Below, piece by piece: positions 1 through 64,000 of a stretch of 64,000 bases of DNA. Position 1 is the first letter of the stretch; every line of letters starts with the position of its first letter. The DNA lies in NCBI RefSeq assembly GCF_000144695.1, contig NC_014378.1, positions 594,781 to 658,780 on the forward strand, in the 5' to 3' direction. A program made the translations under genes and the position numbers. The notes under the pieces were generated by a model, which was not told where the DNA came from, made no database searches, and saw only the letters and a program-made list of their open reading frames with translations. Source of the DNA: Acetohalobium arabaticum DSM 5501 (GTDB lineage Bacteria > Bacillota > Halanaerobiia > Halobacteroidales > Acetohalobiaceae).

Positions 1-131
1 AACATCTCCGTGATCAGATCACAGGTTCTGTTGGAGAAGCTGAAGAATTAGGAATAGAACTAGCTGAAGAGTTAATTGCTAAAGGAGCAGAGAAGATTCT
101 ACAACAGGCAAGACAGGAGACTGATAAATAA
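1..131 (+). CDS. hemC: Porphobilinogen deaminase (hydroxymethylbilane synthase), C-terminal end only
   Basis: Only the last 42 codons are inside the window, read from base 3 to the TAA at 129-131. The tail contains GIELAEELIAKGAEKIL, which resembles the C-terminal helix of HemC. HemC polymerises four porphobilinogen units into hydroxymethylbilane in the cytoplasm. The stop codon shares one base with the ATG of the cobA-hemD fusion, so the two are translationally coupled in a tetrapyrrole operon. The short tail alone would be weak evidence; the position directly before cobA-hemD-hemB is what makes the call convincing. Confidence 0.8.
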   Translation, partial: HLRDQITGSVGEAEELGIELAEELIAKGAEKILQQARQETDK

Positions 132-1636
132 TGACAAACGGGAAAGTATTCTTAGTTGGTGCTGGTCCTGGAGATCCAAAGTTGATTACTGTTAAGGGCT
201 TAGAAGCTATTAAAGAGGCCGATGTATTAGTCTATGATTATTTAGCCAGTGAACAGTTATTGGCTAAGGCCTCTGATGATGTAGAAAAAATTTATGTTGG
301 TAAAAAAGCTGGAAATCATACTTATACGCAAGAAGAGATTAATAACATAATTGTTAAGAAGACTAAAAACGGTAAAGTAGTTACCCGTCTTAAAGGCGGC
401 GATCCATTTATATTTGGCAGAGGAGGAGAAGAAGCAGAGTATCTACAGGAGAATGGAGTTAAATTCGAGATTGTTCCAGGTATTACTTCTCCAATTGCAG
501 TACCTGCTTATGCAGGGATTCCCTTGACTCACCGTGATTTTAATTCTTCCGTCTCTTTTGTAACCGGCCATGAAGATCCTGATAAAGAGGAATCCAGCCT
601 GGATTGGGAAAAGCTTGCAACAGCTACCGGTACGATTGTCTTCTTGATGGGGGTAGGTAATCTAGCAAAGAATGTAGCTAAGTTAAAAGAACATGGACGT
701 GATCCTGAAACGCCGGCTGCCCTAATCCGTTGGGGTACCAAACCGGAACAGGAGACAGTTTCTGGTACTTTAGATAATATAGTTGAGAGGGTAGAAGAAG
801 CTGGTCTGAAACCGCCGGCAATTACTATTGTTGGTGAAGTTGTAGAGCTTAGGGATAAGTTGAAGTGGTTTGATAATAAACCGTTATTCGGTAAAAGGAT
901 CTTAGTAACTAGATCCCGCACTCAGGCTAGCAGCCTATCGAAGAAGTTATATGAATTAGGCGGTCAACCTGTGGAATGTCCAGCTATTAAGATAGTACCT
1001 CCTAAAGATTTAGAGCCGTTGGATCAGGCTTTAATGGAGGCAGATGAATATGATTGGGCTGTCTTTACCAGTGTTAATGGAGTTAAATCAGTAGTTAACC
1101 GTTTAAAAGAGCTTGACCGGGATGTACGGGCTTTTGGCGATGCTAAAATCTGTGCTATCGGCTCTAAGACTGCAGCTGAACTGGAAAACTGGGGCTTAAA
1201 AGTTGATTATGTTCCTGATAAGTATGTTGCGGAATCGATTCTTGCTGGTTTAGATAATGATCTAACCGGACAGAAATTCTTATTACCCCGTTCAGATATT
1301 TCTCGTTCAGCTCTGCCAGAGGGATTAAAGGATAGAGGAGCTGAAGTGAATAATGTAACTGCCTATAGAACAGTGACTGGTGAAGGAAATGAGGAAGCTT
1401 TGGAGTTAATAGATAAGGGAGAAGTAGATATTATAACCTTTACTAGTTCCTCTACTGTTCGTAACTTCATCAAGATGTTAGGTGACCGAGACTATAATAA
1501 ATTACTGGCCGATGTAACTATTGCCTGTATTGGACCGATAACTGCTGGAACCGCTGAAGAATTTGGTTTAGAAGTAGATATTATAGCTGAAGAATATACC
1601 ATTGATGGTTTAGTAGAAGCGGTGTTAAATAAATAG
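131..1636 (+). CDS. cobA-hemD: Fused uroporphyrinogen-III C-methyltransferase / uroporphyrinogen-III synthase
   Basis: A 501-aa bifunctional protein. Residues about 1-245 are the SAM-dependent SUMT domain, with the N-terminal VGAGPGDPKLIT loop and PGITSPIAVPAYAGIPLTHR near residue 120. This domain makes precorrin-2 from uroporphyrinogen III. Residues about 250-501 are the HemD (U3S) domain, which closes hydroxymethylbilane into uroporphyrinogen III; RILVTRSRTQ marks its start. The fusion is common in clostridia. It overlaps the hemC stop by one base and lies upstream of hemB. Together with the Ahb genes downstream it points the flux to siroheme, cobalamin and siroheme-derived haem. No precorrin-2 dehydrogenase/ferrochelatase is visible in the window. 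Confidence 0.95.
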   Translation: MTNGKVFLVGAGPGDPKLITVKGLEAIKEADVLVYDYLASEQLLAKASDDVEKIYVGKKAGNHTYTQEEINNIIVKKTKNGKVVTRLKGGDPFIFGRGGEEAEYLQENGVKFEIVPGITSPIAVPAYAGIPLTHRDFNSSVSFVTGHEDPDKEESSLDWEKLATATGTIVFLMGVGNLAKNVAKLKEHGRDPETPAALIRWGTKPEQETVSGTLDNIVERVEEAGLKPPAITIVGEVVELRDKLKWFDNKPLFGKRILVTRSRTQASSLSKKLYELGGQPVECPAIKIVPPKDLEPLDQALMEADEYDWAVFTSVNGVKSVVNRLKELDRDVRAFGDAKICAIGSKTAAELENWGLKVDYVPDKYVAESILAGLDNDLTGQKFLLPRSDISRSALPEGLKDRGAEVNNVTAYRTVTGEGNEEALELIDKGEVDIITFTSSSTVRNFIKMLGDRDYNKLLADVTIACIGPITAGTAEEFGLEVDIIAEEYTIDGLVEAVLNK

Positions 1637-1727
1637 TATGAAGAAGAAGTGAATAGTGAAGAAACAAGAGAGTTTATAGATGATGAGGTTAAAGGATATA
1701 GGATAAGTATTAGGGAGAGTGAGTAGA

Positions 1728-2705
1728 ATGTTTTCGGAATTAATAAAACGTCCAAGGAGATTGAGAAATGATAATCTTCGTGATTTGGTTAGAGAGACTG
1801 GATTAAGTATTGAGGATTTAATTTACCCATTATTTGTAGTTAATGGAGAAAATATTAAAGAAGAAATACCTTCAATGCCGGGGAATTACCACTGGTCTCT
1901 GGATTTAGTAGTAGAAGAGATTGATAGATTGGTTGAGTTAGGTATTAAAGCAGTTATTTTATTTGGAGTTCCTGAGTCCAAGGATGAAAGGGGCTCTACA
2001 GCTTGGGCTGAGGATGGAATTGTTCAGCGGGCCTGCCGAAGGATTAAAGAGGAGTATTCTGATCTATTAGTGATCACTGATGTCTGCCTCTGCCAATATA
2101 CAGACCATGGTCATTGTGGTGTATTAGAAGATGGTCGAGTTAAGAATGATCCGACGTTAGAGCTATTGACCAAGGTGGCTGTTTCCCATGTAGAGGCTGG
2201 AGCTGATATGGTAGCTCCATCAGATATGATGGACGGCAGAGTTGGAGCTATTCGCCAGGCTTTAGATGACAGTGGCTTTAATAATACTCCGATTATGGCC
2301 TATTCAGCCAAGTATGCTTCCAGTTTTTATGGTCCCTTTAGAGATGCTGCCCATTCAGCTCCAGATGAAGGAGACCGGTGTTCTTATCAGATGGACCCCG
2401 GCAACAGTAGAGAAGCAGTCAAAGAGGCTGCTCTGGATATTGAAGAAGGCGCTGATATTGTAATGGTGAAGCCAGCCCTCTCTTATCTGGATATTATTCA
2501 AAAGATTAAGGAAGAATTTAATTATCCAGTAGCAGCTTATAATGTTAGTGGAGAATTTTCATTAGTCAAGGCAGCAGCTGAAAAGGGCTGGGTTAATGAA
2601 CAAGAAGTTGTTTTAGAGATGATGCTTAGTATGAAGCGGGCTGGAGCAGATTTAATTTTAACTTATTTTGCTAAGGATATAGCTTGCTGGCTAAAGGAGA
2701 AATAG
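1728..2705 (+). CDS. hemB: Porphobilinogen synthase (5-aminolevulinate dehydratase)
   Basis: Condenses two 5-aminolevulinate molecules into porphobilinogen. The 325-aa protein shows the zinc-type cysteine motif [14 protein letters not shown], and the two active-site lysine regions [17 protein letters not shown] and [13 protein letters not shown], so it is the Zn-dependent form. I start it at the ATG at 1728, which lies 10 nt after AGGGAG (1712-1717). The in-frame GTG at 1719 sits almost on top of that ribosome site. It lies in the tetrapyrrole operon between cobA-hemD and the siroheme decarboxylase genes, about 90 nt after the former. Confidence 0.96.
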
Positions 2706-2740
2706 ACTGATGAGTTGAGCATCAGGGGGGTAAGAAATTA

Positions 2741-3208
2741 TTGGATGAAATAGATAAGAAGCTGTTAAACTTAACACAGCATAGATTTCCGATTACTCCA
2801 AGGCCTTACAGGGAGATTGGAAAAGAGATTGGAATTGGAGCTAAGGAAGTGATTAACCGATTACAGTCCCTAAAAGAAGAGGGCTATATCCGCAGGATCG
2901 GTGGTATTTTCAATTCTAAAAAATTAGGTTATGTCAGCACTCTAGCCGCCTGTAAAGTAAAGGAAGATAAATATTATGAAATAGCTGAAGTAATTAATCA
3001 GTATCGAGGAGTGACACATAATTATCGACGTAACCATGAGTTTAATCTCTGGTTTACTTTAATTGCTCCTTCCCAGAAAAAATTGAACGAGCAGTTAGAA
3101 GAGATCCATCAAATAGATGGACTTGAAGTTTTAAGAAATCTTCCTGCTAAACGTTTCTTTAAATTAGGTGTAAAGCTCGACCTTGAACAGGATAAGGAGG
3201 AGTCATGA
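2741..3208 (+). CDS. ahbA: Siroheme decarboxylase, Lrp/AsnC-like subunit (AhbA type)
   Basis: A 155-aa Lrp/AsnC-fold protein of the NirD/NirL/AhbAB family. The N-terminal helix-turn-helix-like part (MDEIDKKLLNLTQ... RPYREIGKEIGIG) is followed by an RRIGGIFNSKKLGY segment and an AsnC-type ligand domain. With its partner it removes the C12 and C18 acetate carboxyls of siroheme to give didecarboxysiroheme in the alternative haem pathway. Start is TTG at 2741 behind GGGGGGTAAG. Its stop overlaps the next gene as ATGA, which implies coupled synthesis of the two subunits. Assignment as A rather than B rests on gene order and general resemblance and is the less certain part. Confidence 0.8.
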   Translation: MDEIDKKLLNLTQHRFPITPRPYREIGKEIGIGAKEVINRLQSLKEEGYIRRIGGIFNSKKLGYVSTLAACKVKEDKYYEIAEVINQYRGVTHNYRRNHEFNLWFTLIAPSQKKLNEQLEEIHQIDGLEVLRNLPAKRFFKLGVKLDLEQDKEES

Positions 3209-3693
3209 TGCCAGTTCAGCTTAGTGAATTGGATAAAGCTATTATTAGAGAGGTGCAGGAAGAACTGTCGTTAGAAGAACGTCCCTACCAACAGATTGCT
3301 GAAAGGATCGGTATCAGTGAAGAAGAATTACTGGAAAGATTAGAGGTACTAAAAGAGAGAGGACAGCTTAGGCGAATGGGAGTTATTCTCTATCACCGCA
3401 GATTAGGATATTCAGCTAATGGCATGGGGGCCTGGGTTGTACCGGAAGAAAAGAGAGAAGAGATAGGTGGATTAATGGCAGGTTATGATGAAATCAGTCA
3501 TGTTTATGAACGGCCCACTTATCCTGATTGGCCTTATAGTCTCTTTAGTATGATTCACTGTCGGAATAGGGAACAGGTAGAAAGAATAGCTGCGGATATT
3601 TCACAGAAGACAGGGATTGAAGATTATATTATTCTATATAGTACGGAGGAATTAAAGAAGGTCAGCATGAAGTACTTTTGTGAAGAAGAGTAA
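3205..3693 (+). CDS. ahbB: Siroheme decarboxylase, Lrp/AsnC-like subunit (AhbB type)
   Basis: A 162-aa paralogue of the preceding gene, with the same order of HTH-like part, [14 protein letters not shown] and C-terminal AsnC fold. It has [17 protein letters not shown], the His/Tyr/Arg-rich substrate-side segment typical of this family. Partner of the AhbA-type subunit in siroheme decarboxylation. The ATG at 3205 overlaps the previous TGA, with an AAGGAGG site just upstream; the second ATG at 3208 is equally possible. The radical-SAM enzymes AhbC and AhbD that would complete siroheme-to-haem conversion are not seen in this window. Haem d1 synthesis (NirDL) is an alternative role, but nothing else suggests denitrification. 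Confidence 0.82.
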
Positions 3694-3722
3694 TGATAAT
3701 AGATGGAGGTGAAGATAAAATT

Positions 3723-5018
3723 ATGAGTTTTAGTAAGTCAAAAGAATTATTTGCAGATGCTAAAGAGGTAATACCAGGTGGAGTCAATAGTCCAGTTAGG
3801 GCTTTTAGTGCAGTAGATGCTGAACCGGTATTTATTGAGGAGGCTAAAGGTTCGAAGCTGTATGATGCAGACGGCAATGAATATATTGATTATGTCGGCT
3901 CCTGGGGACCGATGATCGTCGGTCATGGACATCCACAGGTAGTCGAGACTGTTCAACAAGAAGCAGCAAAGGGAACTAGCTTTGGAACACCGACTAAGCT
4001 GGAGACAGAGATGGCTGAGTTAGTTGTGGATGCTGTTCCTTCGATTGAGAAGGTGCGGATGGTTAATTCCGGTACTGAAGCAACAATGAGCGCTCTGCGC
4101 CTGGCCCGCGGTTATACTGGTAAGGATAAGATTATTAAGTTAACCGGTTGTTATCATGGCCATGGAGACAGTCTTTTAATTGATGCCGGCTCTGGAGTGA
4201 CTACCTTAGGAATTCCCGGCAGTCCCGGTGTTCCGGAAAGTATTGCTCAGGAAACAATTGCTGCTCCTTATAATGACTTAGAAGCTATTGAAGAGATCTT
4301 TGTTGAATATGGTGATAATATTGCAGCAGTTATTTTAGAACCAGTTACCGGCAATATGGGGGTTATTGAACCTAAAGAGGGTTATTTAGAAGGTCTGCGT
4401 GAGATTACAGATGAGTATGAATCGCTGTTAGTCTTCGATGAGGTAATGACCGGCTTTAGAGTTGCTTACGGAGGAGTTCAAGAGCGATATGGAGTAACTC
4501 CTGACTTAACCTGTTTAGGTAAGATTATCGGCGGAGGCCTTCCTGTTGGAGCTTACGGCGGTAAAGAGGAGATTATGGATCATATTGCTCCCGATGGTCC
4601 GGTTTATCAGGCTGGAACTCTATCCGGAAATCCTTTAGCCATGGCAGCCGGGATAGAGACTTTGAAATTATTACAGGAGCCTGGAGTTTATGAAGAATTA
4701 GAAGAGAAGTCTGCTAAGCTAACAGCAGGGTTTAAGGATAATTTAAATGATCTCGATTTACCCTACTGTCAATCCAGAGTTGGGGCTATGTTCAGTCTCT
4801 TCTTTACAGATCAGAAAGTAGTTGATTATTCTACTGTTCAGACCTGTGATACTGAAGCCTTTAGTTTATATTTTAGAAAGATGTTAGAAGAAGGAGTTTA
4901 TTTAGGCTGTTCACAGTTTGAGGCTGGTTTCATGTCTCTAGCCCATACTGATAAAGATATAGAGAAGACTATTGAAGCTAATTATAATGCTCTAAAAGCT
5001 GTTAAGGAAAATCTATAA
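3723..5018 (+). CDS. hemL: Glutamate-1-semialdehyde 2,1-aminomutase
   Basis: PLP-dependent class-III aminotransferase that converts glutamate-1-semialdehyde to 5-aminolevulinate, the entry step of the C5 pathway. About 431 aa, the usual family length. Visible hallmarks are [11 protein letters not shown] at the N-terminus, [11 protein letters not shown], the FDEVMTGFR cofactor region and the PLP lysine in [18 protein letters not shown] use the ATG at 3723, which has GGAGGT at 3705-3710; the in-frame ATG at 3693 lacks a ribosome site and would add ten untypical residues. It is the last gene of the operon, so the operon supplies 5-ALA (HemL) and uses it (HemB, HemC, HemD). Confidence 0.96.
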
Positions 5019-5249
5019 AAGAAGCTGCTTGAATAGATGATTTTTAGCTCCATAATGTACTTAGTGATTGGGAGAAAATTATAGAAGGCAATATAAAGTG
5101 TGATTGTGAAAGTTAGAATACTAACCTCGCAGTATCATGATGCTGCGAGGTTAGTATTCTAATTATATATTTGTAATATTTTATTCTAAGTGATAAAATC
5201 ATATTTAAGTTTTGATGATTTAAATTATTTATGTGGTAGGTGGAAATTA
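5019..5249. other. Intergenic stretch between hemL and apbE
   Basis: About 230 AT-rich bases. Apart from the long hairpin at 5113-5162 I see no gene, tRNA or repeat here. The open frame starting at 5190 runs into apbE but has no ribosome site, so it is treated as leader. Confidence 0.6.
5113..5162. terminator. Long perfect inverted repeat after hemL, possible terminator
   Basis: Arms of 20 nt at 5113-5132 and 5143-5162 are exactly complementary around a 10-nt loop. It ends the tetrapyrrole operon. The 3' side is AT-rich (AATTATATATTT) but lacks a clean T-run, so termination is likely but not certain. Confidence 0.6.
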
Positions 5250-6275
5250 ATGCAGCAGAAAAAAAAGATAGGTTTAAGCTTAATTATTCTTTTAATTTTA
5301 TTAGTAGGAACTATAACATCATTTAAAATTATTTCTTCTCCCCCAGAATATGAAACTAAAGAATTCTTAATGGACACTATGGTTTCGCTAACAGTAACCG
5401 GTAATGAAGCTAAAGAAGCAGGGCAAGCAGCTGTGAAGGCTATGCGTCAGACTGCTGATGAGGCTACTAGATATAATGAGAATAGTATTATTAGTAGGAT
5501 TAATAATGGAGCAGGGAATAAACCGGTTGAGGTTACTGATGATCTTTTAGTTATGATCAAAACAGCTAAAGAGTATGGAAGATTAACAGATGGAAAGTTT
5601 GATATTACTGTTGCTCCAGTGATTGATTTATGGAATTTTAAAGCTGAAGACCCTGCAGTACCTTCAGATAATAAGATAGAACGAAGACTTGATTTAGTTA
5701 ATTATAAAGAGATTAATATTAATGAAGATAAAAGGACAGTGATGCTGGCAGAACCAGGAATGAAGCTTGATTTGGGTGGTGTTGCTAAAGGATATATAGT
5801 TGATCAAGCAGCAGAGGTCTTAAAAAAGTTTGATATTGAATCAGCTTTAATCAATGCTGGAGGTAATATTAGAACTATTGGAACTAAACCCAATGGAGAT
5901 AAGTGGCGGATAGGAATCAGGAATCCGAGAGATACCAGTAAAGATTCAGAGGATAATTATTCAAATATAATTGGAATTAAAGAGACTAATGTAGTGACTT
6001 CTGGTGATTATGAACGGTACTTTATGGAAGAAGGACGTCGGTATCATCATATATTGGATCCAAATACTGGATATCCGGCCCGAGGGTTGGCTAGTGTAAC
6101 TATAGTTGCTGATTCATCATTTAAGGCAGATATTCTTTCAACAGCTTTATTTATTTTAGGTTTTGATGAAGCTAAAGCTTATATTCAAGAAGATGATAGT
6201 ATAGAAGGAATGTTAATAACTACTGATCTTAATAAATGGCAGAGTGAAGGCTTTAAAAAGTTAATTGTTGATTAA
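5250..6275 (+). CDS. apbE: ApbE-type FAD:protein FMN transferase, membrane-anchored
   Basis: About 341 aa. The N-terminus MQQKKKIGLSLIILLILLVG is one membrane helix with no lipobox cysteine, so the protein is probably anchored with its catalytic domain outside. The ApbE domain shows MDTMVSLTV, KLDLGGVAKGYIVDQA and NAGGNIRTIG, and a late DPNTGYPARGLASVTI segment. ApbE attaches FMN covalently to Thr/Ser of proteins such as RnfG/RnfD or NqrB/C. Start at the ATG at 5250, behind GGTAGGTGG. No Rnf genes are in the window, although a Gx-type membrane protein often found near Rnf genes lies 1.6 kb downstream. mobA follows 13 nt after its stop. Confidence 0.9.
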   Translation: MQQKKKIGLSLIILLILLVGTITSFKIISSPPEYETKEFLMDTMVSLTVTGNEAKEAGQAAVKAMRQTADEATRYNENSIISRINNGAGNKPVEVTDDLLVMIKTAKEYGRLTDGKFDITVAPVIDLWNFKAEDPAVPSDNKIERRLDLVNYKEININEDKRTVMLAEPGMKLDLGGVAKGYIVDQAAEVLKKFDIESALINAGGNIRTIGTKPNGDKWRIGIRNPRDTSKDSEDNYSNIIGIKETNVVTSGDYERYFMEEGRRYHHILDPNTGYPARGLASVTIVADSSFKADILSTALFILGFDEAKAYIQEDDSIEGMLITTDLNKWQSEGFKKLIVD

Positions 6276-6288
6276 AGGGAGGTATATT

Positions 6289-6897
6289 ATGTCAGCTATA
6301 ATACTTGCTGGTGGTTTAAGCTCTAGAATGGAAGGGGCAAATAAACCCTTAATGGAGTTTGGAGATACTACAATGATTGGCCGAATAGTAGATAATTTAA
6401 AGTCTATCTTTTCTGAAGTATTGATAGTAACTAAAAACCAGGAATTATATCAGGATTACGATGCAGAAATAGTACTGGATAAGTTTGAACATCAAGGTCC
6501 TTTAAGCGGAATCCATGCTGGATTAGAGGCTAGTAGGACAGAGAATAATTTTATAGTTTCCTGTGATATGCCTTTTTTAAATTTAGATTTAATAAGGTAT
6601 ATGTTAAATCAGTCAGTAGAAGATATACTTGTGCCTAGGGTAGAGGGCCACTTAGAACCATTACATGCAGTTTATAGTAAGCAATGTCTCCCTAAAATTG
6701 AAAAAGCAGTTAGAAGAGAAAAATTTAAGATTATAGAGTTTTGGGAGTGGGATGATGTAGATGTCAGATATATAGAGCAGACTGAAGTTGAGAGATTTGA
6801 CCCGAACTTATATACTTTTTTTAATATTAATACACGAAAAGATTATAGACAAGCATTAGAAATATTGACTAAAATGAATAAAGAAGAACTTGACTAA
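6289..6897 (+). CDS. mobA: Molybdenum cofactor guanylyltransferase
   Basis: A 202-aa nucleotidyltransferase that joins GMP from GTP to molybdopterin to make the MGD cofactor of molybdo- and tungsto-enzymes. It has the N-terminal signature LAGGLSSRMEGANKPL, the metal-site motif SCDMPFLN and the late NINTRKDY segment of the family. Start is the ATG at 6289 after AAAGGGAGGT. It sits in an apparent operon with apbE and is closed by a strong hairpin. mobB lies about 470 nt downstream, beyond a minus-strand gene, so the two MGD genes are close but not co-transcribed. Confidence 0.92.
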   Translation: MSAIILAGGLSSRMEGANKPLMEFGDTTMIGRIVDNLKSIFSEVLIVTKNQELYQDYDAEIVLDKFEHQGPLSGIHAGLEASRTENNFIVSCDMPFLNLDLIRYMLNQSVEDILVPRVEGHLEPLHAVYSKQCLPKIEKAVRREKFKIIEFWEWDDVDVRYIEQTEVERFDPNLYTFFNINTRKDYRQALEILTKMNKEELD

Positions 6898-6902
6898 GAG
6901 TA

Positions 6903-6950
6903 CCCATAAAAAACTGCGTCTAAAATAGCTTAGACGCAGTTTTTTATGGG
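6903..6950. terminator. Bidirectional Rho-independent terminator
   Basis: Perfect 20-bp stem (6903-6922 with 6931-6950) around an 8-nt loop. A-runs on the left arm and T-runs on the right arm make it serve mobA on the plus strand and the facing small gene on the minus strand. Confidence 0.9.
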
Positions 6951-6957
6951 AAATTAG

Positions 6958-7191
6958 TTATTTTTTATCTAAAGCAGTTTGAATTTTATCTATTTCCTGT
7001 TCTATCATCTGCAGTTCTCTTTCATAATTATCTCGAGTATTCCCTGGCAGATGATGGCCGGCATTTTTAAGGGTGAACTCCATTTCTTCTTTAACCTCAT
7101 CATATAAGTCTTGTTTCTTTTCTAACAGCTCCCTTAACTCTTTTTTGGATAAATCTTCAAGTGATTCTTCTAATCCGTCTTTTAGATCCAT
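6958..7191 (-). CDS. Small acidic coiled-coil protein, function unknown
   Basis: A 77-aa protein I do not recognise. It is almost entirely charged helix (for example LSKKELRELLEKKQDLYDEV and ERELQMIEQEIDKIQTAL), with a short break GHHLPGNTR in the middle. This suggests a two-helix coiled coil. It has no signal peptide or membrane segment. A good AGGAGGGAATTAAG ribosome site precedes the ATG at 7191 on the minus strand, and the bidirectional terminator lies just beyond its stop, so it is very probably expressed. It stands alone between mobA and mobB. Confidence 0.75.
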   Translation of the reverse strand: MDLKDGLEESLEDLSKKELRELLEKKQDLYDEVKEEMEFTLKNAGHHLPGNTRDNYERELQMIEQEIDKIQTALDKK

Positions 7192-7366
7192 CTTAATTCC
7201 CTCCTGTAAATCTTTTTTTCTTCATTCATTATAAAATACCTGCTTATCAAGGATAAATTAACAATTTTATTAAATACTTTATTAAATTTTACACAGGAAT
7301 TTACTTTAGACATAGAGAAGTTCATTATGTAATCCTTAGTTTAGAATCTTAATAGGTGGTGGTATA

Positions 7367-7861
7367 ATGTTACCAGTAGTTTCAATTGTCGGTAATTCAG
7401 GTTCAGGAAAGACTACTTTTTTAGAGAGGCTTATTCCCGAAATGAAGGCTAGAGGATATAAAGTAGCAACAATTAAACATGATGCCCATAACTTTAAAAT
7501 AGATAAGCCTGGTAAGGATAGCTGGCAGCATCGAAAAGCAGGCGCTCAAACAGTTATTCTGTCTTCACAGACTAAGATGGCTATGATTAAAGAATTAGAC
7601 CAGGAGATTGGTTTAGATACTTTAGTTCAGAATTATATAAATAATAAGGATATTGATTTAGTAATAACTGAAGGATATAAGACCGGTGATAAACCAAAAA
7701 TTGAAATCTTTCGGCCGGCTAAGTTTGATCAGCCTCTATTTGCTAAGGAAGATAGTAATGTCTTAACTATTATCAGAAATAATGAAGATGTTGAAGGAGG
7801 TTTTTTGGTTAGCCAACTAATAAAAGCTGCTGATTTAATAGAAGAAGAGGTACTAAAGTAA
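7367..7861 (+). CDS. mobB: Molybdopterin-guanine dinucleotide biosynthesis adaptor MobB
   Basis: A 164-aa P-loop GTP-binding protein that assists MobA in attaching GMP to molybdopterin. Walker A is GNSGSGKTTFLE at the N-terminus, with the family segments VATIKHDAH, DSWQHRKAGA and VITEGYKTGDKPKIEI. Start ATG at 7367 follows AGGTGGTGG. It is followed 59 nt later by the Gx-type membrane protein gene. MobAB in the same neighbourhood implies that the cell makes the dinucleotide cofactor, as used by formate dehydrogenases, although no such enzyme is in the window. Confidence 0.92.
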   Translation: MLPVVSIVGNSGSGKTTFLERLIPEMKARGYKVATIKHDAHNFKIDKPGKDSWQHRKAGAQTVILSSQTKMAMIKELDQEIGLDTLVQNYINNKDIDLVITEGYKTGDKPKIEIFRPAKFDQPLFAKEDSNVLTIIRNNEDVEGGFLVSQLIKAADLIEEEVLK

Positions 7862-7920
7862 TTGAATTGATTATAATTATTATTTAGATTTTCTGTTATA
7901 ATAAAGAAAGAAGGTAAAAT

Positions 7921-8448
7921 ATGACTGAAGTTAAGACTTATCTTTATTTAGCTTTACTTTCTGCTATAGCAGTTGTGCTTCATTTAGTTGAAACTTTAAT
8001 TCCTATGTCAGTTATTATACCAGGAGCTAAACTGGGTCTGGCTAATGCGATGGTCTTATTGGCTTTAGTTTTATTTGGTTATCAAGCTGGAATTAAGGTT
8101 TTGCTGCTGCGGATTATTATTTCATCATTTCTGTTAGGAACTTTTATGACTATTAATTTCTATTTGAGTTTAGCCGGTGGTCTTTTAAGCTTTGGAATAA
8201 TGTTAATACTTCATAAATATTTGGGTGATAAGTTTAGTTTAGTTGGAATCAGTTTAGCAGGAGCTATTGTTCATAATGTTGGGCAGATTATGACTGCTTA
8301 TTTGATTATAGATAACTGGGGGATATTTTATTATTTGCCTTATCTACTATTCTTTTCCCTACCCACAGGAATATTTATCGGATTAACTGTGATTTATCTA
8401 GAAGAACATTTGAGGTTAAATTTTAAATTAAACCAGGAATTTAATTAA
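7921..8448 (+). CDS. Gx transporter family / HepT component-I-like membrane protein
   Basis: A 175-aa integral membrane protein with about five hydrophobic helices. The pattern VVLHLVETLIP...IPGAKLGLANAMVLLAL, later LLLRIIISSFLLGT and AIVHNVGQI, fits the family named heptaprenyl diphosphate synthase component I or Gx transporter. These are probably ECF-type substrate-binding membrane subunits and often sit beside apbE and Rnf genes. Here apbE lies upstream in the same region, which fits a flavin or quinone-related role, but the substrate cannot be told from sequence. Start ATG at 7921 after AAGAAGG. Confidence 0.75.
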   Translation: MTEVKTYLYLALLSAIAVVLHLVETLIPMSVIIPGAKLGLANAMVLLALVLFGYQAGIKVLLLRIIISSFLLGTFMTINFYLSLAGGLLSFGIMLILHKYLGDKFSLVGISLAGAIVHNVGQIMTAYLIIDNWGIFYYLPYLLFFSLPTGIFIGLTVIYLEEHLRLNFKLNQEFN

Positions 8449-8499
8449 AGATAACGAATTGATTACAATGATAGCAGATTATCAGTTGGAGGGGTCTTG

Positions 8500-9075
8500 A
8501 TGGCGAAGATAGTATTGGCTTCGGCTTCGCCTAGAAGAAGCCAGTTGTTGGACCAGATTGGAGTAGAATTTATTGTTCAGCCCAGTAGTGTAGATGAGAG
8601 TAAGTTTGATGGACAAGCTGCTATAAATTTAGTTCAACAGTTAGCAGCTGCTAAAAGTAGAGATGTAGCTAATAAGTTGGATAAGGGTTTAGTAATTGGG
8701 GCTGATACTGTCGTTGTTCATCACGGCCAGGTTTTAGGGAAGCCTGAATCTGATGATGAAGCCTATGCAATGTTATCTAAATTAAGCGGTAGCTGTCATC
8801 AAGTAATTACTGGATTAGCAGTTATAGATATTGAAAATTCTACAACGAGGATAGATTATAAGATAACTGAAGTAGAGATGAGAGAGTTTAGTGGACAAGA
8901 GATTTCAGACTATATTTCTACTGGCGAACCTATGGATAAAGCAGGCGGATATGGTATCCAAGAGAGAGGGGCCATTTTTGTAACAGGAATTAAAGGGTCC
9001 TATACTAATGTTGTTGGGCTACCGGTAACAAAGCTGGTTATGATCTGTAAAGACTTGGGATATCAAATAGTCTGA
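8500..9075 (+). CDS. maf: Maf family nucleoside triphosphate pyrophosphatase
   Basis: A 191-aa house-cleaning pyrophosphatase that hydrolyses dTTP/UTP and modified pyrimidine nucleotides. Motifs are LASASPRRSQLL at the N-terminus, VIGADTVVVHHGQVLGKP, and EPMDKAGGYGIQERGA. The ATG at 8500 has GGAGGGG just upstream; TTG at 8497 is the less likely alternative. It opens the block maf-radC-mreBCD-minCDE, the usual order around cell-shape genes in this phylum, and is separated from radC by about 20 nt. Confidence 0.95.
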   Translation: MAKIVLASASPRRSQLLDQIGVEFIVQPSSVDESKFDGQAAINLVQQLAAAKSRDVANKLDKGLVIGADTVVVHHGQVLGKPESDDEAYAMLSKLSGSCHQVITGLAVIDIENSTTRIDYKITEVEMREFSGQEISDYISTGEPMDKAGGYGIQERGAIFVTGIKGSYTNVVGLPVTKLVMICKDLGYQIV

Positions 9076-9096
9076 AAGAGGCTGGTGAGGACTAAA

Positions 9097-9786
9097 GTGG
9101 ATTATAATTTAACAATTAAGGATCTACCGAAAGAAGAACGGCCAAGAGAGAAGCTCTGTAAGTTTGGTACTAAGGCTATGTCTACAGCTGAATTGTTGGC
9201 TTTAATTATTAGAACCGGGAGTCAGAGCGATACTGCTATAGAATTAGCCAATAAGTTATTGACTCATACAGGTGGTTTGAAGTTTATAGGTGATTTGAGT
9301 GTAGAAGAACTGCAGGAAGTAAAAGGGGTGGGATTAGCAAAAGCAGCTCAGATTAGTGCTACTGTAGAGTTAGGGCGGCGGATTAGATTGGCTAATCAAG
9401 AGACTAAAGAGATAATAACTTCTCCTCAAGATGTGGCTAATCTATTGTTAGCAAGACTGTCCTTTCTTGAAAAAGAACATTTTGTAACTTTACTGTTAAA
9501 TACTAAAAATGAGATCATTTCAATCGAGGATATTTCTATTGGAAGTTTAAGTAATTCGATAGTCCATCCTCGTGAAGTATTTAAGCCTGCTATTAGGCGC
9601 AGCAGTGCAGCAGTAATTCTGGCCCATAATCATCCTAGCGGTAATCCGGAACCGAGTAAAGAAGATATTGATATTACTCAACGAATAAAGAAAGCAGGAA
9701 AGATACTAGGAATTGAAGTTTTAGATCATTTAGTTATTGGGAATAAAGATTATATTAGTCTTAAAGAAAAAGGATACTTTAAATAA
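9097..9786 (+). CDS. radC: RadC family JAB/MPN-domain protein
   Basis: A 229-aa protein. An N-terminal UPF0758-type helix-hairpin-helix part ([26 protein letters not shown]) is followed by the JAB1/MPN metalloprotein domain with the zinc motif [14 protein letters not shown]. The historical DNA-repair name is not well supported experimentally; a DNA-associated metal-dependent role is inferred. I choose the GTG at 9097, six nt behind GGTGAGG (9084-9090). The GTG at 9085 would add four residues and has a weaker site. It lies between maf and mreB, with mreB 25 nt downstream. Confidence 0.92.
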
Positions 9787-9811
9787 GTTTGGCAGAAAGG
9801 GGAAAAGAATA

Positions 9812-10858
9812 ATGGTACTGGACTTTTTAACTGCACCATTTTCACGAGATATGGGAATTGATTTAGGAACTGCTAATACATTGGTCTATGTAAAAGGTAA
9901 AGGGGTTTTAATTACTGAACCTTCTGTAGTAGCTATTAGAAAGGATAGTAATGAGGTTTTAAAAGTTGGAGAAGATGCCAAAGATATGATTGGGCGAACT
10001 CCTGGTAATATAGTAGCTATTCGTCCCATGAAGGATGGAGTTATTGCTAATTTTGAAATTACTGAAAAGATGTTGCGACATTTTATTACTAAAGCACATA
10101 AACGGAGAAGACTGGTTAGACCGAGAATTATTGTCTGTGTACCTTCTGGTGTAACAGAAGTAGAAAAAAGAGCGGTAATTGATGCTGCCTTGCAGGCGGG
10201 AGCCAGAGAAGCTTATTTAATTGAGGAGCCAATGGCGGCAGCTATAGGTGCTGGTTTACCTGTTGATGAACCAACCGGAAATATGGTAGTTGATATCGGC
10301 GGTGGTACTACAGAGGTTGCAGTTATTTCATTAGGTGGAATTGTTACTAAGAAGTCTATCCGGGTTGGCGGTGATGAGATGGATGAAGCGATTGTAAACC
10401 ATATTAAGAGTAAATATAATTTAACGATAGGGGAAAGAACAGCCGAATCAGTTAAGATGGATATCGGATCGGTTTATTCTGTTGAGGAAGGAGAGGAGGA
10501 AGAAATAGATATTAGAGGACGGGATTTAGTTAATGGTCTTCCCAAGACAATTACAGTAACTTCTAATGAAATTATAGAGGCTCTAGAAGAACCTGTTTTT
10601 AATATCGTTAAAGCAGTTACAGATACCTTGGAGAGGACACCACCGGAATTATCAGCAGATATTATGGATCGCGGTATTATTATGGCCGGTGGAGGTGCTT
10701 TATTGACCGGTCTAGATCAGCTGTTATGTGAGGAAACAGGTATGCCGGTCTATTTAGCTGAAGATCCGCTCCACTGTGTTGTAGAAGGAACTAGTAAAGT
10801 ATTGGATGAGTTGAATAGCTTACGAGATGTTTTAATTAGCCCTAAACGTCTATCCTAG
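9812..10858 (+). CDS. mreB: Rod shape-determining actin homologue MreB
   Basis: A 348-aa bacterial actin that forms membrane-bound filaments to guide lateral wall synthesis. It shows the phosphate-1 motif [30 protein letters not shown], the phosphate-2 motif [15 protein letters not shown] and [10 protein letters not shown] near the C-terminus. Start is the ATG at 9812 behind GAAAGGGG. An upstream in-frame extension to 9737 overlaps radC and lacks a ribosome site. First of mreB-mreC-mreD-mrdA, the elongasome operon. Confidence 0.97.
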
Positions 10859-10901
10859 TAGTAATTTAAAGCAGTAGTAATCTCTAAAGCAGGTGATATG
10901 A

Positions 10902-11732
10902 TTGGGTTCATTCTTTCGCAGACATCAGAAATTTATTCTTGTCTTGGTAATTTTAGTTCTAATTTTGAGTTTAGCAAACTTAGTGGATAGCGTTTTTTCT
11001 GATAGTGATTGGGGGCAGGGGATTGTTATTGATGCTATTGCTTCCTTGGCTGGAGGAATAGATTTAATTAATTCTGAAGTAAGTGATACGTTTAATGTTA
11101 TCCTTAATTACAATAAAGTTAAGCAAGAGAATGCCAGATTAAAAAAAGAAGTAAAAAGTTTAGAATGGAAGGTTCATCAGCTAAAAGAAGTAGTCAAGGA
11201 GAATGCTAGGCTGCGGGATTTATTAAGTTTCAAGTCCCGAGTTCCTTTTGAAGTTATAGGAGCTAAAGTAATTACTAAAAGTGCTGATAATTGGTCCCGG
11301 CTGATAACTATTAATCGTGGACGCAATTCAGGATTAGAATCTAAGATGTTGGTTGTTACTTATAACGGCTATTTGGTAGGGAGAGTAGAGAAGGTTACTG
11401 CCTATAATGCTCAGGTTTTATTACTTAGTGATCCTAACTTTACTATTAGCGGTTTGGTAGCTAAAGAGGATTCCCGAGAAGTCGGAATTATAAATGGAGC
11501 TATAAGCCAAAAAAAAGAATTGAAGATGAAACGCTTACCTTGGAATGCTGAGGTTAAAGCTGGTGATCAAGTAATAACTTCTGGTTTGTCGGATACTTAT
11601 CCGAAAGGAATTATAATTGGTGATGTAAAAGAAGTTAAGCCGGATGATCACGGGTTAACAAGGTTAGCTATTTTAGAGCCATTTGTTGATTTAAATACTT
11701 TCGAGGAAGTATTAGTAATTACTGATTTTTAG
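10902..11732 (+). CDS. mreC: Rod shape-determining protein MreC
   Basis: A 276-aa bitopic membrane protein that links MreB to the wall synthases. One membrane helix near residues 12-30 (FILVLVILVLILSLANLV) is followed by a coiled coil at about 70-105 (ENARLKKEVKSLEWKVHQLKE). The extracellular beta domain follows, with ITINRGRNSGLESKMLVV and GDQVITSGLSDTYPKGI. Start is TTG at 10902 behind AGGTGA (10891-10896). The overlapping ATG at 10898 is in another frame and stops quickly. It sits 43 nt after mreB and 17 nt before mreD. Confidence 0.93.
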   Translation: MGSFFRRHQKFILVLVILVLILSLANLVDSVFSDSDWGQGIVIDAIASLAGGIDLINSEVSDTFNVILNYNKVKQENARLKKEVKSLEWKVHQLKEVVKENARLRDLLSFKSRVPFEVIGAKVITKSADNWSRLITINRGRNSGLESKMLVVTYNGYLVGRVEKVTAYNAQVLLLSDPNFTISGLVAKEDSREVGIINGAISQKKELKMKRLPWNAEVKAGDQVITSGLSDTYPKGIIIGDVKEVKPDDHGLTRLAILEPFVDLNTFEEVLVITDF

Positions 11733-11749
11733 CTGCAGGAGGCAGGTAA

Positions 11750-12232
11750 ATGAGGTATTTGATCTATTTTTTATTGATATTAACTGCGTTGATTTTACAG
11801 ATTACCATATTTGCTTTTAATCCGATCTGGGGAATAACTCCAGATTTGCTTTTGATTGTAGTGATTAGTCTGGCTTTACTAAATGGTTATCGGCGTGGGG
11901 CCTATATAGGATTTATAGCAGGGCTTTTACAAGAATTATTTTCCAGTGGGTTATTTGGAGTTAATATAATCACTAAATTAACTTTTGGCTATATCTGTGG
12001 ATTCTTTAAAGGTAAAGTTTATTCAGGGAATGTTCTGCTGCCGGGATTCTTAGTTGGAATCACAACCTTTTTGAACCAGTCTTTGATTATTTTTTTGAAT
12101 AAAAATATTGTATTGGAGTCTAGGTTCTTGATGCAGTTTAAAAAGGCTGTAGGTCCTTTGATAGGTTATCATGTTTTATTGTCATTATTTATTTATCCAG
12201 CCATCTATTATATTAATCAGAAGTATCAGTAA
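11750..12232 (+). CDS. mreD: Rod shape-determining protein MreD
   Basis: A 160-aa integral membrane protein with about five helices, beginning MRYLIYFLLILTALILQ, and with the family's WGITPDLLLIVVISLALLNG segment near residue 30. It is a small, poorly conserved elongasome subunit, and its identity is secured mainly by its place between mreC and mrdA. A GCAGGAGGCAGG site precedes the ATG at 11750. Confidence 0.9.
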   Translation: MRYLIYFLLILTALILQITIFAFNPIWGITPDLLLIVVISLALLNGYRRGAYIGFIAGLLQELFSSGLFGVNIITKLTFGYICGFFKGKVYSGNVLLPGFLVGITTFLNQSLIIFLNKNIVLESRFLMQFKKAVGPLIGYHVLLSLFIYPAIYYINQKYQ

Positions 12233-12261
12233 GATAATTTCTTTCTAGGAGGCAGCTTAAA

Positions 12262-14085
12262 TTGGCAAAGAAAGATAAATTTAATCAGCGGTTAAGATAC
12301 TTGAGAATTATAATAGTTATTCTCTTTATGATTCTGGCTGGAAGGCTCTTCTTTTTACAGATTCTTTCCGGAAATAAATACCAAAAGTTAGCTAATGGTA
12401 ACCGGATTCATGTTCGGGAAATTAAGGCTCCTAGAGGAAAGATTAAGTCTAAAGATGGTAAAATACTGGTTTCGAACCGATTGGCTTATACTGTTTCCAT
12501 TCTTCCTGATAAGATTAATAATGAATTAGAAGCTACTTTAGAAAAGTTAAGCCGGTTTTTAGATATGGGAATTGATGAATTAGAAGCGAAAGTAAACGGG
12601 GATGTTGATAGTAAATCTGTTGTATTAAAAAGAGATATCAGCCAAAGAGAGTTAGTTATCCTGGAGGAAAACAAGAGTGAACTGCCGGGAGTGATAATTA
12701 ATAAGATTCCTGTTCGGGATTATGTCTATGATCAATTAGGAAGCCATTTTCTCGGTTATGTAGGAGAAATTTCAGCAGCCCAACTGGAAAGGTATCAAGA
12801 TTCAGGCTATAAGGTAAATGATATTATAGGTAAGACCGGGCTTGAACTGGAATATGAGGAATATCTGCGCGGTAATGATGGTAAGAAACAGCTTGAAGTC
12901 AATAGTTTAGGACAGAAGAAACAGACTTTAGGTATTAAGCAGCCAACTTCTGGTAATGATCTGATTTTAAATATTGATTCTGAATTACAGAAGATCGTAC
13001 AGCAGCATCTTAAAGATGGATTGGAGAGATTACAGAATAAAGCAAAAGAGGATGATGAAATACCAGAACCTCCCACAGGAGGAGCAGTAGTAGCTTTAGA
13101 TCCGAATACAGGAGAGGTACTTGCCTTAAGTAGTGCTCCTAATTATGATCTTTCCCTCTTTTCTGGAGGGATTTCCAGTAAGAATTGGAAGAAACTCAAT
13201 AGTGATCCACAGCGTCCGCTGCTTAATAGAGCAATTAGCAGGACGCCGCCTTCAGGTTCTATCTTTAAGTTAGTTACGGGCACAGCAGCAATTGAAGAAT
13301 TAGGTGTAACTGCTGATAGCGAATTTTATGATCCAGGCTATTATCAGGTAGCAGATACAAAGTTTAAAAATTGGCTTACGGGAGGCCAGGGAAATCTTGA
13401 TTTTATTGATGCTATTGCTTTTTCTAATAATACTGTTTTTTATGAACTGGGACATAAGTTATATAAACAGGATAAGAATCTTCTGCAGGAATATGCTAAA
13501 GAATATGGTTTAGGAAAAAAGACAGGAATCGATTTACCTAATGAAAAAGATGGATTAGTACCTAGTCCTGCTTGGAGAGAAGAACACTTTACAAAGCATA
13601 TTAATAAAGTCTGGCTTCCTGGTTATACAATTAATTTAGCCATTGGCCAGGGAAATCTAAAGACCACACCGATTCAACTGGCCAATCTCATTTCTGCTAT
13701 TGCTAATGGAGGTACGATCTATTCACCGCAGATTGTAGATAGGATTGTCGGACATCAGAATCAAGTAGTCAAGGATTATAAACCACAGATATTAAATGAA
13801 TTATCAGTTTCTGATTCTACTCTTGAGATTCTACAAACTGGAATGGAAGGAGTTACTACTTATGGGACTGCCGGTTCTTTTTTTGAAGATTTATCCATTA
13901 CAGTAGCCGGAAAGACCGGCACTGCTCAGACTAATTCTAATAGAAGCAATCATGCTTGGTTTGCTGGTTATGCACCAGTGGATAATCCGCAGATAGCTAT
14001 TGTAGTATTTATTGAATACGGCAGCTCCAGTAGAAATACTTTACCTATAGCTCGGCAAATTCTAGAGGATTATTTAGTTAAATAA
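12262..14085 (+). CDS. mrdA: Penicillin-binding protein 2, elongation transpeptidase
   Basis: A 607-aa class-B PBP. One N-terminal membrane helix (about 15-32) is followed by a PBP dimerisation domain with RGKIKSKDGKILVSN and a transpeptidase domain. Active-site motifs are visible: SGSIFKL (SxxK, near residue 333), SNN (SxN) and AGKTGTAQ (KTG). It crosslinks peptidoglycan during elongation together with the SEDS polymerase RodA, encoded 1.9 kb downstream. Start TTG at 12262 follows AGGAGGCAG. It closes the mreBCD set and precedes minCDE by about 90 nt. Confidence 0.95.
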   Translation: MAKKDKFNQRLRYLRIIIVILFMILAGRLFFLQILSGNKYQKLANGNRIHVREIKAPRGKIKSKDGKILVSNRLAYTVSILPDKINNELEATLEKLSRFLDMGIDELEAKVNGDVDSKSVVLKRDISQRELVILEENKSELPGVIINKIPVRDYVYDQLGSHFLGYVGEISAAQLERYQDSGYKVNDIIGKTGLELEYEEYLRGNDGKKQLEVNSLGQKKQTLGIKQPTSGNDLILNIDSELQKIVQQHLKDGLERLQNKAKEDDEIPEPPTGGAVVALDPNTGEVLALSSAPNYDLSLFSGGISSKNWKKLNSDPQRPLLNRAISRTPPSGSIFKLVTGTAAIEELGVTADSEFYDPGYYQVADTKFKNWLTGGQGNLDFIDAIAFSNNTVFYELGHKLYKQDKNLLQEYAKEYGLGKKTGIDLPNEKDGLVPSPAWREEHFTKHINKVWLPGYTINLAIGQGNLKTTPIQLANLISAIANGGTIYSPQIVDRIVGHQNQVVKDYKPQILNELSVSDSTLEILQTGMEGVTTYGTAGSFFEDLSITVAGKTGTAQTNSNRSNHAWFAGYAPVDNPQIAIVVFIEYGSSSRNTLPIARQILEDYLVK

Positions 14086-14176
14086 TTCTTATTTTAAAAA
14101 AGGAAATGTAATTTTTTTGGTGAAATAATAAATAAATAGCAACAGTGTTCTCTTGTGTTCAGGAGGCTAGTAGATT

Positions 14177-14812
14177 ATGCAGGATGAGGGAGTTAATTTT
14201 AGATGGGATGAAGGAAGTTTAGTTATTACATTGGATGATGAGTTAGATTTTCAGCATTTAATTGAGCAATTAAAAGAAAAGGTTATTAAAGCTAAAGGCT
14301 TTTTTATAAATTCCAACCTTAGAATTGAGCTTAATAATCGTAAGTTAAATAAAGAAGAAAAGAACCAATTAGTCGAAATATTCAATTCATTACAGGGCTT
14401 ATCAGTTATAGAGATAGTTAGCAATAGTATTCTGGATCAGAAAACAGAAGAAGTTAAAGAGGATTCAGAATTACCTACCTTATTATTGAACCGGACACTG
14501 CGGTCTGGTCAATCAATTACATATGAAGGCAATGTAGTTATTAAAGGAGATGTCAATCCAGGAGCCGAGGTAACAGCTACTGGTGATATATTAGTGATGG
14601 GAATTTTTCGTGGTATAGGCCATGCTGGAGCTAGCGGGAGAGAGGAATCAACAATTATTGCCTTTCGGCTGCAGCCGCTACAGTTAAGAATCGGGAATAA
14701 GATTTCTAGAGCTCCTGATGGTGAGGTTAATTATTCTACAGATTATGCTGATAGGCCAGAAATTGCATTAATTAAGGACGGAGCTATCTTAATTAAAGAA
14801 TTAAAGAATTAA
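14177..14812 (+). CDS. minC: Septum site-determining protein MinC
   Basis: A 211-aa FtsZ-assembly inhibitor. The N-terminal domain (about 1-100) blocks FtsZ; the C-terminal beta-helix (about 110-210) binds MinD and contains RSGQSITYEGNVVIKGDVNPGAEV and GDILVMGIFRG. ATG at 14177 follows AGGAGGCTAG. First of a tight minC-minD-minE set. Confidence 0.94.
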   Translation: MQDEGVNFRWDEGSLVITLDDELDFQHLIEQLKEKVIKAKGFFINSNLRIELNNRKLNKEEKNQLVEIFNSLQGLSVIEIVSNSILDQKTEEVKEDSELPTLLLNRTLRSGQSITYEGNVVIKGDVNPGAEVTATGDILVMGIFRGIGHAGASGREESTIIAFRLQPLQLRIGNKISRAPDGEVNYSTDYADRPEIALIKDGAILIKELKN

Positions 14813-14837
14813 TAAATTTAGTGAGGGGGACAGCTTT

Positions 14838-15632
14838 ATGGACGGAAAAGCAATAGTAATTACCTCAGGTAAAGGGGGAGTAGGTAAGACTACTACTGCT
14901 GCTAATTTAGGAACTGGATTGGCTAAATTAGGCAATGAAGTAGTTCTCATAGATGCTGATATTGGTTTGAGGAATTTGGATGTAGTATTGGGATTAGAGA
15001 ATAGAATTGTCTATGATATAGTTAATGTTGTAGAAGAGCAGTGTAGGTTAGAGCAGGCTTTAATTAAAGATAAGAGGTATGATAGTTTATGTCTGCTACC
15101 TGCTGCCCAAACGAGGGATAAAACAGCAGTAGCTCCTGATCAAATGGAAGAATTATGTAACCGTTTGAAACAGGATTTTGATTATGTATTAGTTGATTCA
15201 CCAGCAGGAATTGAACAGGGATTTAAGAATGCTATTGCAGGAGTAGATGAGGGTATAATCGTTACTACTCCTGAAGTGTCGGCTATTAGAGATGCTGACC
15301 GGATTATAGGTATGCTGGAAGCTGAAGGTATCAAAGAACCAGAAGTAATTATCAATCGGATGAGAATGGATATGGTTAAAAAAGGAGATATGATGGATAT
15401 TGATGATATGATTGAAATTTTAGCCATCAAATTATTGGGAGTAGTACCTGATGATGAACAGATTGTAGTTTCTACTAATAAAGGAGAGCCGATTATTCTA
15501 TCTGGTGGTAAAACGAAAGCTGGACAGGCTTTTGAGAATATTGTACATAGAATTACAGGGGAGAATGTGCCTTTGATGTCGCTGGATGAAAGTTTTATGG
15601 ATAGATTTAAACGGATTATCGGTCTGGGATAA
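14838..15632 (+). CDS. minD: Septum site-determining ATPase MinD
   Basis: A 264-aa deviant-Walker ATPase that recruits MinC to the membrane. It has the Walker A loop TSGKGGVGKTTTAANLG, switch segment LIDADIGLRNLD and LVDSPAGIEQG. The C-terminus DESFMDRFKRIIGLG forms the amphipathic membrane-targeting helix. ATG at 14838 behind GTGAGGGGG. It is 18 nt upstream of minE, indicating a pole-to-pole oscillating Min system rather than a DivIVA-dependent one. Confidence 0.97.
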   Translation: MDGKAIVITSGKGGVGKTTTAANLGTGLAKLGNEVVLIDADIGLRNLDVVLGLENRIVYDIVNVVEEQCRLEQALIKDKRYDSLCLLPAAQTRDKTAVAPDQMEELCNRLKQDFDYVLVDSPAGIEQGFKNAIAGVDEGIIVTTPEVSAIRDADRIIGMLEAEGIKEPEVIINRMRMDMVKKGDMMDIDDMIEILAIKLLGVVPDDEQIVVSTNKGEPIILSGGKTKAGQAFENIVHRITGENVPLMSLDESFMDRFKRIIGLG

Positions 15633-15650
15633 TCAGGAGGTGGAATTTTA

Positions 15651-15908
15651 GTGATTGAATCTATTAAGAATTTCTTTACAGAGGAAAAGGATAGTAAGGA
15701 TGTGGCTAAAGAAAGGCTAGAATTGGTTTTGGTTCATGACCGGATTGATATTTCTCCGGAAACATTAGAAGATATGAAGGGCGAATTGATTAACGTTGTT
15801 TCTAAGTATGTCAAAATTGAAGAGAGTAAATTGGAAATAAACCTAGCCCAAGATGATAAAATGATAGCTCTTAAAGCTAATATTCCTGTTAAAAGAAAAG
15901 TAGAATAA
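15651..15908 (+). CDS. minE: Cell division topological specificity factor MinE
   Basis: An 85-aa protein that stimulates MinD ATPase. The N-terminal membrane/MinD-contact helix (MIESIKNFFTEEKDSKDVAKERLELVLVHDR, in two parts) and C-terminal beta domain match the family. Start GTG at 15651 behind CAGGAGGTGG. Presence of MinE rather than only MinCD is characteristic of clostridial and Halanaerobiales lineages. A terminator follows its stop. Confidence 0.95.
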   Translation: MIESIKNFFTEEKDSKDVAKERLELVLVHDRIDISPETLEDMKGELINVVSKYVKIEESKLEINLAQDDKMIALKANIPVKRKVE

Positions 15909-15917
15909 ATATATTCG

Positions 15918-15947
15918 TCAGGCCCAAAATGAGGCCTGATTTTTTAT
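15918..15947 (+). terminator. Rho-independent terminator after minE
   Basis: Stem TCAGGCC / GGCCTGA with an 8-nt loop followed by TTTTTTATTT. It closes the shape and division operon. Confidence 0.9.
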
Positions 15948-16020
15948 TTAAAGTGTGGACTAGTTAAGTTAAGTCATGTATAATTAATAATAGGACTCCT
16001 TAAATAAAGGAGGAGGAGGA

Positions 16021-17151
16021 ATGAGATTAAAGAAATTATTACAGAATTTAGATTACTGGATTCCGATTTTGGTAATAATTTTGGTGGGAATCGGTTTAGT
16101 AGTTATTAATAGCGCTACCGGTGCTAACAGTAGTATAATTCAGAATAGATTCATCATTAAGCAGTTAATAGCTATTATATTAGGAATATTATTATTAATT
16201 ATAAGCCTTTTTTTCGATTATCGGGCATTAAGAAATTATTCAAATATAATATATATATTTACTCTCTTATTACTATTTTTGGTGTTAGTTTTAGGGACGA
16301 GAATTTCAGGATCAAAAAGCTGGATTAAGTTAGGAGCGGTTAGTATTCAGCCGGCTGAACTGGCTAAATTGGGTTTGATTATTAGTTTAGCTGATTTTTT
16401 AGCAGCTCGGGGAGAAAAGTTAAAGGAACTAAAACACTTTCTATTTTCCTGTTTATATATCTGCCCCATTTTAATTTTGACTTTAGCCCAGAATGATTTA
16501 GGAACAGTGTTAGTTTTAGTTGCTATTTTTGCTGGTATGTTCTTTACTGCTGGAGCTAATCTTAAATATTACTTTGGAATTATAGGGCTAGGTAGTTTAT
16601 TGATTGGTGGTAGTTTAATAGCCCATTTTTGTTTTGGCTTACCTATTCCGCTTAAAAAGTATCAACTAATGAGATTGATAATCTTTTGGAATCCTGATCT
16701 GGATCCTTTAGGCTATGGTTATAATATAATCCAATCTAAAATTGCTATCGGCTCTGGAGGACTATTGGGGAAGGGGTTATTTGCTGGGACCCAGACACAG
16801 TTAGGCTTTCTACCGGAAAAGCATACTGACTTTATCTTTTCAGTGTTAGGTGAGGAGTTAGGATTTATCGGTGGAATTGTCGTTCTAGTCTGTTTCCTTC
16901 TTCTATTGTGGCGTTCAATTAAAGTAGCCTTTGAAGCTAAGGATAATTTTGGTCAATTATTGGTAGTTGGGGTTATTTCTATGTTTCTGTTTCACATTTT
17001 TGAGAATATAGGCATGACGATTGGAATTATGCCGATTACTGGACTTCCGCTGCCCTTCATTAGTTATGGAGGAAGTTCACTCTTAACTAATATTTTAGCT
17101 GTAGCTTTAATTATCAATGTAAATATCAGAAGGAAGAAACTGATCTTTTGA
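16021..17151 (+). CDS. rodA: SEDS peptidoglycan polymerase RodA
   Basis: A 376-aa FtsW/RodA/SpoVE-family glycosyltransferase with about ten membrane helices. Family segments are GTRISGSKSWIKLGAVSIQPAE (in parts), the NPDLDPLGYGYNIIQSKIAIGSGG loop (in parts), FLPEKHTDFIFSVLGEELG and TGLPLPFISYGGSS. It polymerises lipid II for side-wall growth with PBP2. Directly behind AAGGAGGAGGA. Neighbourhood (after minCDE) favours RodA over FtsW or SpoVE. Confidence 0.92.
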   Translation: MRLKKLLQNLDYWIPILVIILVGIGLVVINSATGANSSIIQNRFIIKQLIAIILGILLLIISLFFDYRALRNYSNIIYIFTLLLLFLVLVLGTRISGSKSWIKLGAVSIQPAELAKLGLIISLADFLAARGEKLKELKHFLFSCLYICPILILTLAQNDLGTVLVLVAIFAGMFFTAGANLKYYFGIIGLGSLLIGGSLIAHFCFGLPIPLKKYQLMRLIIFWNPDLDPLGYGYNIIQSKIAIGSGGLLGKGLFAGTQTQLGFLPEKHTDFIFSVLGEELGFIGGIVVLVCFLLLLWRSIKVAFEAKDNFGQLLVVGVISMFLFHIFENIGMTIGIMPITGLPLPFISYGGSSLLTNILAVALIINVNIRRKKLIF

Positions 17152-17214
17152 TTTTCATATATTCTACCTTGCCGTAATATATTTATAATGATTATCAGGT
17201 AAGGTGGAGTTAGA

Positions 17215-18084
17215 ATGTATATTATTAAAATTTTGGGAGTTAAGATCAAGCTGAATCTATTATTTTTGGTAGTTATTTTGATTTTTGGTTATTTTCGATT
17301 ATTGGATAAGGCTGTAATTACTTTTGGTTCTGCTTTTTTACATGAGTTGACTCATGTAGCAGTGGCTAAGGGTAATGGGATTGGGATAGATGAAGTTGAA
17401 CTGCTTCCTTTTGGAGGCGTGGCTAAGTATAATGATTTACTGGAATTAGATCCTAAAGTTGAGATTAAGACTGCTATGGCCGGACCGCTCTGTAATTTAT
17501 TTCTGGCTGCAGTTATGGTTATCTGTCTTCGGTATTCCTTTTTTAATGCTGGCTGGGGTCTTTTTCTTATTAGGACTAATCTGGTTATTGCTTTTTTTAA
17601 TCTTTTGCCTGCTTTACCATTAGATGGAGGACGAGTATTTCGGGCCTTTAAAACAAGACAGTTAGGATTTAGACAGGCTACTAAACTAACTATTTGCCTC
17701 AGTAGATATCTGGCTGTTACTGTTGGTGTTTTGGCCCTGATTGGTCTGTGGTTTGGCTACTTTAATATTATGTTGTTGATTATTGCTTTTTTTATTTATA
17801 CGTCTACTTTTAAAGAAAACAGGAATAATATATATATATTGATGAGATATTTAAACCAAAAAAAGCAACGATTAAAAGAAAGAAAGATATTGAGAAATGA
17901 AGAATTAGTAGTTATTGAGACAACTAAAATCAAAAAGGTCATAGAAAAGTTTAAGCCTAAATCCTTTCATACGATTATGGTAGTCGATAATGATTTAAAT
18001 ATAATTGCTACTTTGACCGAAGAAGAAATAATTACTGCCTTATTGGAGTTAGGAATTAATATTCAGATCAAAGACTTGATTTAA
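17215..18084 (+). CDS. SpoIVFB-like M50 site-2 metalloprotease
   Basis: A 289-aa membrane zinc protease. It has the zinc motif HELTH (FLHELTHVAVAKG), the second metal motif FNLLPALPLDGGRVFRAF and several hydrophobic helices. A soluble C-terminal part (about 205-289) with MVVDNDLNIIATLTEEEI resembles a CBS half-domain. In Bacillus the same position (after minCD) holds spoIVFA-spoIVFB, where SpoIVFB cleaves pro-sigma-K in the mother cell. Here there is no spoIVFA upstream, so control must differ. Sigma-K processing is therefore likely but inferred. Confidence 0.87.
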   Translation: MYIIKILGVKIKLNLLFLVVILIFGYFRLLDKAVITFGSAFLHELTHVAVAKGNGIGIDEVELLPFGGVAKYNDLLELDPKVEIKTAMAGPLCNLFLAAVMVICLRYSFFNAGWGLFLIRTNLVIAFFNLLPALPLDGGRVFRAFKTRQLGFRQATKLTICLSRYLAVTVGVLALIGLWFGYFNIMLLIIAFFIYTSTFKENRNNIYILMRYLNQKKQRLKERKILRNEELVVIETTKIKKVIEKFKPKSFHTIMVVDNDLNIIATLTEEEIITALLELGINIQIKDLI

Positions 18085-18791
18085 CCAGCGGTAAATAAAG
18101 GTGTTTTTTTGGTAAATCAAGAATGTAAAACAAGTAGTGAAGTATAATAATATAGAATTATAATTTAATAAGCAAATCATGTACGTTATCTTAATCTGCA
18201 ATTCATAAGCTTAATTTTTATTGATATATTGTGTCGCTTCCTATTTGCAGCTAATATGGTTTCTTCTATGATATTGCAGATTATAGTCAACAAATCTCCT
18301 ATGCTTGCCATTCGTTCGACGTCCTGTCTCACTCATTCTCAAAGATTAGTCCTCCACCGTCCATGGTTCCGGACTAATCTTAAGAGTCGCTCCGGAGAAA
18401 TGTTGACTATTTGTAATCTAGTATATTATCATGCACCTAGAGTAACTTCTATCGGTGATGACGCTTATTATAGATAGTCAATATGTGTCCAGAGCGACTC
18501 TTAAAACTGGTCCGGAGCCACGGATGGCGGAGGGACAGTTTTTGACAGTGAGCGAAACAGGATGTTGAGCGAACGGCAAGCGGCGGATACATATTGACTA
18601 TCCCCCGTAATATCATAAATGAGATTATACCGATTATGCTAGGCAGCTACAAATAAAGAATATATGCAGAAAAATTGTGGAGTAACACAATATATCTATA
18701 ACAATTAACTAAAAAACATGCATTGATCTGACGCAGCTGACTGTTGAATAAATTTTTTATGACATCTATAGTTAAGGAGGCAATAATATTT
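18085..18791. other. Gene-free stretch of about 700 nt holding palindromic repeat copy A
   Basis: No credible gene. The centre (18223-18696) is the palindromic element described separately; its flanks are AT-rich. The short open frame near 18229-18477 lies entirely within the repeat and has no ribosome site. Confidence 0.8.
18223..18696. repeat. Palindromic MITE-like repeat element, copy A (474 nt)
   Basis: Terminal inverted repeat GATATATTGTGT at 18223-18234, with its exact complement at 18685-18696. Inside are two 128-nt modules in opposite orientation, 18283-18410 and 18474-18601, each bounded by ATAGTCAA-type and TTGACTAT-type ends and separated by a 63-nt spacer. Each module holds a hairpin: 11-bp stem 18342-18352 with 18371-18381 in the first, and an AAAACTG/CAGTTTT-based stem in the second. 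Loop (GGTTCCGG/CCATGG-like) and flank (AAGAGTCGCTC) are shared but the stems differ. A related element with the same ends and module lies at 44520-46397. No protein is encoded; mobilisation in trans is inference. Confidence 0.85.
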
Positions 18792-20639
18792 ATGAAGCAA
18801 GAAGAAATAGAGGAAAAATTAGAAGATATACTACCAAAGGTCAGTAAGCCTACAAGATATCTAGGTAATGAATTAAATGTTGTAAATAAGGATTTAGATA
18901 AACAGCAGGTTAACTTTCTGTTAGCCTTTCCTGATATTTATGAAGTGGGAATGTCCCATCTAGGAATTAGGATTCTATACCATTTACTTAATGAGCAAGA
19001 AGATATAGCAGCAGAGCGGGTCTATATGCCCTGGTTTGATTTAGAGGAGAAGATGCAGGAGCTTGAAATGCCGCTTTTTAGTCTTGAAAGCAAAGAACCA
19101 GCAAGTAATTTTGATATTGTTGGTTTTACACTGCAGTATGAATTAAGCTATAGCAATATTCTCACTATGTTGGATTTAGCTGAGATTCCTCTTATGAGTG
19201 AGGATAGAACTACAGAGGATCCGTTAGTTATAGCCGGCGGGCCCTGTACAGTAAATCCGGAACCTATAACTGACTTTTTTGATGTTATAGTAATTGGTGA
19301 AGCCGAAGCACTACTTGAAGAGTTAGTAACTGTCTATAACCGGTGGCAGAAGACTGGAGACAGCAGAGAAGAATTATTACACCAACTTGCTGGAATATCA
19401 GGCGTTTATGTGCCTGATTTTTATAATATAGATTATAACAGAACAGAAGTTGATTCTTTTACTGTTGAATATTCTGATCTGTCTGATAGAATAACTAAAA
19501 GAGTAGTTTCTGATTTAGATGAGAGTTACTATCCATCCCGGTGGATAGTTCCTTATATGGATATTGTACATGATAGAATTAATTTAGAAGTAGCCCGCGG
19601 CTGTTCTCGCGGCTGTAGATTCTGTCAGGCTGGTATGACCTACCGCCCGGTAAGAGAAAGAAGCCAGGAGAGGTTGGAAGAATTAGCAGCAGATTTGATT
19701 GATCAGACAGGGTATGAAGAATTGGGGTTAACATCATTAAGTACCAGTGACTATTCTGAGATTGAAGAACTGACTGAGAAGCTAGTAAAGGATTATTCTG
19801 AACTGCAGGTAGGACTCAGCTTACCTTCACTGCGGGCTGAGCCTTCTTCTGTTGAATTAGCTAAAAAAGTACAGAAAGTAAAGAAGACAGGCCTGACCTT
19901 TGCTCCGGAGGCAGGTACCCAGCGGCTTAGAGATGTGATAAATAAAGGTGTGACCGAAAATGATTTAATGGAAGCAGTTCAGGCTGCTTATGATGCCGGC
20001 TGGCAGCGGGTTAAGCTTTACTTTATGATTGGTCTGCCTACTGAGACTGAAGATGATTTAGCCGGGATTGTTAAGCTGGCTAAGAAGGTAGCAGCAGTTG
20101 GTAAGCTTAAGGTTAAGGTCGGTGTATCTACCTTTATTCCTAAACCTTATACTCCGTTTCAATGGGTTGGTTTCAATAAATTGGAGGACTTGAGAGATAA
20201 GATTGATTATTTGCAGCAGAACTTGAAAGGAAGAGGTTTATCGCTGGACTGGAATGATCCAGCATTGAGCCTATTGGAAGCTGCTTTCTCCCGCGGTGAC
20301 CGGAGATTAAATCAGGTATTGATGGAAGCCTGGAAATTAGGAGCTCAATTTGACGGCTGGACTGAACATTTTGATATTGATCTCTGGAGGCAGGCCTTTA
20401 AGGAATCCGGTATGGATTTAGAAGAATATGTCTACCGAGACTTTGATCCTGAGGATAGACTGCCCTGGGACCATATTGAAGTTGGAGTAAGTAAAGATTA
20501 CTTACGCAAAGAATATGATAAAGCATTATCTGAAGAAACAACAGAGGACTGCAGGTTTACAGACTGCAGCGGCTGTGGAGTTAATCAGATTTTGGATATT
20601 GATAACTGTCTAGTAGGTGGTGAACGTAATGAAGATTAG
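18792..20639 (+). CDS. TIGR03960-type B12-binding-like radical SAM protein
   Basis: About 615 aa. An N-terminal Rossmann-like part with FPDIYEVGMSHLGIRILYHL is followed by a radical-SAM core whose iron-sulfur cysteines are in ARGCSRGCRFCQAGM. A conserved C-terminal section carries CRFTDCSGCGV. This family travels with the TIGR03936/DUF2344 protein encoded next (10-nt overlap) and usually sits before rng and rplU, as here. The reaction is unknown to me; an RNA- or tRNA-linked modification is often guessed from the neighbourhood. Start at the ATG at 18792, 11 nt behind AAGGAGG; upstream in-frame starts lack a ribosome site. Confidence 0.88.
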   Translation: MKQEEIEEKLEDILPKVSKPTRYLGNELNVVNKDLDKQQVNFLLAFPDIYEVGMSHLGIRILYHLLNEQEDIAAERVYMPWFDLEEKMQELEMPLFSLESKEPASNFDIVGFTLQYELSYSNILTMLDLAEIPLMSEDRTTEDPLVIAGGPCTVNPEPITDFFDVIVIGEAEALLEELVTVYNRWQKTGDSREELLHQLAGISGVYVPDFYNIDYNRTEVDSFTVEYSDLSDRITKRVVSDLDESYYPSRWIVPYMDIVHDRINLEVARGCSRGCRFCQAGMTYRPVRERSQERLEELAADLIDQTGYEELGLTSLSTSDYSEIEELTEKLVKDYSELQVGLSLPSLRAEPSSVELAKKVQKVKKTGLTFAPEAGTQRLRDVINKGVTENDLMEAVQAAYDAGWQRVKLYFMIGLPTETEDDLAGIVKLAKKVAAVGKLKVKVGVSTFIPKPYTPFQWVGFNKLEDLRDKIDYLQQNLKGRGLSLDWNDPALSLLEAAFSRGDRRLNQVLMEAWKLGAQFDGWTEHFDIDLWRQAFKESGMDLEEYVYRDFDPEDRLPWDHIEVGVSKDYLRKEYDKALSEETTEDCRFTDCSGCGVNQILDIDNCLVGGERNED

Positions 20640-21336
20640 AGCAAAGATGGCTAAAGGTGATGAAGTTAAGTTTATTTCTCATCTGAATTTGATGAATACA
20701 TTAACTAGAGCCTTACGAAGGGCTAGAATACCGATTAAGTTTTCGCAAGGTTATACCCCTCGCCCAGCTATCTCTTTTGGTTCTGCTTTGGCTGTAGGAG
20801 TTGTAAGTAAGAGTGAGTATATAGATTTTGAATTGGAGACTGATTTTTCAGTAAAGAAATTTAAGGAAGATTTAAATGAAGAATTACCGCCAGGGATTAG
20901 GATTCTTAAAGTTAAGGAAATACCGGAGAATACTAAATCCTTAATGGCAGTGATTAATGCAGCTCGCTATAGAATAGAATTAAAGATGGAAGATACTATT
21001 GATAAGAGTGAAGCTGAAGAAATGCTGGCTGATTTTCTGAGTAGAGATGAAATTATGATAATTCGTAAACGGAGGAATAAGTCTGACCGGGAATTTAATC
21101 TGCGACCGATGGTTTTTGAGTTGGAATTGTTAGATGTGATAGATAAAAAAGTTGTAGTTGAAGCCTTGATTCAGACAGGCAGCAGCGGCAATCTGCGGAC
21201 AGAAGAATTGGTTAGGGCTTTCCAGCAGAGGTATCCGGTCAGTGATGATTTTGAGTTAACTCAGGTACAGAGATTAGGATTATATGTTAAAAGAGGAAAG
21301 AAGCTGCTTACTCCTTTTGAAGCAGCTGTGGAATAA
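20629..21336 (+). CDS. TIGR03936 / DUF2344 radical-SAM-associated protein
   Basis: A 235-aa cytoplasmic protein with the family opening KGDEVKFISHLNLMNTLTRALRRARIP (in parts) and SQGYTPRPAISFGSALAVG. It is the obligate neighbour, and in some species fusion partner, of the preceding radical-SAM protein. The gene starts inside it (ATG at 20629 behind GGTGGTGA), so the two are translationally coupled and probably form one enzyme. Function is not established. Confidence 0.88.
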   Translation: MKIRAKMAKGDEVKFISHLNLMNTLTRALRRARIPIKFSQGYTPRPAISFGSALAVGVVSKSEYIDFELETDFSVKKFKEDLNEELPPGIRILKVKEIPENTKSLMAVINAARYRIELKMEDTIDKSEAEEMLADFLSRDEIMIIRKRRNKSDREFNLRPMVFELELLDVIDKKVVVEALIQTGSSGNLRTEELVRAFQQRYPVSDDFELTQVQRLGLYVKRGKKLLTPFEAAVE

Positions 21337-21372
21337 TTTTTAAATGGTGGATTACCAGGGAGTTGAGAAGTT

Positions 21373-23058
21373 ATGGTTAAGGAAATTTTAGTTGATGTTG
21401 ATTTTAAAGATACTCGAGTAGCAATTGTAGAAGATAATGAATTATCTGAGATATATTTTGAACGGGAGAATGAGCAACAGGTAGTGGGTAATATCTATAA
21501 AGGGATAGTTGCTGATGTACTGCCGGGGATGCAGGCAGCCTTTGTTAATGTGGGCTTAGAAAAGAATGTATTTTTGCATGTTAGTGATGCTTTAGCCTTA
21601 GTTTCAGAAGAGAAGCGAAAAAATAAATTATCGATTCAAGAGGTAGTGCAGCCAGGCCAGAAGATTATGGTTCAGATTACTAAAGAGCCGCTAGGAAGTA
21701 AAGGGGCTAGAGTGACTTGTGATCTGAATCTGCCTGGTAGGTATTTAGTATTGATGATAACTATGGATCATATCGGTATTTCGCGCCGGATTACTGATGA
21801 TCAGGAGCGAAATCGGCTAAAAGGAATCACACAAGAGATTAAACCGGAGGATAAAGGATTGATTGTTAGAACGGCAGCTGCTAATAAGTCCGGGGCTGAC
21901 TTAAAGCGTGATTTTAATTTTCTGATTAAATTGTGGGAAAAGATAATCCATCACTATCATAATCGGCAGGCGCCGGATCTGCTTCATAGTGATCTCAATT
22001 TAGTCAGCAGAATAGTAAGGGATAAATTTACTAAAGAAGTAGATCGAATGTTGATCAATGATCGGAAAGAATTTGAAGAGACTATGGAGTTGTTGGACTT
22101 TATTTCACCTAATCTGAAGTCTAAAGTACAGCTCTATAATAGATCTAAACCTATCTTTGAGTATTATGATCTAGAAACAGCAATTGATAAGACTCTAAAG
22201 CGTAAGGTATGGTTAGACTGTGGCGGTTATATTATTTTTGATGTAACTGAAGCCTTAACAGCTGTTGATGTTAATACTGGGAAGTATGTAGGTAGCACTG
22301 ACCTGGCTGATACAGTGCTGAAGACAAATAAAGAAGCAGCTAAAGAGATTGCAAAGCAGTTAAAACTGCGTGATATAGGCGGAATTATTATTATTGATTT
22401 CATAGATATGGATAATAAACAGGATCAACAGGAAGTATTGGAAACATTGGATGAGGCACTGCAGAAGGATAAGACTAAGACTACTATTCTGGGTTTGACG
22501 GAATTAGGTTTAGTGGAGATGACGCGAAAGAAGGAAAAAGAGGGTGTTGAAGAATTCTTGCAGAAGTCCTGTCCCTACTGTGAAGGCAGCGGCCGGGTCT
22601 TATCTGAGGACACAGTAGCTTTGAGGGCTATCAGAAAGCTTAGAAATCTTTTTGCCAATCGGGATGATGAAGAAGCAGTATTATTGGAGGTACATCCACA
22701 GGTAGCAGCTCGTTTAATTGGTTTAGGTGGTAATAGCTTAAAGGAATTGGAAGCAGAGCTGGATCGCCATATCTATGTCAAAGGTTCTAAAAAGTTGCAT
22801 ATAGAAGAAATTGATATAGTAGAGACAGGAAGTAAGGAGACTATTGCAGAACTGGCTTCACCAGTAGAGGTGGGGGAAAGGAAGGTTCTGGAGATAGAAG
22901 AGACCCATGTAACTAATAAACAGGATGGAATTTCTCGAATTGAGGGCTTTATTATAGATGTTATTGAAGGCGGCCATCTAGTAGGAGAGCAGGTAGAGGT
23001 TGAAATTACTGAGGTTTACCGTACCTATGCTAAAGCAAAGGTGGTCAGAAAAGTTTAA
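21373..23058 (+). CDS. rng: Ribonuclease G/E family endoribonuclease
   Basis: A 561-aa endonuclease for rRNA maturation and mRNA decay. An S1 domain lies at about 35-120 (GNIYKGIVADVLPGMQAAFVNVG). The DNase-I-like catalytic region has the metal aspartates in TAVDVNTGKY and IIIIDFIDMDN, and the zinc-link dimer motif CPYCEGSGR is near residue 400. The extra ~90 residues after that end in a TRAM/OB-like segment (GFIIDVIEGGHLVGEQVEVEI), longer than E. coli RNase G. It lacks the long scaffold tail of RNase E. It sits between the radical-SAM pair and rplU, a common arrangement. Confidence 0.9.
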   Translation: MVKEILVDVDFKDTRVAIVEDNELSEIYFERENEQQVVGNIYKGIVADVLPGMQAAFVNVGLEKNVFLHVSDALALVSEEKRKNKLSIQEVVQPGQKIMVQITKEPLGSKGARVTCDLNLPGRYLVLMITMDHIGISRRITDDQERNRLKGITQEIKPEDKGLIVRTAAANKSGADLKRDFNFLIKLWEKIIHHYHNRQAPDLLHSDLNLVSRIVRDKFTKEVDRMLINDRKEFEETMELLDFISPNLKSKVQLYNRSKPIFEYYDLETAIDKTLKRKVWLDCGGYIIFDVTEALTAVDVNTGKYVGSTDLADTVLKTNKEAAKEIAKQLKLRDIGGIIIIDFIDMDNKQDQQEVLETLDEALQKDKTKTTILGLTELGLVEMTRKKEKEGVEEFLQKSCPYCEGSGRVLSEDTVALRAIRKLRNLFANRDDEEAVLLEVHPQVAARLIGLGGNSLKELEAELDRHIYVKGSKKLHIEEIDIVETGSKETIAELASPVEVGERKVLEIEETHVTNKQDGISRIEGFIIDVIEGGHLVGEQVEVEITEVYRTYAKAKVVRKV

Positions 23059-23060
23059 AC

Positions 23061-23089
23061 TTGACATTGGGTTTGAATTATGCTAGAAT
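23061..23089 (+). promoter_or_regulatory. Sigma-A promoter of the rplU-prp-rpmA operon
   Basis: TTGACA at 23061-23066, 17-nt spacer, TAGAAT at 23084-23089 with an extended TG at 23081-23082. It begins three bases after the rng stop and drives the L21 leader. Confidence 0.85.
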
Positions 23090-23097
23090 ATGGAGTT

Positions 23098-23210
23098 GTA
23101 AGTGATAATTAATTGTGGTAGGATTCGTTGACTACCAAAACCGCTCGGTGCGGGTCTTAAAATAACGTAATGTTTACCTAGTTACCGGCGAGTCTGAGGT
23201 AGAGGAGGTG
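23098..23210 (+). ncRNA. Ribosomal protein L21 leader RNA
   Basis: The 110-nt untranslated leader before rplU contains GGTAGGATTCGTTGACTACC-like pairing, a GC-rich CCGCTCGGTGCGGG hairpin and GTTACCGGCGAGTCTGAGGTAG near the start codon. Position and content match the L21 leader that Firmicutes use for autogenous control by L21. The exact fold was not computed. Confidence 0.75.
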
Positions 23211-23218
23211 TCATAATA

Positions 23219-23530
23219 ATGTATGCGATTATTGAAACAGGTGGTAAACAGTATAAAGTAGAAGAAGGACAGATAGTTGAAATTGAAAAATTAAATACAG
23301 AGGAAGATGAAGCTGTAGAATTTGAAACAATTAAAGCTGTTTCTAGTGAAGACGGTCTTCAGGTTGGTCAGCCTAATCTAGAAGATGCTAAAGTAACTGG
23401 CAAAGTTGTAGAACACGGAAAAGGCGATAAAATTATCGTTTTTAAATATAAGCCTAAGAATAATTATCGTAAGAAGATGGGCCATCGTCAGCCTTATACT
23501 AAAGTAATGATAGAAGATATTCAGGCGTAA
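23219..23530 (+). CDS. rplU: 50S ribosomal protein L21
   Basis: A 103-aa large-subunit protein binding 23S rRNA. It has the family opening [37 protein letters not shown] and a C-terminal [17 protein letters not shown] at 23219 behind GAGGAGGTG. First gene of rplU-prp-rpmA. Confidence 0.98.
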
Positions 23531-23532
23531 AG

Positions 23533-23865
23533 ATGGTTAAAGTAATTATTGAACGTAACCAGTCTGGCCAAGTTACTGAATTCAGGGCTGAAGGCCATGC
23601 AGAATATGGGGAATATGGTAGTGATATAGTCTGTGCTGCTGTATCAGCCATCCTCCAGACGGCTGTATTTGGGTTAACAGAGCATCTAGGGCTGTCAGTA
23701 GAGGTTGATACTTCAGGCGGCTGGCTGCAGTGTAATTTAGAAGATATTAATGCGACTAAAGAGATAAACGCGGTGTTAGAAACTATGGTTATAGGATTAG
23801 AGAAGACTGCTCAATCCTATCCGGATAATTTAAAAATATTGGAAGGAGGTAAAAAAGATGATTAA
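23533..23865 (+). CDS. prp: Ribosomal-processing cysteine protease Prp
   Basis: A 110-aa YsxB-family protease. The catalytic pair is in [23 protein letters not shown] (histidine at about 22, cysteine at about 34). It removes the N-terminal extension of L27. It is encoded between rplU and rpmA, overlapping rpmA by 8 nt, so protease and substrate are made together. Confidence 0.95.
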
Positions 23866-24160
23866 AGAAATGAATCTACAGCTATTTGCCCAAAAGAAGG
23901 CGGTTGGAAGTTCTAACAACGGACGAGACAGTATCTCTAAGCGCCTGGGAGTAAAAAGCCACGACGGTCAATTTATTCCTGCAGGCAGCATTATTGTTCG
24001 TCAGCGGGGAACTAAGTTTAAGCCGGGCTTAAATGTAGGCCGCGGTGGAGATGATACGCTGTTTGCCAAGGAAGACGGATATGTTACTTTTGAACGCAAA
24101 GGAAAGCAGACACGTCAGGTCAGCGTTTATACTGAAGATCAATTAGAAATGATGGCATAG
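23858..24160 (+). CDS. rpmA: 50S ribosomal protein L27 with cleavable N-terminal extension
   Basis: A 100-aa protein whose N-terminus [19 protein letters not shown] contains the Prp recognition sequence LQLFA. Cleavage after FA would expose the mature N-terminus that reaches the peptidyl-transferase centre. The body has [24 protein letters not shown] at 23858 behind GGAGGTAAAAAAG. Confidence 0.97.
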
Positions 24161-24170
24161 ATGAAGTGCT

Positions 24171-24203
24171 AACTCCCAGTGATTATTTGCTGGGAGTTTT
24201 TTA
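24171..24203 (+). terminator. Rho-independent terminator after rpmA
   Basis: Nine-bp stem AACTCCCAG / CTGGGAGTT around a 10-nt loop, then TTTTTATT. Confidence 0.92.
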
Positions 24204-24263
24204 TTAGTTAAGCTAGGGTATGATAAATAATAAGAACTGTACTTATAAGGATGGTGGTTTGAT

Positions 24264-25556
24264 ATGTTTGTAGATGAAGTAGCTATTGAAGTGGAAGCTG
24301 GCAGCGGCGGAGATGGAGTAACTAGCTTTCGCCGGGAGAAGTTTGTACCTGAAGGAGGTCCTGACGGAGGCGATGGAGGACCAGGTGGAGATGTTATTCT
24401 GACTGTAGATAAAGGATTAAATACTCTATTGGAGTTTAGAGAGCAGAAGATCTATAAAGCTGAAGATGGAGAGAATGGTCAGGAGAAAAATAAACACGGC
24501 AGCGGCGGAGATGATTTGATAATTGAAGTACCGCCGGGAACTGTAGTTTATGATAAACAGACCGATGAAGTGATGGCCGATATGACTGCTGAAGGGGATA
24601 AGTTGATAGTAGCTGAAGGAGGCCGCGGCGGCCGGGGTAATGCTCGCTTTAAGTCCTCTACCCGGCAGGCGCCGAAGTTTTCAGAAAATGGAGAACCGGG
24701 AGAGAAGAAGGAGCTTAAATTGGAATTAAAACTTTTAGCTGATGTAGGTTTAGTCGGCTTTCCTAATGTAGGTAAATCCACTTTAATCTCTAGTGTTTCT
24801 GCTGCTAAGCCGGAGATCGGTAATTATCACTTTACTACTGTTGAACCTAATTTAGGAGTAGTCAAGACAGGAGATTACAGCAGCTTTGTGATGGCAGATA
24901 TTCCCGGTTTAATCGAAGGGGCCCATTCCGGCGTCGGTTTAGGCGATGATTTTCTGCGTCATCTAGAGCGGACAAAGGTAATTCTCCATGTTCTGGATGT
25001 ATCTGGATTTGAAGGTCGGGATCCGATAGAAGATTTTGCAGTGATTAATGAGGAATTAGAAAAGTTTAATCCCCAATTAAGCCAACGGCCGCAGATAGTA
25101 GCTGCTAATAAGATGGATTTAACAGCAGCTAAGGAGAATATTGATCGGGTTAAGGAAGAGTTAGAAGATCAAGGCTATGAAGTCTTTCCTATTTCAGCTG
25201 TAACCGGACAGGGAGTAGATGAATTGATTCAAGCAGTAGATAAATTAGTTCAAACGTCAGAAGAGACTATAGAATCTGAAATAGAAGATGATGATAAAGA
25301 AGTAGTAATTAAAGGTCCGCAGCCTGCTGGAGAAGAAGATTTTGAAATCATTAAGCGGAATGGTCGGTATATAGTTCAAGGAGAAGAGATTGAACGGAAG
25401 GTTGCTATGGTGGATCTGACTAATGAGGAGTCTGCTTATCATTTTGCCCGCAGATTACAGGAGATGGGAATAGAAGATGCTCTAAAGGCCCATGGAATCA
25501 ATGATGGAGATACAGTTAAGATCGGTGAGATAGAGTTTGAATACTTTGCAGAATAA
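24264..25556 (+). CDS. obg: GTPase Obg/CgtA
   Basis: A 430-aa ribosome-associated GTPase. The glycine-rich Obg fold covers about 1-158 (SGGDGVTSFRREKFVPEGGP). The G domain has GFPNVGKSTLIS, the DIPGLIEGAHSGVGLG switch and NKMD. An OCT domain occupies the last ~70 residues (KRNGRYIVQGEEIERKV). A strongly acidic linker (EETIESEIEDDDKE) joins the G and OCT domains. Acts in 50S assembly and stress/sporulation control. In Bacillus spo0B lies between rpmA and obg; here that gene is absent. Confidence 0.97.
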   Translation: MFVDEVAIEVEAGSGGDGVTSFRREKFVPEGGPDGGDGGPGGDVILTVDKGLNTLLEFREQKIYKAEDGENGQEKNKHGSGGDDLIIEVPPGTVVYDKQTDEVMADMTAEGDKLIVAEGGRGGRGNARFKSSTRQAPKFSENGEPGEKKELKLELKLLADVGLVGFPNVGKSTLISSVSAAKPEIGNYHFTTVEPNLGVVKTGDYSSFVMADIPGLIEGAHSGVGLGDDFLRHLERTKVILHVLDVSGFEGRDPIEDFAVINEELEKFNPQLSQRPQIVAANKMDLTAAKENIDRVKEELEDQGYEVFPISAVTGQGVDELIQAVDKLVQTSEETIESEIEDDDKEVVIKGPQPAGEEDFEIIKRNGRYIVQGEEIERKVAMVDLTNEESAYHFARRLQEMGIEDALKAHGINDGDTVKIGEIEFEYFAE

Positions 25557-25578
25557 AAAATAAAGGAGGGAATGCAGG

Positions 25579-25872
25579 ATGTTGACCGGAAAACAGAGAA
25601 GTTATTTAAGAAAACAGGGGAACCAGCTAAACCCTGTAGTACAGATAGGCAAGAAGGGAATTACTCCTGATCTACTTAAGCAGGTAGAGGAAGTTTTGGA
25701 GGCCAAGGAGTTAATTAAGATCAGAGCTTTAAATAATTCACTCTATACTGCTCGAGAGATGGCTGAAGAGTTAGCTGAAGAATGTAATGCGGAGATTGTG
25801 CAGGTGATTGGGAATGTCTGTTTGATCTATCGTCAGAGTGAAGAAGATCCTTATTATAATCTACCAGGTTAA
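25579..25872 (+). CDS. yhbY: YhbY-type CRM-domain RNA-binding protein
   Basis: A 97-aa single CRM-domain protein that binds pre-50S particles. It starts MLTGKQRSYLRKQGNQLNPV and carries the conserved VQIGKKGITPDLLKQVEEVL and a late GNVCLIYRQ. ATG at 25579 behind AAAGGAGGG. It lies between obg and proB. Confidence 0.93.
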   Translation: MLTGKQRSYLRKQGNQLNPVVQIGKKGITPDLLKQVEEVLEAKELIKIRALNNSLYTAREMAEELAEECNAEIVQVIGNVCLIYRQSEEDPYYNLPG

Positions 25873-25890
25873 ATTAGGTTGGTGATTCAG

Positions 25891-27024
25891 ATGTCAATTG
25901 AGAGCAGGTTACGTCAGGCCGATCGAATAGTAATTAAGATAGGCAGCAGTACCTTAACACATTCTACATCAAAACTGGATTTAGGTCGAATCGAATCTTT
26001 AATCCGTCAGATAGTAGATCTTAAGAATCAAGGAAAAGAAGTAATTTTAGTTACCTCAGGGGCTATCAGTGCCGGTAGAGGTAAGCTTGATTTAACAGAG
26101 GTAGCCAATACCATACCTGAAAAGCAGGCTCTAGCAGCAGTAGGGCAGGGACTGTTAATGAAGATTTATGAGAAAATCTTTAGTGAATATGGTTCTACTT
26201 TGGCCCAGATTCTTCTGACTAAAGGTGATATTACCGAACGAAAGCGGTATCTCAATTCGCGGAATACGCTATTTAAATTACTCGATTATGGAATTATTCC
26301 TGTAATTAATGAAAATGATACAGTAGCAGTTGATGAAATAAAGTTCGGCGATAATGATACTCTATCTGCTTTAGTTGCTTCGCTGGTAGATGCTGATTTG
26401 TTGGTTATTCTATCGGATGTAGAAGGTATCTATACCAGTGATCCGCGCGAGGATGAAACGGCTCAGCTCATTTCAAAAATAGATAGAATTACTTCTGAAT
26501 TAGAAAAGATAGCAGGCGGTGCCGGGACAGATAGAGGCACCGGCGGTATGGCAACCAAGATTGAAGCAGCTAAGATAGCAACACGGGCCGGAGTTATGAT
26601 GATGATCGCTAACGGCAGCCAGGAATATATTCTCCAGGAGATTGTAAAAGGAGTCAATCCGGGTACTGTCTTTCTACCTGATGAGCAGAAACTTGCTAGC
26701 CGCAAAAAGTGGATTGCCTTTAATCTAGCAGTTCAGGGAAAGCTTATTGTAGATGCAGGAGCAGCCGAGGCACTTTTGAATCAGGGGACTAGCCTCTTAC
26801 CCTGTGGAGTTATAGAGGTTAGAGGCGGTTTTGAAGCTGGTGATGTAGTTGATGTTCTGAATAAAGATGGAGAAGAGATCTGTAGGGGAATTGTGAATTA
26901 TTCCAGTCAGGAAGTAGAAGCTATTCAGGGATTACAATCAACTGAAATTATTGATAATTTAGGCTATAAAGATTATGATGAGGTTATTCATAGGGATAAT
27001 TTAGTCTGTCTAGAAACTGATTAA
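25891..27024 (+). CDS. proB: Glutamate 5-kinase
   Basis: A 377-aa enzyme that phosphorylates glutamate for proline synthesis. The amino-acid kinase domain (about 1-260) shows VIKIGSSTLTH, VTSGAISAGRGKL, NENDTVAVDEIKFGDNDTLSA and GTGGMATKIEAAKIA; a PUA domain fills the C-terminal ~100 residues. ATG at 25891 behind AGGTTGGTGA is preferred to the GTG at 25879. Operon partner of proA 14 nt downstream. In a salt-adapted organism the pathway may also feed osmoprotection, but that is inference. Confidence 0.96.
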   Translation: MSIESRLRQADRIVIKIGSSTLTHSTSKLDLGRIESLIRQIVDLKNQGKEVILVTSGAISAGRGKLDLTEVANTIPEKQALAAVGQGLLMKIYEKIFSEYGSTLAQILLTKGDITERKRYLNSRNTLFKLLDYGIIPVINENDTVAVDEIKFGDNDTLSALVASLVDADLLVILSDVEGIYTSDPREDETAQLISKIDRITSELEKIAGGAGTDRGTGGMATKIEAAKIATRAGVMMMIANGSQEYILQEIVKGVNPGTVFLPDEQKLASRKKWIAFNLAVQGKLIVDAGAAEALLNQGTSLLPCGVIEVRGGFEAGDVVDVLNKDGEEICRGIVNYSSQEVEAIQGLQSTEIIDNLGYKDYDEVIHRDNLVCLETD

Positions 27025-27038
27025 AGGGGTGAAAAGGA

Positions 27039-28295
27039 ATGAGTATTAAAGAGAAAGTAGTAGATAAGGCTCAAGCAGCCAGCCAGGCGGCTAGAGGATT
27101 GGCCAATCTGGATACTACTACAAAGAATGAAGCGCTGCTGGCTATGGCTGATGCTTTAGAAGACAGCAGTGATTTTATTTTAAATGAGAATCAGAAGGAT
27201 ATGAAGCAGGGGCGAGAGAATGGACTGAATGATGCTTTGATGGATCGGCTGCTGTTGACTGAAGCAAGACTTGAAAAGATGGCTAACGGTCTGCGGGAGG
27301 TAGCCCAGTTTGATGATCCAATTGGAGAAGTTACAGGAATGAAGAAACGGCCTAACGGCCTACAGATTGGAAAGGTTAAGGTCCCCTTAGGAGTCATTGG
27401 AATGATCTATGAAGCACGGCCTAATGTAACTGCAGATGCTACTGGCCTCTGTCTGAAGGCAGGGAATGCTGTTTTACTGCGCGGCGGTTCGGAAGCGATT
27501 AATTCCAATCAGGCTGTGACTGAAGTAATAGCCAAGGCTGCTTATAAAAGTGGGATTCCAACAGGAGCAATCCAGTTGATTGAAACGACTGATAGGGAAG
27601 CAGTACAAGTTATGTTCGAACTGAATGAATACTTAGATGTCTTAATTCCCCGCGGCGGTCCCGGCTTAATTAATGCTGTTATTAATAATTCGACGGTACC
27701 TGTAATTGAGACCGGCGTTGGAAACTGTCATACTTATATAGATAATGAGGCAGACCAAGAGATGGCCCAAGAGATTGTAATGAATGCTAAAACTCAGCGT
27801 CCTGGCGTCTGTAATGCTATGGAGACATTATTGGTCCATTCAGAAATTGCAGAAGATTTTCTACCGGAGATGGTTACTAAATTACAGGAAGCAGATGTAG
27901 AGATCAGAGGAGATGAAACAGTACAGAGATTAGTTTCTGGAGTTCAGCCAGCAGATGAAGAAGACTGGTCTACGGAGTATCTGGATTATATTCTGGCTGT
28001 TAAAGTCATCGATGGATTTGAAGAAGCTGTCGATCATATTCATCAATATAATACTAAACATTCGGAAGCAATTATTACTGATAATTATCATAAAGCACGT
28101 AAGTTTTTAAATATTGTTGATGCTGCTGCTGTTTATGTTAATGCATCTACGAGATTTACCGATGGAGGACAGTTCGGTTTAGGATCTGAGATTGGAATCA
28201 GTACTCAAAAATTACATGCTCGGGGTCCAATGAGTGTCAATGAATTAACTACTACTAAGTTTGTTGGCTATGGTGATGGACAGATTCGTGAATAA
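27039..28295 (+). CDS. proA: Glutamate-5-semialdehyde dehydrogenase (gamma-glutamyl phosphate reductase)
   Basis: A 418-aa NADPH-dependent enzyme of the aldehyde dehydrogenase superfamily, acting after ProB. Recognised by PLGVIGMIYEARPNVTADA, LLRGGSEAINSN, IPRGGPGLI and the catalytic-cysteine segment QRPGVCNAMETLLVH. ATG at 27039 behind AAAGGGGTGAAAAGGA. A strong terminator follows. Confidence 0.97.
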   Translation: MSIKEKVVDKAQAASQAARGLANLDTTTKNEALLAMADALEDSSDFILNENQKDMKQGRENGLNDALMDRLLLTEARLEKMANGLREVAQFDDPIGEVTGMKKRPNGLQIGKVKVPLGVIGMIYEARPNVTADATGLCLKAGNAVLLRGGSEAINSNQAVTEVIAKAAYKSGIPTGAIQLIETTDREAVQVMFELNEYLDVLIPRGGPGLINAVINNSTVPVIETGVGNCHTYIDNEADQEMAQEIVMNAKTQRPGVCNAMETLLVHSEIAEDFLPEMVTKLQEADVEIRGDETVQRLVSGVQPADEEDWSTEYLDYILAVKVIDGFEEAVDHIHQYNTKHSEAIITDNYHKARKFLNIVDAAAVYVNASTRFTDGGQFGLGSEIGISTQKLHARGPMSVNELTTTKFVGYGDGQIRE

Positions 28296-28321
28296 GTAGT
28301 TGGTTAAAAATTAATTATTTT

Positions 28322-28367
28322 GGCCAATATGTCTTCGGGATTAAGGAGGCATATTGGCCTTTTTTAT
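28322..28367 (+). terminator. Rho-independent terminator after proA
   Basis: Ten-bp stem GGCCAATATG / CATATTGGCC followed by TTTTTTATT. Confidence 0.92.
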
Positions 28368-28577
28368 TATTAATTTTTTTCTAAGTATAATTAATACAAA
28401 ATTTCAAATATAAAAAGGATTAATTTCATTTTTATAGAATATGATCATAGTAGGAAGTAAATATATTTCAATATTGAAGTGTATTTATAAACTTTATTTT
28501 AATTTTTTAAATTCAAATTTTTAAAATGTAATTATTTATAATTATTATTTATGATTTAAGAGGAGGAGATTTTAAGA
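28368..28577. other. Very AT-rich leader before the metF-like gene
   Basis: About 200 nt of unusually AT-rich DNA with runs of A and T. I see no riboswitch-like GC hairpins. It probably holds the promoter (several AT-rich -10-like hexamers) but none stands out. It ends in the AGGAGGAG ribosome site. Confidence 0.5.
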
Positions 28578-30143
28578 ATGGCAGAGAATTCATTAGAAGA
28601 ATCCATTACTGATAAGGATGATTTTACAGTAACTTGGGAGTTGATACCAGGACGTGGAGCAAGAGAGACAAACCAGGAAGAGATCTTTACTAATGCAGAA
28701 AAGGCTGCTGAAAGTGACAAAGTGGACGGGGTGACTATAACTGAAAATCCCGGTGGTAATCCAGCTATTTCAGCTGAGTATTTAGGAATGAAGGTTCAAG
28801 AGTTGGGAATTGAGCCTATAGTCCACTTTACATGTAAAGATAAGAATCGAAATCAGATAGAAAGCTTCTTATACTCTCTAGAACGCGAAGAGGTATCTAA
28901 TATTTTAGTAATGACTGGAGATTACCCGGTGGGAGGATATAAAGGGGCTTCTAAACCGGTCTATGATCTGGATCCGACACAGGCTTTGGACTTAATTACT
29001 GATTTAAATGAAGGTTTGGAGTATAAGGATCCTTTTGGACGGTCAGTAAGCTTAAAGGAAACAAATTTCTTTCCGGGGGCAGCAGTTTCTCCATTTAAGA
29101 GGTTAGAATCAGAACAGATGGTTCAGTATTATAAGTTGAAGAAGAAGATTGAAAAGGGAGCCCAGTTTATCATTCCCCAACTCGGTTATGATGCCCGTAA
29201 ATTCCATGAACTAATCCAATTTGTAGAAATGAATGACTGGGATGTTCCGGTTATTGGAAATCTTTTTGTTCTACCTTACGGTGCTGGACGGGCTATGAAT
29301 GCTAACCGAATTCCGGGCTGTGTAGTAACTGATGATTTATTAGAACAGCTAAAAAAAGAAAAAGAAGCGGAGGATAATGGGAAACAGGCTCGTTTAATGA
29401 GAGCAGCTAAGATGTATGCCTTTATGAAGGGAATGGGTTATGCTGGAGCCCATATAGGTGGACACGGTTTAGATTATGAGGGAGTTGAGTTTGTTATAGA
29501 AAAAGGAGAAGAGTTAGCTCCTAATTGGCGAGATTATATACATGAATTTGACTTTCCAATGGAAGACGGCTTCTATTATTTTGAAAAGGATGAAGAAACG
29601 GGCTTAAATACTGATCAACCTGCCCAAAGAAAGTCTAAGCCTAGCAAAGAAACAGCCCATCAGCTAATTAGAGTAGGACATAATTTACTTTTTGAACCAG
29701 ATGGCCTTTTCTTTGGTCCGATGCAGTCGATTTGTAATGTTTCAGAAGATGGCTTATTAGAAGAACCATTCAACTTTATGGAACGGGTAATTAAGACTAT
29801 TACTAATGAGTGTGAAGAATGTGGAGATTGTGCATTAGTCGATTTAGCTTACTTATGTCCAATGTCACAATGTCCTAAGAACCAAAGAAATGGTGCTTGT
29901 GGCGGCAGTAAAGACGGTTGGTGTGAAGTATATCCTGAGGAGCAGAAGTGTCTTTATGTAAGAGTCTATGATAGATTAAAGGCCTATGAAGAAGAAGAAA
30001 AGTTAAGAGATAATTGGGTTCCACCAGTTGATTGGGACTTAACCCATAATTCTCCTTGGCGCAATTATTTCTTAGGTAGAGATCATACAGCTAAGGAAAT
30101 AGGAATTACTTCGCCAGGTAGTGAAGAAAGTAAAAAAGCATAG
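28578..30143 (+). CDS. metF: Methylenetetrahydrofolate reductase with C-terminal MetV-like cysteine domain
   Basis: A 521-aa protein. Residues about 15-320 match the MTHFR barrel: FTVTWELIPGRG at the start, DGVTITENPGGNPAIS, HFTCKDKNRNQIES and LVMTGDYP. Residues about 385-505 resemble the MTHFR_C/MetV domain, with cysteines in CEECGDCALVDLAYLCPMSQCPKNQ (in parts) and GACGGSKDGWCEVYP. It reduces methylene-THF to methyl-THF, the last folate step of the methyl branch of the Wood-Ljungdahl pathway or of methyl-corrinoid metabolism. In several anaerobes MetF and MetV are separate subunits; here they appear fused. The gene stands alone, without metH, acs or Rnf genes nearby. Confidence 0.85.
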   Translation: MAENSLEESITDKDDFTVTWELIPGRGARETNQEEIFTNAEKAAESDKVDGVTITENPGGNPAISAEYLGMKVQELGIEPIVHFTCKDKNRNQIESFLYSLEREEVSNILVMTGDYPVGGYKGASKPVYDLDPTQALDLITDLNEGLEYKDPFGRSVSLKETNFFPGAAVSPFKRLESEQMVQYYKLKKKIEKGAQFIIPQLGYDARKFHELIQFVEMNDWDVPVIGNLFVLPYGAGRAMNANRIPGCVVTDDLLEQLKKEKEAEDNGKQARLMRAAKMYAFMKGMGYAGAHIGGHGLDYEGVEFVIEKGEELAPNWRDYIHEFDFPMEDGFYYFEKDEETGLNTDQPAQRKSKPSKETAHQLIRVGHNLLFEPDGLFFGPMQSICNVSEDGLLEEPFNFMERVIKTITNECEECGDCALVDLAYLCPMSQCPKNQRNGACGGSKDGWCEVYPEEQKCLYVRVYDRLKAYEEEEKLRDNWVPPVDWDLTHNSPWRNYFLGRDHTAKEIGITSPGSEESKKA

Positions 30144-30159
30144 ATTTATTTAATGATAT

Positions 30160-30194
30160 GGCTCTATTCTGGTGTTAATCTACAGGATAGAGCT
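30160..30194. terminator. Hairpin between convergent genes, possible bidirectional terminator
   Basis: Twelve-bp stem with two G-U pairs (30160-30171 with 30183-30194) lying between the metF-like stop and the stop of the facing minus-strand gene. T-runs are short. Confidence 0.6.
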
Positions 30195-30203
30195 ATTATT
30201 ATG

Positions 30204-31055
30204 TTAAAGTTGTTTTATTTTAGTTTCTAAGTGGCTATTCAGAATTAAACGTTTGATAAAGTGGTGCTTCTCCCAAGGGATAGAAATACCTAAAGTAAGA
30301 TAAACTGCATAGGCTCGTTTTGACTGCTGGTCAAGAAATGATTGGGTGATAAAATTCTGCAAATGGTTTAATATTTTTTCTTTTTTAGCTGTAGTTAGTA
30401 ATTTATTTTTAATAAACTTCTGTATAAACTTATTGAATGATCTCTGGTTTAATTGATTACGAATTGGTTTTAATTTTTTTCTACAAAAGTAGAGATCATC
30501 AAAGTAGGCTAAATCTGCTAGAGGTTTGGCTTTAGATAAGTAATTAGATATATTTTCAATTACTTCTCTGTTATTGAATCCCCTATCAGCAATTTCAAAT
30601 CTACGTTCAGCATAGGTATCAAATTGGTTTACATGTTTGAGTCCAGTTTTAATTTTAGCTTGAGTTTTTTGTGAAGCTTGGTTGTGGGTAATTTCTTCCT
30701 TTACTAAATCCTTTAATGTAGATCTTATTTTTCTAATAAACTGGCATAATTCTTTCTGTTGAGTAAAATTATTTAAAGCGGAGTTATATGGTTGTTCTAA
30801 ATAAATTAAATAATTAAGAATAGGTAGTTTAATTTGGTCGGCTACTAACCTTAATCTTTTTATTACTGTCATTAACTCTAATTGATCAGATTGCCAGTAA
30901 TAATCAAAGAATAATTGGTTAAAGAATTGTTGGGGATTCTTATCAATTAATTGTTTTAATCTTGATAAATAAAATTTATTTTCTTTTAATTTTGCTGGTG
31001 AATAGCTGCATAAGGAATCGAAAATCGAAAAACTGGATTTATTGTCAATATTCAT
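30204..31055 (-). CDS. Uncharacterised 283-aa cytoplasmic protein
   Basis: I do not recognise this protein. It is predicted to be largely helical, basic and rich in Lys, Asn, Gln, Leu and Phe, without a signal peptide or clear membrane helix. Notable stretches are KRLRLVADQIKLPILNYLIYL, ERRFEIADRGFNNREVIENI and KRAYAVYLTLGISIPWEKHHF. A clean AAAAGGAGGATAAT ribosome site precedes the ATG at 31055, so it is likely expressed. Its residue use (few Asp/Gly, many Asn/Lys) differs from the acidic housekeeping proteins around it, which may indicate a recent arrival. It lies divergent from nadD and convergent with metF. Confidence 0.75.
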   Translation of the reverse strand: MNIDNKSSFSIFDSLCSYSPAKLKENKFYLSRLKQLIDKNPQQFFNQLFFDYYWQSDQLELMTVIKRLRLVADQIKLPILNYLIYLEQPYNSALNNFTQQKELCQFIRKIRSTLKDLVKEEITHNQASQKTQAKIKTGLKHVNQFDTYAERRFEIADRGFNNREVIENISNYLSKAKPLADLAYFDDLYFCRKKLKPIRNQLNQRSFNKFIQKFIKNKLLTTAKKEKILNHLQNFITQSFLDQQSKRAYAVYLTLGISIPWEKHHFIKRLILNSHLETKIKQL

Positions 31056-31112
31056 ATTATCCTCCTTTTCGATAGCTTTTTATTATTTTACCAAAAATAC
31101 TGTTAATTATTC

Positions 31113-31141
31113 TTGAGAGATGGTATAGATTATTATATCAT
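31113..31141 (+). promoter_or_regulatory. Putative sigma-A promoter for nadD-yqeK-LCP
   Basis: TTGAGA (31113-31118), 17-nt spacer, TATCAT (31136-31141), located about 40 nt before the nadD start. Confidence 0.5.
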
Positions 31142-31181
31142 ATTATAGTAGCGATACTAATAGTTATAGGGGTTGAAATTG

Positions 31182-31808
31182 ATGTTAGATGATTTAATAG
31201 AAGATAACATTGATCGATTGGGGATTATGGGAGGGACCTTTGATCCGATTCATAACGGTCATTTAGTTACTGCTGAGGCAGCTGCTTATCAATATGAACT
31301 TGATAAAGTTGTTTTTGTGCCTTCAGCTAATCCTCCGCATAAGACTGAACAGAAGATTACTGATGCTGAAGACCGGTATATTATGACAATCTTGGCTACT
31401 ATGAATAATTCTAAATTTGGTGTTTCCCGGCTTGAAATAGACCGTGGAGGTCTGTCCTATACTATAGATACAGTTCAAACCTTTAAAGAAATGCTGGATA
31501 ACGTAGATTTATACTTTATTACTGGAGCTGATGCTATTTTAGAGATATTTACCTGGAAGAAGGCTGAACAGCTACTACAGGAGTGTAAATTTATTGCTGC
31601 TACTAGACCGGGTTATTCTTTATCCAAACTGGAGGAAGGGATTTATGAAGAATATAAGGAAAAGATATTCCAATTAAAGATTCCGGGATTGGCTATTTCT
31701 TCTACAGATATTCGGAATAGAGTCAAGATAGGAAGGCCGATTAAGTATCAATTACCCAATACAGTAGAAGCTTATATCAAAAAGCGAAAGCTTTATAAAG
31801 AAGAGTAA
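31182..31808 (+). CDS. nadD: Nicotinate-nucleotide adenylyltransferase
   Basis: A 208-aa enzyme that adenylates nicotinate mononucleotide in NAD synthesis. It has the nucleotidyltransferase signature [25 protein letters not shown] and the late [16 protein letters not shown] at 31182 is chosen over TTG at 31173 because AGGGG lies about ten nt upstream. It starts the conserved set nadD-yqeK-(LCP)-rsfS. Confidence 0.95.
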
Positions 31809-31819
31809 GAGGTGGTTTG

Positions 31820-32386
31820 ATGACAGAAAGAGAGAAGATTCGGTTATTGCAAGAAATGATTTCTCAAAAGAGATTAAAGCACTCTTTAGCAGTAAGAGAT
31901 GTAGCTGTAGATTTAGCTAAAGAATACGGAGCTGATATTAAGAAGGCTAGAACTGCCGGCCTATTACATGATTCTGCTAAGGGGATATCCAATGATAACC
32001 TGTTGCAAATGGCTCAAGAGTTTGGTATAGTAGTAGATGATGTAATAAGTACAGTGCCCAGTTTGTTACATGGACCAATAGGAGCAAAGTTAGTTCAAAA
32101 AGAATTCGGTATTGAAGATAAAGAGATATTAAATGCAATTAAGATCCATACTTTGGGTGCTGAAGAAATGACAATATTAGAGAAGATTATCTTTATTGCT
32201 GATTATATAGAACCTAACCGTACCTGTGCAGGCTTGGATGAGTTAAGAAAAAAGGCCCGGGTTAATTTAGACTCAGCCATTAGAATAGCCTGTGATCGAA
32301 CTTTAAAGTATCATATAAGGAATGAAGACTTGATTCATCCCCAGACGCTAGCTACCCGAAATGCTTTCCTTAGAAAGGATGGATAG
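31820..32386 (+). CDS. yqeK: YqeK-type HD-domain Ap4A hydrolase
   Basis: A 188-aa HD-superfamily protein with metal ligands in KHSLAVRDVA, LLHDSAKG and LLHGPIGAKL, and IFIADYIEPNR later. The family hydrolyses diadenosine tetraphosphate symmetrically to ADP. ATG at 31820 follows GAGGTGG. Located between nadD and the LCP gene as in most Firmicutes. Confidence 0.93.
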   Translation: MTEREKIRLLQEMISQKRLKHSLAVRDVAVDLAKEYGADIKKARTAGLLHDSAKGISNDNLLQMAQEFGIVVDDVISTVPSLLHGPIGAKLVQKEFGIEDKEILNAIKIHTLGAEEMTILEKIIFIADYIEPNRTCAGLDELRKKARVNLDSAIRIACDRTLKYHIRNEDLIHPQTLATRNAFLRKDG

Positions 32387-32388
32387 AG

Positions 32389-33639
32389 GTGGCAAAATAT
32401 AATAAATATGAGCGGCACCGGCTGAAAAAGAAACAGGAGAAAGAAAAGAAACGGTCTAAAAAACGATTTATCTATAAGCTCATTGCTTTACTGGTATTAT
32501 TGATTATTATTGCTAGCGCTGGTGTCTTTATGAAGGGTTGGCAGCTGGATAATGATGATAATGATCTACAGTCGGCTGTAGATACTGAACGAGAACAGAT
32601 AAACTGTCTTATATTAGGATCTGATGCTTTAGATGATGGGACAACCAGAACTGATGTTGTAATTCTTGCCAGTTTTGATTTAAAAAGCAGAAAATTAGGT
32701 CTTTTTTCTCTGCCGCGGGATACCAGAGTGGAGATTCCGGGAAGGGATGGATACCATAAATTAAATGCTGCTTATGCCTATGGAGGTCCTAAGTTAGTTA
32801 CTAAAACAGTAGAGGACTTATTAAAAGTACCAATTGATCACTATATAAGTACTGACTTTAATGGTTTTCGGGAAATAATCGATACCTTAGATGGGGTTAA
32901 AGTTAATGTAGAAAAGCATTTAAAATATATTGATCAGGCTGGTGGCTTATATATCGATATTCCGGCTGGTAGACAGACTTTATCTGGCCAGAAGGCCTTA
33001 GAGTATATTAGATTTAGGCATGATAAGTTAGGGGATATCGGTCGAATAGAAAGACAGCATAAATTTTTAGAAGCACTGCTGGAAAGGGTTTATAACCCTA
33101 AAGTTTTATTAAAAACTCCTAAATTATTAAGCCATATTAGGAATAATGTAGAAACAGATTTACCCTGGTTGGAGAGTCTGCAGGCAGCTCCGGAGTTAAT
33201 TAAACTGATTACAGATTTGGATCAGAATAAGGTAGGGATGGCAACATTGCCAGGGGAACCTGAATATATTGATGGAATTAGCTATTGGATCCCTGATCAA
33301 CTGTTAGTAGATAGAGTAGTAGATAGTCTAATTAATACTAAAGAGTATATACCCAACTCTAAACTGAATATATCGATTTTAAATGGTAATGGTAAGCAGG
33401 GGGCTGCTTACCAATTAGAGACTTTATTATCCAGTTCTGGGTATAATATAGTCCAGACGGCTAATGCCGATACCTTTAATTATGTTCAAACCTGTATTTA
33501 TTTTAACCCTAACGTTTCGGATAAGGCTCAGGAATTAGCCGGTTATCTGAAAGGGCGTTTAATTGAGTGGGAAGATGTAGATACTAAAAAAGAAGTCGAT
33601 ATTAAGATTATCTTAGGAGAAAATTCAAATATCAGTTGA
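32389..33639 (+). CDS. LytR-CpsA-Psr family glycopolymer transferase
   Basis: A 416-aa type-II membrane protein. Basic N-terminus and one helix at about 26-47 (FIYKLIALLVLLIIIASAGV) are followed by the LCP domain with LGSDALDDGTTRTDVVI, SLPRDTRVEIPG and YIRFRHDKLGDIGRIERQ. A LytR C-terminal domain sits at about 320-410 (LNISILNGNGKQGAAYQLE). LCP enzymes transfer undecaprenyl-linked glycopolymers to peptidoglycan or other acceptors. Start GTG at 32389 lies two bases after the yqeK stop. In halophilic anaerobes with a Gram-negative-type wall the acceptor is uncertain. Confidence 0.9.
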   Translation: MAKYNKYERHRLKKKQEKEKKRSKKRFIYKLIALLVLLIIIASAGVFMKGWQLDNDDNDLQSAVDTEREQINCLILGSDALDDGTTRTDVVILASFDLKSRKLGLFSLPRDTRVEIPGRDGYHKLNAAYAYGGPKLVTKTVEDLLKVPIDHYISTDFNGFREIIDTLDGVKVNVEKHLKYIDQAGGLYIDIPAGRQTLSGQKALEYIRFRHDKLGDIGRIERQHKFLEALLERVYNPKVLLKTPKLLSHIRNNVETDLPWLESLQAAPELIKLITDLDQNKVGMATLPGEPEYIDGISYWIPDQLLVDRVVDSLINTKEYIPNSKLNISILNGNGKQGAAYQLETLLSSSGYNIVQTANADTFNYVQTCIYFNPNVSDKAQELAGYLKGRLIEWEDVDTKKEVDIKIILGENSNIS

Positions 33640-33748
33640 GCTAATTTGTTATTTTTAAAGGATTTTCTTCTTTAATAACGAATATTTTATATGAAGAATG
33701 GGAAATTTTATTAAATATAGAGATGGAGTATAGGAGGCTAAATTAGTA

Positions 33749-34096
33749 GTGATGGGAACTGAAGAATTAGCTGAATTGATTGCTGAAACAGCGGATGATA
33801 AGAAAGCCTTGGATATTACTATTTTAAATCTGCAGGGAATTTCCATTATAGCCGATTACTTTGTAATCTGTAGTGGAAAGACTGATATTCAGGTACAGGC
33901 TATAGCTCGAGGGATTGAAGACAAGCTATCCGATAATCCTGAGGTTGAATTACAAAGAAAGGAAGGTATGGATGATGCTAAGTGGGTATTGTTGGATTAT
34001 GCTGATATAATTGTCCATATTTTTCACCGGCAAGAGCGTGAGTTTTATGAGTTAGAACGGCTGTGGGGCGATGCTGAAAGGGTAGACTGGCAATAA
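33749..34096 (+). CDS. rsfS: Ribosomal silencing factor RsfS
   Basis: A 115-aa protein that binds L14 and blocks subunit joining during starvation. It has ALDITILNLQGISIIADYFVICSG (in parts), IQVQAIARGIEDKL, and WVLLDYADIIVHIFHRQEREFYELERLW (in parts). AGGAGG at 33733-33738 serves either GTG at 33749 or ATG at 33752. It follows the LCP gene after a 109-nt gap without other features. Confidence 0.95.
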   Translation: MMGTEELAELIAETADDKKALDITILNLQGISIIADYFVICSGKTDIQVQAIARGIEDKLSDNPEVELQRKEGMDDAKWVLLDYADIIVHIFHRQEREFYELERLWGDAERVDWQ

Positions 34097-34110
34097 ATTA
34101 AAAAAATCAC

Positions 34111-34139
34111 TTGACAAATTAAATTATATAAATTATAAT
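34111..34139 (+). promoter_or_regulatory. Perfect-consensus sigma-A promoter for tRNA-Ala
   Basis: TTGACA at 34111-34116, exactly 17 nt, TATAAT at 34134-34139; tRNA begins 34 nt later. Confidence 0.93.
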
Positions 34140-34172
34140 ACTAATCGAGCTAAAATTGAACAAGTGATTTGT

Positions 34173-34247
34173 GGGGATATAGCTCAGTGGGAGAGCGCTT
34201 GTCTGGCAGACAAGAGGTCGAGGGTTCAAGTCCCTCTATCTCCACCA
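34173..34247 (+). tRNA. tRNA-Ala (GGC anticodon)
   Basis: A 75-nt cloverleaf. Acceptor GGGGATA pairs with TATCTCC and includes the G3:U70 pair that marks alanine tRNAs. The anticodon arm CTTGT-CTGGCAG-ACAAG gives GGC. The T arm is GAGGG-TTCAAGT-CCCTC, and CCA is encoded. It has its own consensus promoter. Confidence 0.95.
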
Positions 34248-34288
34248 GAAATAATTTTTCATTTATAAATAAATGTTGCCCTGAAATT

Positions 34289-34333
34289 CCTCGTCCTAGC
34301 ACTGGAGAGCAGTTGTTAGTGATGAGGATTTTT
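34289..34333 (+). terminator. Terminator-like hairpin between tRNA-Ala and leuS
   Basis: CCTCGTCCTAGCACTG pairs imperfectly with CAGTTGTTAGTGATGAGG and is followed by ATTTTTAATATTT. It probably ends the tRNA transcript; attenuation of leuS is possible, but no T-box bulge motif is seen. Confidence 0.6.
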
Positions 34334-34385
34334 AATATTTAGAGGATTTACTAATTAAGAGAAGAAGTTAAGAGGAGGAAAACAG

Positions 34386-36872
34386 ATGGGAGATAGTTAT
34401 GATTTCACGAATATCGAAGAAAAATGGCAGCAATATTGGGAAGAGGAGCAATTATTTGAGACTGAATTAGATCCGGACAAGCCGAAGCATTATACACTGG
34501 AGATGTTTCCTTATCCATCTGGTAATCTACATATGGGACATGTTAGGGTTTATTCTATTGGAGACGTAATTGCCAGATTTAAACGGATGCAGGGCTATAA
34601 TGTATTACATCCGATGGGCTGGGATTCCTTCGGACTACCTGCAGAGAATGCAGCTATCGAACGGGATATTCATCCTAACAGTTGGACTTGGGATAATATT
34701 GCTAATATGAAGAAGCAGTTAAAGAGTTTAGGGCTCAGTTATGATTGGAACCGTGAGGTAGCTACCTGTCATCCTGATTATTATAAATGGACGCAGTGGT
34801 TATTTTTACAGCTGTATAAGGAAGACTTAGCTTATAAACAGGAGTCTGCTGTTAACTGGTGTCCAGGCTGTGAAACTGTATTAGCCAATGAACAGGTAGT
34901 TAATGGAGGTTGTGAACGGTGTGATACAGAAGTAGAGGAGAAGAATTTAGCTCAGTGGTTTTTTAAAATTACTGAGTATGCTGATGAATTACTGGAGGAC
35001 CATGAGTTACTGGATGACTGGCCTGATAGAGTTAAGACAATGCAGCAGAACTGGATTGGACGTAGTGAAGGTGTAGAGATTAAGTTTCCTATAGATGGAC
35101 TGGATGAAGAGTTAGAGGTCTTTACAACTCGTCCGGATACAGTTTATGGAGCTACTTATATGGTATTAGCACCTGAACATCCCTTAGTAGAAGAATTAAC
35201 TAGCGGAACTGAGCAGGAAGAAGAGGTTATGGACTTTGTATCAGAGATGAAGGAAAAGGATGATGAAGAGAGGACTTCTCAAGAATCTGAGAAGAGAGGA
35301 GTCTTTACTGGCGGTTATGCTGTAAATCCAATGACCGAGGAAAGGATTCCTATTTTAGTTGCTAATTATGTCTTAATGAGTTATGGAACGGGAGCTATTA
35401 TGGCAGTGCCGGCCCATGATCAGCGAGACTTTGATTTTGCCAAAAAGTATGACCTGGATATTAGAGTAGTTGTGCAGCCAGAAGATGAAGAAATGAGCGG
35501 CGATACACTAGAGGAAGCCTATACTGATGATGGTGTGATTGTTAATTCCGGAATGTTAAATGGTCTCGATACTGATGAAGCCTTTGATAAGATAGCAGAT
35601 TATATGGAAGAGAATAATATTGGTAATAAAGAGATTAATTATCGGCTGCGAGACTGGCTAGTCTCCCGGCAGAGATATTGGGGTACACCGATTCCAATCA
35701 TTTATTGTGATGAATGTGGAGCTGTTCCAGTACCAGAAGAAGAGCTGCCGGTTGAACTGCCGACGGATGTAGAGATTACAGGACATGGCCAGTCGCCGTT
35801 AGCTCAGGTAGATGAGTTTGTGAATACTACCTGCCCCGAGTGTGGTAAGGCGGCCCAAAGAGAGACAGATACTATGGATACCTTTGTTGATTCCTCCTGG
35901 TACTTTTTAAGATATACTGATTCGGGAAATGAAGAAGAAATTTTTGATTCCAAGAAGGCAAATTACTGGATGAATGTTGACCAGTATGTCGGCGGTATTG
36001 AACATGCTATTTTACATCTTTTATATGCGCGGTTCTTTATGAAGTTTATTAGCGACTTGGGTATAGCTGATGCTAAAGAGCCTTTTGAGCGGCTTTTGGC
36101 CCAGGGAATGGTACTTAAAGATGGTGCTAAAATGTCTAAATCTAAAGGCAATGTAGTAGATCCATTGGAGATTATCGATAATTACGGTGCTGATACTGCA
36201 AGATTATTTATGCTCTTTGCTGCACCTCCCCAGAAGGATCTGGAATGGGATGATGAAGGTGTTAAGGGTGCATCCAGATTTTTAGATCGAGTCTGGAGGG
36301 TTACTGCTGAATATACTGATCAGATTAAGGAGATAGATTTAGATAATCTTCAGATAGATAATCTAGATAAATCAGAAAAAGAGCTTTACCGCAGTGTACA
36401 TCTAGCTATTAAGGATGTAACTGAGGATTTAGATAATAGAAAGCAGTTCAATACTGCTATTAGTTCGATTATGGAGTTAATAAATAGTCTTTATCAATAT
36501 CGAGATCAGGCAGCTGAAGAAAATATTGAGTTAATAGCTTTAGCTGTTAAGACAGCTATATTACTCTTATCTCCGTTTGCCCCTCATATAACTGAAGAAT
36601 TATGGTCTAAATTAGGCCAGTCGGAAAGTGTTCATTGTCAGGAATGGCCTGAATATAAAGAAGAAGCATTAAAGAAGGATGAGATTACGATTGTTGTTCA
36701 GATTAATGGTAATGTAAGGGATCGAGTTGAAGTAGCTCCTAATATTGAAGAAGAGGAGTTAAAGGAATTAGTTTTAGCTCAAGATAAGGTTCAAGACTAT
36801 CTAACAGAAGATAAAGAGTTAGTTAAGACAATTGTAGTACCTAAGAAACTGGTTAACTTAGTGATTCAGTAA
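34386..36872 (+). CDS. leuS: Leucyl-tRNA synthetase
   Basis: An 828-aa class-Ia synthetase. It has the HIGH-type motif [14 protein letters not shown] at about 43-56, a zinc-like [13 protein letters not shown] segment, and the editing domain at about 220-420 with [20 protein letters not shown] (in parts) and [23 protein letters not shown] lies near residue 580, with the anticodon-binding domain at the C-terminus. ATG at 34386 behind AAGAGGAGGA. Unlike many Firmicutes aminoacyl-tRNA synthetase genes its leader shows no T-box. Confidence 0.98.
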
Positions 36873-36891
36873 AGAGTAGAATATAGAGTTT

Positions 36892-36928
36892 AAAAGCTCC
36901 CTTATTTAATCAATAAGGGAGCTTTTTT
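36892..36928 (+). terminator. Rho-independent terminator after leuS
   Basis: AAAAGCTCCCTTATT pairs with AATAAGGGAGCTTTT around a short AT loop and runs into TTTTTTTATTTT. Confidence 0.93.
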
Positions 36929-36987
36929 TATTTTATGCAGGAAATTTATGCTAATTGATTAAAAATAGAAAAAAGGGAGGGATATGA

Positions 36988-37626
36988 ATGCTTAGGTTTA
37001 CTAAACGGGAAGAAATGATTTTATTGGTAATTATAATTACCTTAGTAATCGGCAGCGGAATAATAGCAGTCAATTATTTTACAGATAAGAAATCAGAAAA
37101 GGCGTTTGTAGCAGATAATACCGCAAAGAAATCTGTAGAATCAAAAGAAGAGAAATTAGAACAGAAGCAGCAGTCGGAGGATAAAGAATTGGATGAAATT
37201 TTAGTTCAAGTTGGAGGTGAGATCAATCAGCCTGGGGTTTATAAATTAAGGGAGGGAAGTAGGATCTTTCAATTATTAGATAAGGCAGGTGGCATAACTT
37301 CAAAGGCCGATTTAGACCAGATGAATTTAGTTAAAGAATTAAAGGACGGGGAGAAGATAATTGTTCCTAAAGAGGTTACAACAGAGAAAAAGACAGCAAT
37401 TCAAGGAGATAACCAAAAGAAAACTGAACAAGATAAAATTAATTTAAATACTGCAACTAAGAATGAATTACAGCAGTTATATCGAATTGGGCCTGCTTTA
37501 TCTGATAGAATTATTGAGTATCGCAATCAACACGGCGGTTTCAATAAGATATCGGAATTAAAGGAAGTATCACGAATTGGTGAAAAGATTTTTCAAGAGA
37601 ATAAGGAACGATTGACAGTCCGATGA
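36988..37626 (+). CDS. comEA: Competence DNA-binding protein ComEA
   Basis: A 212-aa membrane-anchored DNA receptor. One helix at about 10-30 (MILLVIIITLVIGSGIIAV) and a charged linker are followed by an SLBB domain at about 68-125 (VGGEINQPGVYKLREGSR). A helix-hairpin-helix pair at about 148-212 has INLNTATKNELQQLYRIGPALSDRIIEYR in parts. It hands incoming DNA to ComEC, whose gene overlaps its stop as ATGA. comEB is missing between the two, as in many clostridia. Confidence 0.93.
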   Translation: MLRFTKREEMILLVIIITLVIGSGIIAVNYFTDKKSEKAFVADNTAKKSVESKEEKLEQKQQSEDKELDEILVQVGGEINQPGVYKLREGSRIFQLLDKAGGITSKADLDQMNLVKELKDGEKIIVPKEVTTEKKTAIQGDNQKKTEQDKINLNTATKNELQQLYRIGPALSDRIIEYRNQHGGFNKISELKEVSRIGEKIFQENKERLTVR

Positions 37627-39950
37627 GCTTAGGGAAAGAATTTAAAGCTCCTTTTTTGATTATATTATTTTCACTGGCAGCAGGAATAGGTTTAGGATTT
37701 ATGCTTGATATTTCATTATTGATTTTGATAATCAGTCAAATAGGTTTAATAATCGGTATAATTATTTGTTGGTATTATGAGTTGGAGTTAAGTAAAGTAT
37801 TAATTTTGATCTTTATTCTGCTGGCAGGCTTAACTCTAGTTCAGAATTTGGAGTATCAATACCAAAATTCTAAAGTAGTTACCGATTATGCTGGTGAATA
37901 TATAAAAGTTAAAGGGAGGGTAGTTGAAAAATCTAAAGCCAAGAAGGAAACGAAGTATATTTTAGAGCCGGAAATGGTTATCCAGGAAGGTAAAGAGGAT
38001 AGATTAAAGCACGGCAAGGTATTATTAAAGCTTAAAGATGAAGGATATAATTATGGTGATGTCTTAGAAGTTACTGGCCGACTACGGCTGCCGATGACCA
38101 ATCGGAATCCAGGAGGATTTTCTTATCGTGATTATCTAAAGCAGCAGGGAGTCTACAGTCTATTATCGGATAGGAAAGTAGATAGGATTAGATTAATCGG
38201 TAATAAAGGAAATCCATTAATAAAATTAAGTTTACAGTTTAAGTCGCATGCTGGTAAGATACTGGATAAAACAGTAGATGAGCCTTATAATCTTTTATTA
38301 AGAGGATTATTATTGGGAGAAAAAGAATTACTTCCGAATGAAATTATGAATAAATTTGAACAGGTAGGGCTAAATCATTTGTTGGTAATTTCTGGATTTC
38401 ATATTGGACTGTTAGTTTTGATTCTAAATAGTATCTGCCGCGGTTTGAAGCTGCCGGTTAAGTTGGCTGATTTGATGGCGATATTCTTAATTATAGGCTA
38501 TATAATTATTACTTATGGACAGGCTTCAGTAGTTAGAGCAGGAACAGTAGTGATTCTTTATATCATAGGAAGATGGTTTAATCGTAAAGTAAATATCTAT
38601 AATATTTTATCACTGGTTGCTGTGATTATATTAATTTATAATCCGTATTATCTGTTACGGCCTAGTTTTCAGCTGTCTTTTATGGTTGTGTATAGTATTA
38701 TTTATTTAACTCCTGTACTGCAGAGGCGTCTGTTCTTCTTACCTAGCTTTGTAGCAAGAGTGTTAGCAGCTTCAATAGCAGCTCAGCTGGGTGCCTTTCC
38801 AATTCTGGTTTATCACTTTAATCGGATATCTTTTGGGCCGATAATAGGAAATATCTTAGTAATGCCGGTAGTAAGTCTGATTATTTTCTTGGGGTTTATC
38901 TCCTTATTAGTTGGAAATCTACATTTGATCTTTGCCCAGTTACTGAATAATATTAGTTATTTATTATCTACTTTTTTGTTAGAGTTAGTTGGTTACTTAA
39001 TGAAGTTTGATTTTCTAACATTTAAGCTGCCTAGGCCTAATCTTTTAGTAATTGGTATCTATTATTTTTTATTTTTTCAATCCCGGGATCTCTTAGCTGA
39101 AGAAATTATTCCTAATTTTCAGCGGAAAAGAGAGAAGATTATCCTTGGTTTATTAATTATTCTACTCTGTATTTTAGTGTCAGAGTTCAGTTATATTCTT
39201 GATGATGGATTAGAAGCAGTATTTTTAGATGTTGGTCAGGGAAGTGCTTCTCTATTATCCTTACCGTCAGGGAAGAAAGTCTTGATTGATGGTGGGCCTG
39301 ATAAGGATTTAGTAGCTGATTTTTTATACCAGAATGGGGTCTCTCAGTTGGAATTAATTATTCTTTCACATTTTCATAGTGATCATTACAAAGGGTTATT
39401 TAGAGTAATCAAGGAGTTTGAGGTGGATAGAGTATTGGTTCCAGAACCAGCAGTACAGAATGAAATAGTTAGTAGCTTCTTTCAGATGCTAAAGAAAAAA
39501 GGGATTGATTATAGAGAGATAAAAGGGGGAGGAAAGTATGATTTAGGAAAGGTGAAATTTAATTTTTATCATTATCCAGGTAGTATATCTGATCCTAATA
39601 ATAATTCTTTGATTACAAGATTAAGTTATAATGATTTCCAGATATTATTTACTGGTGATGCAGAAAAGAAAGTAGAGGAGTATCTATTACAAAAGAAGGT
39701 TCCTGTGGATAGCGAAGTCTTAAAAGTAGGTCACCACGGTAGTGATTCCTCCAGTAAATTAGACTTTTTACAGCAGGTTAAGCCTAAGCTATCTGTAATT
39801 TCAGTGGGCAGATGGAATAGATATAATCTACCTGATGCAGGTGTGATTAATAGATTAGAAAGTATAGAAGCAGAAGTATTTGAAACAAAAGAAGAGGGAG
39901 CAGTTATTATCGAAAGTGATGGTGAAAAATATTGGCTACAACAGAGGTAA
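37623..39950 (+). CDS. comEC: DNA uptake channel ComEC/Rec2
   Basis: A 775-aa polytopic membrane protein. It has an N-terminal DUF4131/OB region (about 1-180), a competence channel domain with LLVISGFHIGLLVLILNSICRGL (in parts) and GQASVVRAGTVV, and a C-terminal metallo-beta-lactamase domain from about 535. That domain shows FLDVGQGSASLL, LSHFHSDHYKG and GHHGSDSSS; it may degrade the non-transported strand. Full length and intact, so natural transformation machinery is plausible. Conserved order would continue to holA, but an accessory insertion follows. Confidence 0.95.
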   Translation: MSLGKEFKAPFLIILFSLAAGIGLGFMLDISLLILIISQIGLIIGIIICWYYELELSKVLILIFILLAGLTLVQNLEYQYQNSKVVTDYAGEYIKVKGRVVEKSKAKKETKYILEPEMVIQEGKEDRLKHGKVLLKLKDEGYNYGDVLEVTGRLRLPMTNRNPGGFSYRDYLKQQGVYSLLSDRKVDRIRLIGNKGNPLIKLSLQFKSHAGKILDKTVDEPYNLLLRGLLLGEKELLPNEIMNKFEQVGLNHLLVISGFHIGLLVLILNSICRGLKLPVKLADLMAIFLIIGYIIITYGQASVVRAGTVVILYIIGRWFNRKVNIYNILSLVAVIILIYNPYYLLRPSFQLSFMVVYSIIYLTPVLQRRLFFLPSFVARVLAASIAAQLGAFPILVYHFNRISFGPIIGNILVMPVVSLIIFLGFISLLVGNLHLIFAQLLNNISYLLSTFLLELVGYLMKFDFLTFKLPRPNLLVIGIYYFLFFQSRDLLAEEIIPNFQRKREKIILGLLIILLCILVSEFSYILDDGLEAVFLDVGQGSASLLSLPSGKKVLIDGGPDKDLVADFLYQNGVSQLELIILSHFHSDHYKGLFRVIKEFEVDRVLVPEPAVQNEIVSSFFQMLKKKGIDYREIKGGGKYDLGKVKFNFYHYPGSISDPNNNSLITRLSYNDFQILFTGDAEKKVEEYLLQKKVPVDSEVLKVGHHGSDSSSKLDFLQQVKPKLSVISVGRWNRYNLPDAGVINRLESIEAEVFETKEEGAVIIESDGEKYWLQQR

Positions 39951-40014
39951 AGAAGGAATAATTAGTCTGTAGATCAAAATATATGAAGTAGGTGTAAAGG
40001 TGGGAGGAGATAGA

Positions 40015-40947
40015 ATGAAACTAATAAATTTAATGGAGGATTTTTTACAGTGGATTGAAGTAGAAAAGGGTTATGCTGATTCTACTATTAAAGCCTATGA
40101 ATATGATATTCTTCTCTTTTTAAGATGGTATGATGGCGGTGAAATAATACAGGGAGAGAATAAAGAAGATTTAAAGATTAAATTAAAAAGGATTGAATTG
40201 GAAAATGTAACCTTGGAAGAATTAAGAAAGTTTGTAGTGTATTTAGCCCAAGAATTGGATTATTCTAATACAACACGCTGCCGTAAGATAGCGTCTCTTA
40301 AGTCTTTCTGGAATTATTTATGTAAAGTTAGAAAGTTAACTGATAATATAGCATCTGACCTTTCACTGCCTAAAAAGGAACCGACAACAGAAATTTATTT
40401 AAAACAGAAAGAGATTAATCAACTATTTGTAGCTATTGATGAGATATCAAGGAATATTATTAGAGATAAATCTATTCTAGCTGTATTATTATATACCGGA
40501 ATCCGGGTTAGTGAATGTATTAATCTGAATCTATCTGATATTGATCTGGAAAGTAGGATTCTCCGGATAGTAAAGGGCAAAGGCGGTAAGTCGCGGATGA
40601 TAGGGATTAATAAGGAATTAATGCCGTATATTAAGGACTATCTACAGAAGCGGCAGCAAGTTTTGATAGAGGGAAATCCGTTATTTTTAAGCGAAAGAGG
40701 GAATCGTTTGAATAAAAGGACTCTGCAGTATCACTTCAAACGTTGGGTTGAAGAAGCAGGGCTGCCAGATGAAGTGACAGTTCATAAGTGTAGACATACT
40801 TTCTTAAGCCATCTATGCCAGAATGGAGCCTCGCTGGCAGAAATCAAACAGATCTCTGGCCATAAGAATCTTGCTAGTCTGCAGAGGTACTTACATAATG
40901 ACCAAAAACGTCTTAATAAGATTGTAAATAAGGTCTCCTATAAATAG
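40015..40947 (+). CDS. Tyrosine recombinase (XerC/XerD-like)
   Basis: A 310-aa site-specific recombinase. A SAM-like N-terminal DNA-binding domain (about 1-115: FLQWIEVEKGYADSTIKAYEYD) precedes the catalytic domain with Arg in LLYTGIRVSECINL, Lys in KGKGGKSR, HKCRH (HxxR) and the final GHKNLASLQRYLH with the nucleophile Tyr. ATG at 40015 behind GGGAGGAGAT is chosen over GTG at 40000. All catalytic residues look intact. It stands at the left border of the accessory region between comEC and holA and faces the kinase gene with a gap of five nt. A chromosomal Xer role or an integrase of the region are both possible. Confidence 0.88.
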   Translation: MKLINLMEDFLQWIEVEKGYADSTIKAYEYDILLFLRWYDGGEIIQGENKEDLKIKLKRIELENVTLEELRKFVVYLAQELDYSNTTRCRKIASLKSFWNYLCKVRKLTDNIASDLSLPKKEPTTEIYLKQKEINQLFVAIDEISRNIIRDKSILAVLLYTGIRVSECINLNLSDIDLESRILRIVKGKGGKSRMIGINKELMPYIKDYLQKRQQVLIEGNPLFLSERGNRLNKRTLQYHFKRWVEEAGLPDEVTVHKCRHTFLSHLCQNGASLAEIKQISGHKNLASLQRYLHNDQKRLNKIVNKVSYK

Positions 40948-40952
40948 GAAAC

Positions 40953-41798
40953 CTAGTCTTTAGGAAAGTAACATATAAATTCAGTTCCATAATCCGGTTT
41001 ACTTTCTATTTCCAATCTCCCGCCGGCTTCTTTTACGAGTTCTTTAACAATATGCAGCCCATAACCTCGTTTGGCTCCTTTCGATGAAAAGCCGGCCTCA
41101 AGTATTTCTCCTACCAGTTTATCTTCGATTATCGGACCTGTATTGAAGACATTTAAGATGTATTCCTCACTTCCATTTCTTCCTTTAATTTCAATTCTAC
41201 ATTCTTCATTGAAGTCTTTAGTAGCATCTATTGCATTATCAACTAAATTGGATACTATGCGAAATATTTTATTAAGGGGTAGTTTTATATTTTCAATACC
41301 TTCATCAATTTGATAATTAAATTTAAGGCTTTCATTAGCTGCTTTTTCTTTTTTAGGAACTAGGATTGAGTCTAAAATGGTATTAGTAACTTCGGTTTGC
41401 TCATACTTGAGATTAGCCAGGTCTTTGCTTAAGGATTTAATATACTTCTGGGCTTTTTTATTCTTACCGAGCTGTACCATACCGTAAAGTGTCTGGAGAT
41501 GATTGGCAAAGTCATGCTTCTGGCTTCTTAAGCTTTCGATTAATTTTTCTTTTTCTTCTAATTTAACTTTTTGTAGTTTGAATTTCATTTCATGGTTGAT
41601 CAGTTTAATTGCTTCTTTAATCATAATAATTGATAGAAATGATAAGCAGATACTGATAAATAGAATGATATTTAATAATACGGATGGTAATTTAAAAGAA
41701 GTAATATGGCTTTTAATATTAAATATTAATAATAGGAATGACTGAGTTAATAGAATGATTATTATATATTTTATTCTTAAATTACTTTTCCATTTCAT
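40953..41798 (-). CDS. Spo0B-type sensor histidine kinase, AgrC-like kinase part
   Basis: A 281-aa membrane kinase. Two helices at about 10-30 and 38-60 precede a coiled coil. The Spo0B-like H-box LRSQKHDFANHLQTLYGMVQ (His near 95) follows, then an HATPase domain with NLVDNAIDA (N box) and GYGLHIV (G box). It lacks a large sensor domain. Its ATG overlaps the stop of the upstream membrane-protein gene as ATGA, so the two are translationally coupled. With agrB and agrD divergent about 1.4 kb away, I infer that it is the kinase half of a peptide receptor. No response regulator is encoded in the window. Confidence 0.85.
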   Translation of the reverse strand: MKWKSNLRIKYIIIILLTQSFLLLIFNIKSHITSFKLPSVLLNIILFISICLSFLSIIMIKEAIKLINHEMKFKLQKVKLEEKEKLIESLRSQKHDFANHLQTLYGMVQLGKNKKAQKYIKSLSKDLANLKYEQTEVTNTILDSILVPKKEKAANESLKFNYQIDEGIENIKLPLNKIFRIVSNLVDNAIDATKDFNEECRIEIKGRNGSEEYILNVFNTGPIIEDKLVGEILEAGFSSKGAKRGYGLHIVKELVKEAGGRLEIESKPDYGTEFICYFPKD

Positions 41799-42295
41799 TG
41801 TTTATCACCAGTAGAATTATAGATTTTATGTAGAGATTCAAGATCAAAGAAGCTAAAGTCATAAAAATAAATCATAAATCCAGTAATTAATAATGGAAGT
41901 TTGGTTAAATAGAAGGCAATCCAATTTAAAATCAATTTATTATTGATAAGCTCTTGAATGTTAGTATTAAAATATTGAAAAATTAATGGAAAAACTAATG
42001 TTTCACCCAATAATAGGAGAATGTATCCTAATAGAGAAGCAATTATTGCCGAACTCCAGGTAATTTCAATAAATTTTTTGAATGATAAGGTTAAAATAAA
42101 ATATAAAATTATTATATGAATACCATATAACTTAAGTATATTTCTCAATATAACCAAACTACAAATACAGCTAAGTGAAATCTTAATATGTTTTTTGATT
42201 GGAATTTTAATATTAATTAATCCTAAACCTACATAATTCATTAATAAACTTTCGGGTAGAACAAAAAATAAAATTTGACTGATTGATAGTTCCAT
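41795..42295 (-). CDS. Small polytopic membrane protein, candidate AgrC receptor part
   Basis: A 166-aa protein with about five or six hydrophobic helices and few charges, for example SCICSLVILRNILKLYGIHI and SAIIASLLGYILLLLGETLV. Start is the ATG at 42295 behind AGGAGGTTAAAA; the longer frame to 42328 lacks a site. It overlaps the kinase gene by four nt. Its size plus the kinase (166+281 aa) is close to a normal AgrC of about 430 aa, and AgrC receptors have a six-helix N-terminal domain. So a split receptor is my reading; there is no motif proof. Paralogue of the next gene upstream. Confidence 0.78.
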   Translation of the reverse strand: MELSISQILFFVLPESLLMNYVGLGLINIKIPIKKHIKISLSCICSLVILRNILKLYGIHIIILYFILTLSFKKFIEITWSSAIIASLLGYILLLLGETLVFPLIFQYFNTNIQELINNKLILNWIAFYLTKLPLLITGFMIYFYDFSFFDLESLHKIYNSTGDKQ

Positions 42296-42357
42296 TTTTA
42301 ACCTCCTGTTCAGATAAAAAGACATCATTTTAAGGAGATTTGAGATAAAAGTAATAA

Positions 42358-42897
42358 TTAATTAGCATTAGTAAAATTAAAAATATCATTTAAGTATTCA
42401 GAATTTAAAAGATGGAAATCAAAAATATCATTTAAGTATTCAGAATTTAAAAGATGGAAATCAAAAAAATAAATCATTAAACTCATGATTAATGATGGAA
42501 GTTTAGTTAAATAAAAAATAATTGAAAATAAAATTAAATCATTATTAATAAAAGTTTTAATATTAGTATTAAGATACTGAAAAACTAATGGAAACAGTAC
42601 CAGTTCACTTAATAATAGAATAATAAATCCTAATAGAGAAGCTATTATTGCTAAATTCCAGCTAATTTCAATAAAAATTCTAAATAATAAAGTTAAAGAT
42701 AAGAATAAAAATATTATGTGAAGGCCATATAAATTAAGAATGTCTCTTAATAATATTAAACAGCAAGTATAAATAATTGTAATTTTTATATGCTGTTGAA
42801 GTTTGATTTTAATATTAATTAATCCTAAGCTTACATAAATTAGCAGGAAACTTTCAGGAACAATATGTAATAAGATTTGAATAGTAGATAAGTTCAT
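42358..42897 (-). CDS. Paralogous small polytopic membrane protein with duplicated tail
   Basis: A 179-aa protein clearly related to its neighbour: shared ESFLLIYVSLGLINIKI-like start, LNLYGLHII, AIIASLLGF, LFPLVFQYLNTNI and YLTKLPSL segments. About five or six helices. The C-terminus repeats the 14-residue unit FDFHLLNSEYLNDI twice because of an exact 42-nt tandem duplication. ATG at 42897 follows AAGGAGGTACAA. It is 62 nt upstream of the second membrane gene in the same transcription unit. Possible second or decoy peptide receptor; function unknown. Confidence 0.75.
   Translation of the reverse strand: MNLSTIQILLHIVPESFLLIYVSLGLINIKIKLQQHIKITIIYTCCLILLRDILNLYGLHIIFLFLSLTLLFRIFIEISWNLAIIASLLGFIILLLSELVLFPLVFQYLNTNIKTFINNDLILFSIIFYLTKLPSLIMSLMIYFFDFHLLNSEYLNDIFDFHLLNSEYLNDIFNFTNAN
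42379..42462. repeat. Perfect 42-nt tandem duplication inside a coding region
   Basis: Units 42379-42420 and 42421-42462 are identical and in frame, duplicating 14 residues at the C-terminus of the minus-strand membrane protein. Confidence 0.97.
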
Positions 42898-43176
42898 TTG
42901 TACCTCCTTAGTTAGGGGGGAGAATGTAAAAAATGGTATGAAGCTATGTTACATTACTTAGAAATATTTTTTTATGTTTTTATATGTAAGTAGATTTAAA
43001 TATTGAATCTATTATATTTTTCCTCCCACTTATAAATTATTATATATTTTTATCTGAATTCCTCCTTTTTTTAGAATGAAATACCAAAAATAATAAATTA
43101 GTTTTAAAAATTGACCCTTATTTTCGTGAAAAAATATTTTCATGTAAAGTTTTTTGTTTAAAGAAAGGAGGATAAA
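42898..43176. other. Divergent control region of the agr-like locus
   Basis: About 280 very AT-rich nt between the minus-strand receptor-kinase unit and agrB. It holds the ribosome sites at both ends and a direct repeat before agrB (separate entry). It must contain both promoters; I cannot assign them with confidence. Confidence 0.6.
43119..43147 (+). promoter_or_regulatory. Direct repeat upstream of agrB, possible operator
   Basis: TATTTTCGTGAA (43119-43130) and TATTTTCATGTAA (43135-43147) are near-identical and offset by 16 nt, about 30 nt before the agrB start. A TTGACC hexamer lies just upstream at 43111. Direct repeats are typical of response-regulator sites, but no regulator is known here. 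Confidence 0.4.
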
Positions 43177-43788
43177 ATGAGTGATAAAAAGGGAATTGAA
43201 TTATTAAGTGAAAAATTAGTTCTTGGTTTATTTAAAGATTTATCTATGGAAGAAAAGGAAGTCTTAAGCTATGGAGCAACAATTCTATTATCAACTTTAG
43301 GTACTTATTTATTGTTAATATTTGTTTCTTCACTATTTAATGTTACAGTTTTAGCTTTAACAGCAGTAGCTACTTCTTCACTGTTAAGAATCTTTTCAGG
43401 TGGAGTTCATGCCTCTAGATTTAGAAATTGTGCTCTATCTGGAACTATTGTCTTTACTACATTGGGATTGATTGTGAGTAACTTTGGAAGCCAAATCAAA
43501 AATATAAATATATTAGTGTGTCTTCTTTTAATAACAGGTTCATTGATTATCTATCTTTATGCACCGGCAGAGATTAAAGAAAAGCCGATTACTAGTCAAG
43601 AAAAACGGGCAAGATTTAAGATTTATTCTTTCATTGTTTTAAGTAGTTTATTATTGATCTATTATATTATCAATTTAAGAACAGACTATAATTATTTTGT
43701 GCTGGCAGGATTGTTAGGTATTTCATGGCAGCTATTTACACTAACACCTATAGCTTATAAACTACTTGGTAGAAATGATAATATTTGA
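43177..43788 (+). CDS. agrB: AgrB-type peptide-processing membrane protease
   Basis: A 203-aa integral membrane cysteine endopeptidase that removes the AgrD C-terminus and closes the (thio)lactone ring. The catalytic pair is His78 and Cys85 in FSGGVHASRFRNC, spaced by seven exactly as His77/Cys84 in staphylococcal AgrB, with the conserved Arg71 upstream. About five or six helices. ATG at 43177 behind AAGAAAGGAGGA. agrD follows 55 nt downstream in the same direction, and the putative receptor-kinase genes are divergent. Confidence 0.93.
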   Translation: MSDKKGIELLSEKLVLGLFKDLSMEEKEVLSYGATILLSTLGTYLLLIFVSSLFNVTVLALTAVATSSLLRIFSGGVHASRFRNCALSGTIVFTTLGLIVSNFGSQIKNINILVCLLLITGSLIIYLYAPAEIKEKPITSQEKRARFKIYSFIVLSSLLLIYYIINLRTDYNYFVLAGLLGISWQLFTLTPIAYKLLGRNDNI

Positions 43789-43843
43789 AAGATAAATGAT
43801 TTTTAAATGGAGTTCTAATTATTTATGAAAAGGAGGTGAGAAA

Positions 43844-43963
43844 ATGAAGGAAGCAATTGCTAAGTTATTAAAAAAGGCAACAAAGGCTAATGTAGCATCA
43901 GTAAGTGGTATTGCTTATTACCAACCAGAAGTACCACAGGCTGTAAAGAAAGAAGATAAGTAA
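43844..43963 (+). CDS. agrD: AgrD-like cyclic autoinducer precursor peptide (39 aa)
   Basis: Short gene with a strong AAAGGAGGTGAG site. The product has an amphipathic N-terminal helix (MKEAIAKLLKKATKANVA), a core VSGIAYY and the tail QPEVPQAVKKEDK. Aligning YQPEVP with the DEVEVP that follows the S. aureus AIP-I core predicts cleavage after Tyr25. That gives a five-residue ring Ser21-Gly-Ile-Ala-Tyr25. There is no Cys at all, so closure would have to be a serine lactone instead of a thiolactone. It lies directly behind agrB and before a terminator. The exact mature peptide is inference. Confidence 0.88.
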   Translation: MKEAIAKLLKKATKANVASVSGIAYYQPEVPQAVKKEDK

Positions 43964-43974
43964 ATTACTTATTA

Positions 43975-44016
43975 AATAGCTAGGTAGGATTCTTATTCTA
44001 CCTAGCTATTTTCATT
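43975..44016 (+). terminator. Rho-independent terminator after agrD
   Basis: Thirteen-bp stem AATAGCTAGGTAG / CTACCTAGCTATT, then TTCATTTT. Confidence 0.88.
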
Positions 44017-44030
44017 TTAGGAGGGATTTC

Positions 44031-44462
44031 ATGGGAAAAGAGAATGATTTAGATAAAATAGCTCAGACGGTGAATATCTGGTGTAAATCTTTGATACAGA
44101 AAGATGAAGCAAATTTAAAGTCTATAGTAAATCCTTATAATTTTAGAGATAAAGAGATAGCCTACAAGAACACTAAATTGATTCATCAAGAGGATATCCA
44201 GTATACTCATACTGAATATATTGAACATGTTCGCTTGTTATGGAAGAAACGGAAATATTTGCAGACTAGGACTAGAGATGCTGTTACTTATTTAATGAAA
44301 GAGTTTGCTATTTATAATGCTACTTTGCAAGCTAAGATAAAGAATAAGAATGATAATTCTGTTATTGAATATAATGATATGGATGCATCATTTGAATTAT
44401 TAAAGATTGACAATCAATGGTATCTTTCAGGGCTAACAAATATTATCAGAATCAATAATTAA
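44031..44462 (+). CDS. Uncharacterised 143-aa protein, possibly NTF2-like
   Basis: Not recognised with certainty. No signal peptide or membrane helix. The early helix DLDKIAQTVNIWCKSLIQKDEANLKSIVNP (in parts) and the ending SFELLKIDNQWYLSGLTNI resemble the SnoaL/NTF2-like fold, in which a closing strand reads out a pocket. ATG at 44031 behind AGGAGGGATTTC, which lies just after the agrD terminator, so it may be read through or have its own promoter. It borders palindromic element copy B. Confidence 0.7.
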   Translation: MGKENDLDKIAQTVNIWCKSLIQKDEANLKSIVNPYNFRDKEIAYKNTKLIHQEDIQYTHTEYIEHVRLLWKKRKYLQTRTRDAVTYLMKEFAIYNATLQAKIKNKNDNSVIEYNDMDASFELLKIDNQWYLSGLTNIIRINN

Positions 44463-44891
44463 CAGGCAGTGATAGTGTTGAATTTAAGTTGAGTTTTGAT
44501 AAATTGCAGATGGAATTACAACTATATTGATATATTGTGTCACTTTCCATTTACAGCTAATATGATTTTATTCATGACATTGCAGATTATAGTCAACAAA
44601 TCTCTTACGCTTGCCGTTCGTTCGACATCCTGTCTCACTCACTCTCAAAAAAGAACTTTCCGCCATAGCCAGCATACAAACCAATGGCTGGCTATGGGAG
44701 TAACCTTTAGAGCTAAATATGGTAGTATTGAGCAAATCTAAAGGACTAAGAACAAAAAGAAATTATTCTACAACCTCCATGGCTCCAAGTTCTTTTTAAG
44801 AGTCGCTCCAGAGAAATGTTGACTATGACCCTCCCCCAATTTGTTAGACACCCAGTTAAGCGATATAATAGAAGTAACGGAGGTGCTACAA

Positions 44892-45125
44892 TTGGGAGAA
44901 AAACGAAGAACATATACAGAAGAATTCAAAAAAGATGCTGTTGAACTATCAAATAGATCAGATAAAACAGTTAAAAATGTATCTGAAAATCTTGACATAC
45001 CTTATGGTACTTTAATTAGATGGCGTAGAGAGTACAAAGATAAAGGTGATCTTGCTTTTCCAGGCCATGGCAAACAGAAACTAACTCCTGAACAAAAAGA
45101 AATTCAAAGACTAAAAAAGAATTAA
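44892..45125 (+). pseudogene. IS3-family OrfA (helix-turn-helix), frame broken
   Basis: TTG start at 44892 behind CGGAGGTGCTACAA. It encodes the OrfA HTH ([34 protein letters not shown]) but stops at KKN instead of continuing [17 protein letters not shown]. Adding one A to the run at 45113-45118 restores the leucine-zipper region, and another A to the run at 45154-45158 restores the usual slippery end where OrfA shifts -1 into OrfB. Confidence 0.85.
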
Positions 45126-45158
45126 AAGATGCTAAAACAGAGCGTGATATTTTAAAAA

Positions 45159-46051
45159 GGCCGTAAGCATCTTCTCGAACGAAGCGAAGTAATTTACGGT
45201 TTTATCAGGGACCACAGTGATCAATTTACTGTGGTGAAGATGTGTCAGGTTTTAGAGGTGTCCCGCTCTGGATATTATAAATGGTTAAATAGAAAACCAT
45301 CTCAAAGAGAAAAATAAATAAAAAATTAAAACTTAAAATAGCTGAAATTTACTGGCAGCATAATGGAACATATGGTAGCCCTAGAATTCATAGAGTGCTG
45401 CGAAAAGAGGGTTATACAGTGAACATTAAAAGAGTTGCTAGGTTAATGCGGATAATGGGTTTAAAAGCAATTCAAAAAAGAAAGTTTAAAAGAACTACCA
45501 ATTCAAATCATGACTTACCTTTAAAAGAAAATCTCCTAAAAAGGGATTTTGATATAGATAAACCAGATAAAGTCTGGGTCTCTGATATTACTTATATATC
45601 AACTAAAAAGGGTTGGCTTTACCTGGCAGTTGTAATTGATCTCTATTCAAGAAAAGTAGTTGGCTATTCTATGAGTAAAAGAATAAATACAGATTTAATA
45701 ATGTCAGCAACTAAGATGGCTATAAGTCGCCGCAACCCTGAAGCAGGACTTATATTCCACTCTGATAGAGGTAGCCAGTATGCAAGCCACAAAGTACAGA
45801 ATTTATTTAAACAGCATAGTATTAGATCCTCAATGAGTCGTAAAGGTGACTGTTGGGATAATGCAGTTGCTGAAAGTTTCTTTGGTACTTTGAAGATTGA
45901 GTTAGTTTATCATAAAAAGTATTTAACCAGAAATCAAGCTAGGTTAGATATATTTGAATATATTGCTAGTTACTATAATAAAGTTAGGCTACATTCATAT
46001 TTAGATTACATGAGTCCGAAAGACTACGAGAAAGAGAGAAAAATGGCTTAA
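45159..46051 (+). pseudogene. IS3-family OrfB transposase (rve/DDE), one frameshift
   Basis: Reads [20 protein letters not shown] and [18 protein letters not shown] up to about 45314. It then needs one extra A (run 45310-45314) to continue [28 protein letters not shown]. The catalytic triad is intact: Asp in VSDITYIST, Asp in [12 protein letters not shown] and Glu in [12 protein letters not shown]. It would supply transposase only if the frameshift were repaired or bypassed. Confidence 0.85.
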
Positions 46052-46219
46052 TATAGTGTCTAATTTAATGGGGGAACCTCAACTATTTGTAATAGATATA
46101 TCGCTATGGTTATCACCAATGAAAGTTGCTGTAAGCACATATTGACTATTTGCGGTATTACAGAACAGAAATTTCATTGATCTGGTTTTAAACGCTTCCT
46201 CCGATAATTTTGCACAATT

Positions 46220-46368
46220 AGTTGATATCTTGCAACAAGCGACTTTAAAGCAGCCCCGTAAGAGAGAATAGTTAACATATAAAGCGTAATCTTTAAATAG
46301 TAGCTCTAGGGTTAATTTATTGCTAATTGATTAGGGCTGATTTTCGGAGCGTTTGCAAGATATCAACT
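46220..46368. repeat. Small palindrome-ended insertion nested in element B
   Basis: AGTTGATATCTTGCAA at 46220-46235 and its exact complement at 46353-46368 bound 149 nt with no coding capacity. This segment has no counterpart in copy A, so it may be a separate small element. No target duplication is evident. Confidence 0.65.
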
Positions 46369-46400
46369 CTAAACTGCAACAATATATCAATATAGTTCAA

Positions 46401-46440
46401 ATAAAAAAGCTGCTTTTTCTACTAAGAGAAAAAGCAGCTT
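46401..46440 (-). terminator. Rho-independent terminator of the lipoprotein gene
   Basis: Fourteen-bp stem (46407-46420 with 46427-46440) read on the minus strand, followed by TTTTTTATTT. Confidence 0.9.
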
Positions 46441-46449
46441 AATTACTTA

Positions 46450-47169
46450 CTATTCAGTTAAAGCAGGATGAATCCAGAAATCATCAACTTTATTAGGAAC
46501 TTCTTTTCTTGTAACTTCATCCCAATTAATAGATTCAAAAGTATCGCGGCTCATTTCGATAGTACATGCTTTGCCGCCTTGTTCGCCATCCTTCTTATCT
46601 ACTAAGTAGAGATACCATACAAGAGTAAATTTATCAATATCTTGACGGTCAGTAAACACTTTGGAGAACAGTTTATTACTGGCGGCAAATAATTTTTCTT
46701 GGATTACATCTACAGTATAACTTTCATTACCATCAGCAGCCAAATTTAATACTAATTCTTCATCAGAATAATCATATTTTAACAGAATTTCATTTCCTTG
46801 TGATGTAGCATCACCTAAGGTAGAGGAAACAAGATGCTGGACGTACTCATCGATACTTAATTCAGCTGGATCAAACTCTTCTTTCTCTTCTTCGTTAGTT
46901 TTCTTCTTTTCAGCTGTATCTTCTGGTTCAGTTTGATCTTCAGTTTCATCTGGAGCTTGAGCTTCTTCTTCAAGCTCTGGTTCAGTCTGAGTCTGATTTA
47001 TATCTTCGGATTCTGGTTCAGATTGATCTGTATCTGACCCAGTTTCTTTGGAGATATCTGCCTGTGACTGCTCAGTAGTATCTGCAGCCTGATCAGACGA
47101 AGGGGTACAGCCGACAAAAACAGAAAGACACAATATTGCTACTAGACTTAATACAAATATTTTTTTCAT
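46450..47169 (-). CDS. Acidic lipoprotein, function unknown
   Basis: A 239-aa protein with a type-II signal peptide MKKIFVLSLVAILCLSVFVGC (split here as signal plus lipobox VFVGC), giving an N-terminal lipidated cysteine. A low-complexity Glu/Gln/Thr/Asp-rich linker runs from about 22 to 105 (repeated TEPE and QTEPE units). The folded C-terminal domain covers about 110-239 (FDPAELSIDEYVQHLVSSTLG, WYLYLVDKKDGEQGGKACTIEM in parts). ATG at 47169 is preceded by AAAGGAGTGA. The linker should span the wall or periplasm. I do not recognise the domain. Confidence 0.82.
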   Translation of the reverse strand: MKKIFVLSLVAILCLSVFVGCTPSSDQAADTTEQSQADISKETGSDTDQSEPESEDINQTQTEPELEEEAQAPDETEDQTEPEDTAEKKKTNEEEKEEFDPAELSIDEYVQHLVSSTLGDATSQGNEILLKYDYSDEELVLNLAADGNESYTVDVIQEKLFAASNKLFSKVFTDRQDIDKFTLVWYLYLVDKKDGEQGGKACTIEMSRDTFESINWDEVTRKEVPNKVDDFWIHPALTE

Positions 47170-47526
47170 TTTAGTCACTCCTTTAAAATTAATTTTTGGT
47201 TATTTAATTACTAGGATAAATTTATTTAAATTTTTGGGAACTGCTTTTTTGGTAGTATCTTTTATAAGTAATAATAGGAAAATAGATAAACTGTAATTAT
47301 AGTGTGATTTAGAATATCACCTCCGGTAAAATTATTTATTTTTATGTAGAAAAGGGATATTTTATTTTAGTAAGAATACAACATTATGATCACATTATAT
47401 TATTTTTACATCAAAAAGTAAAGATAAATAGTATTTAATTTTATTTAAATCGGTACTTGAAAATAAATAACAGTCATGGAAGTAAAAATAAAAAAGCTTG
47501 ATAGTAATCTTAATTCCCATACGGCT

Positions 47527-47564
47527 GCTAGCTATTGGCTTTGAATTCAAAGCCAATAGCTAGC
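47527..47564. repeat. Perfect 38-nt palindrome
   Basis: Nineteen-nt arms meeting at GAATTC with no loop: GCTAGCTATTGGCTTTGAA followed directly by its complement. No T-run follows on either strand, so it is not a typical terminator; operator, recombination site or extruding cruciform are open. Confidence 0.9.
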
Positions 47565-47598
47565 TTATGAATAGGCGAAATTATGTATAAGGAGGGGG

Positions 47599-47631
47599 AG
47601 TGAGCGGATATAGTGACTATATCCGCTCACT
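47599..47631 (-). terminator. Near-perfect hairpin after the first SASP gene
   Basis: Sixteen-nt arms (47599-47614 and 47616-47631) with a single central base. It sits just after the stop of the minus-strand SASP gene and could stop its transcript, but on that strand it is followed by CCCCCTCC and not a T-run. Confidence 0.5.
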
Positions 47632-47640
47632 GTTTTAATG

Positions 47641-47937
47641 TTATTGTTGAGGTTGGTAGTTGCCAGCTTTGTTGGCTAAATTATAATCCTGTTCTTGATC
47701 ATTAGTCTGAGCAGAAATGTTAGCTCCGTTGGCTAATTGGTTTTCCATTTCTTCGATCATCTTTTTAACCATCTGTCCACCAACGGCTCCACATTCACGA
47801 GAAGTCATGTTACCCCAATAACCGGATTTATATTCATCAGAGACATTGAGTTCTTGGGCAGCTTCCTGCTTGAACTTATCCATAGCCTCCATGGCCATTG
47901 GGTTAACTAATTGATTACCGTTATTTCGAACACTCAT
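47641..47937 (-). CDS. Alpha/beta-type small acid-soluble spore protein (copy 1)
   Basis: A 98-aa DNA-protecting spore protein. Signature TSRECGAVGGQMVKKMIEEM matches the SASP motif, and KQEAAQELNV fits the GPR cleavage region (E-x-A-x-E). Start is the ATG at 47937 behind AAAGGAGGTGAAAATA; the longer frame to 47961 adds an untypical leader. It differs from copy 2 by one residue (Ala for Thr in NGANIS). Expression by sigma-G in the forespore is expected; gpr, encoding the germination protease that degrades it, lies about 2.5 kb away. Confidence 0.93.
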   Translation of the reverse strand: MSVRNNGNQLVNPMAMEAMDKFKQEAAQELNVSDEYKSGYWGNMTSRECGAVGGQMVKKMIEEMENQLANGANISAQTNDQEQDYNLANKAGNYQPQQ

Positions 47938-48037
47938 TATTTTCACCTCCTTTATCTTCATTACTAGTATTTTAGTAATGAGATTCTTTGTATACTAGAA
48001 TTAATTAGTAACTTAGTTAATACCGGAAAATTATAAT

Positions 48038-48334
48038 CTATTGTTGAGGCTGGTAGTTGCCAGCTTTGTTGGCTAAATTATAATCCTGTTCTTGATCATT
48101 AGTCTGAGCAGAAATGTTAGTTCCGTTGGCTAATTGATTTTCCATTTCTTCGATCATCTTTTTAACCATCTGTCCACCAACGGCTCCACATTCACGAGAA
48201 GTCATGTTACCCCAATAACCGGATTTATATTCATCAGAGACATTGAGTTCTTGGGCAGCTTCCTGCTTGAACTTATCCATAGCCTCCATGGCCATTGGAT
48301 TAACTAATTGATTACCGTTATTTCGAACACTCAT
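48038..48334 (-). CDS. Alpha/beta-type small acid-soluble spore protein (copy 2)
   Basis: A 98-aa copy nearly identical to the preceding one, offset by exactly 397 nt and with the same ribosome site. It has the same DNA-binding motif TSRECGAVGG. A 10-nt repeat (TTATCTTCAT twice) upstream is the main difference in the leader. The unusual Cys in place of Ala/Ser in the motif is shared by both copies. Confidence 0.93.
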   Translation of the reverse strand: MSVRNNGNQLVNPMAMEAMDKFKQEAAQELNVSDEYKSGYWGNMTSRECGAVGGQMVKKMIEEMENQLANGTNISAQTNDQEQDYNLANKAGNYQPQQ

Positions 48335-48358
48335 TATTTTCACCTCCTTTATCTTCAT

Positions 48359-48615
48359 TTATCTTCATTACTAGTATTGATTAGATGTTTTAGTGTTATA
48401 CTAGTATTTATCGCCAGTTCACTAACTCAATTCTAAATTAAGCAGAGAATGGTATAACGACTTTATCAGATTTTTCGGAGGTGCTCTAACAATTTTTAGT
48501 ATTAATAGTATTTAGTAAATCGGCAGATTAATATGTTAGTAATTACAGGCAGATAATAAAGTAAAAGAAAGGGATTCAAAATTTTATACAGAATAAGGAA
48601 TTAGAGGTGACTAAA
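48359..48615. other. Intergenic region between SASP copy 2 and holA
   Basis: About 250 AT-rich nt. It should contain the forespore promoter of SASP copy 2 and the holA promoter; I cannot place either with confidence, and no repeat or RNA is seen. Confidence 0.5.
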
Positions 48616-49641
48616 ATGCAGTATCAAGATATTTTAGAACAGGACATAACTGATTTAGATAATCTATATTTATTAATTGGCGATGAGGAATACTTGATGA
48701 AAGAATTTATTGATCAGTTTATTACAGAGTTTGTCGAGGAAGAATTTAAGGATTTTAATTTGGATACGATAAATGATAGTAATGATGGCTTTTTAACTAA
48801 ATTAAGCAATTCAGTTAATCAACTTCCATTTATGGTTGACAGGCGAATTACAATTTTGAACGGAGAGCGTCTATTTACCAATAGATTTAATAAAGATGAA
48901 ACTGAAGACTTAAAAGAATTATTAAATGATTTTGCTGAAACTTCAATTTTATTAGTAAAGACTACCAATCAACCTGATAAACGAAGAAAGTTGTATAAAG
49001 CTTTTAAAGAATCAGGACAGATTTTAGATTTTGAAAATTTAAAGTATAAAGCTTTGGATGAATGGATTGAAACAAGGGCTAACGAGTTAGGTAATAAGAT
49101 TGATTCCAAGGCAGTTAAATTATTAGAAAAGATGTTCAATAATAATTTACAGCGTTTAGACAGCGAATTACAGAAGATATCGACTTTTTTAGGTTCAAAA
49201 GAAATAATGACTTTTAAGAAGGTGCGCCAGATTATTAGCAAGGATAGACTATTAAAGGAGAATATTATTTTTGACTTCGTTGATGCTATCGGGGAACAGA
49301 ATAATGAACAGGCTCTGCATTTACTAAATCAGATGATAAATAATGGGCAGTCTGAAATAGGTCTATTAATGATGATAGCCCGCCAGGTTAGATTAATTTT
49401 GCAGTGCAAAGAATTATATCAACAAGGGAAGAAGCCCCAACAGATTGCTAATAGATTAAATCAGCATCCTTATCCGATTAAGAAATGTATTAAACAGAGT
49501 AAGAATTTTTCCATTTCTGAACTAGAAGATATATTAGAACAGTTATTAGAAAGTAATATTAATTTAGTAACTGGAGAGGATAAAGAATTAGAGTTAGAAC
49601 TTTTAATTTTAAAGCTAGGTCAGATAGTGAACAGTAATTAA
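48616..49641 (+). CDS. holA: DNA polymerase III delta subunit
   Basis: A 341-aa clamp-loader subunit. It opens the beta clamp through its N-terminal domain (YLLIGDEEYLMKEFIDQFI) and has the AAA-like fold with ILNGERLF and TTNQPDKRRKLYKAFKE. The C-terminal collar contains GEQNNEQALHLLNQMINNGQSE and MMIARQVRLILQCKEL. ATG at 48616 follows GAGGTGACTAAA; GTG at 48607 overlaps that site. Divergent from the SASP genes and convergent with rpsT. It marks where the conserved comEC-holA-rpsT-gpr order resumes. Confidence 0.93.
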   Translation: MQYQDILEQDITDLDNLYLLIGDEEYLMKEFIDQFITEFVEEEFKDFNLDTINDSNDGFLTKLSNSVNQLPFMVDRRITILNGERLFTNRFNKDETEDLKELLNDFAETSILLVKTTNQPDKRRKLYKAFKESGQILDFENLKYKALDEWIETRANELGNKIDSKAVKLLEKMFNNNLQRLDSELQKISTFLGSKEIMTFKKVRQIISKDRLLKENIIFDFVDAIGEQNNEQALHLLNQMINNGQSEIGLLMMIARQVRLILQCKELYQQGKKPQQIANRLNQHPYPIKKCIKQSKNFSISELEDILEQLLESNINLVTGEDKELELELLILKLGQIVNSN

Positions 49642-49650
49642 ATAAGAAGA

Positions 49651-49682
49651 CCCTACATCTATTATATGATGTAGGGATTTTT
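49651..49682. terminator. Bidirectional terminator between holA and rpsT
   Basis: Nine-bp stem CCCTACATC / GATGTAGGG with an 8-nt loop, followed by ATTTTTTT on the plus strand, where the rpsT stop lies immediately beyond. Confidence 0.88.
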
Positions 49683-49949
49683 TTAATTGATTAATTTATT
49701 AACTCTGCGTTCTAGCTTGGACTTTCTGCGAGCAGCAGTATTTTCATGTAAGATACCTTTAGTAACTGCTTTATCTATTGTCTGTTTAGCTTCTCTTAAT
49801 TCTTCTTTAGCAGTTTCTACCTCTTCGGCTTCTAAAGCTTCTTCAACATTTTTAATTGCTTCTTTTAGTTGATCTTTAACTTTTCGATTTCTCTCTTCTT
49901 TCTTTTTGGCGACTCTTACTCGTTTAGTAGCTGATTTACTAGTTGGCAT
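49683..49949 (-). CDS. rpsT: 30S ribosomal protein S20
   Basis: An 88-aa basic helical 16S-rRNA-binding protein starting MPTSKSATKRVRVAKKKEER and ending ENTAARRKSKLERRVNKLIN. AAAGGAGGTGACTGAAA precedes the ATG at 49949. It is transcribed against holA and gpr, as in Bacillus. Confidence 0.97.
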   Translation of the reverse strand: MPTSKSATKRVRVAKKKEERNRKVKDQLKEAIKNVEEALEAEEVETAKEELREAKQTIDKAVTKGILHENTAARRKSKLERRVNKLIN

Positions 49950-50123
49950 TTTCAGTCACCTCCTTTAATGTTAGCAATAACTAGCTATGTAAAATATGCT
50001 TACATTCCAGAGTAACAAGAAGAATTTTATCATAGAGAACATAAAATTGCAAGTTATAATCCAGTTTTGAATATAAAAAATAGAAATGGTTATTATAATA
50101 ACTGAAATTAAGGAGGTGAAAAA

Positions 50124-50459
50124 ATGCAAGGCTGGTTAGGAGCAATTATTAGATTTATAGTTTCAGCTTTTGTACTTTTAGCAGTAAGTTATTTTCTGCC
50201 GGGATTTGAGATTGTAGGCTTTGCTAATGCTTTGATTGCAGCAGTAGTAATCGCGCTTATAGGATATATCATTGAAAGCATTCTGGGTGATGATGTTTCA
50301 CCCCAGAGTCGAGGTCTTGTCGGTTTTCTGACTTCGGCATCTGTAATTTATTTAACTCAGTTTGTAGTTGGTAATATGACAGTAACTATAATAGGAGCTT
50401 TACTGGCAGCATTAGTAATTGGAATTGTTGATGCTGTTGTTCCAACAGAATTAAGATAA
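50124..50459 (+). CDS. Phage-holin-family (YvlD-like) membrane protein
   Basis: A 111-aa membrane protein with four hydrophobic helices, of the group IV phage holin / YvlD type. It has IIRFIVSAFVLLAVSYFLPGF, NALIAAVVIALIGYIIESIL and a closing ALLAALVIGIVDAVVPTE. The ATG at 50124 is preceded by AAGGAGGTGAAAAA. This family is chromosomal in many Firmicutes and its role is unknown; nothing suggests a prophage here. It lies 26 nt before gpr and may share its transcript. Confidence 0.85.
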   Translation: MQGWLGAIIRFIVSAFVLLAVSYFLPGFEIVGFANALIAAVVIALIGYIIESILGDDVSPQSRGLVGFLTSASVIYLTQFVVGNMTVTIIGALLAALVIGIVDAVVPTELR

Positions 50460-50485
50460 CTAATTAATTAGGGTAGGAGATACCA

Positions 50486-51484
50486 GTGTCAAAAGATAAT
50501 ATTAATCCTTATACTGATTTAGCAATTGAATCTCGGGATTTAGCTGTTGAACGGACTGGCGGTGAAGTCAAAGGCGTTAAGGTAGATGAACAGACAATAG
50601 ATCATGCCAAGATAACTAGAATCGAAGTAATGAATAAGCAGGCAGCTGAAGCTCTTGGTAAAAAGCCTGGGCATTATATTACAATCCACTCTGATAAATT
50701 AAGAGAGAATAATCGCCAGATTCATGAATATTTAAGCGGAGTAATGGCAGCAGAATTAAATCAATTAGTAGATTATAATTCTTTAGCTAAAACTTTTGAT
50801 CAAGAACCGACAATTTTAGTAATCGGTTTAGGTAATTGGAATGCTACTCCTGATGCCTTAGGCCCGCGGGTAATTCACAATTTATTAGTAACTAGACATC
50901 TGTATGATTCTTCACCAGAAGATGTGCGGGACGGTATGAGGCCTGTCTGTGCTCTGGCTCCAGGAGTATTGGGTTTAACAGGAATTGAAACAGCAGAGAT
51001 TCTAAAAGGAGTTATCGATAGAGTTGATCCTGATTTAGTAGTTGCAGTCGATTCTTTAGTTGCTAAAGAAGCTAAACATCTTAATGCTACTATTCAAATC
51101 AGTAATACCGGTATTTATCCCGGATCTGGATTAGGAAAACAGCGGTTAGGGATTACTAAAGAAGACATGGAAGTTCCAGTGATTGCTTTAGGTATTCCAA
51201 CTGTTGTTAATTCCGTAACTATAGTTAATGATACAATTGATGAATTAATGGAAAATAGAGGTTTAAGTAATACTAATTTACAGCAAGAACTAGGACAGGT
51301 TAATAATCAACAGAAACAGCAGTTGATCAAAAGAATACTACAGCCCTATTTGGGTGATTTAGTTGTAACTCCAAAGGGAATAGATGAATTAATTCGGGAT
51401 GTAGGAAGGATAGTTGCTGGCGGTTTAAATGTTGCTTTTCATCCGGATATTAAAAAAGAAGATGTTTCACTCTATCTGCAGTAA
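50486..51484 (+). CDS. gpr: GPR germination protease
   Basis: A 332-aa A25-family aspartic-type endopeptidase that degrades alpha/beta SASPs early in germination. Family segments are YTDLAIESRDLAVERTGGEV at the N-terminus (part of the removable propeptide), VIGLGNWNATPDALGPRVIHNL, LAPGVLGLTGIETAEI and VDSLVAKEAKHLNATIQISNTGIYPGSG (in parts). GTG at 50486 behind GTAGGAGATACCA. A hairpin terminator follows. Its substrates, the two SASPs, are encoded about 2.2 kb upstream on the other strand. Confidence 0.95.
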   Translation: MSKDNINPYTDLAIESRDLAVERTGGEVKGVKVDEQTIDHAKITRIEVMNKQAAEALGKKPGHYITIHSDKLRENNRQIHEYLSGVMAAELNQLVDYNSLAKTFDQEPTILVIGLGNWNATPDALGPRVIHNLLVTRHLYDSSPEDVRDGMRPVCALAPGVLGLTGIETAEILKGVIDRVDPDLVVAVDSLVAKEAKHLNATIQISNTGIYPGSGLGKQRLGITKEDMEVPVIALGIPTVVNSVTIVNDTIDELMENRGLSNTNLQQELGQVNNQQKQQLIKRILQPYLGDLVVTPKGIDELIRDVGRIVAGGLNVAFHPDIKKEDVSLYLQ

Positions 51485-51523
51485 AGAAAGCTCTGGCTTT
51501 TAGCCAGAGCTTTCTTAGTTATA
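51484..51523 (+). terminator. Terminator after gpr
   Basis: Fifteen-bp stem AAGAAAGCTCTGGCT / AGCCAGAGCTTTCTT starting in the stop codon, then AGTTATATTTT. Confidence 0.85.
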
Positions 51524-51569
51524 TTTTCTGGAATTCTGCATAGTTATCATAATAGAATGGAGTGAAACT

Positions 51570-52736
51570 ATGGATTTAATTTCTAATAATTTAATTAAAG
51601 CAATTATTGTTTTTCTAGTTATATTATTGGGGCTTATTTCTGTTAACGCAGTTTATAATTCCGAAAGAAAGCCGGCAGCAGTATCAGTCTTTAATCCAGA
51701 GGAGCAATCTAAAGATAAATTGGACAAGGAAAATTTAATAAATCATTTACTACATTTTGATATTAGAAATTCTAAAGAGATCTTACAGAAAGCTATACCT
51801 ATTTTAGGCAGCAGTCAGCAAAAAAATAGTTTTAAGGAAGTGTTGAATGACCCGATAGTTTTGATTAATCAAGCATCTGACTTTTTAATTGGAGTAAAAA
51901 TGGATAATCCTGCTAGCATTCTGCAAGCAGAGCTTCCAAATTTATCAGTTGTAAATAGAAATATGGCAGAAAGAGAGGAAAGAAAGACAGAGGCTGACCA
52001 GAAAGAAACATTTAACCAAAAGAGACAAGCCCAGGATGAAGTCCAAGAGACAGAATTAAATTTCACCCAGACGGAACCATCTCAAAAGACAGAAAAGTTT
52101 GATGATAATAATTTAGTTGGAATTTATTATACCCATACTTCAGAAAGCTATGAAGAAAGTGTTAGTAACTTTCATTCCAAGCCGGGAACGAGAGGAGATG
52201 TTGTAGAAGTAGGAAGGAAATTGATTGAACGGCTTGAATCTAAACACGGCATTAATGCTCTTCATTCGACTCGGGTTAATGATAGTGTCTATAGAGAATC
52301 TTATATGGAATCACGAGAAACAGCCCGTCAGTTAATAGAGGATAATCCTAATTTACAGATGGTATTTGATATTCATCGTGATGCATTAGCTAAACAGGAT
52401 AAAGAACTCTTTACTACAACAATTGATGGGCAGAAAGTAGCTAAAGTTATGATTGTAGTAGCCAAAGCTAATAAGAATTATGGATTAAGCCATCCAGAAT
52501 GGAGAAAGAACTTAAGGTTTGCCTATAGATTGGCTGATGAGATAAACAGTATGTATCCTAATCTATTAAGAAAGGTTAAAGTGGTGGATAATAGACGGTA
52601 TAATCAGGACCTTCATCCTCATTCTGTATTATTAGAGATTGGAGGCGTTAGCAATACTTCTGCAGAAGCCAAGCGGTCTACACGCTTAATGGCTGATGTA
52701 ATTGCTTCTCTTCTGGATGATGAGCTAAATAATTAG
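51570..52736 (+). CDS. spoIIP: Stage II sporulation protein P (peptidoglycan hydrolase)
   Basis: A 388-aa protein with one N-terminal membrane helix (about 8-27, LIKAIIVFLVILLGLISV), a long charged linker, and a catalytic domain from about 185. That domain shows LVGIYYTHTSESYEESVSNF (His), FDIHRDAL and the late SVLLEIGGVSN. SpoIIP is an amidase-endopeptidase that works with SpoIID and SpoIIM in engulfment. No SpoIID is nearby, and SpoIIP is in its usual place after gpr. Confidence 0.93.
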   Translation: MDLISNNLIKAIIVFLVILLGLISVNAVYNSERKPAAVSVFNPEEQSKDKLDKENLINHLLHFDIRNSKEILQKAIPILGSSQQKNSFKEVLNDPIVLINQASDFLIGVKMDNPASILQAELPNLSVVNRNMAEREERKTEADQKETFNQKRQAQDEVQETELNFTQTEPSQKTEKFDDNNLVGIYYTHTSESYEESVSNFHSKPGTRGDVVEVGRKLIERLESKHGINALHSTRVNDSVYRESYMESRETARQLIEDNPNLQMVFDIHRDALAKQDKELFTTTIDGQKVAKVMIVVAKANKNYGLSHPEWRKNLRFAYRLADEINSMYPNLLRKVKVVDNRRYNQDLHPHSVLLEIGGVSNTSAEAKRSTRLMADVIASLLDDELNN

Positions 52737-52818
52737 CCCAGTCGATACCTAGTTTGATAAATTGAGAAATCGGTGTTATAATTGTAAAAGCAAGCTAGGG
52801 ATAAAGGAGGAGCAGAAA

Positions 52819-54624
52819 TTGAGTGGAGTTAATCAAGATAGAATTATTAACTTCTGTATTATAGCCCATGTTGATCATGGTAAGTCTACTTTGGCTGATA
52901 GATTATTAGAATATACTGATACTATTGAAGAACGTGATATGGAAGAACAGTTATTGGATACTATGGAGTTAGAACGAGAACGTGGAATTACAATTAAAGC
53001 ACAAGCAGTACGGATGAATTATGAAGCTGATGATGGACAGAATTATATTTTGAATTTAATAGATACGCCAGGACATGTTGATTTTAATTATGAAGTATCG
53101 AGAAGTTTAGAAGCCTGTGAAGGAGCTCTGTTGGTTATTGATGCTGCTCAGGGGGTAGAAGCCCAGACTTTGGCCAATATTTACCTAGCTTTGGAAGCTG
53201 ATTTAGAGATAATTCCTGTCATTAATAAGATAGATCTAGATAGCGCTCGGCCTGATTTAGTAAAAGAAGAATTGATTGATATCGGTATAGATCCGGATGA
53301 AGCTATTTTGACCAGTGCTAAAGAGGGAGTTGGAATTGGAGAAGTCTTAGATGCAGTGGTAGAAAGAGTCTCTTCTCCAGCAGGAGATATAGACAGACCG
53401 CTTAAGGCATTAATCTTTGATTCTGTATATGATCCTTATCAAGGAGTGATTGCCTATTATCGAGTAGTAGAAGGAAGCATCGAACCAGGAATGGAGATTG
53501 AGATGATGGCTACTGAAAAGACCTTTGAAGTAGAGGAAGTTGGTATCTTCACTCCGAATATGGAATCAGTTGACAGGTTGGTAGCAGGAGAAGTAGGCTA
53601 TGTAATTGCTGGAATTAAAGATGTTAAGCATTCGCGGGTAGGAGATACAATTACTGAGGCTAATAATCCTACCGACGAGCCGCTGCCCGGCTATCAGAAA
53701 GCGAAGCCTATGGTATATTGTGGTCTATATCCGGTCGAAGGTGCAGATTATGACCTACTGCGTGATGCGTTAGAGAAGCTGCAGTTAAATGATGCTGCTT
53801 TAACCTTTGAACCAGAGACTTCGGAAGCTTTAGGATTTGGCTACCGCGGTGGATTCTTAGGACTGCTGCATATGGAGATTATTCAGGAACGTCTGGAACG
53901 AGAGTATGACCTGGATTTAATTACAACAGCTCCTAGTGTAGTCTATAAGGTTCATAAAGAAGATGGCGAAGTACTGGAGATTGAGAATCCAGCCAAGATG
54001 CCTGAACCTCAGGAAATAGATTTTATTGAAGAGCCGTTTGTGGAAGCGACAATTATGCTGCCTGATGATTATGTCGGGGACGGTATGGAACTGGCTCAGG
54101 ATCGTCGGGGTGAATTTGAAGATATGCAGTATCTGGATGAAACCCGGGTTAAGCTAGTTTATGAGCTGCCGTTGAGTGAAATTATTCTTGATTTCTTTGA
54201 TCAGCTTAAATCAGCAACGCGTGGTTATGCTACTTTGGATTATGAATTTGTCGGTTACCGCGAAGCAGACTTAGTTAAGCTGAATATTTTAGTCAATAAA
54301 GATCCGATAGATGCCCTCTCCTGTATTGTACATGAGGATAATGCTTATGAGATCGGTCAGAGCCTAACTAGAAAACTAAAAGAGTTTATTCCTGAACAGA
54401 TGTTTGAAGTTCCTGTACAGGCAGCTATTGGTAATAACGTAATTGCCCGCCAGACTATTCGGGCTAAGCGGAAGAATGTGCTCCAGAAGTGTTATGGAGG
54501 AGATGTTTCCCGAAAAAGAAAACTGTTAGAGAAGCAGAAAGAAGGAAAGAAGAGAATGAAACAGGTAGGTAGTGTAGAGATTCCTCAGGAAGCATTTATG
54601 GCTATCTTGAGTATAGATGAATAA
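52819..54624 (+). CDS. lepA: Elongation factor 4 (LepA)
   Basis: A 601-aa translational GTPase that back-translocates ribosomes and affects initiation. It has [17 protein letters not shown] (P-loop), [28 protein letters not shown] and the LepA-specific C-terminal domain ending [21 protein letters not shown] at 52819 lies eight nt behind AAGGAGG (52804-52810). The frame stays open to 52762 but that part has no ribosome site and is not LepA-like. Confidence 0.97.
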
Positions 54625-54638
54625 AGGGAGTAATTTAG

Positions 54639-55775
54639 ATGGAAGAATATGGACTCTATATACATTTTCCCTTCTGTATCCAAAAATGTTATTACTGTGA
54701 TTTTAATTCTGTAGCTTGGCAGGATGATTTGGCTGCAGAATTTTTTACGGCTTTATGTGAAGAAATAAAGCTGGTTGCTGCTGATTATGACTATCCACAG
54801 CTGAAGAGCATCTTTCTTGGCGGAGGTACTCCCAGCTGTTTTAGCGGTCAGACTATAGCTGAGTTATTATCAGTATTAGAAGATGAGTTTAGATTAAAAA
54901 CAGAACTTGAAGTAACGATTGAAGCCAATCCAGGAACTGTTGATCAAAATAAGCTTGAGATTTTTAAAGAGGTTGGAATTAATCGTTTAAGCTTTGGAGT
55001 GCAGTCTTTTGATAATAGAATTTTGAATAAATTAGGTCGAATACATACAGCTCAGAAGGCTGAAAAGAATTATTATTTAGCTCGAGAGGTAGGATTTGCA
55101 AATATTAATCTGGATTTAATCTTTGCTATTCCTGGTCAGAAATTAAGCCAGTGGAAAGTAACTTTAGAATCTGCTCTACAGCTAGCTCCTGAGCATTTAG
55201 CTACTTATAATTTGAAAATTGAGCCGGGAACTAAGTTAGGGAAAGATCTAGCTCAGGGACGTATAGAGCCTGTTTGCCAGGATTTGGATTTAGAGATGTA
55301 TCAGCTGACCAAGAAGTTATTGATTGATAATGGATACGAGCATTATGAGATTTCTAACTTTGCTAAGCCGGGTTATAGGTCTGAACATAATCAAATTTAC
55401 TGGCAGAATGAACCGTATTTAGCTTTAGGACCGGGGGCTCATTTTTATGATGGAGAGTTTCGGGGGAATAATCTGGAATCGATCGGGGAATATATTAATG
55501 TAATTAAGGATGGAGAGAAACCTGTAGAAATAGAAGAATCTCTCAGTAGAGAAGATAAGATAATAGAGACTATGATTTTAGGATTGAGATTAAAAGAAGG
55601 GATTTCGACACTTGAATTTGAGGAACGATTTGGAGAGTCGGTTCATAATATATACAATGAAGAATTGAAAAAATTAAATAAACAGGGGTTGATAGAGATT
55701 AACTCTCAGCAGATAGCACTTACTGAAAAAGGAAGGGTCTTGGCTAATGATGTATTAGCTGAGTTTATTCTTTGA
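54639..55775 (+). CDS. hemW: Radical-SAM haem chaperone HemW
   Basis: A 378-aa protein of the coproporphyrinogen-III-oxidase-like family. The radical-SAM cluster is CIQKCYYCDF (third Cys followed by Asp-Phe), then SIFLGGGTPSCF, NPGTVDQNKLEIFKEVGINRLSFGVQSF (in parts) and the C-terminal HemN_C domain. It has CxxxCxxC but lacks the extra N-terminal Cys of true HemN. Order lepA-hemW-hrcA is the standard one and supports HemW, which delivers haem rather than making it. Confidence 0.92.
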   Translation: MEEYGLYIHFPFCIQKCYYCDFNSVAWQDDLAAEFFTALCEEIKLVAADYDYPQLKSIFLGGGTPSCFSGQTIAELLSVLEDEFRLKTELEVTIEANPGTVDQNKLEIFKEVGINRLSFGVQSFDNRILNKLGRIHTAQKAEKNYYLAREVGFANINLDLIFAIPGQKLSQWKVTLESALQLAPEHLATYNLKIEPGTKLGKDLAQGRIEPVCQDLDLEMYQLTKKLLIDNGYEHYEISNFAKPGYRSEHNQIYWQNEPYLALGPGAHFYDGEFRGNNLESIGEYINVIKDGEKPVEIEESLSREDKIIETMILGLRLKEGISTLEFEERFGESVHNIYNEELKKLNKQGLIEINSQQIALTEKGRVLANDVLAEFIL

Positions 55776-55847
55776 CAATAATTAAAGTATAAACTAGTAT
55801 TTTATGGTTTCAGTTAGTTAATTTGATTAAATCAAATCTTTGAATGT

Positions 55848-55876
55848 TTGACAAATAGTAAGGTAAGTGTTATCTT
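55848..55876 (+). promoter_or_regulatory. Sigma-A promoter of the heat-shock operon
   Basis: TTGACA at 55848-55853, 17-nt spacer, TATCTT at 55871-55876, with the CIRCE operator 15 nt downstream. Confidence 0.8.
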
Positions 55877-55891
55877 AATTATAGCTAATTA

Positions 55892-55918
55892 TTAGCACTC
55901 ATTAGCCTTGAGTGCTAA
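55892..55918 (+). promoter_or_regulatory. CIRCE operator for HrcA
   Basis: TTAGCACTC, nine nt, GAGTGCTAA: an exact match to the CIRCE consensus, placed just downstream of the promoter and before hrcA. HrcA binding here represses the operon. Confidence 0.97.
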
Positions 55919-55937
55919 CATTGAGAGGTGATGGTCA

Positions 55938-56984
55938 ATGCTGGAGATGACGGACCGAAAAAAGGATGTTCTAAAAGCCATCATTAATGAGTATGTAATG
56001 ACTGCTGAACCAGTAGGATCCCGTACTTTGGCCCGCAGATATGACTTTGGAGTTAGTTCTGCAACCATTAGAAATGAAATGGCTGATCTTGAGGAAATGG
56101 GTTATTTGGAGAAGCCGCATAAATCTGCAGGAAGGATTCCATCTGATAAGGGATATAGATTCTATGTCGATACATTGATGGAACTTAGAGATATTTCTAA
56201 ACAGCAGCGTAAGAAAATAAAGGATAATTATGAATCAAAGGCTAAAGAGATTCATGATATTATTAAACAGACTTCAGATATGTTATCGGAATTGACGCAT
56301 TATACTTCTTTGGTTTTAACTCCACAGGTGCAGGATAGTGTATTTCAGAAATTGAAGTTAATTCCGTTGGATAGTAGACATATGTTATTGATTCTGATGA
56401 CGGATATTGGAGTAGTTCAAAATAAGGTAGTTGTGATGCCGGGGGAGCTAAGCAGGTCTGAATTACAGAAGATTTCTAGATATCTAAATGAAAACCTAGA
56501 GGGATTATCCTTAAGTGGGATAGATAAGGATCTGTTAAATAACCTGGAAAAGAATTTGATTAATCAATTGGATATTCTGGTGAGTGATTTAGGATTTCTG
56601 GCTGATGATCTGTTTAGAGTCAGTCTTGATGAGAAGATTTATCTAGGCGGTACGACAAATATTCTAGAACAGCCGGAATTTAATGATATTCGGAAAGTTA
56701 AAGCAGTATTAAGGGTTTTAGAAAAGGAAGAATTATTGTATAATATTTTAGGAAAGATCTATAATTCCTCCGAAGTAGAGGTAATTATAGGTCAAGAGAA
56801 TGAGTTTGATGAAATCAAAGACTGCAGTATGGTAACAGCTACTTATCAGTTAGGCGATAAGGCGATAGGTAAGATTGGAGTTTTAGGACCTACCCGCATG
56901 GAATATCCTAATGTTGTTTCTAAAGTGAAGATTGTAGCCCAGATTTTGAGTAACATGTTAGATGAAACAGAAAGAAATAAATAG
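55938..56984 (+). CDS. hrcA: Heat-inducible transcription repressor HrcA
   Basis: A 348-aa repressor. An N-terminal winged helix (RKKDVLKAIINEYVMTAEPVGSRTLARR in parts, SSATIRNEMADLEEMGYLEKPHKSAGRIPS in parts) is followed by the GAF-like HrcA domain. First gene of hrcA-grpE-dnaK-dnaJ, so the repressor controls itself through the CIRCE site upstream. GroEL titration of HrcA is the known mechanism in this group. Confidence 0.96.
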   Translation: MLEMTDRKKDVLKAIINEYVMTAEPVGSRTLARRYDFGVSSATIRNEMADLEEMGYLEKPHKSAGRIPSDKGYRFYVDTLMELRDISKQQRKKIKDNYESKAKEIHDIIKQTSDMLSELTHYTSLVLTPQVQDSVFQKLKLIPLDSRHMLLILMTDIGVVQNKVVVMPGELSRSELQKISRYLNENLEGLSLSGIDKDLLNNLEKNLINQLDILVSDLGFLADDLFRVSLDEKIYLGGTTNILEQPEFNDIRKVKAVLRVLEKEELLYNILGKIYNSSEVEVIIGQENEFDEIKDCSMVTATYQLGDKAIGKIGVLGPTRMEYPNVVSKVKIVAQILSNMLDETERNK

Positions 56985-57005
56985 TAAGATTGGGTGGTGA
57001 GAGTA

Positions 57006-57638
57006 ATGAGTCATAATCAAGCTGCTAAGAAAGAGTTTGACTTTGAAGAAGAGAAGAAAGAGAAAGAAGAAGCTGAACTGGAAGATGAAGCAGAATTAGA
57101 AAGTGAAGAAGTTACTGAAGATTCAGTTGATGAAGCGATGGATGAAGAATTAGAAGTATCCGATCTTAAAGAACAGATAGAAGATTTAGAGAAAGAGTTA
57201 GAAAGGAGTGAACAGGAGAAGGAAGAGTATATAAATAAATTACAGCGTCAGCGAGCTGACTTTTCCAATTATAAAAATCGAGTTAAGAAGGAAAAGGATA
57301 ACTTAAAAGAGAATGCAACAAAAGAGTTAGTCAGTGAGTTATTACCGATTCTGGATAATTTTGAGAGAGCTCTTGCTTCTTCTGCTGAAGATGAAAATCT
57401 AGCAGATTTCATGGAAGGGATGGAGATGATTTCCCGGCAGTTAGTGAAGGTATTGCAACAAGAGGGATTAGAAGAAATTTCAACTGTCGGTGAAGAGTTT
57501 GATCCTAATCTGCATGAAGCTGTAGCCAAGGAGCCCAGTGAGGAGTATGAATCAGGTATTGTTATTGAGGAATTACAGAAAGGATACTCCTTTAACGGCC
57601 AGGTGCTTCGAGCAGCAATGATCAAGGTTGCAGAGTAG
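57006..57638 (+). CDS. grpE: Nucleotide exchange factor GrpE
   Basis: A 210-aa DnaK cofactor. A strongly acidic Glu-rich N-terminus (about 10-60) is followed by a long dimerising coiled coil and the beta-wing domain with GEEFDPNLHEAV and GYSFNGQVLRAAMIKV. ATG at 57006 follows GGTGGTGAGAGT. The acid-rich head is longer than usual, which would suit a salt-adapted cytoplasm but is only suggestive. Confidence 0.96.
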   Translation: MSHNQAAKKEFDFEEEKKEKEEAELEDEAELESEEVTEDSVDEAMDEELEVSDLKEQIEDLEKELERSEQEKEEYINKLQRQRADFSNYKNRVKKEKDNLKENATKELVSELLPILDNFERALASSAEDENLADFMEGMEMISRQLVKVLQQEGLEEISTVGEEFDPNLHEAVAKEPSEEYESGIVIEELQKGYSFNGQVLRAAMIKVAE

Positions 57639-57747
57639 ATTATAATAATCAAAACCAAAAAGTTCTTTTTACATAACCAGGGTAATTTATGCCCTGGATA
57701 GATTGTGATAATTATTCTGACACTTTAATTAAGGAGGATGATGTAGT

Positions 57748-59652
57748 ATGGGTAAAAAAGAAAAAGTGATAGGTATTGACTTAGGAACTACTAATTCTTG
57801 TGTGGCAGTAATTGAAGGTGGTGATCCCACTGTTATTCCTAATGCGAAAGGAAATAGAACTACTCCTTCAGTAGTAGGATATTCTGATAAAGGTGAGCGA
57901 CTAGTGGGAGAAGCTGCTAAGCGTCAGGCAATTACTAATCCTGACGATACAGTTGCTTCTATCAAGCGCCATATGGGATCTGATCATAAAGAAACTTTAG
58001 AAGGTGAAGAGTATACACCGCAAGAGATTTCTGCTATGACTCTGCAGAAGTTAAAGCAGGATGCTGAAGATTATATTGGTGAAGAAGTAGAGAAAGCAGT
58101 AATTACAGTACCTGCTTACTTCAGCGATTCTCAACGTCAAGCAACTAAAGATGCAGGAAAGATTGCCGGTCTGGAAGTAGAAAGAATTATCAATGAACCG
58201 ACTGCTGCTTCTTTAGCTTATGGATTGGATGATGAAGAGGATCAGACTATTCTAGTTTATGATTTAGGCGGTGGAACCTTTGATGTTTCAATCCTTGAAT
58301 TAGGCGGCGGAGTCTTTGAAGTTGTTGCTACTAGCGGTAATAATAAGTTAGGCGGAGATGACTTCGATCAGAAAATTATTGACTACTTAGCTGAAGAGTT
58401 TGAAAAAGAACACGGGATTGATCTACGTGAAGATAAAATGGCGCTGCAGCGTTTAAATGAAGCTGCCGAAGAAGCTAAGATTGAATTATCAGGTGTTGCT
58501 ACTACTAATGTTAACCTACCGTTTATTACTCAGGATGAGAGCGGACCTAAGCATCTTGATATAGATATTAGTCGTTCCCAATTTGAAAAGATGACTTCTG
58601 ATTTAGTAGAGAAGACAATGAAGCCAACGCGGCAGGCGCTATCTGATGCAGATTTGAGCAAGAATGAGATCGACCATGTGATCTTAGTAGGAGGTTCTAC
58701 TCGAATTCCTGCTATTCGTGAAGCAGTAGAGAATGAATTGGGACAACAGCCCCATAAAGGTGTTAACCCTGATGAATGTGTTGCTGTCGGAGCAGCTATT
58801 CAGGGCGGAGTCTTAGCCGGCGAAGTTGATGATCTAGTACTATTAGATGTTACGCCGTTGTCCTTAGGTATTGAAACTATGGGTGGTGTCTTCACGAAGT
58901 TAATCGAGCGGAATACAACAATTCCAACAGAGAAGAGCAAGATCTTCTCTACTGCTGCTGATAATCAGACAACTGTAGACATTCATGTTCTACAGGGAGA
59001 ACGGGAGATGGCCAAACATAATAAGACACTCGGCCGCTTCCAGTTAACCGGGATTCCTCCAGCCCCGCGTGGAGTACCTCAGATTGAAGTAACATTTGAG
59101 ATTGATAAGAATGGTATTGTGCATGTGTCTGCTAAGGATAAAGGCAGCGGTAATGAGCAGCAAATCACAATTGAATCTGATACAGGTCTTTCTGATGAAG
59201 AGATTGAAGAGATGGTAAAAGAAGCCGAAGAAAATGCTGAAGAGGATAAGCGGCGCCGTGAAGCAGTAGAGACGGTTACAGAAGCTGATAGTCTAGTTCA
59301 TCAGGTAGAGAAGACAATTGAAGAAGCAGGTGAAGCTGCTGATGATGCTACTGTCAGCCAGATTGAGACTGCTAAAGAAGAATTAGAAGATGTCTTAGAA
59401 GATATTGATATTAATAATATTGATCCGGATGAAGTTGATGTTGATTTAATTGAAGAGAAGAAAGAGAACTTAAGTAGCCAGCTCCATGAATTGACACAAC
59501 AAATGTATTCTCAAGCCCAACAGCAGGCAGGAGCCCAAGCTGGAGCAGGAGCTGCAGGAGCGGGTGCTGCCGGAGCTCAGGGAACAGCTGGTCAAGAAGA
59601 TGATGAAGATGTAGTTGATGTTGACTTTGAAGAAGTAGATGATGAAGAATAA
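57748..59652 (+). CDS. dnaK: Chaperone DnaK (Hsp70)
   Basis: A 634-aa Hsp70. The ATPase domain shows [31 protein letters not shown] and [12 protein letters not shown]. The substrate domain follows from about 370 with [16 protein letters not shown], and a lid ends in an Ala/Gly/Gln tail and [18 protein letters not shown] 109-nt gap separates it from grpE, with a small CCAGGG/CCCTGG hairpin at 57677-57697. Confidence 0.98.
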
Positions 59653-59685
59653 TAATTGATAGAATCAGGATATAGTGTTAAACTA

Positions 59686-59724
59686 GAGTCAAAGTCAAAG
59701 AAATTTTGGCTTTGGCTCTGTTTA
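59686..59724 (+). terminator. Hairpin between dnaK and dnaJ, partial terminator
   Basis: Fourteen-bp stem with two G-U pairs (59686-59699 with 59705-59718), then TGTTTATATTTT. It probably lowers read-through into dnaJ instead of blocking it. Confidence 0.65.
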
Positions 59725-59765
59725 TATTTTCAGATTATTATTGATAGGGTGGTGAAAGTTAAGTT

Positions 59766-60896
59766 ATGAGTAAAAAGGATTATTATGAAGTTTTAGGTGT
59801 TGACGAGGATGCCAGTCAGAAAGAGATTAAAAAGGCCTATCGAAAGATGGCTAAGAAATATCATCCTGATGTCAGCGATGAACCTAATGCGGAAGAGAAG
59901 TTTAAGGAAGCATCGGAGGCCTATGAAGTCTTAAGTGATGAAGAAAAGAGGGCCAAGTATGATCGGTTTGGCCATGCTGGTGTGGATCAAGATCAAGCTG
60001 GCTTCGGCCAGGGCGGTTTTGGTCAAGGTGATTTCGGCAGTTTTGATGATATATTTGATATGTTCTTTGGCGGCGGAGGCGGCCGTGGTAGGCGTAAAAA
60101 TGCCCGCCGAAAAGGAGCAGATCTCAAATATAATCTGAGAATAGATTTTGAAGAAGCTGTTTTTGGAACCGAAAAAGAGATTACTGTACCTAGAACTGAA
60201 GAATGTGATAACTGTAACGGAACTGGAGCTAAATCAGATAGTGATGTAGAGACCTGTGCTAAATGTAATGGTTCAGGACAGATTAAATTCCAACAGAAGA
60301 CTCCATTAGGACAGTTTGTGCAGACAAAGACCTGTGACCGCTGTAATGGAACCGGTAAATTTATCAAGGATCCTTGTCCAGCCTGTAATGGTAAAGGAAA
60401 AGTAAAACGGCGCAGAACAGTAACAGTAAATGTGCCAGCTGGAGTTGAAGACGGTTCCCGGCTGCGCATGCGTGGCGAAGGAGAAACAGGAGAAAATGGG
60501 GGACCGGCCGGTGATCTATTTGTAGTTATCAATGTTCGCTCCCATAAACTATTTGAACGCAGAGGTGACGATATTCTCTGTGAAGTGCCAATTAGCTTTG
60601 TACAGGCTATTTTAGGTGATGAGATCGAAGTGCCTACTCTTGATGGTAAGGTTAAATTCAAGATTCCTGAAGGTACTCAGCCGGGTACTTCCTTTAGACT
60701 TCAGGATAAAGGAGTTCCTCATCTGAAGGGCAGAGGCCGCGGAGATCAGCATATCAAGGTAAAAGTAGTAATTCCAGAAGAGCTGGGTGAAGAACAGAAA
60801 GAATTACTGCGGAAGTTTGCTGAAATAAGCGGCGAAGAAATCAATCCAGAGGAAAAAGGATTCTTCAGAAAGGTGAAGAAGGCCCTTGGTATGTAA
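59766..60896 (+). CDS. dnaJ: Chaperone DnaJ (Hsp40, type I)
   Basis: A 376-aa J-protein. The J domain (1-70) contains HPD in YHPDVSD. A Gly/Phe-rich linker (about 75-110) follows, then the zinc region with four CxxCxGxG repeats ([36 protein letters not shown]) and the two C-terminal substrate domains. ATG at 59766 behind GGGTGGTGAAAG. Confidence 0.98.
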
Positions 60897-60921
60897 TAAC
60901 AAAAAAACTAATAAGGAATGG

Positions 60922-61794
60922 ATGGAAGCTAAAGTCTTTACTAAACAGAAAGCTCTGCCGGCTGTAAGCAGTATTTTAGATGATCTAGGAGTTGACGGCC
61001 TGATTAAAGAGAAGGTTAAAGATGAAGTAAGTGATGATAATTTGATGGTTAAATTCTATCTACCGGTTGATAAGTCATTAGAAGCTAAGTTATCTGTGCT
61101 GAAAAGCAAAATTAAACATCTACCGGATTATGATATCGATCTAGGTTCAGGTCGCATAGAATGTGAATCTATCTCTGATCAGGACTGGCGTGAAAGCTGG
61201 AAAGAGAACTTTAAGTCTAAGCAGGTAACTGATAAGTTAGTAATTAAGCCTACCTGGGAAGATTATCAGCCTAAGCCGGAAGAAAAGGTAATAGAGATAG
61301 ATCCAGGAATGGCCTTTGGTACTGGCTCCCACGTGACGACAACTATGTGTCTAGAGGCAATTGAGGAATACAGCAGTCAGTACAGTGATCTATTAGATAT
61401 TGGTACAGGTACTGGAATTTTATCTATTGGTGCTTATCTATTGGGGATTGAAGATATAACAGCTATTGATATCGATGAAACAGCTGTTAGAATAGCTAAA
61501 GAGAATTTAAAACTAAATGGAATTAGTCAGGGTGTCAAAGTAGAGCAGGGTAATCTAGCTGAAGAAGTAGATAACAGTTATGGATTAGTAGTCGCCAATC
61601 TACTGCCTCATATTATTCTGGATTTAATTCCTAATCTAAGACAGTTAATAGACCAGGAAGGTATCTTTATTCTGTCCGGGATTACTCAGGAGAAGAAAAA
61701 AAGAATTAAAGAAGAATTAAAAGAATTTTCATTAAAGGTTATAGAAGTAAAGGACAGCGGAGACTGGGTGACGCTTATAGGAGAGAGGTGTTAG
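60922..61794 (+). CDS. prmA: Ribosomal protein L11 methyltransferase
   Basis: A 290-aa SAM-dependent enzyme that trimethylates L11. An N-terminal recognition domain is followed by PGMAFGTGSHVTTTMCLEAIE, the SAM loop LLDIGTGTGILSIGAYLLG and VVANLLPHIILDL. I start it at the ATG at 60922 behind AAGGA. The frame is open to 60886, overlapping dnaJ, but without a good site. Follows dnaJ as in most Firmicutes. Confidence 0.95.
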   Translation: MEAKVFTKQKALPAVSSILDDLGVDGLIKEKVKDEVSDDNLMVKFYLPVDKSLEAKLSVLKSKIKHLPDYDIDLGSGRIECESISDQDWRESWKENFKSKQVTDKLVIKPTWEDYQPKPEEKVIEIDPGMAFGTGSHVTTTMCLEAIEEYSSQYSDLLDIGTGTGILSIGAYLLGIEDITAIDIDETAVRIAKENLKLNGISQGVKVEQGNLAEEVDNSYGLVVANLLPHIILDLIPNLRQLIDQEGIFILSGITQEKKKRIKEELKEFSLKVIEVKDSGDWVTLIGERC

Positions 61795-61798
61795 TAGC

Positions 61799-62545
61799 AT
61801 GCATCATTTTTTTGTAGAGCCTGACTATATAACTGAGGGCCAGGTAAGGATTACTGGTGATGATGTAAAACATATTACTAAGTCCTTGCGGTTAGGACCA
61901 GGTGATGAAATTAGTGTAGCTGACGGCAAAGGTAGAAGATATATGGTAGAGATAGCTGAGACGGGGAATGGTTTAGTTCTAGGCAATATTAAAGAAGAGT
62001 TTAGATCCAAAGTAGAACCGGAAGTAGAAGTAACCCTACTGCAGGGACTGCCTAAAAGCAGAAAGATGGATCTGATAGTAGAAAAATGTACTGAACTGGG
62101 AATAGATAAAGTTATTCCTGCAGAAACTAAAAGAAGTGTAGTTAAACTAAAACCAAGTAAAGCTAAACGGCGTCGAAAACGGTGGCAGAGGAAGGCAGAA
62201 GCTGCTGCTAAACAGTCAAAGCGGGCTCGGATTCCTGCTGTTGGTCAGCTAATGAATTTAACTGATTTATCTGAAATAGCTACTGATTATGATTTGATTC
62301 TTCTTCCCTGGGAGGAGGAATCAACCAGTAGTGTAAAAGAAGTATTGGGATCAGCTGCTGCAATAGAGAAGGTATTAATTATTATCGGGCCTGAGGGAGG
62401 CTTTACTGCCGAAGAAGTTGAGACAGCAAAACAGCTAGGGGCTAAATCGGTTAGTTTAGGCCCCCGAATCCTTAGAACAGAGACAGCAGGTCTGACTACT
62501 TTGAGTTTAGTTCTGTACGAATTAGGAGATTTAGGAGGCCAATAA
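61799..62545 (+). CDS. rsmE: 16S rRNA m3U1498 methyltransferase RsmE
   Basis: A 248-aa SPOUT enzyme. A PUA-like N-terminal domain (HHFFVEPDYITEGQVRITGDDVKHI in parts) is followed by LLQGLPKSRKMDLIVEKCTELG, IIGPEGGFTAEEVE and LGPRILRTETAG, the knot that binds SAM. It starts five nt after prmA, and its TAA shares its last base with the ATG of mtaB. Confidence 0.96.
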   Translation: MHHFFVEPDYITEGQVRITGDDVKHITKSLRLGPGDEISVADGKGRRYMVEIAETGNGLVLGNIKEEFRSKVEPEVEVTLLQGLPKSRKMDLIVEKCTELGIDKVIPAETKRSVVKLKPSKAKRRRKRWQRKAEAAAKQSKRARIPAVGQLMNLTDLSEIATDYDLILLPWEEESTSSVKEVLGSAAAIEKVLIIIGPEGGFTAEEVETAKQLGAKSVSLGPRILRTETAGLTTLSLVLYELGDLGGQ

Positions 62546-63855
62546 TGGAGCGAGTTGCATTCTATACCTTAGGTTGTAAGGTTAATCAATATGATACTGA
62601 AGCTATGATTAATCTCTTTACAGCAGCTGATTATGAATTGGTAGACTTTTCTGATGAGGCTGATGTCTATGTTATAAATACCTGTACTGTTACTCATCAA
62701 GGAGCCCGTAAGTCCCGCAAGATGGTTCGGAGGGCTAACCGGCGTAATCCCCAGGCTATAGTAGCAGTAGTAGGCTGTTATCCACAGGTATCACCAGCAG
62801 AGATTTTGGAGATTGATGGAGTGGATTTGATAGTAGGGACTGAAGGTCAGAGCAGGATAGTTGATTTAGTTGAACAGGCTAAACGTGCTGATGAATCCTT
62901 GAATTTTGTTCGGGATATAAGTGAAGCAGAAGATTTTGAAGAGATACCGCTTGATAAATTTGAAGAGCGGACCAGGGCTTCCTTGAAGGTGCAAGACGGC
63001 TGTGATAATTTCTGTGCCTACTGTATTATTCCGTATACCCGCGGTTCAGTTCGCAGTCGAAGAATAGAGGATGCTGTGGCTGAAGCTAAGCGGCTGGCTG
63101 CCAGCGGTTTTAAAGAGATTGTTCTAACCGGAATACACTTAGGGGCTTATGGTAAAGAAGTAGAGGAAGAGATTGATTTAGTTACTCTATTAAAGGAATT
63201 AATAGAAATTTCGGGGCTGGAACGGATAAGATTAAGTTCTATTGAAGCAACTGAAGTAACTTCAGATTTAATTGACCTAATAGCAACAGAAGAGAAGCTC
63301 TGCCGTCATCTGCATCTTCCTTTGCAGAACGGCAGTGATAAGATACTTGCAGCTATGAATCGGGACTATACTGTTCAGCAGTATGCCGATAAGGTAGCAG
63401 AAATTAGAAGTAATATTCCTCAAATTGCCCTTACTACTGATGTTATGGTCGGCTTTCCTGGGGAAACAGATGAGGATTTTGAAGCTACTTATCAGTTGAT
63501 TGAAGAATTAGCTTTTAGTGATCTTCATGTTTTTAAGTATTCCAAACGAGAGGGTACTGCCGCAGCTAAATTTTCCAATCAGGTGCATTCGAAGTTAAAA
63601 AAAGAGCGGAGTGCTAAATTAAGAAAACTAGCAGATGACCTTGCGTCTCAGTACCGCAAGAAATTTTTAGGTGCGGAACTGGATGTTTTAATTGAAGAAG
63701 AGCGGGATGGAAGTACGGATCTGTTAACCGGTTTAACTGATAATTATCTACGGGTAATGATTGATGATCAGGATCAGTACCGAAAGGAATTAATAGAGGT
63801 TGAACTGAATAAGTTACAAGAAGATTACTTAATTGGAAAGATTACGAAGGGTTAA
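62545..63855 (+). CDS. mtaB: tRNA t6A37 methylthiotransferase MtaB
   Basis: A 436-aa radical-SAM methylthiotransferase that makes ms2t6A at position 37 of ANN-decoding tRNAs. N-terminal cluster cysteines are in TLGCKVNQYDTEA, NTCTVTHQGA and VVGCYPQV. The radical-SAM motif is CDNFCAYCIIPYTRG, with a C-terminal TRAM domain at about 375-436. In its usual place after rsmE. Confidence 0.95.
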   Translation: MERVAFYTLGCKVNQYDTEAMINLFTAADYELVDFSDEADVYVINTCTVTHQGARKSRKMVRRANRRNPQAIVAVVGCYPQVSPAEILEIDGVDLIVGTEGQSRIVDLVEQAKRADESLNFVRDISEAEDFEEIPLDKFEERTRASLKVQDGCDNFCAYCIIPYTRGSVRSRRIEDAVAEAKRLAASGFKEIVLTGIHLGAYGKEVEEEIDLVTLLKELIEISGLERIRLSSIEATEVTSDLIDLIATEEKLCRHLHLPLQNGSDKILAAMNRDYTVQQYADKVAEIRSNIPQIALTTDVMVGFPGETDEDFEATYQLIEELAFSDLHVFKYSKREGTAAAKFSNQVHSKLKKERSAKLRKLADDLASQYRKKFLGAELDVLIEEERDGSTDLLTGLTDNYLRVMIDDQDQYRKELIEVELNKLQEDYLIGKITKG

Positions 63856-63915
63856 AAGAGGATTTTTCTCTATTGATCAAGAATATATTGAAAATGTAGG
63901 AGGAGGTGTTGGATT

Positions 63916-64000
63916 ATGTCCAACTGTATCTTCTGTAAAATAGCTAATCATGAGATGGATAGCGATATTGTCTATGAAGATGAGAAGGTAGTTGCTTTTA
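63916..64000 (+). CDS. HIT-family hydrolase, N-terminal part (cut by window end)
   Basis: ATG at 63916 behind AGGAGGAGGTG. The 28 visible residues MSNCIFCKIANHEMDSDIVY and EDEKVVAF are the usual opening of histidine-triad (HinT-like) proteins, with the zinc-like CxxC. The HIT motif itself is outside the window. Confidence 0.88.
   Translation, partial: MSNCIFCKIANHEMDSDIVYEDEKVVAF

Follow-up and report, generated by a model that had tools for sequence, protein, structure and literature searches.

The window is the whole 64,000-nucleotide stretch that was analysed, and it comes from the genome of a salt-loving anaerobe, a single contig of 2,469,596 bases. An open reading frame check of the window recovered all five genes of an agr locus, as the sequence-only reading had claimed, with agrB and agrD on the plus strand, two membrane paralogues and a kinase on the minus strand, and every coordinate holding. 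We found that agrB (43177..43788, +) encodes a 203-aa peptide-processing membrane protease that matches PF04647 at 130.9 bits (cut-off 23) and possesses the catalytic pair His78 and Cys85, also noted in that reading. Downstream, agrD (43844..43963, +) encodes a 39-aa precursor with a predicted ring of SGIAY followed by YQPEVP and matches TIGR04223 at 35 bits (cut-off 19), such that the protease, catalytic-pair and precursor criteria of an agr system are all met. An intrinsic-terminator-like hairpin lies just 3' of agrD (43974..44011, +); the hairpin search found 1 vs 0.9 expected by shuffling, and its 17-bp stem is long. The divergent intergenic region (42898..43176) presumably contains the promoters for the two operons, with promoter-like matches at chance level (19 vs 21.6 expected), and a search of this region for direct or regulatory repeats found none.

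On the minus strand, the 281-aa kinase (40953..41798, -) has two transmembrane (TM) helices followed by DHp and ATPase domains. It meets the criterion for a Spo0B-type histidine kinase, with matches to HATPase_c (PF02518, 67.6 bits) and SPOB_a (PF14689, 60 bits), and its His95, N box and G boxes are intact. Upstream of it lie membrane protein 1 (mem1; 41795..42295, -), which has 166 aa and about 5 TM helices and is the proposed AIP-sensing subunit, and membrane protein 2 (mem2; 42358..42897, -), a 179-aa paralogue with 57% identity to mem1 that is proposed as a second sensor subunit. Neither mem1 nor mem2 matched any family when searched against Pfam and NCBIfam. The mechanical open reading frame of mem1 is 177 aa long (41795-42328), and we preferred the 166-aa start at an internal ATG (42295) because GGAGG lies just 5' of it, while the start at 42328 has no ribosome-binding site. 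The stop codon of mem1 and the start codon of the kinase share the sequence ATGA, and each of the two genes has its own ribosome-binding site; the 166-aa length and the overlap had both been read correctly.

Recurrence of the mem family and its fusion to the kinase

Members of the mem family are present in 150 of 398 sampled genomes of the phylum and AgrB in 166, with both in 140, so that 140 of the 150 mem-bearing genomes have AgrB (odds ratio 120, Fisher p 1e-66). Because the count ignores the relatedness of the genomes, this p value should be read as no more than a rough indication. Among related genomes, mem1 was found in 23 of 101, in single or tandem copies, and a scan of named genomes found relatives in only three, Orenia metallireducens, Candidatus Frackibacter sp. 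WG13 and Fuchsiella alkaliacetigena. Neighbourhoods from the same order contain mem, kinase, agrB and agrD in varying arrangements with 1 to at least 4 mem copies, and since this gene set recurs across the order, the locus is not due to chance. One of 13 genomes checked (G010) carries mem and kinase pairs without adjacent agrB or agrD.

We examined 130 mem family members from about 111 loci. Only 2 of the 130 have neither agrB nor an output protein in their neighbourhood, and one of these lies at the edge of a contig; the wide occurrence of mem without such neighbours, which would have refuted the proposal of a split AgrC, was therefore not observed. A Rosetta-stone search for fused orthologues, suggested by the sequence-only reading as a check, returned 15 members in 14 loci that are fused N-terminally to the same 2-TM kinase (441-476 aa). 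The remaining 115 are separate genes across many genera, which makes the split form the common one here. Thus AgrC as one polypeptide is found in 15 relatives but not in the window, where it would correspond to two genes. In a tree of 130 mem domains, fused rows are nested among separate ones and 6 changes between the two states are needed, at least 2 of which are forced by well-supported branches; the direction of change was not rooted. The two copies in the window are each other's nearest relatives in this tree, and mem2 falls in a starred set with L034.

All four fusions tested in an NCBIfam scan align collinearly with the staphylococcal AgrC model (NF046015, 414 positions) across both sensor and kinase, with residues 23-420 aligned to positions 12-395 (L052), 68-431 to 44-396, 54-443 to 20-395 and 80-432 to 45-394. 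These fusions score 54-72 bits, and the kinase of the window alone aligns to positions 138-396 at 44 bits. Since 44-72 bits is far below the equivalog cut-off of 500 bits, we take these matches as homology and collinearity, not as membership of the staphylococcal equivalog. In a structural model of the L052 fusion (pLDDT 89.2), the helices of mem1 recur and are followed by two further helices, 161-194 and the start of 205-272, that lead into the kinase, and the 2-TM arrangement of the kinase was read from this fused homologue (5 TM, 2 TM, DHp/CA). The kinase part of the model matches the AgrC structures 6e52 and 4bxi, among many other kinases. Together, the fusions and the collinearity support the earlier claim of an AgrC split into receptor and kinase subunits, while the receptor role itself is still inferred.

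An AlphaFold2 model of mem1 (mean pLDDT 93.1) shows five long membrane-length helices with short ones between them. A fold search with this model against the PDB gave no meaningful match, the best Z of 5.0 being within the noise stated for helical models, and no solved AgrC sensor domain was found for comparison. Against a viral structure library, the best two matches were uncharacterised 158-165-aa proteins from phage records (TM about 0.53, E 0.05-0.09), and a phage and plasmid search with a fusion as query matched only the catalytic part. The mem gene is directly 5' of the kinase gene in 53 pairs, 26 of which overlap, and in five loci (L037, L041, L042, L045 and L046) the order is reversed, with the kinase first and both genes on the same strand. 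Inter-locus distances of mem correlate with those of the kinase at 0.85, which does not single out the kinase as the partner of mem because the correlation with AgrB is also 0.85.

Predicted autoinducer rings and a second kind of output

We aligned 72 AgrD precursors on their YQPxxP motif, counting only precursors that carry it. The ring position, five residues before the motif, was Ser in 39, Cys in 30 and Thr in 3, and never another residue. This pattern fits a lactone or thiolactone, and the peptide of the window is predicted to be a Ser lactone of SGIAY, with its processing inferred. The serine of the autoinducer was thus correctly read at first, but its treatment as an oddity did not hold, as Ser is the commoner state here. 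Ser lactones occur in some staphylococci, and so a Ser lactone is not new by itself. Cys rings accompany GGDEF proteins or long kinases in 21 of 23 cases and Ser or Thr rings accompany short kinases in 35 of 39, a link that is only descriptive because just 2 independent pairs support it.

Elsewhere in the same genome (2032551-2035560; L003:6552-9561) we observed a second agr locus, in which mem, agrB and an agrD of the Cys type, with CFMGF as the proposed thiolactone, are followed by a gene for a 553-aa 6-TM GGDEF+HD-GYP protein. It shares the mem family, agrB and agrD with the locus in the window but differs in that its output is this 6-TM protein and not a kinase. Its gene order recurs across the phylum, and other loci carry PAS kinases or kinase-receiver hybrids. 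Many of these outputs, GGDEF+HD-GYP proteins included, share a 6-TM N-terminal module that is marginally similar to Pfam 6TM_PilS (28 bits in the best case vs a cut-off of 27). The module has 93 matches in the phylum, at least 57 of which have agrB or mem within 5 kb, as do at least 51 of the best 60. When 20 other module stretches were inspected, 14 also held agrB, an AgrD-like open reading frame or mem, and the only GGDEF+HD stretch among the exceptions begins at the end of a contig. In the mem tree, the mem proteins of the 6-TM-output loci cluster together as a single starred group (99).

The two-protein AgrC reading and its alternatives

These findings make it likely that the window holds an agr-type locus for quorum sensing by a peptide, with AgrC produced as two separate proteins, although no binding or phosphotransfer data support this. 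In the mechanism that we propose, AgrB would cut and cyclise AgrD to give a Ser-lactone peptide, probably cyclo(SGIAY), a structure and processing that are inferred. The 166-aa and 179-aa 5-TM proteins would serve as alternative sensors: each would bind the peptide within the membrane and contact the 281-aa kinase through the two TM helices of the latter, thereby switching autophosphorylation of the kinase; both the binding and the helix contact are inferred. The phosphate would then pass to an unlinked regulator, most likely Spo0A.

The LytTR regulator AgrA, a further criterion of an agr system, is missing here. As the sequence-only reading had stated, no LytTR gene is present in the window, and the genome also has no free AgrA partner, its only LytTR protein being encoded about 0.48 Mb away beside a 560-aa LytS-like kinase. 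Since the genome has no AgrA, the phosphate probably goes to an unlinked regulator. An AgrA-type partner is present in some relatives: among split loci elsewhere in the phylum, 16 of 72 short-kinase cases have a LytTR regulator next to them, and related split pairs sit with LytTR regulators and agrBD (e.g. L062, L103 and L109). We propose an unlinked target because the only LytTR protein of the genome pairs with the LytS-like kinase, LytTR is entirely absent from 2 of 13 relatives that carry the locus and all 13 have Spo0A. The genome has 13 receiver domains, and the only full-length regulators without a neighbouring kinase seen in it are Spo0A and one of OmpR type at about 928.9-929.6 kb. Spo0A is the leading guess for the kinase target, inferred by elimination only and without phosphotransfer data.

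The locus is similar to staphylococcal agrBDCA in its AgrB and AgrD families, its Spo0B/GHKL-type histidine kinase and the collinear layout of sensor, 2 TM helices and DHp/ATPase domains seen against AgrC. It differs in that sensor and kinase are separate genes, the sensor is duplicated, the gene order is divergent, the ring residue is Ser and not Cys, and AgrA is absent from the locus and, as a free protein, from the genome. AgrC-TM5-6C, an engineered S. aureus truncation of 297 aa that comprises the last two TM helices and the cytoplasmic kinase, has constitutive kinase activity (PMC3841183). The natural 281-aa kinase has essentially the same cut point, whereas AgrC-TM5-6C is engineered and was supplied with no separate sensor. 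The gene set also resembles agr3 of the C. difficile phage phiCDHM1, which consists of agrB, agrD and a kinase without an identified receptor domain and has no response regulator (PMC3901668); its authors report no separate sensor gene there, and our comparison involved no sequences. If the reading is correct, a well-studied receptor exists naturally as a two-part device, split where experimenters cut it by hand. This would explain many agrB/agrD loci that seemingly have no receptor, and the sensor alone would be small enough for peptide-binding and structural work.

We considered three alternatives. It is possible that the paralogues are not equivalent, with one sensing the self peptide and the other acting as a decoy or a sensor of a neighbour's peptide in a multi-specificity array. 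In favour of this, mem arrays recur (2 copies here, 3 in L046, at least 4 in L045 and 3 in L127) and array members have one-to-one counterparts within each of the genome pairs L040/L043 and L045/L046. Against it, mem1 and mem2 are most closely related to each other, only one agrD is present at the locus and there are no specificity data.

It is less likely that mem assists AgrB in maturation or export of the peptide, or shields the producer, while the short kinase senses through its own two helices. A point against the two-protein reading is that mem also accompanies agrB and agrD in loci whose partner is something other than a 2-TM kinase, so that it could have a role at a step before sensing; in such loci (L003, L126 and L140) mem adjoins or overlaps agrB, and the activity of AgrC-TM5-6C reportedly still rises with AIP (PMC3841183). 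On the other hand, mem is fused to the kinase N-terminus, at the position of the AgrC sensor, in the 15 fusion proteins, mem and kinase pairs without a nearby agrB exist (9 short-kinase cases), and mem seldom stands without an output (5 cases, most of them at contig edges). A decayed or misassembled AgrC, with one gene recently broken in two, would account for products that sum to the size of one AgrC and for the 4-base overlap, but the many separate mem genes and the two ribosome-binding sites speak against it, and we rejected it on the arrays of 2-5 mem genes that share one kinase and on the reversed order seen in 5 loci, which one broken gene cannot give.

Beyond the two-protein reading, a peptide-to-c-di-GMP circuit is plausible, as the second agr locus found in this genome belongs to the GGDEF type and the linkage is recurrent; gene linkage supports it well, and the c-di-GMP output is inferred. 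Because mem is also a partner of GGDEF+HD-GYP proteins, it is not tied to kinases. We lean, by a modest margin, towards a bolder reading in which mem is a portable stand-alone AIP receptor family that plugs into split AgrC kinases, PAS or hybrid kinases and 6-TM GGDEF+HD-GYP proteins, so that some agr circuits would set c-di-GMP directly and this genome would hold both the kinase and the c-di-GMP versions. If so, peptide signals should exist whose effect on c-di-GMP needs no response regulator. Neither a split AgrC nor an agr-linked GGDEF gene was found in the literature that we searched, with most subscription papers outside its scope.

Neighbouring DNA and minor features

A near-perfect 42-bp tandem duplication in mem2 (42374-42457) adds 14 residues (FDFHLLNSEYLNDI) to its C-terminal tail. 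Two loci elsewhere (L045:6664-8768 and L046:7288-8857) have at least 3 mem copies and one kinase, and their copies match one to one as if each keeps its own role. In the set of 13 genomes checked, a transposase interrupts the kinase gene of G005. Across the loci, the kinase gene is interrupted in three genomes: by a DDE transposase gene identified by Pfam in L038:5017-7369, by a 564-aa opposite-strand open reading frame in L119:4870-7679 and, judged by eye, by transposase-like open reading frames near or at its 5' part in L144:5214-7329.

After agrD, a 143-aa open reading frame without a family match (44031-44462, +) also flanks the agr locus of two relatives (L034:8328-8759 and L036:9579-10007), and may be a target or merely a conserved neighbour. 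Just downstream of the locus lies a transposase pair (HTH_Tnp_1 and rve) of an IS3-like element (44841-46051, +). At the other end, a convergent gene for a recombinase of the phage-integrase family (XerC-like; 40000-40947, +) ends 5 bases from the kinase gene, and a XerC-like recombinase is also a neighbour of the locus in two relatives.
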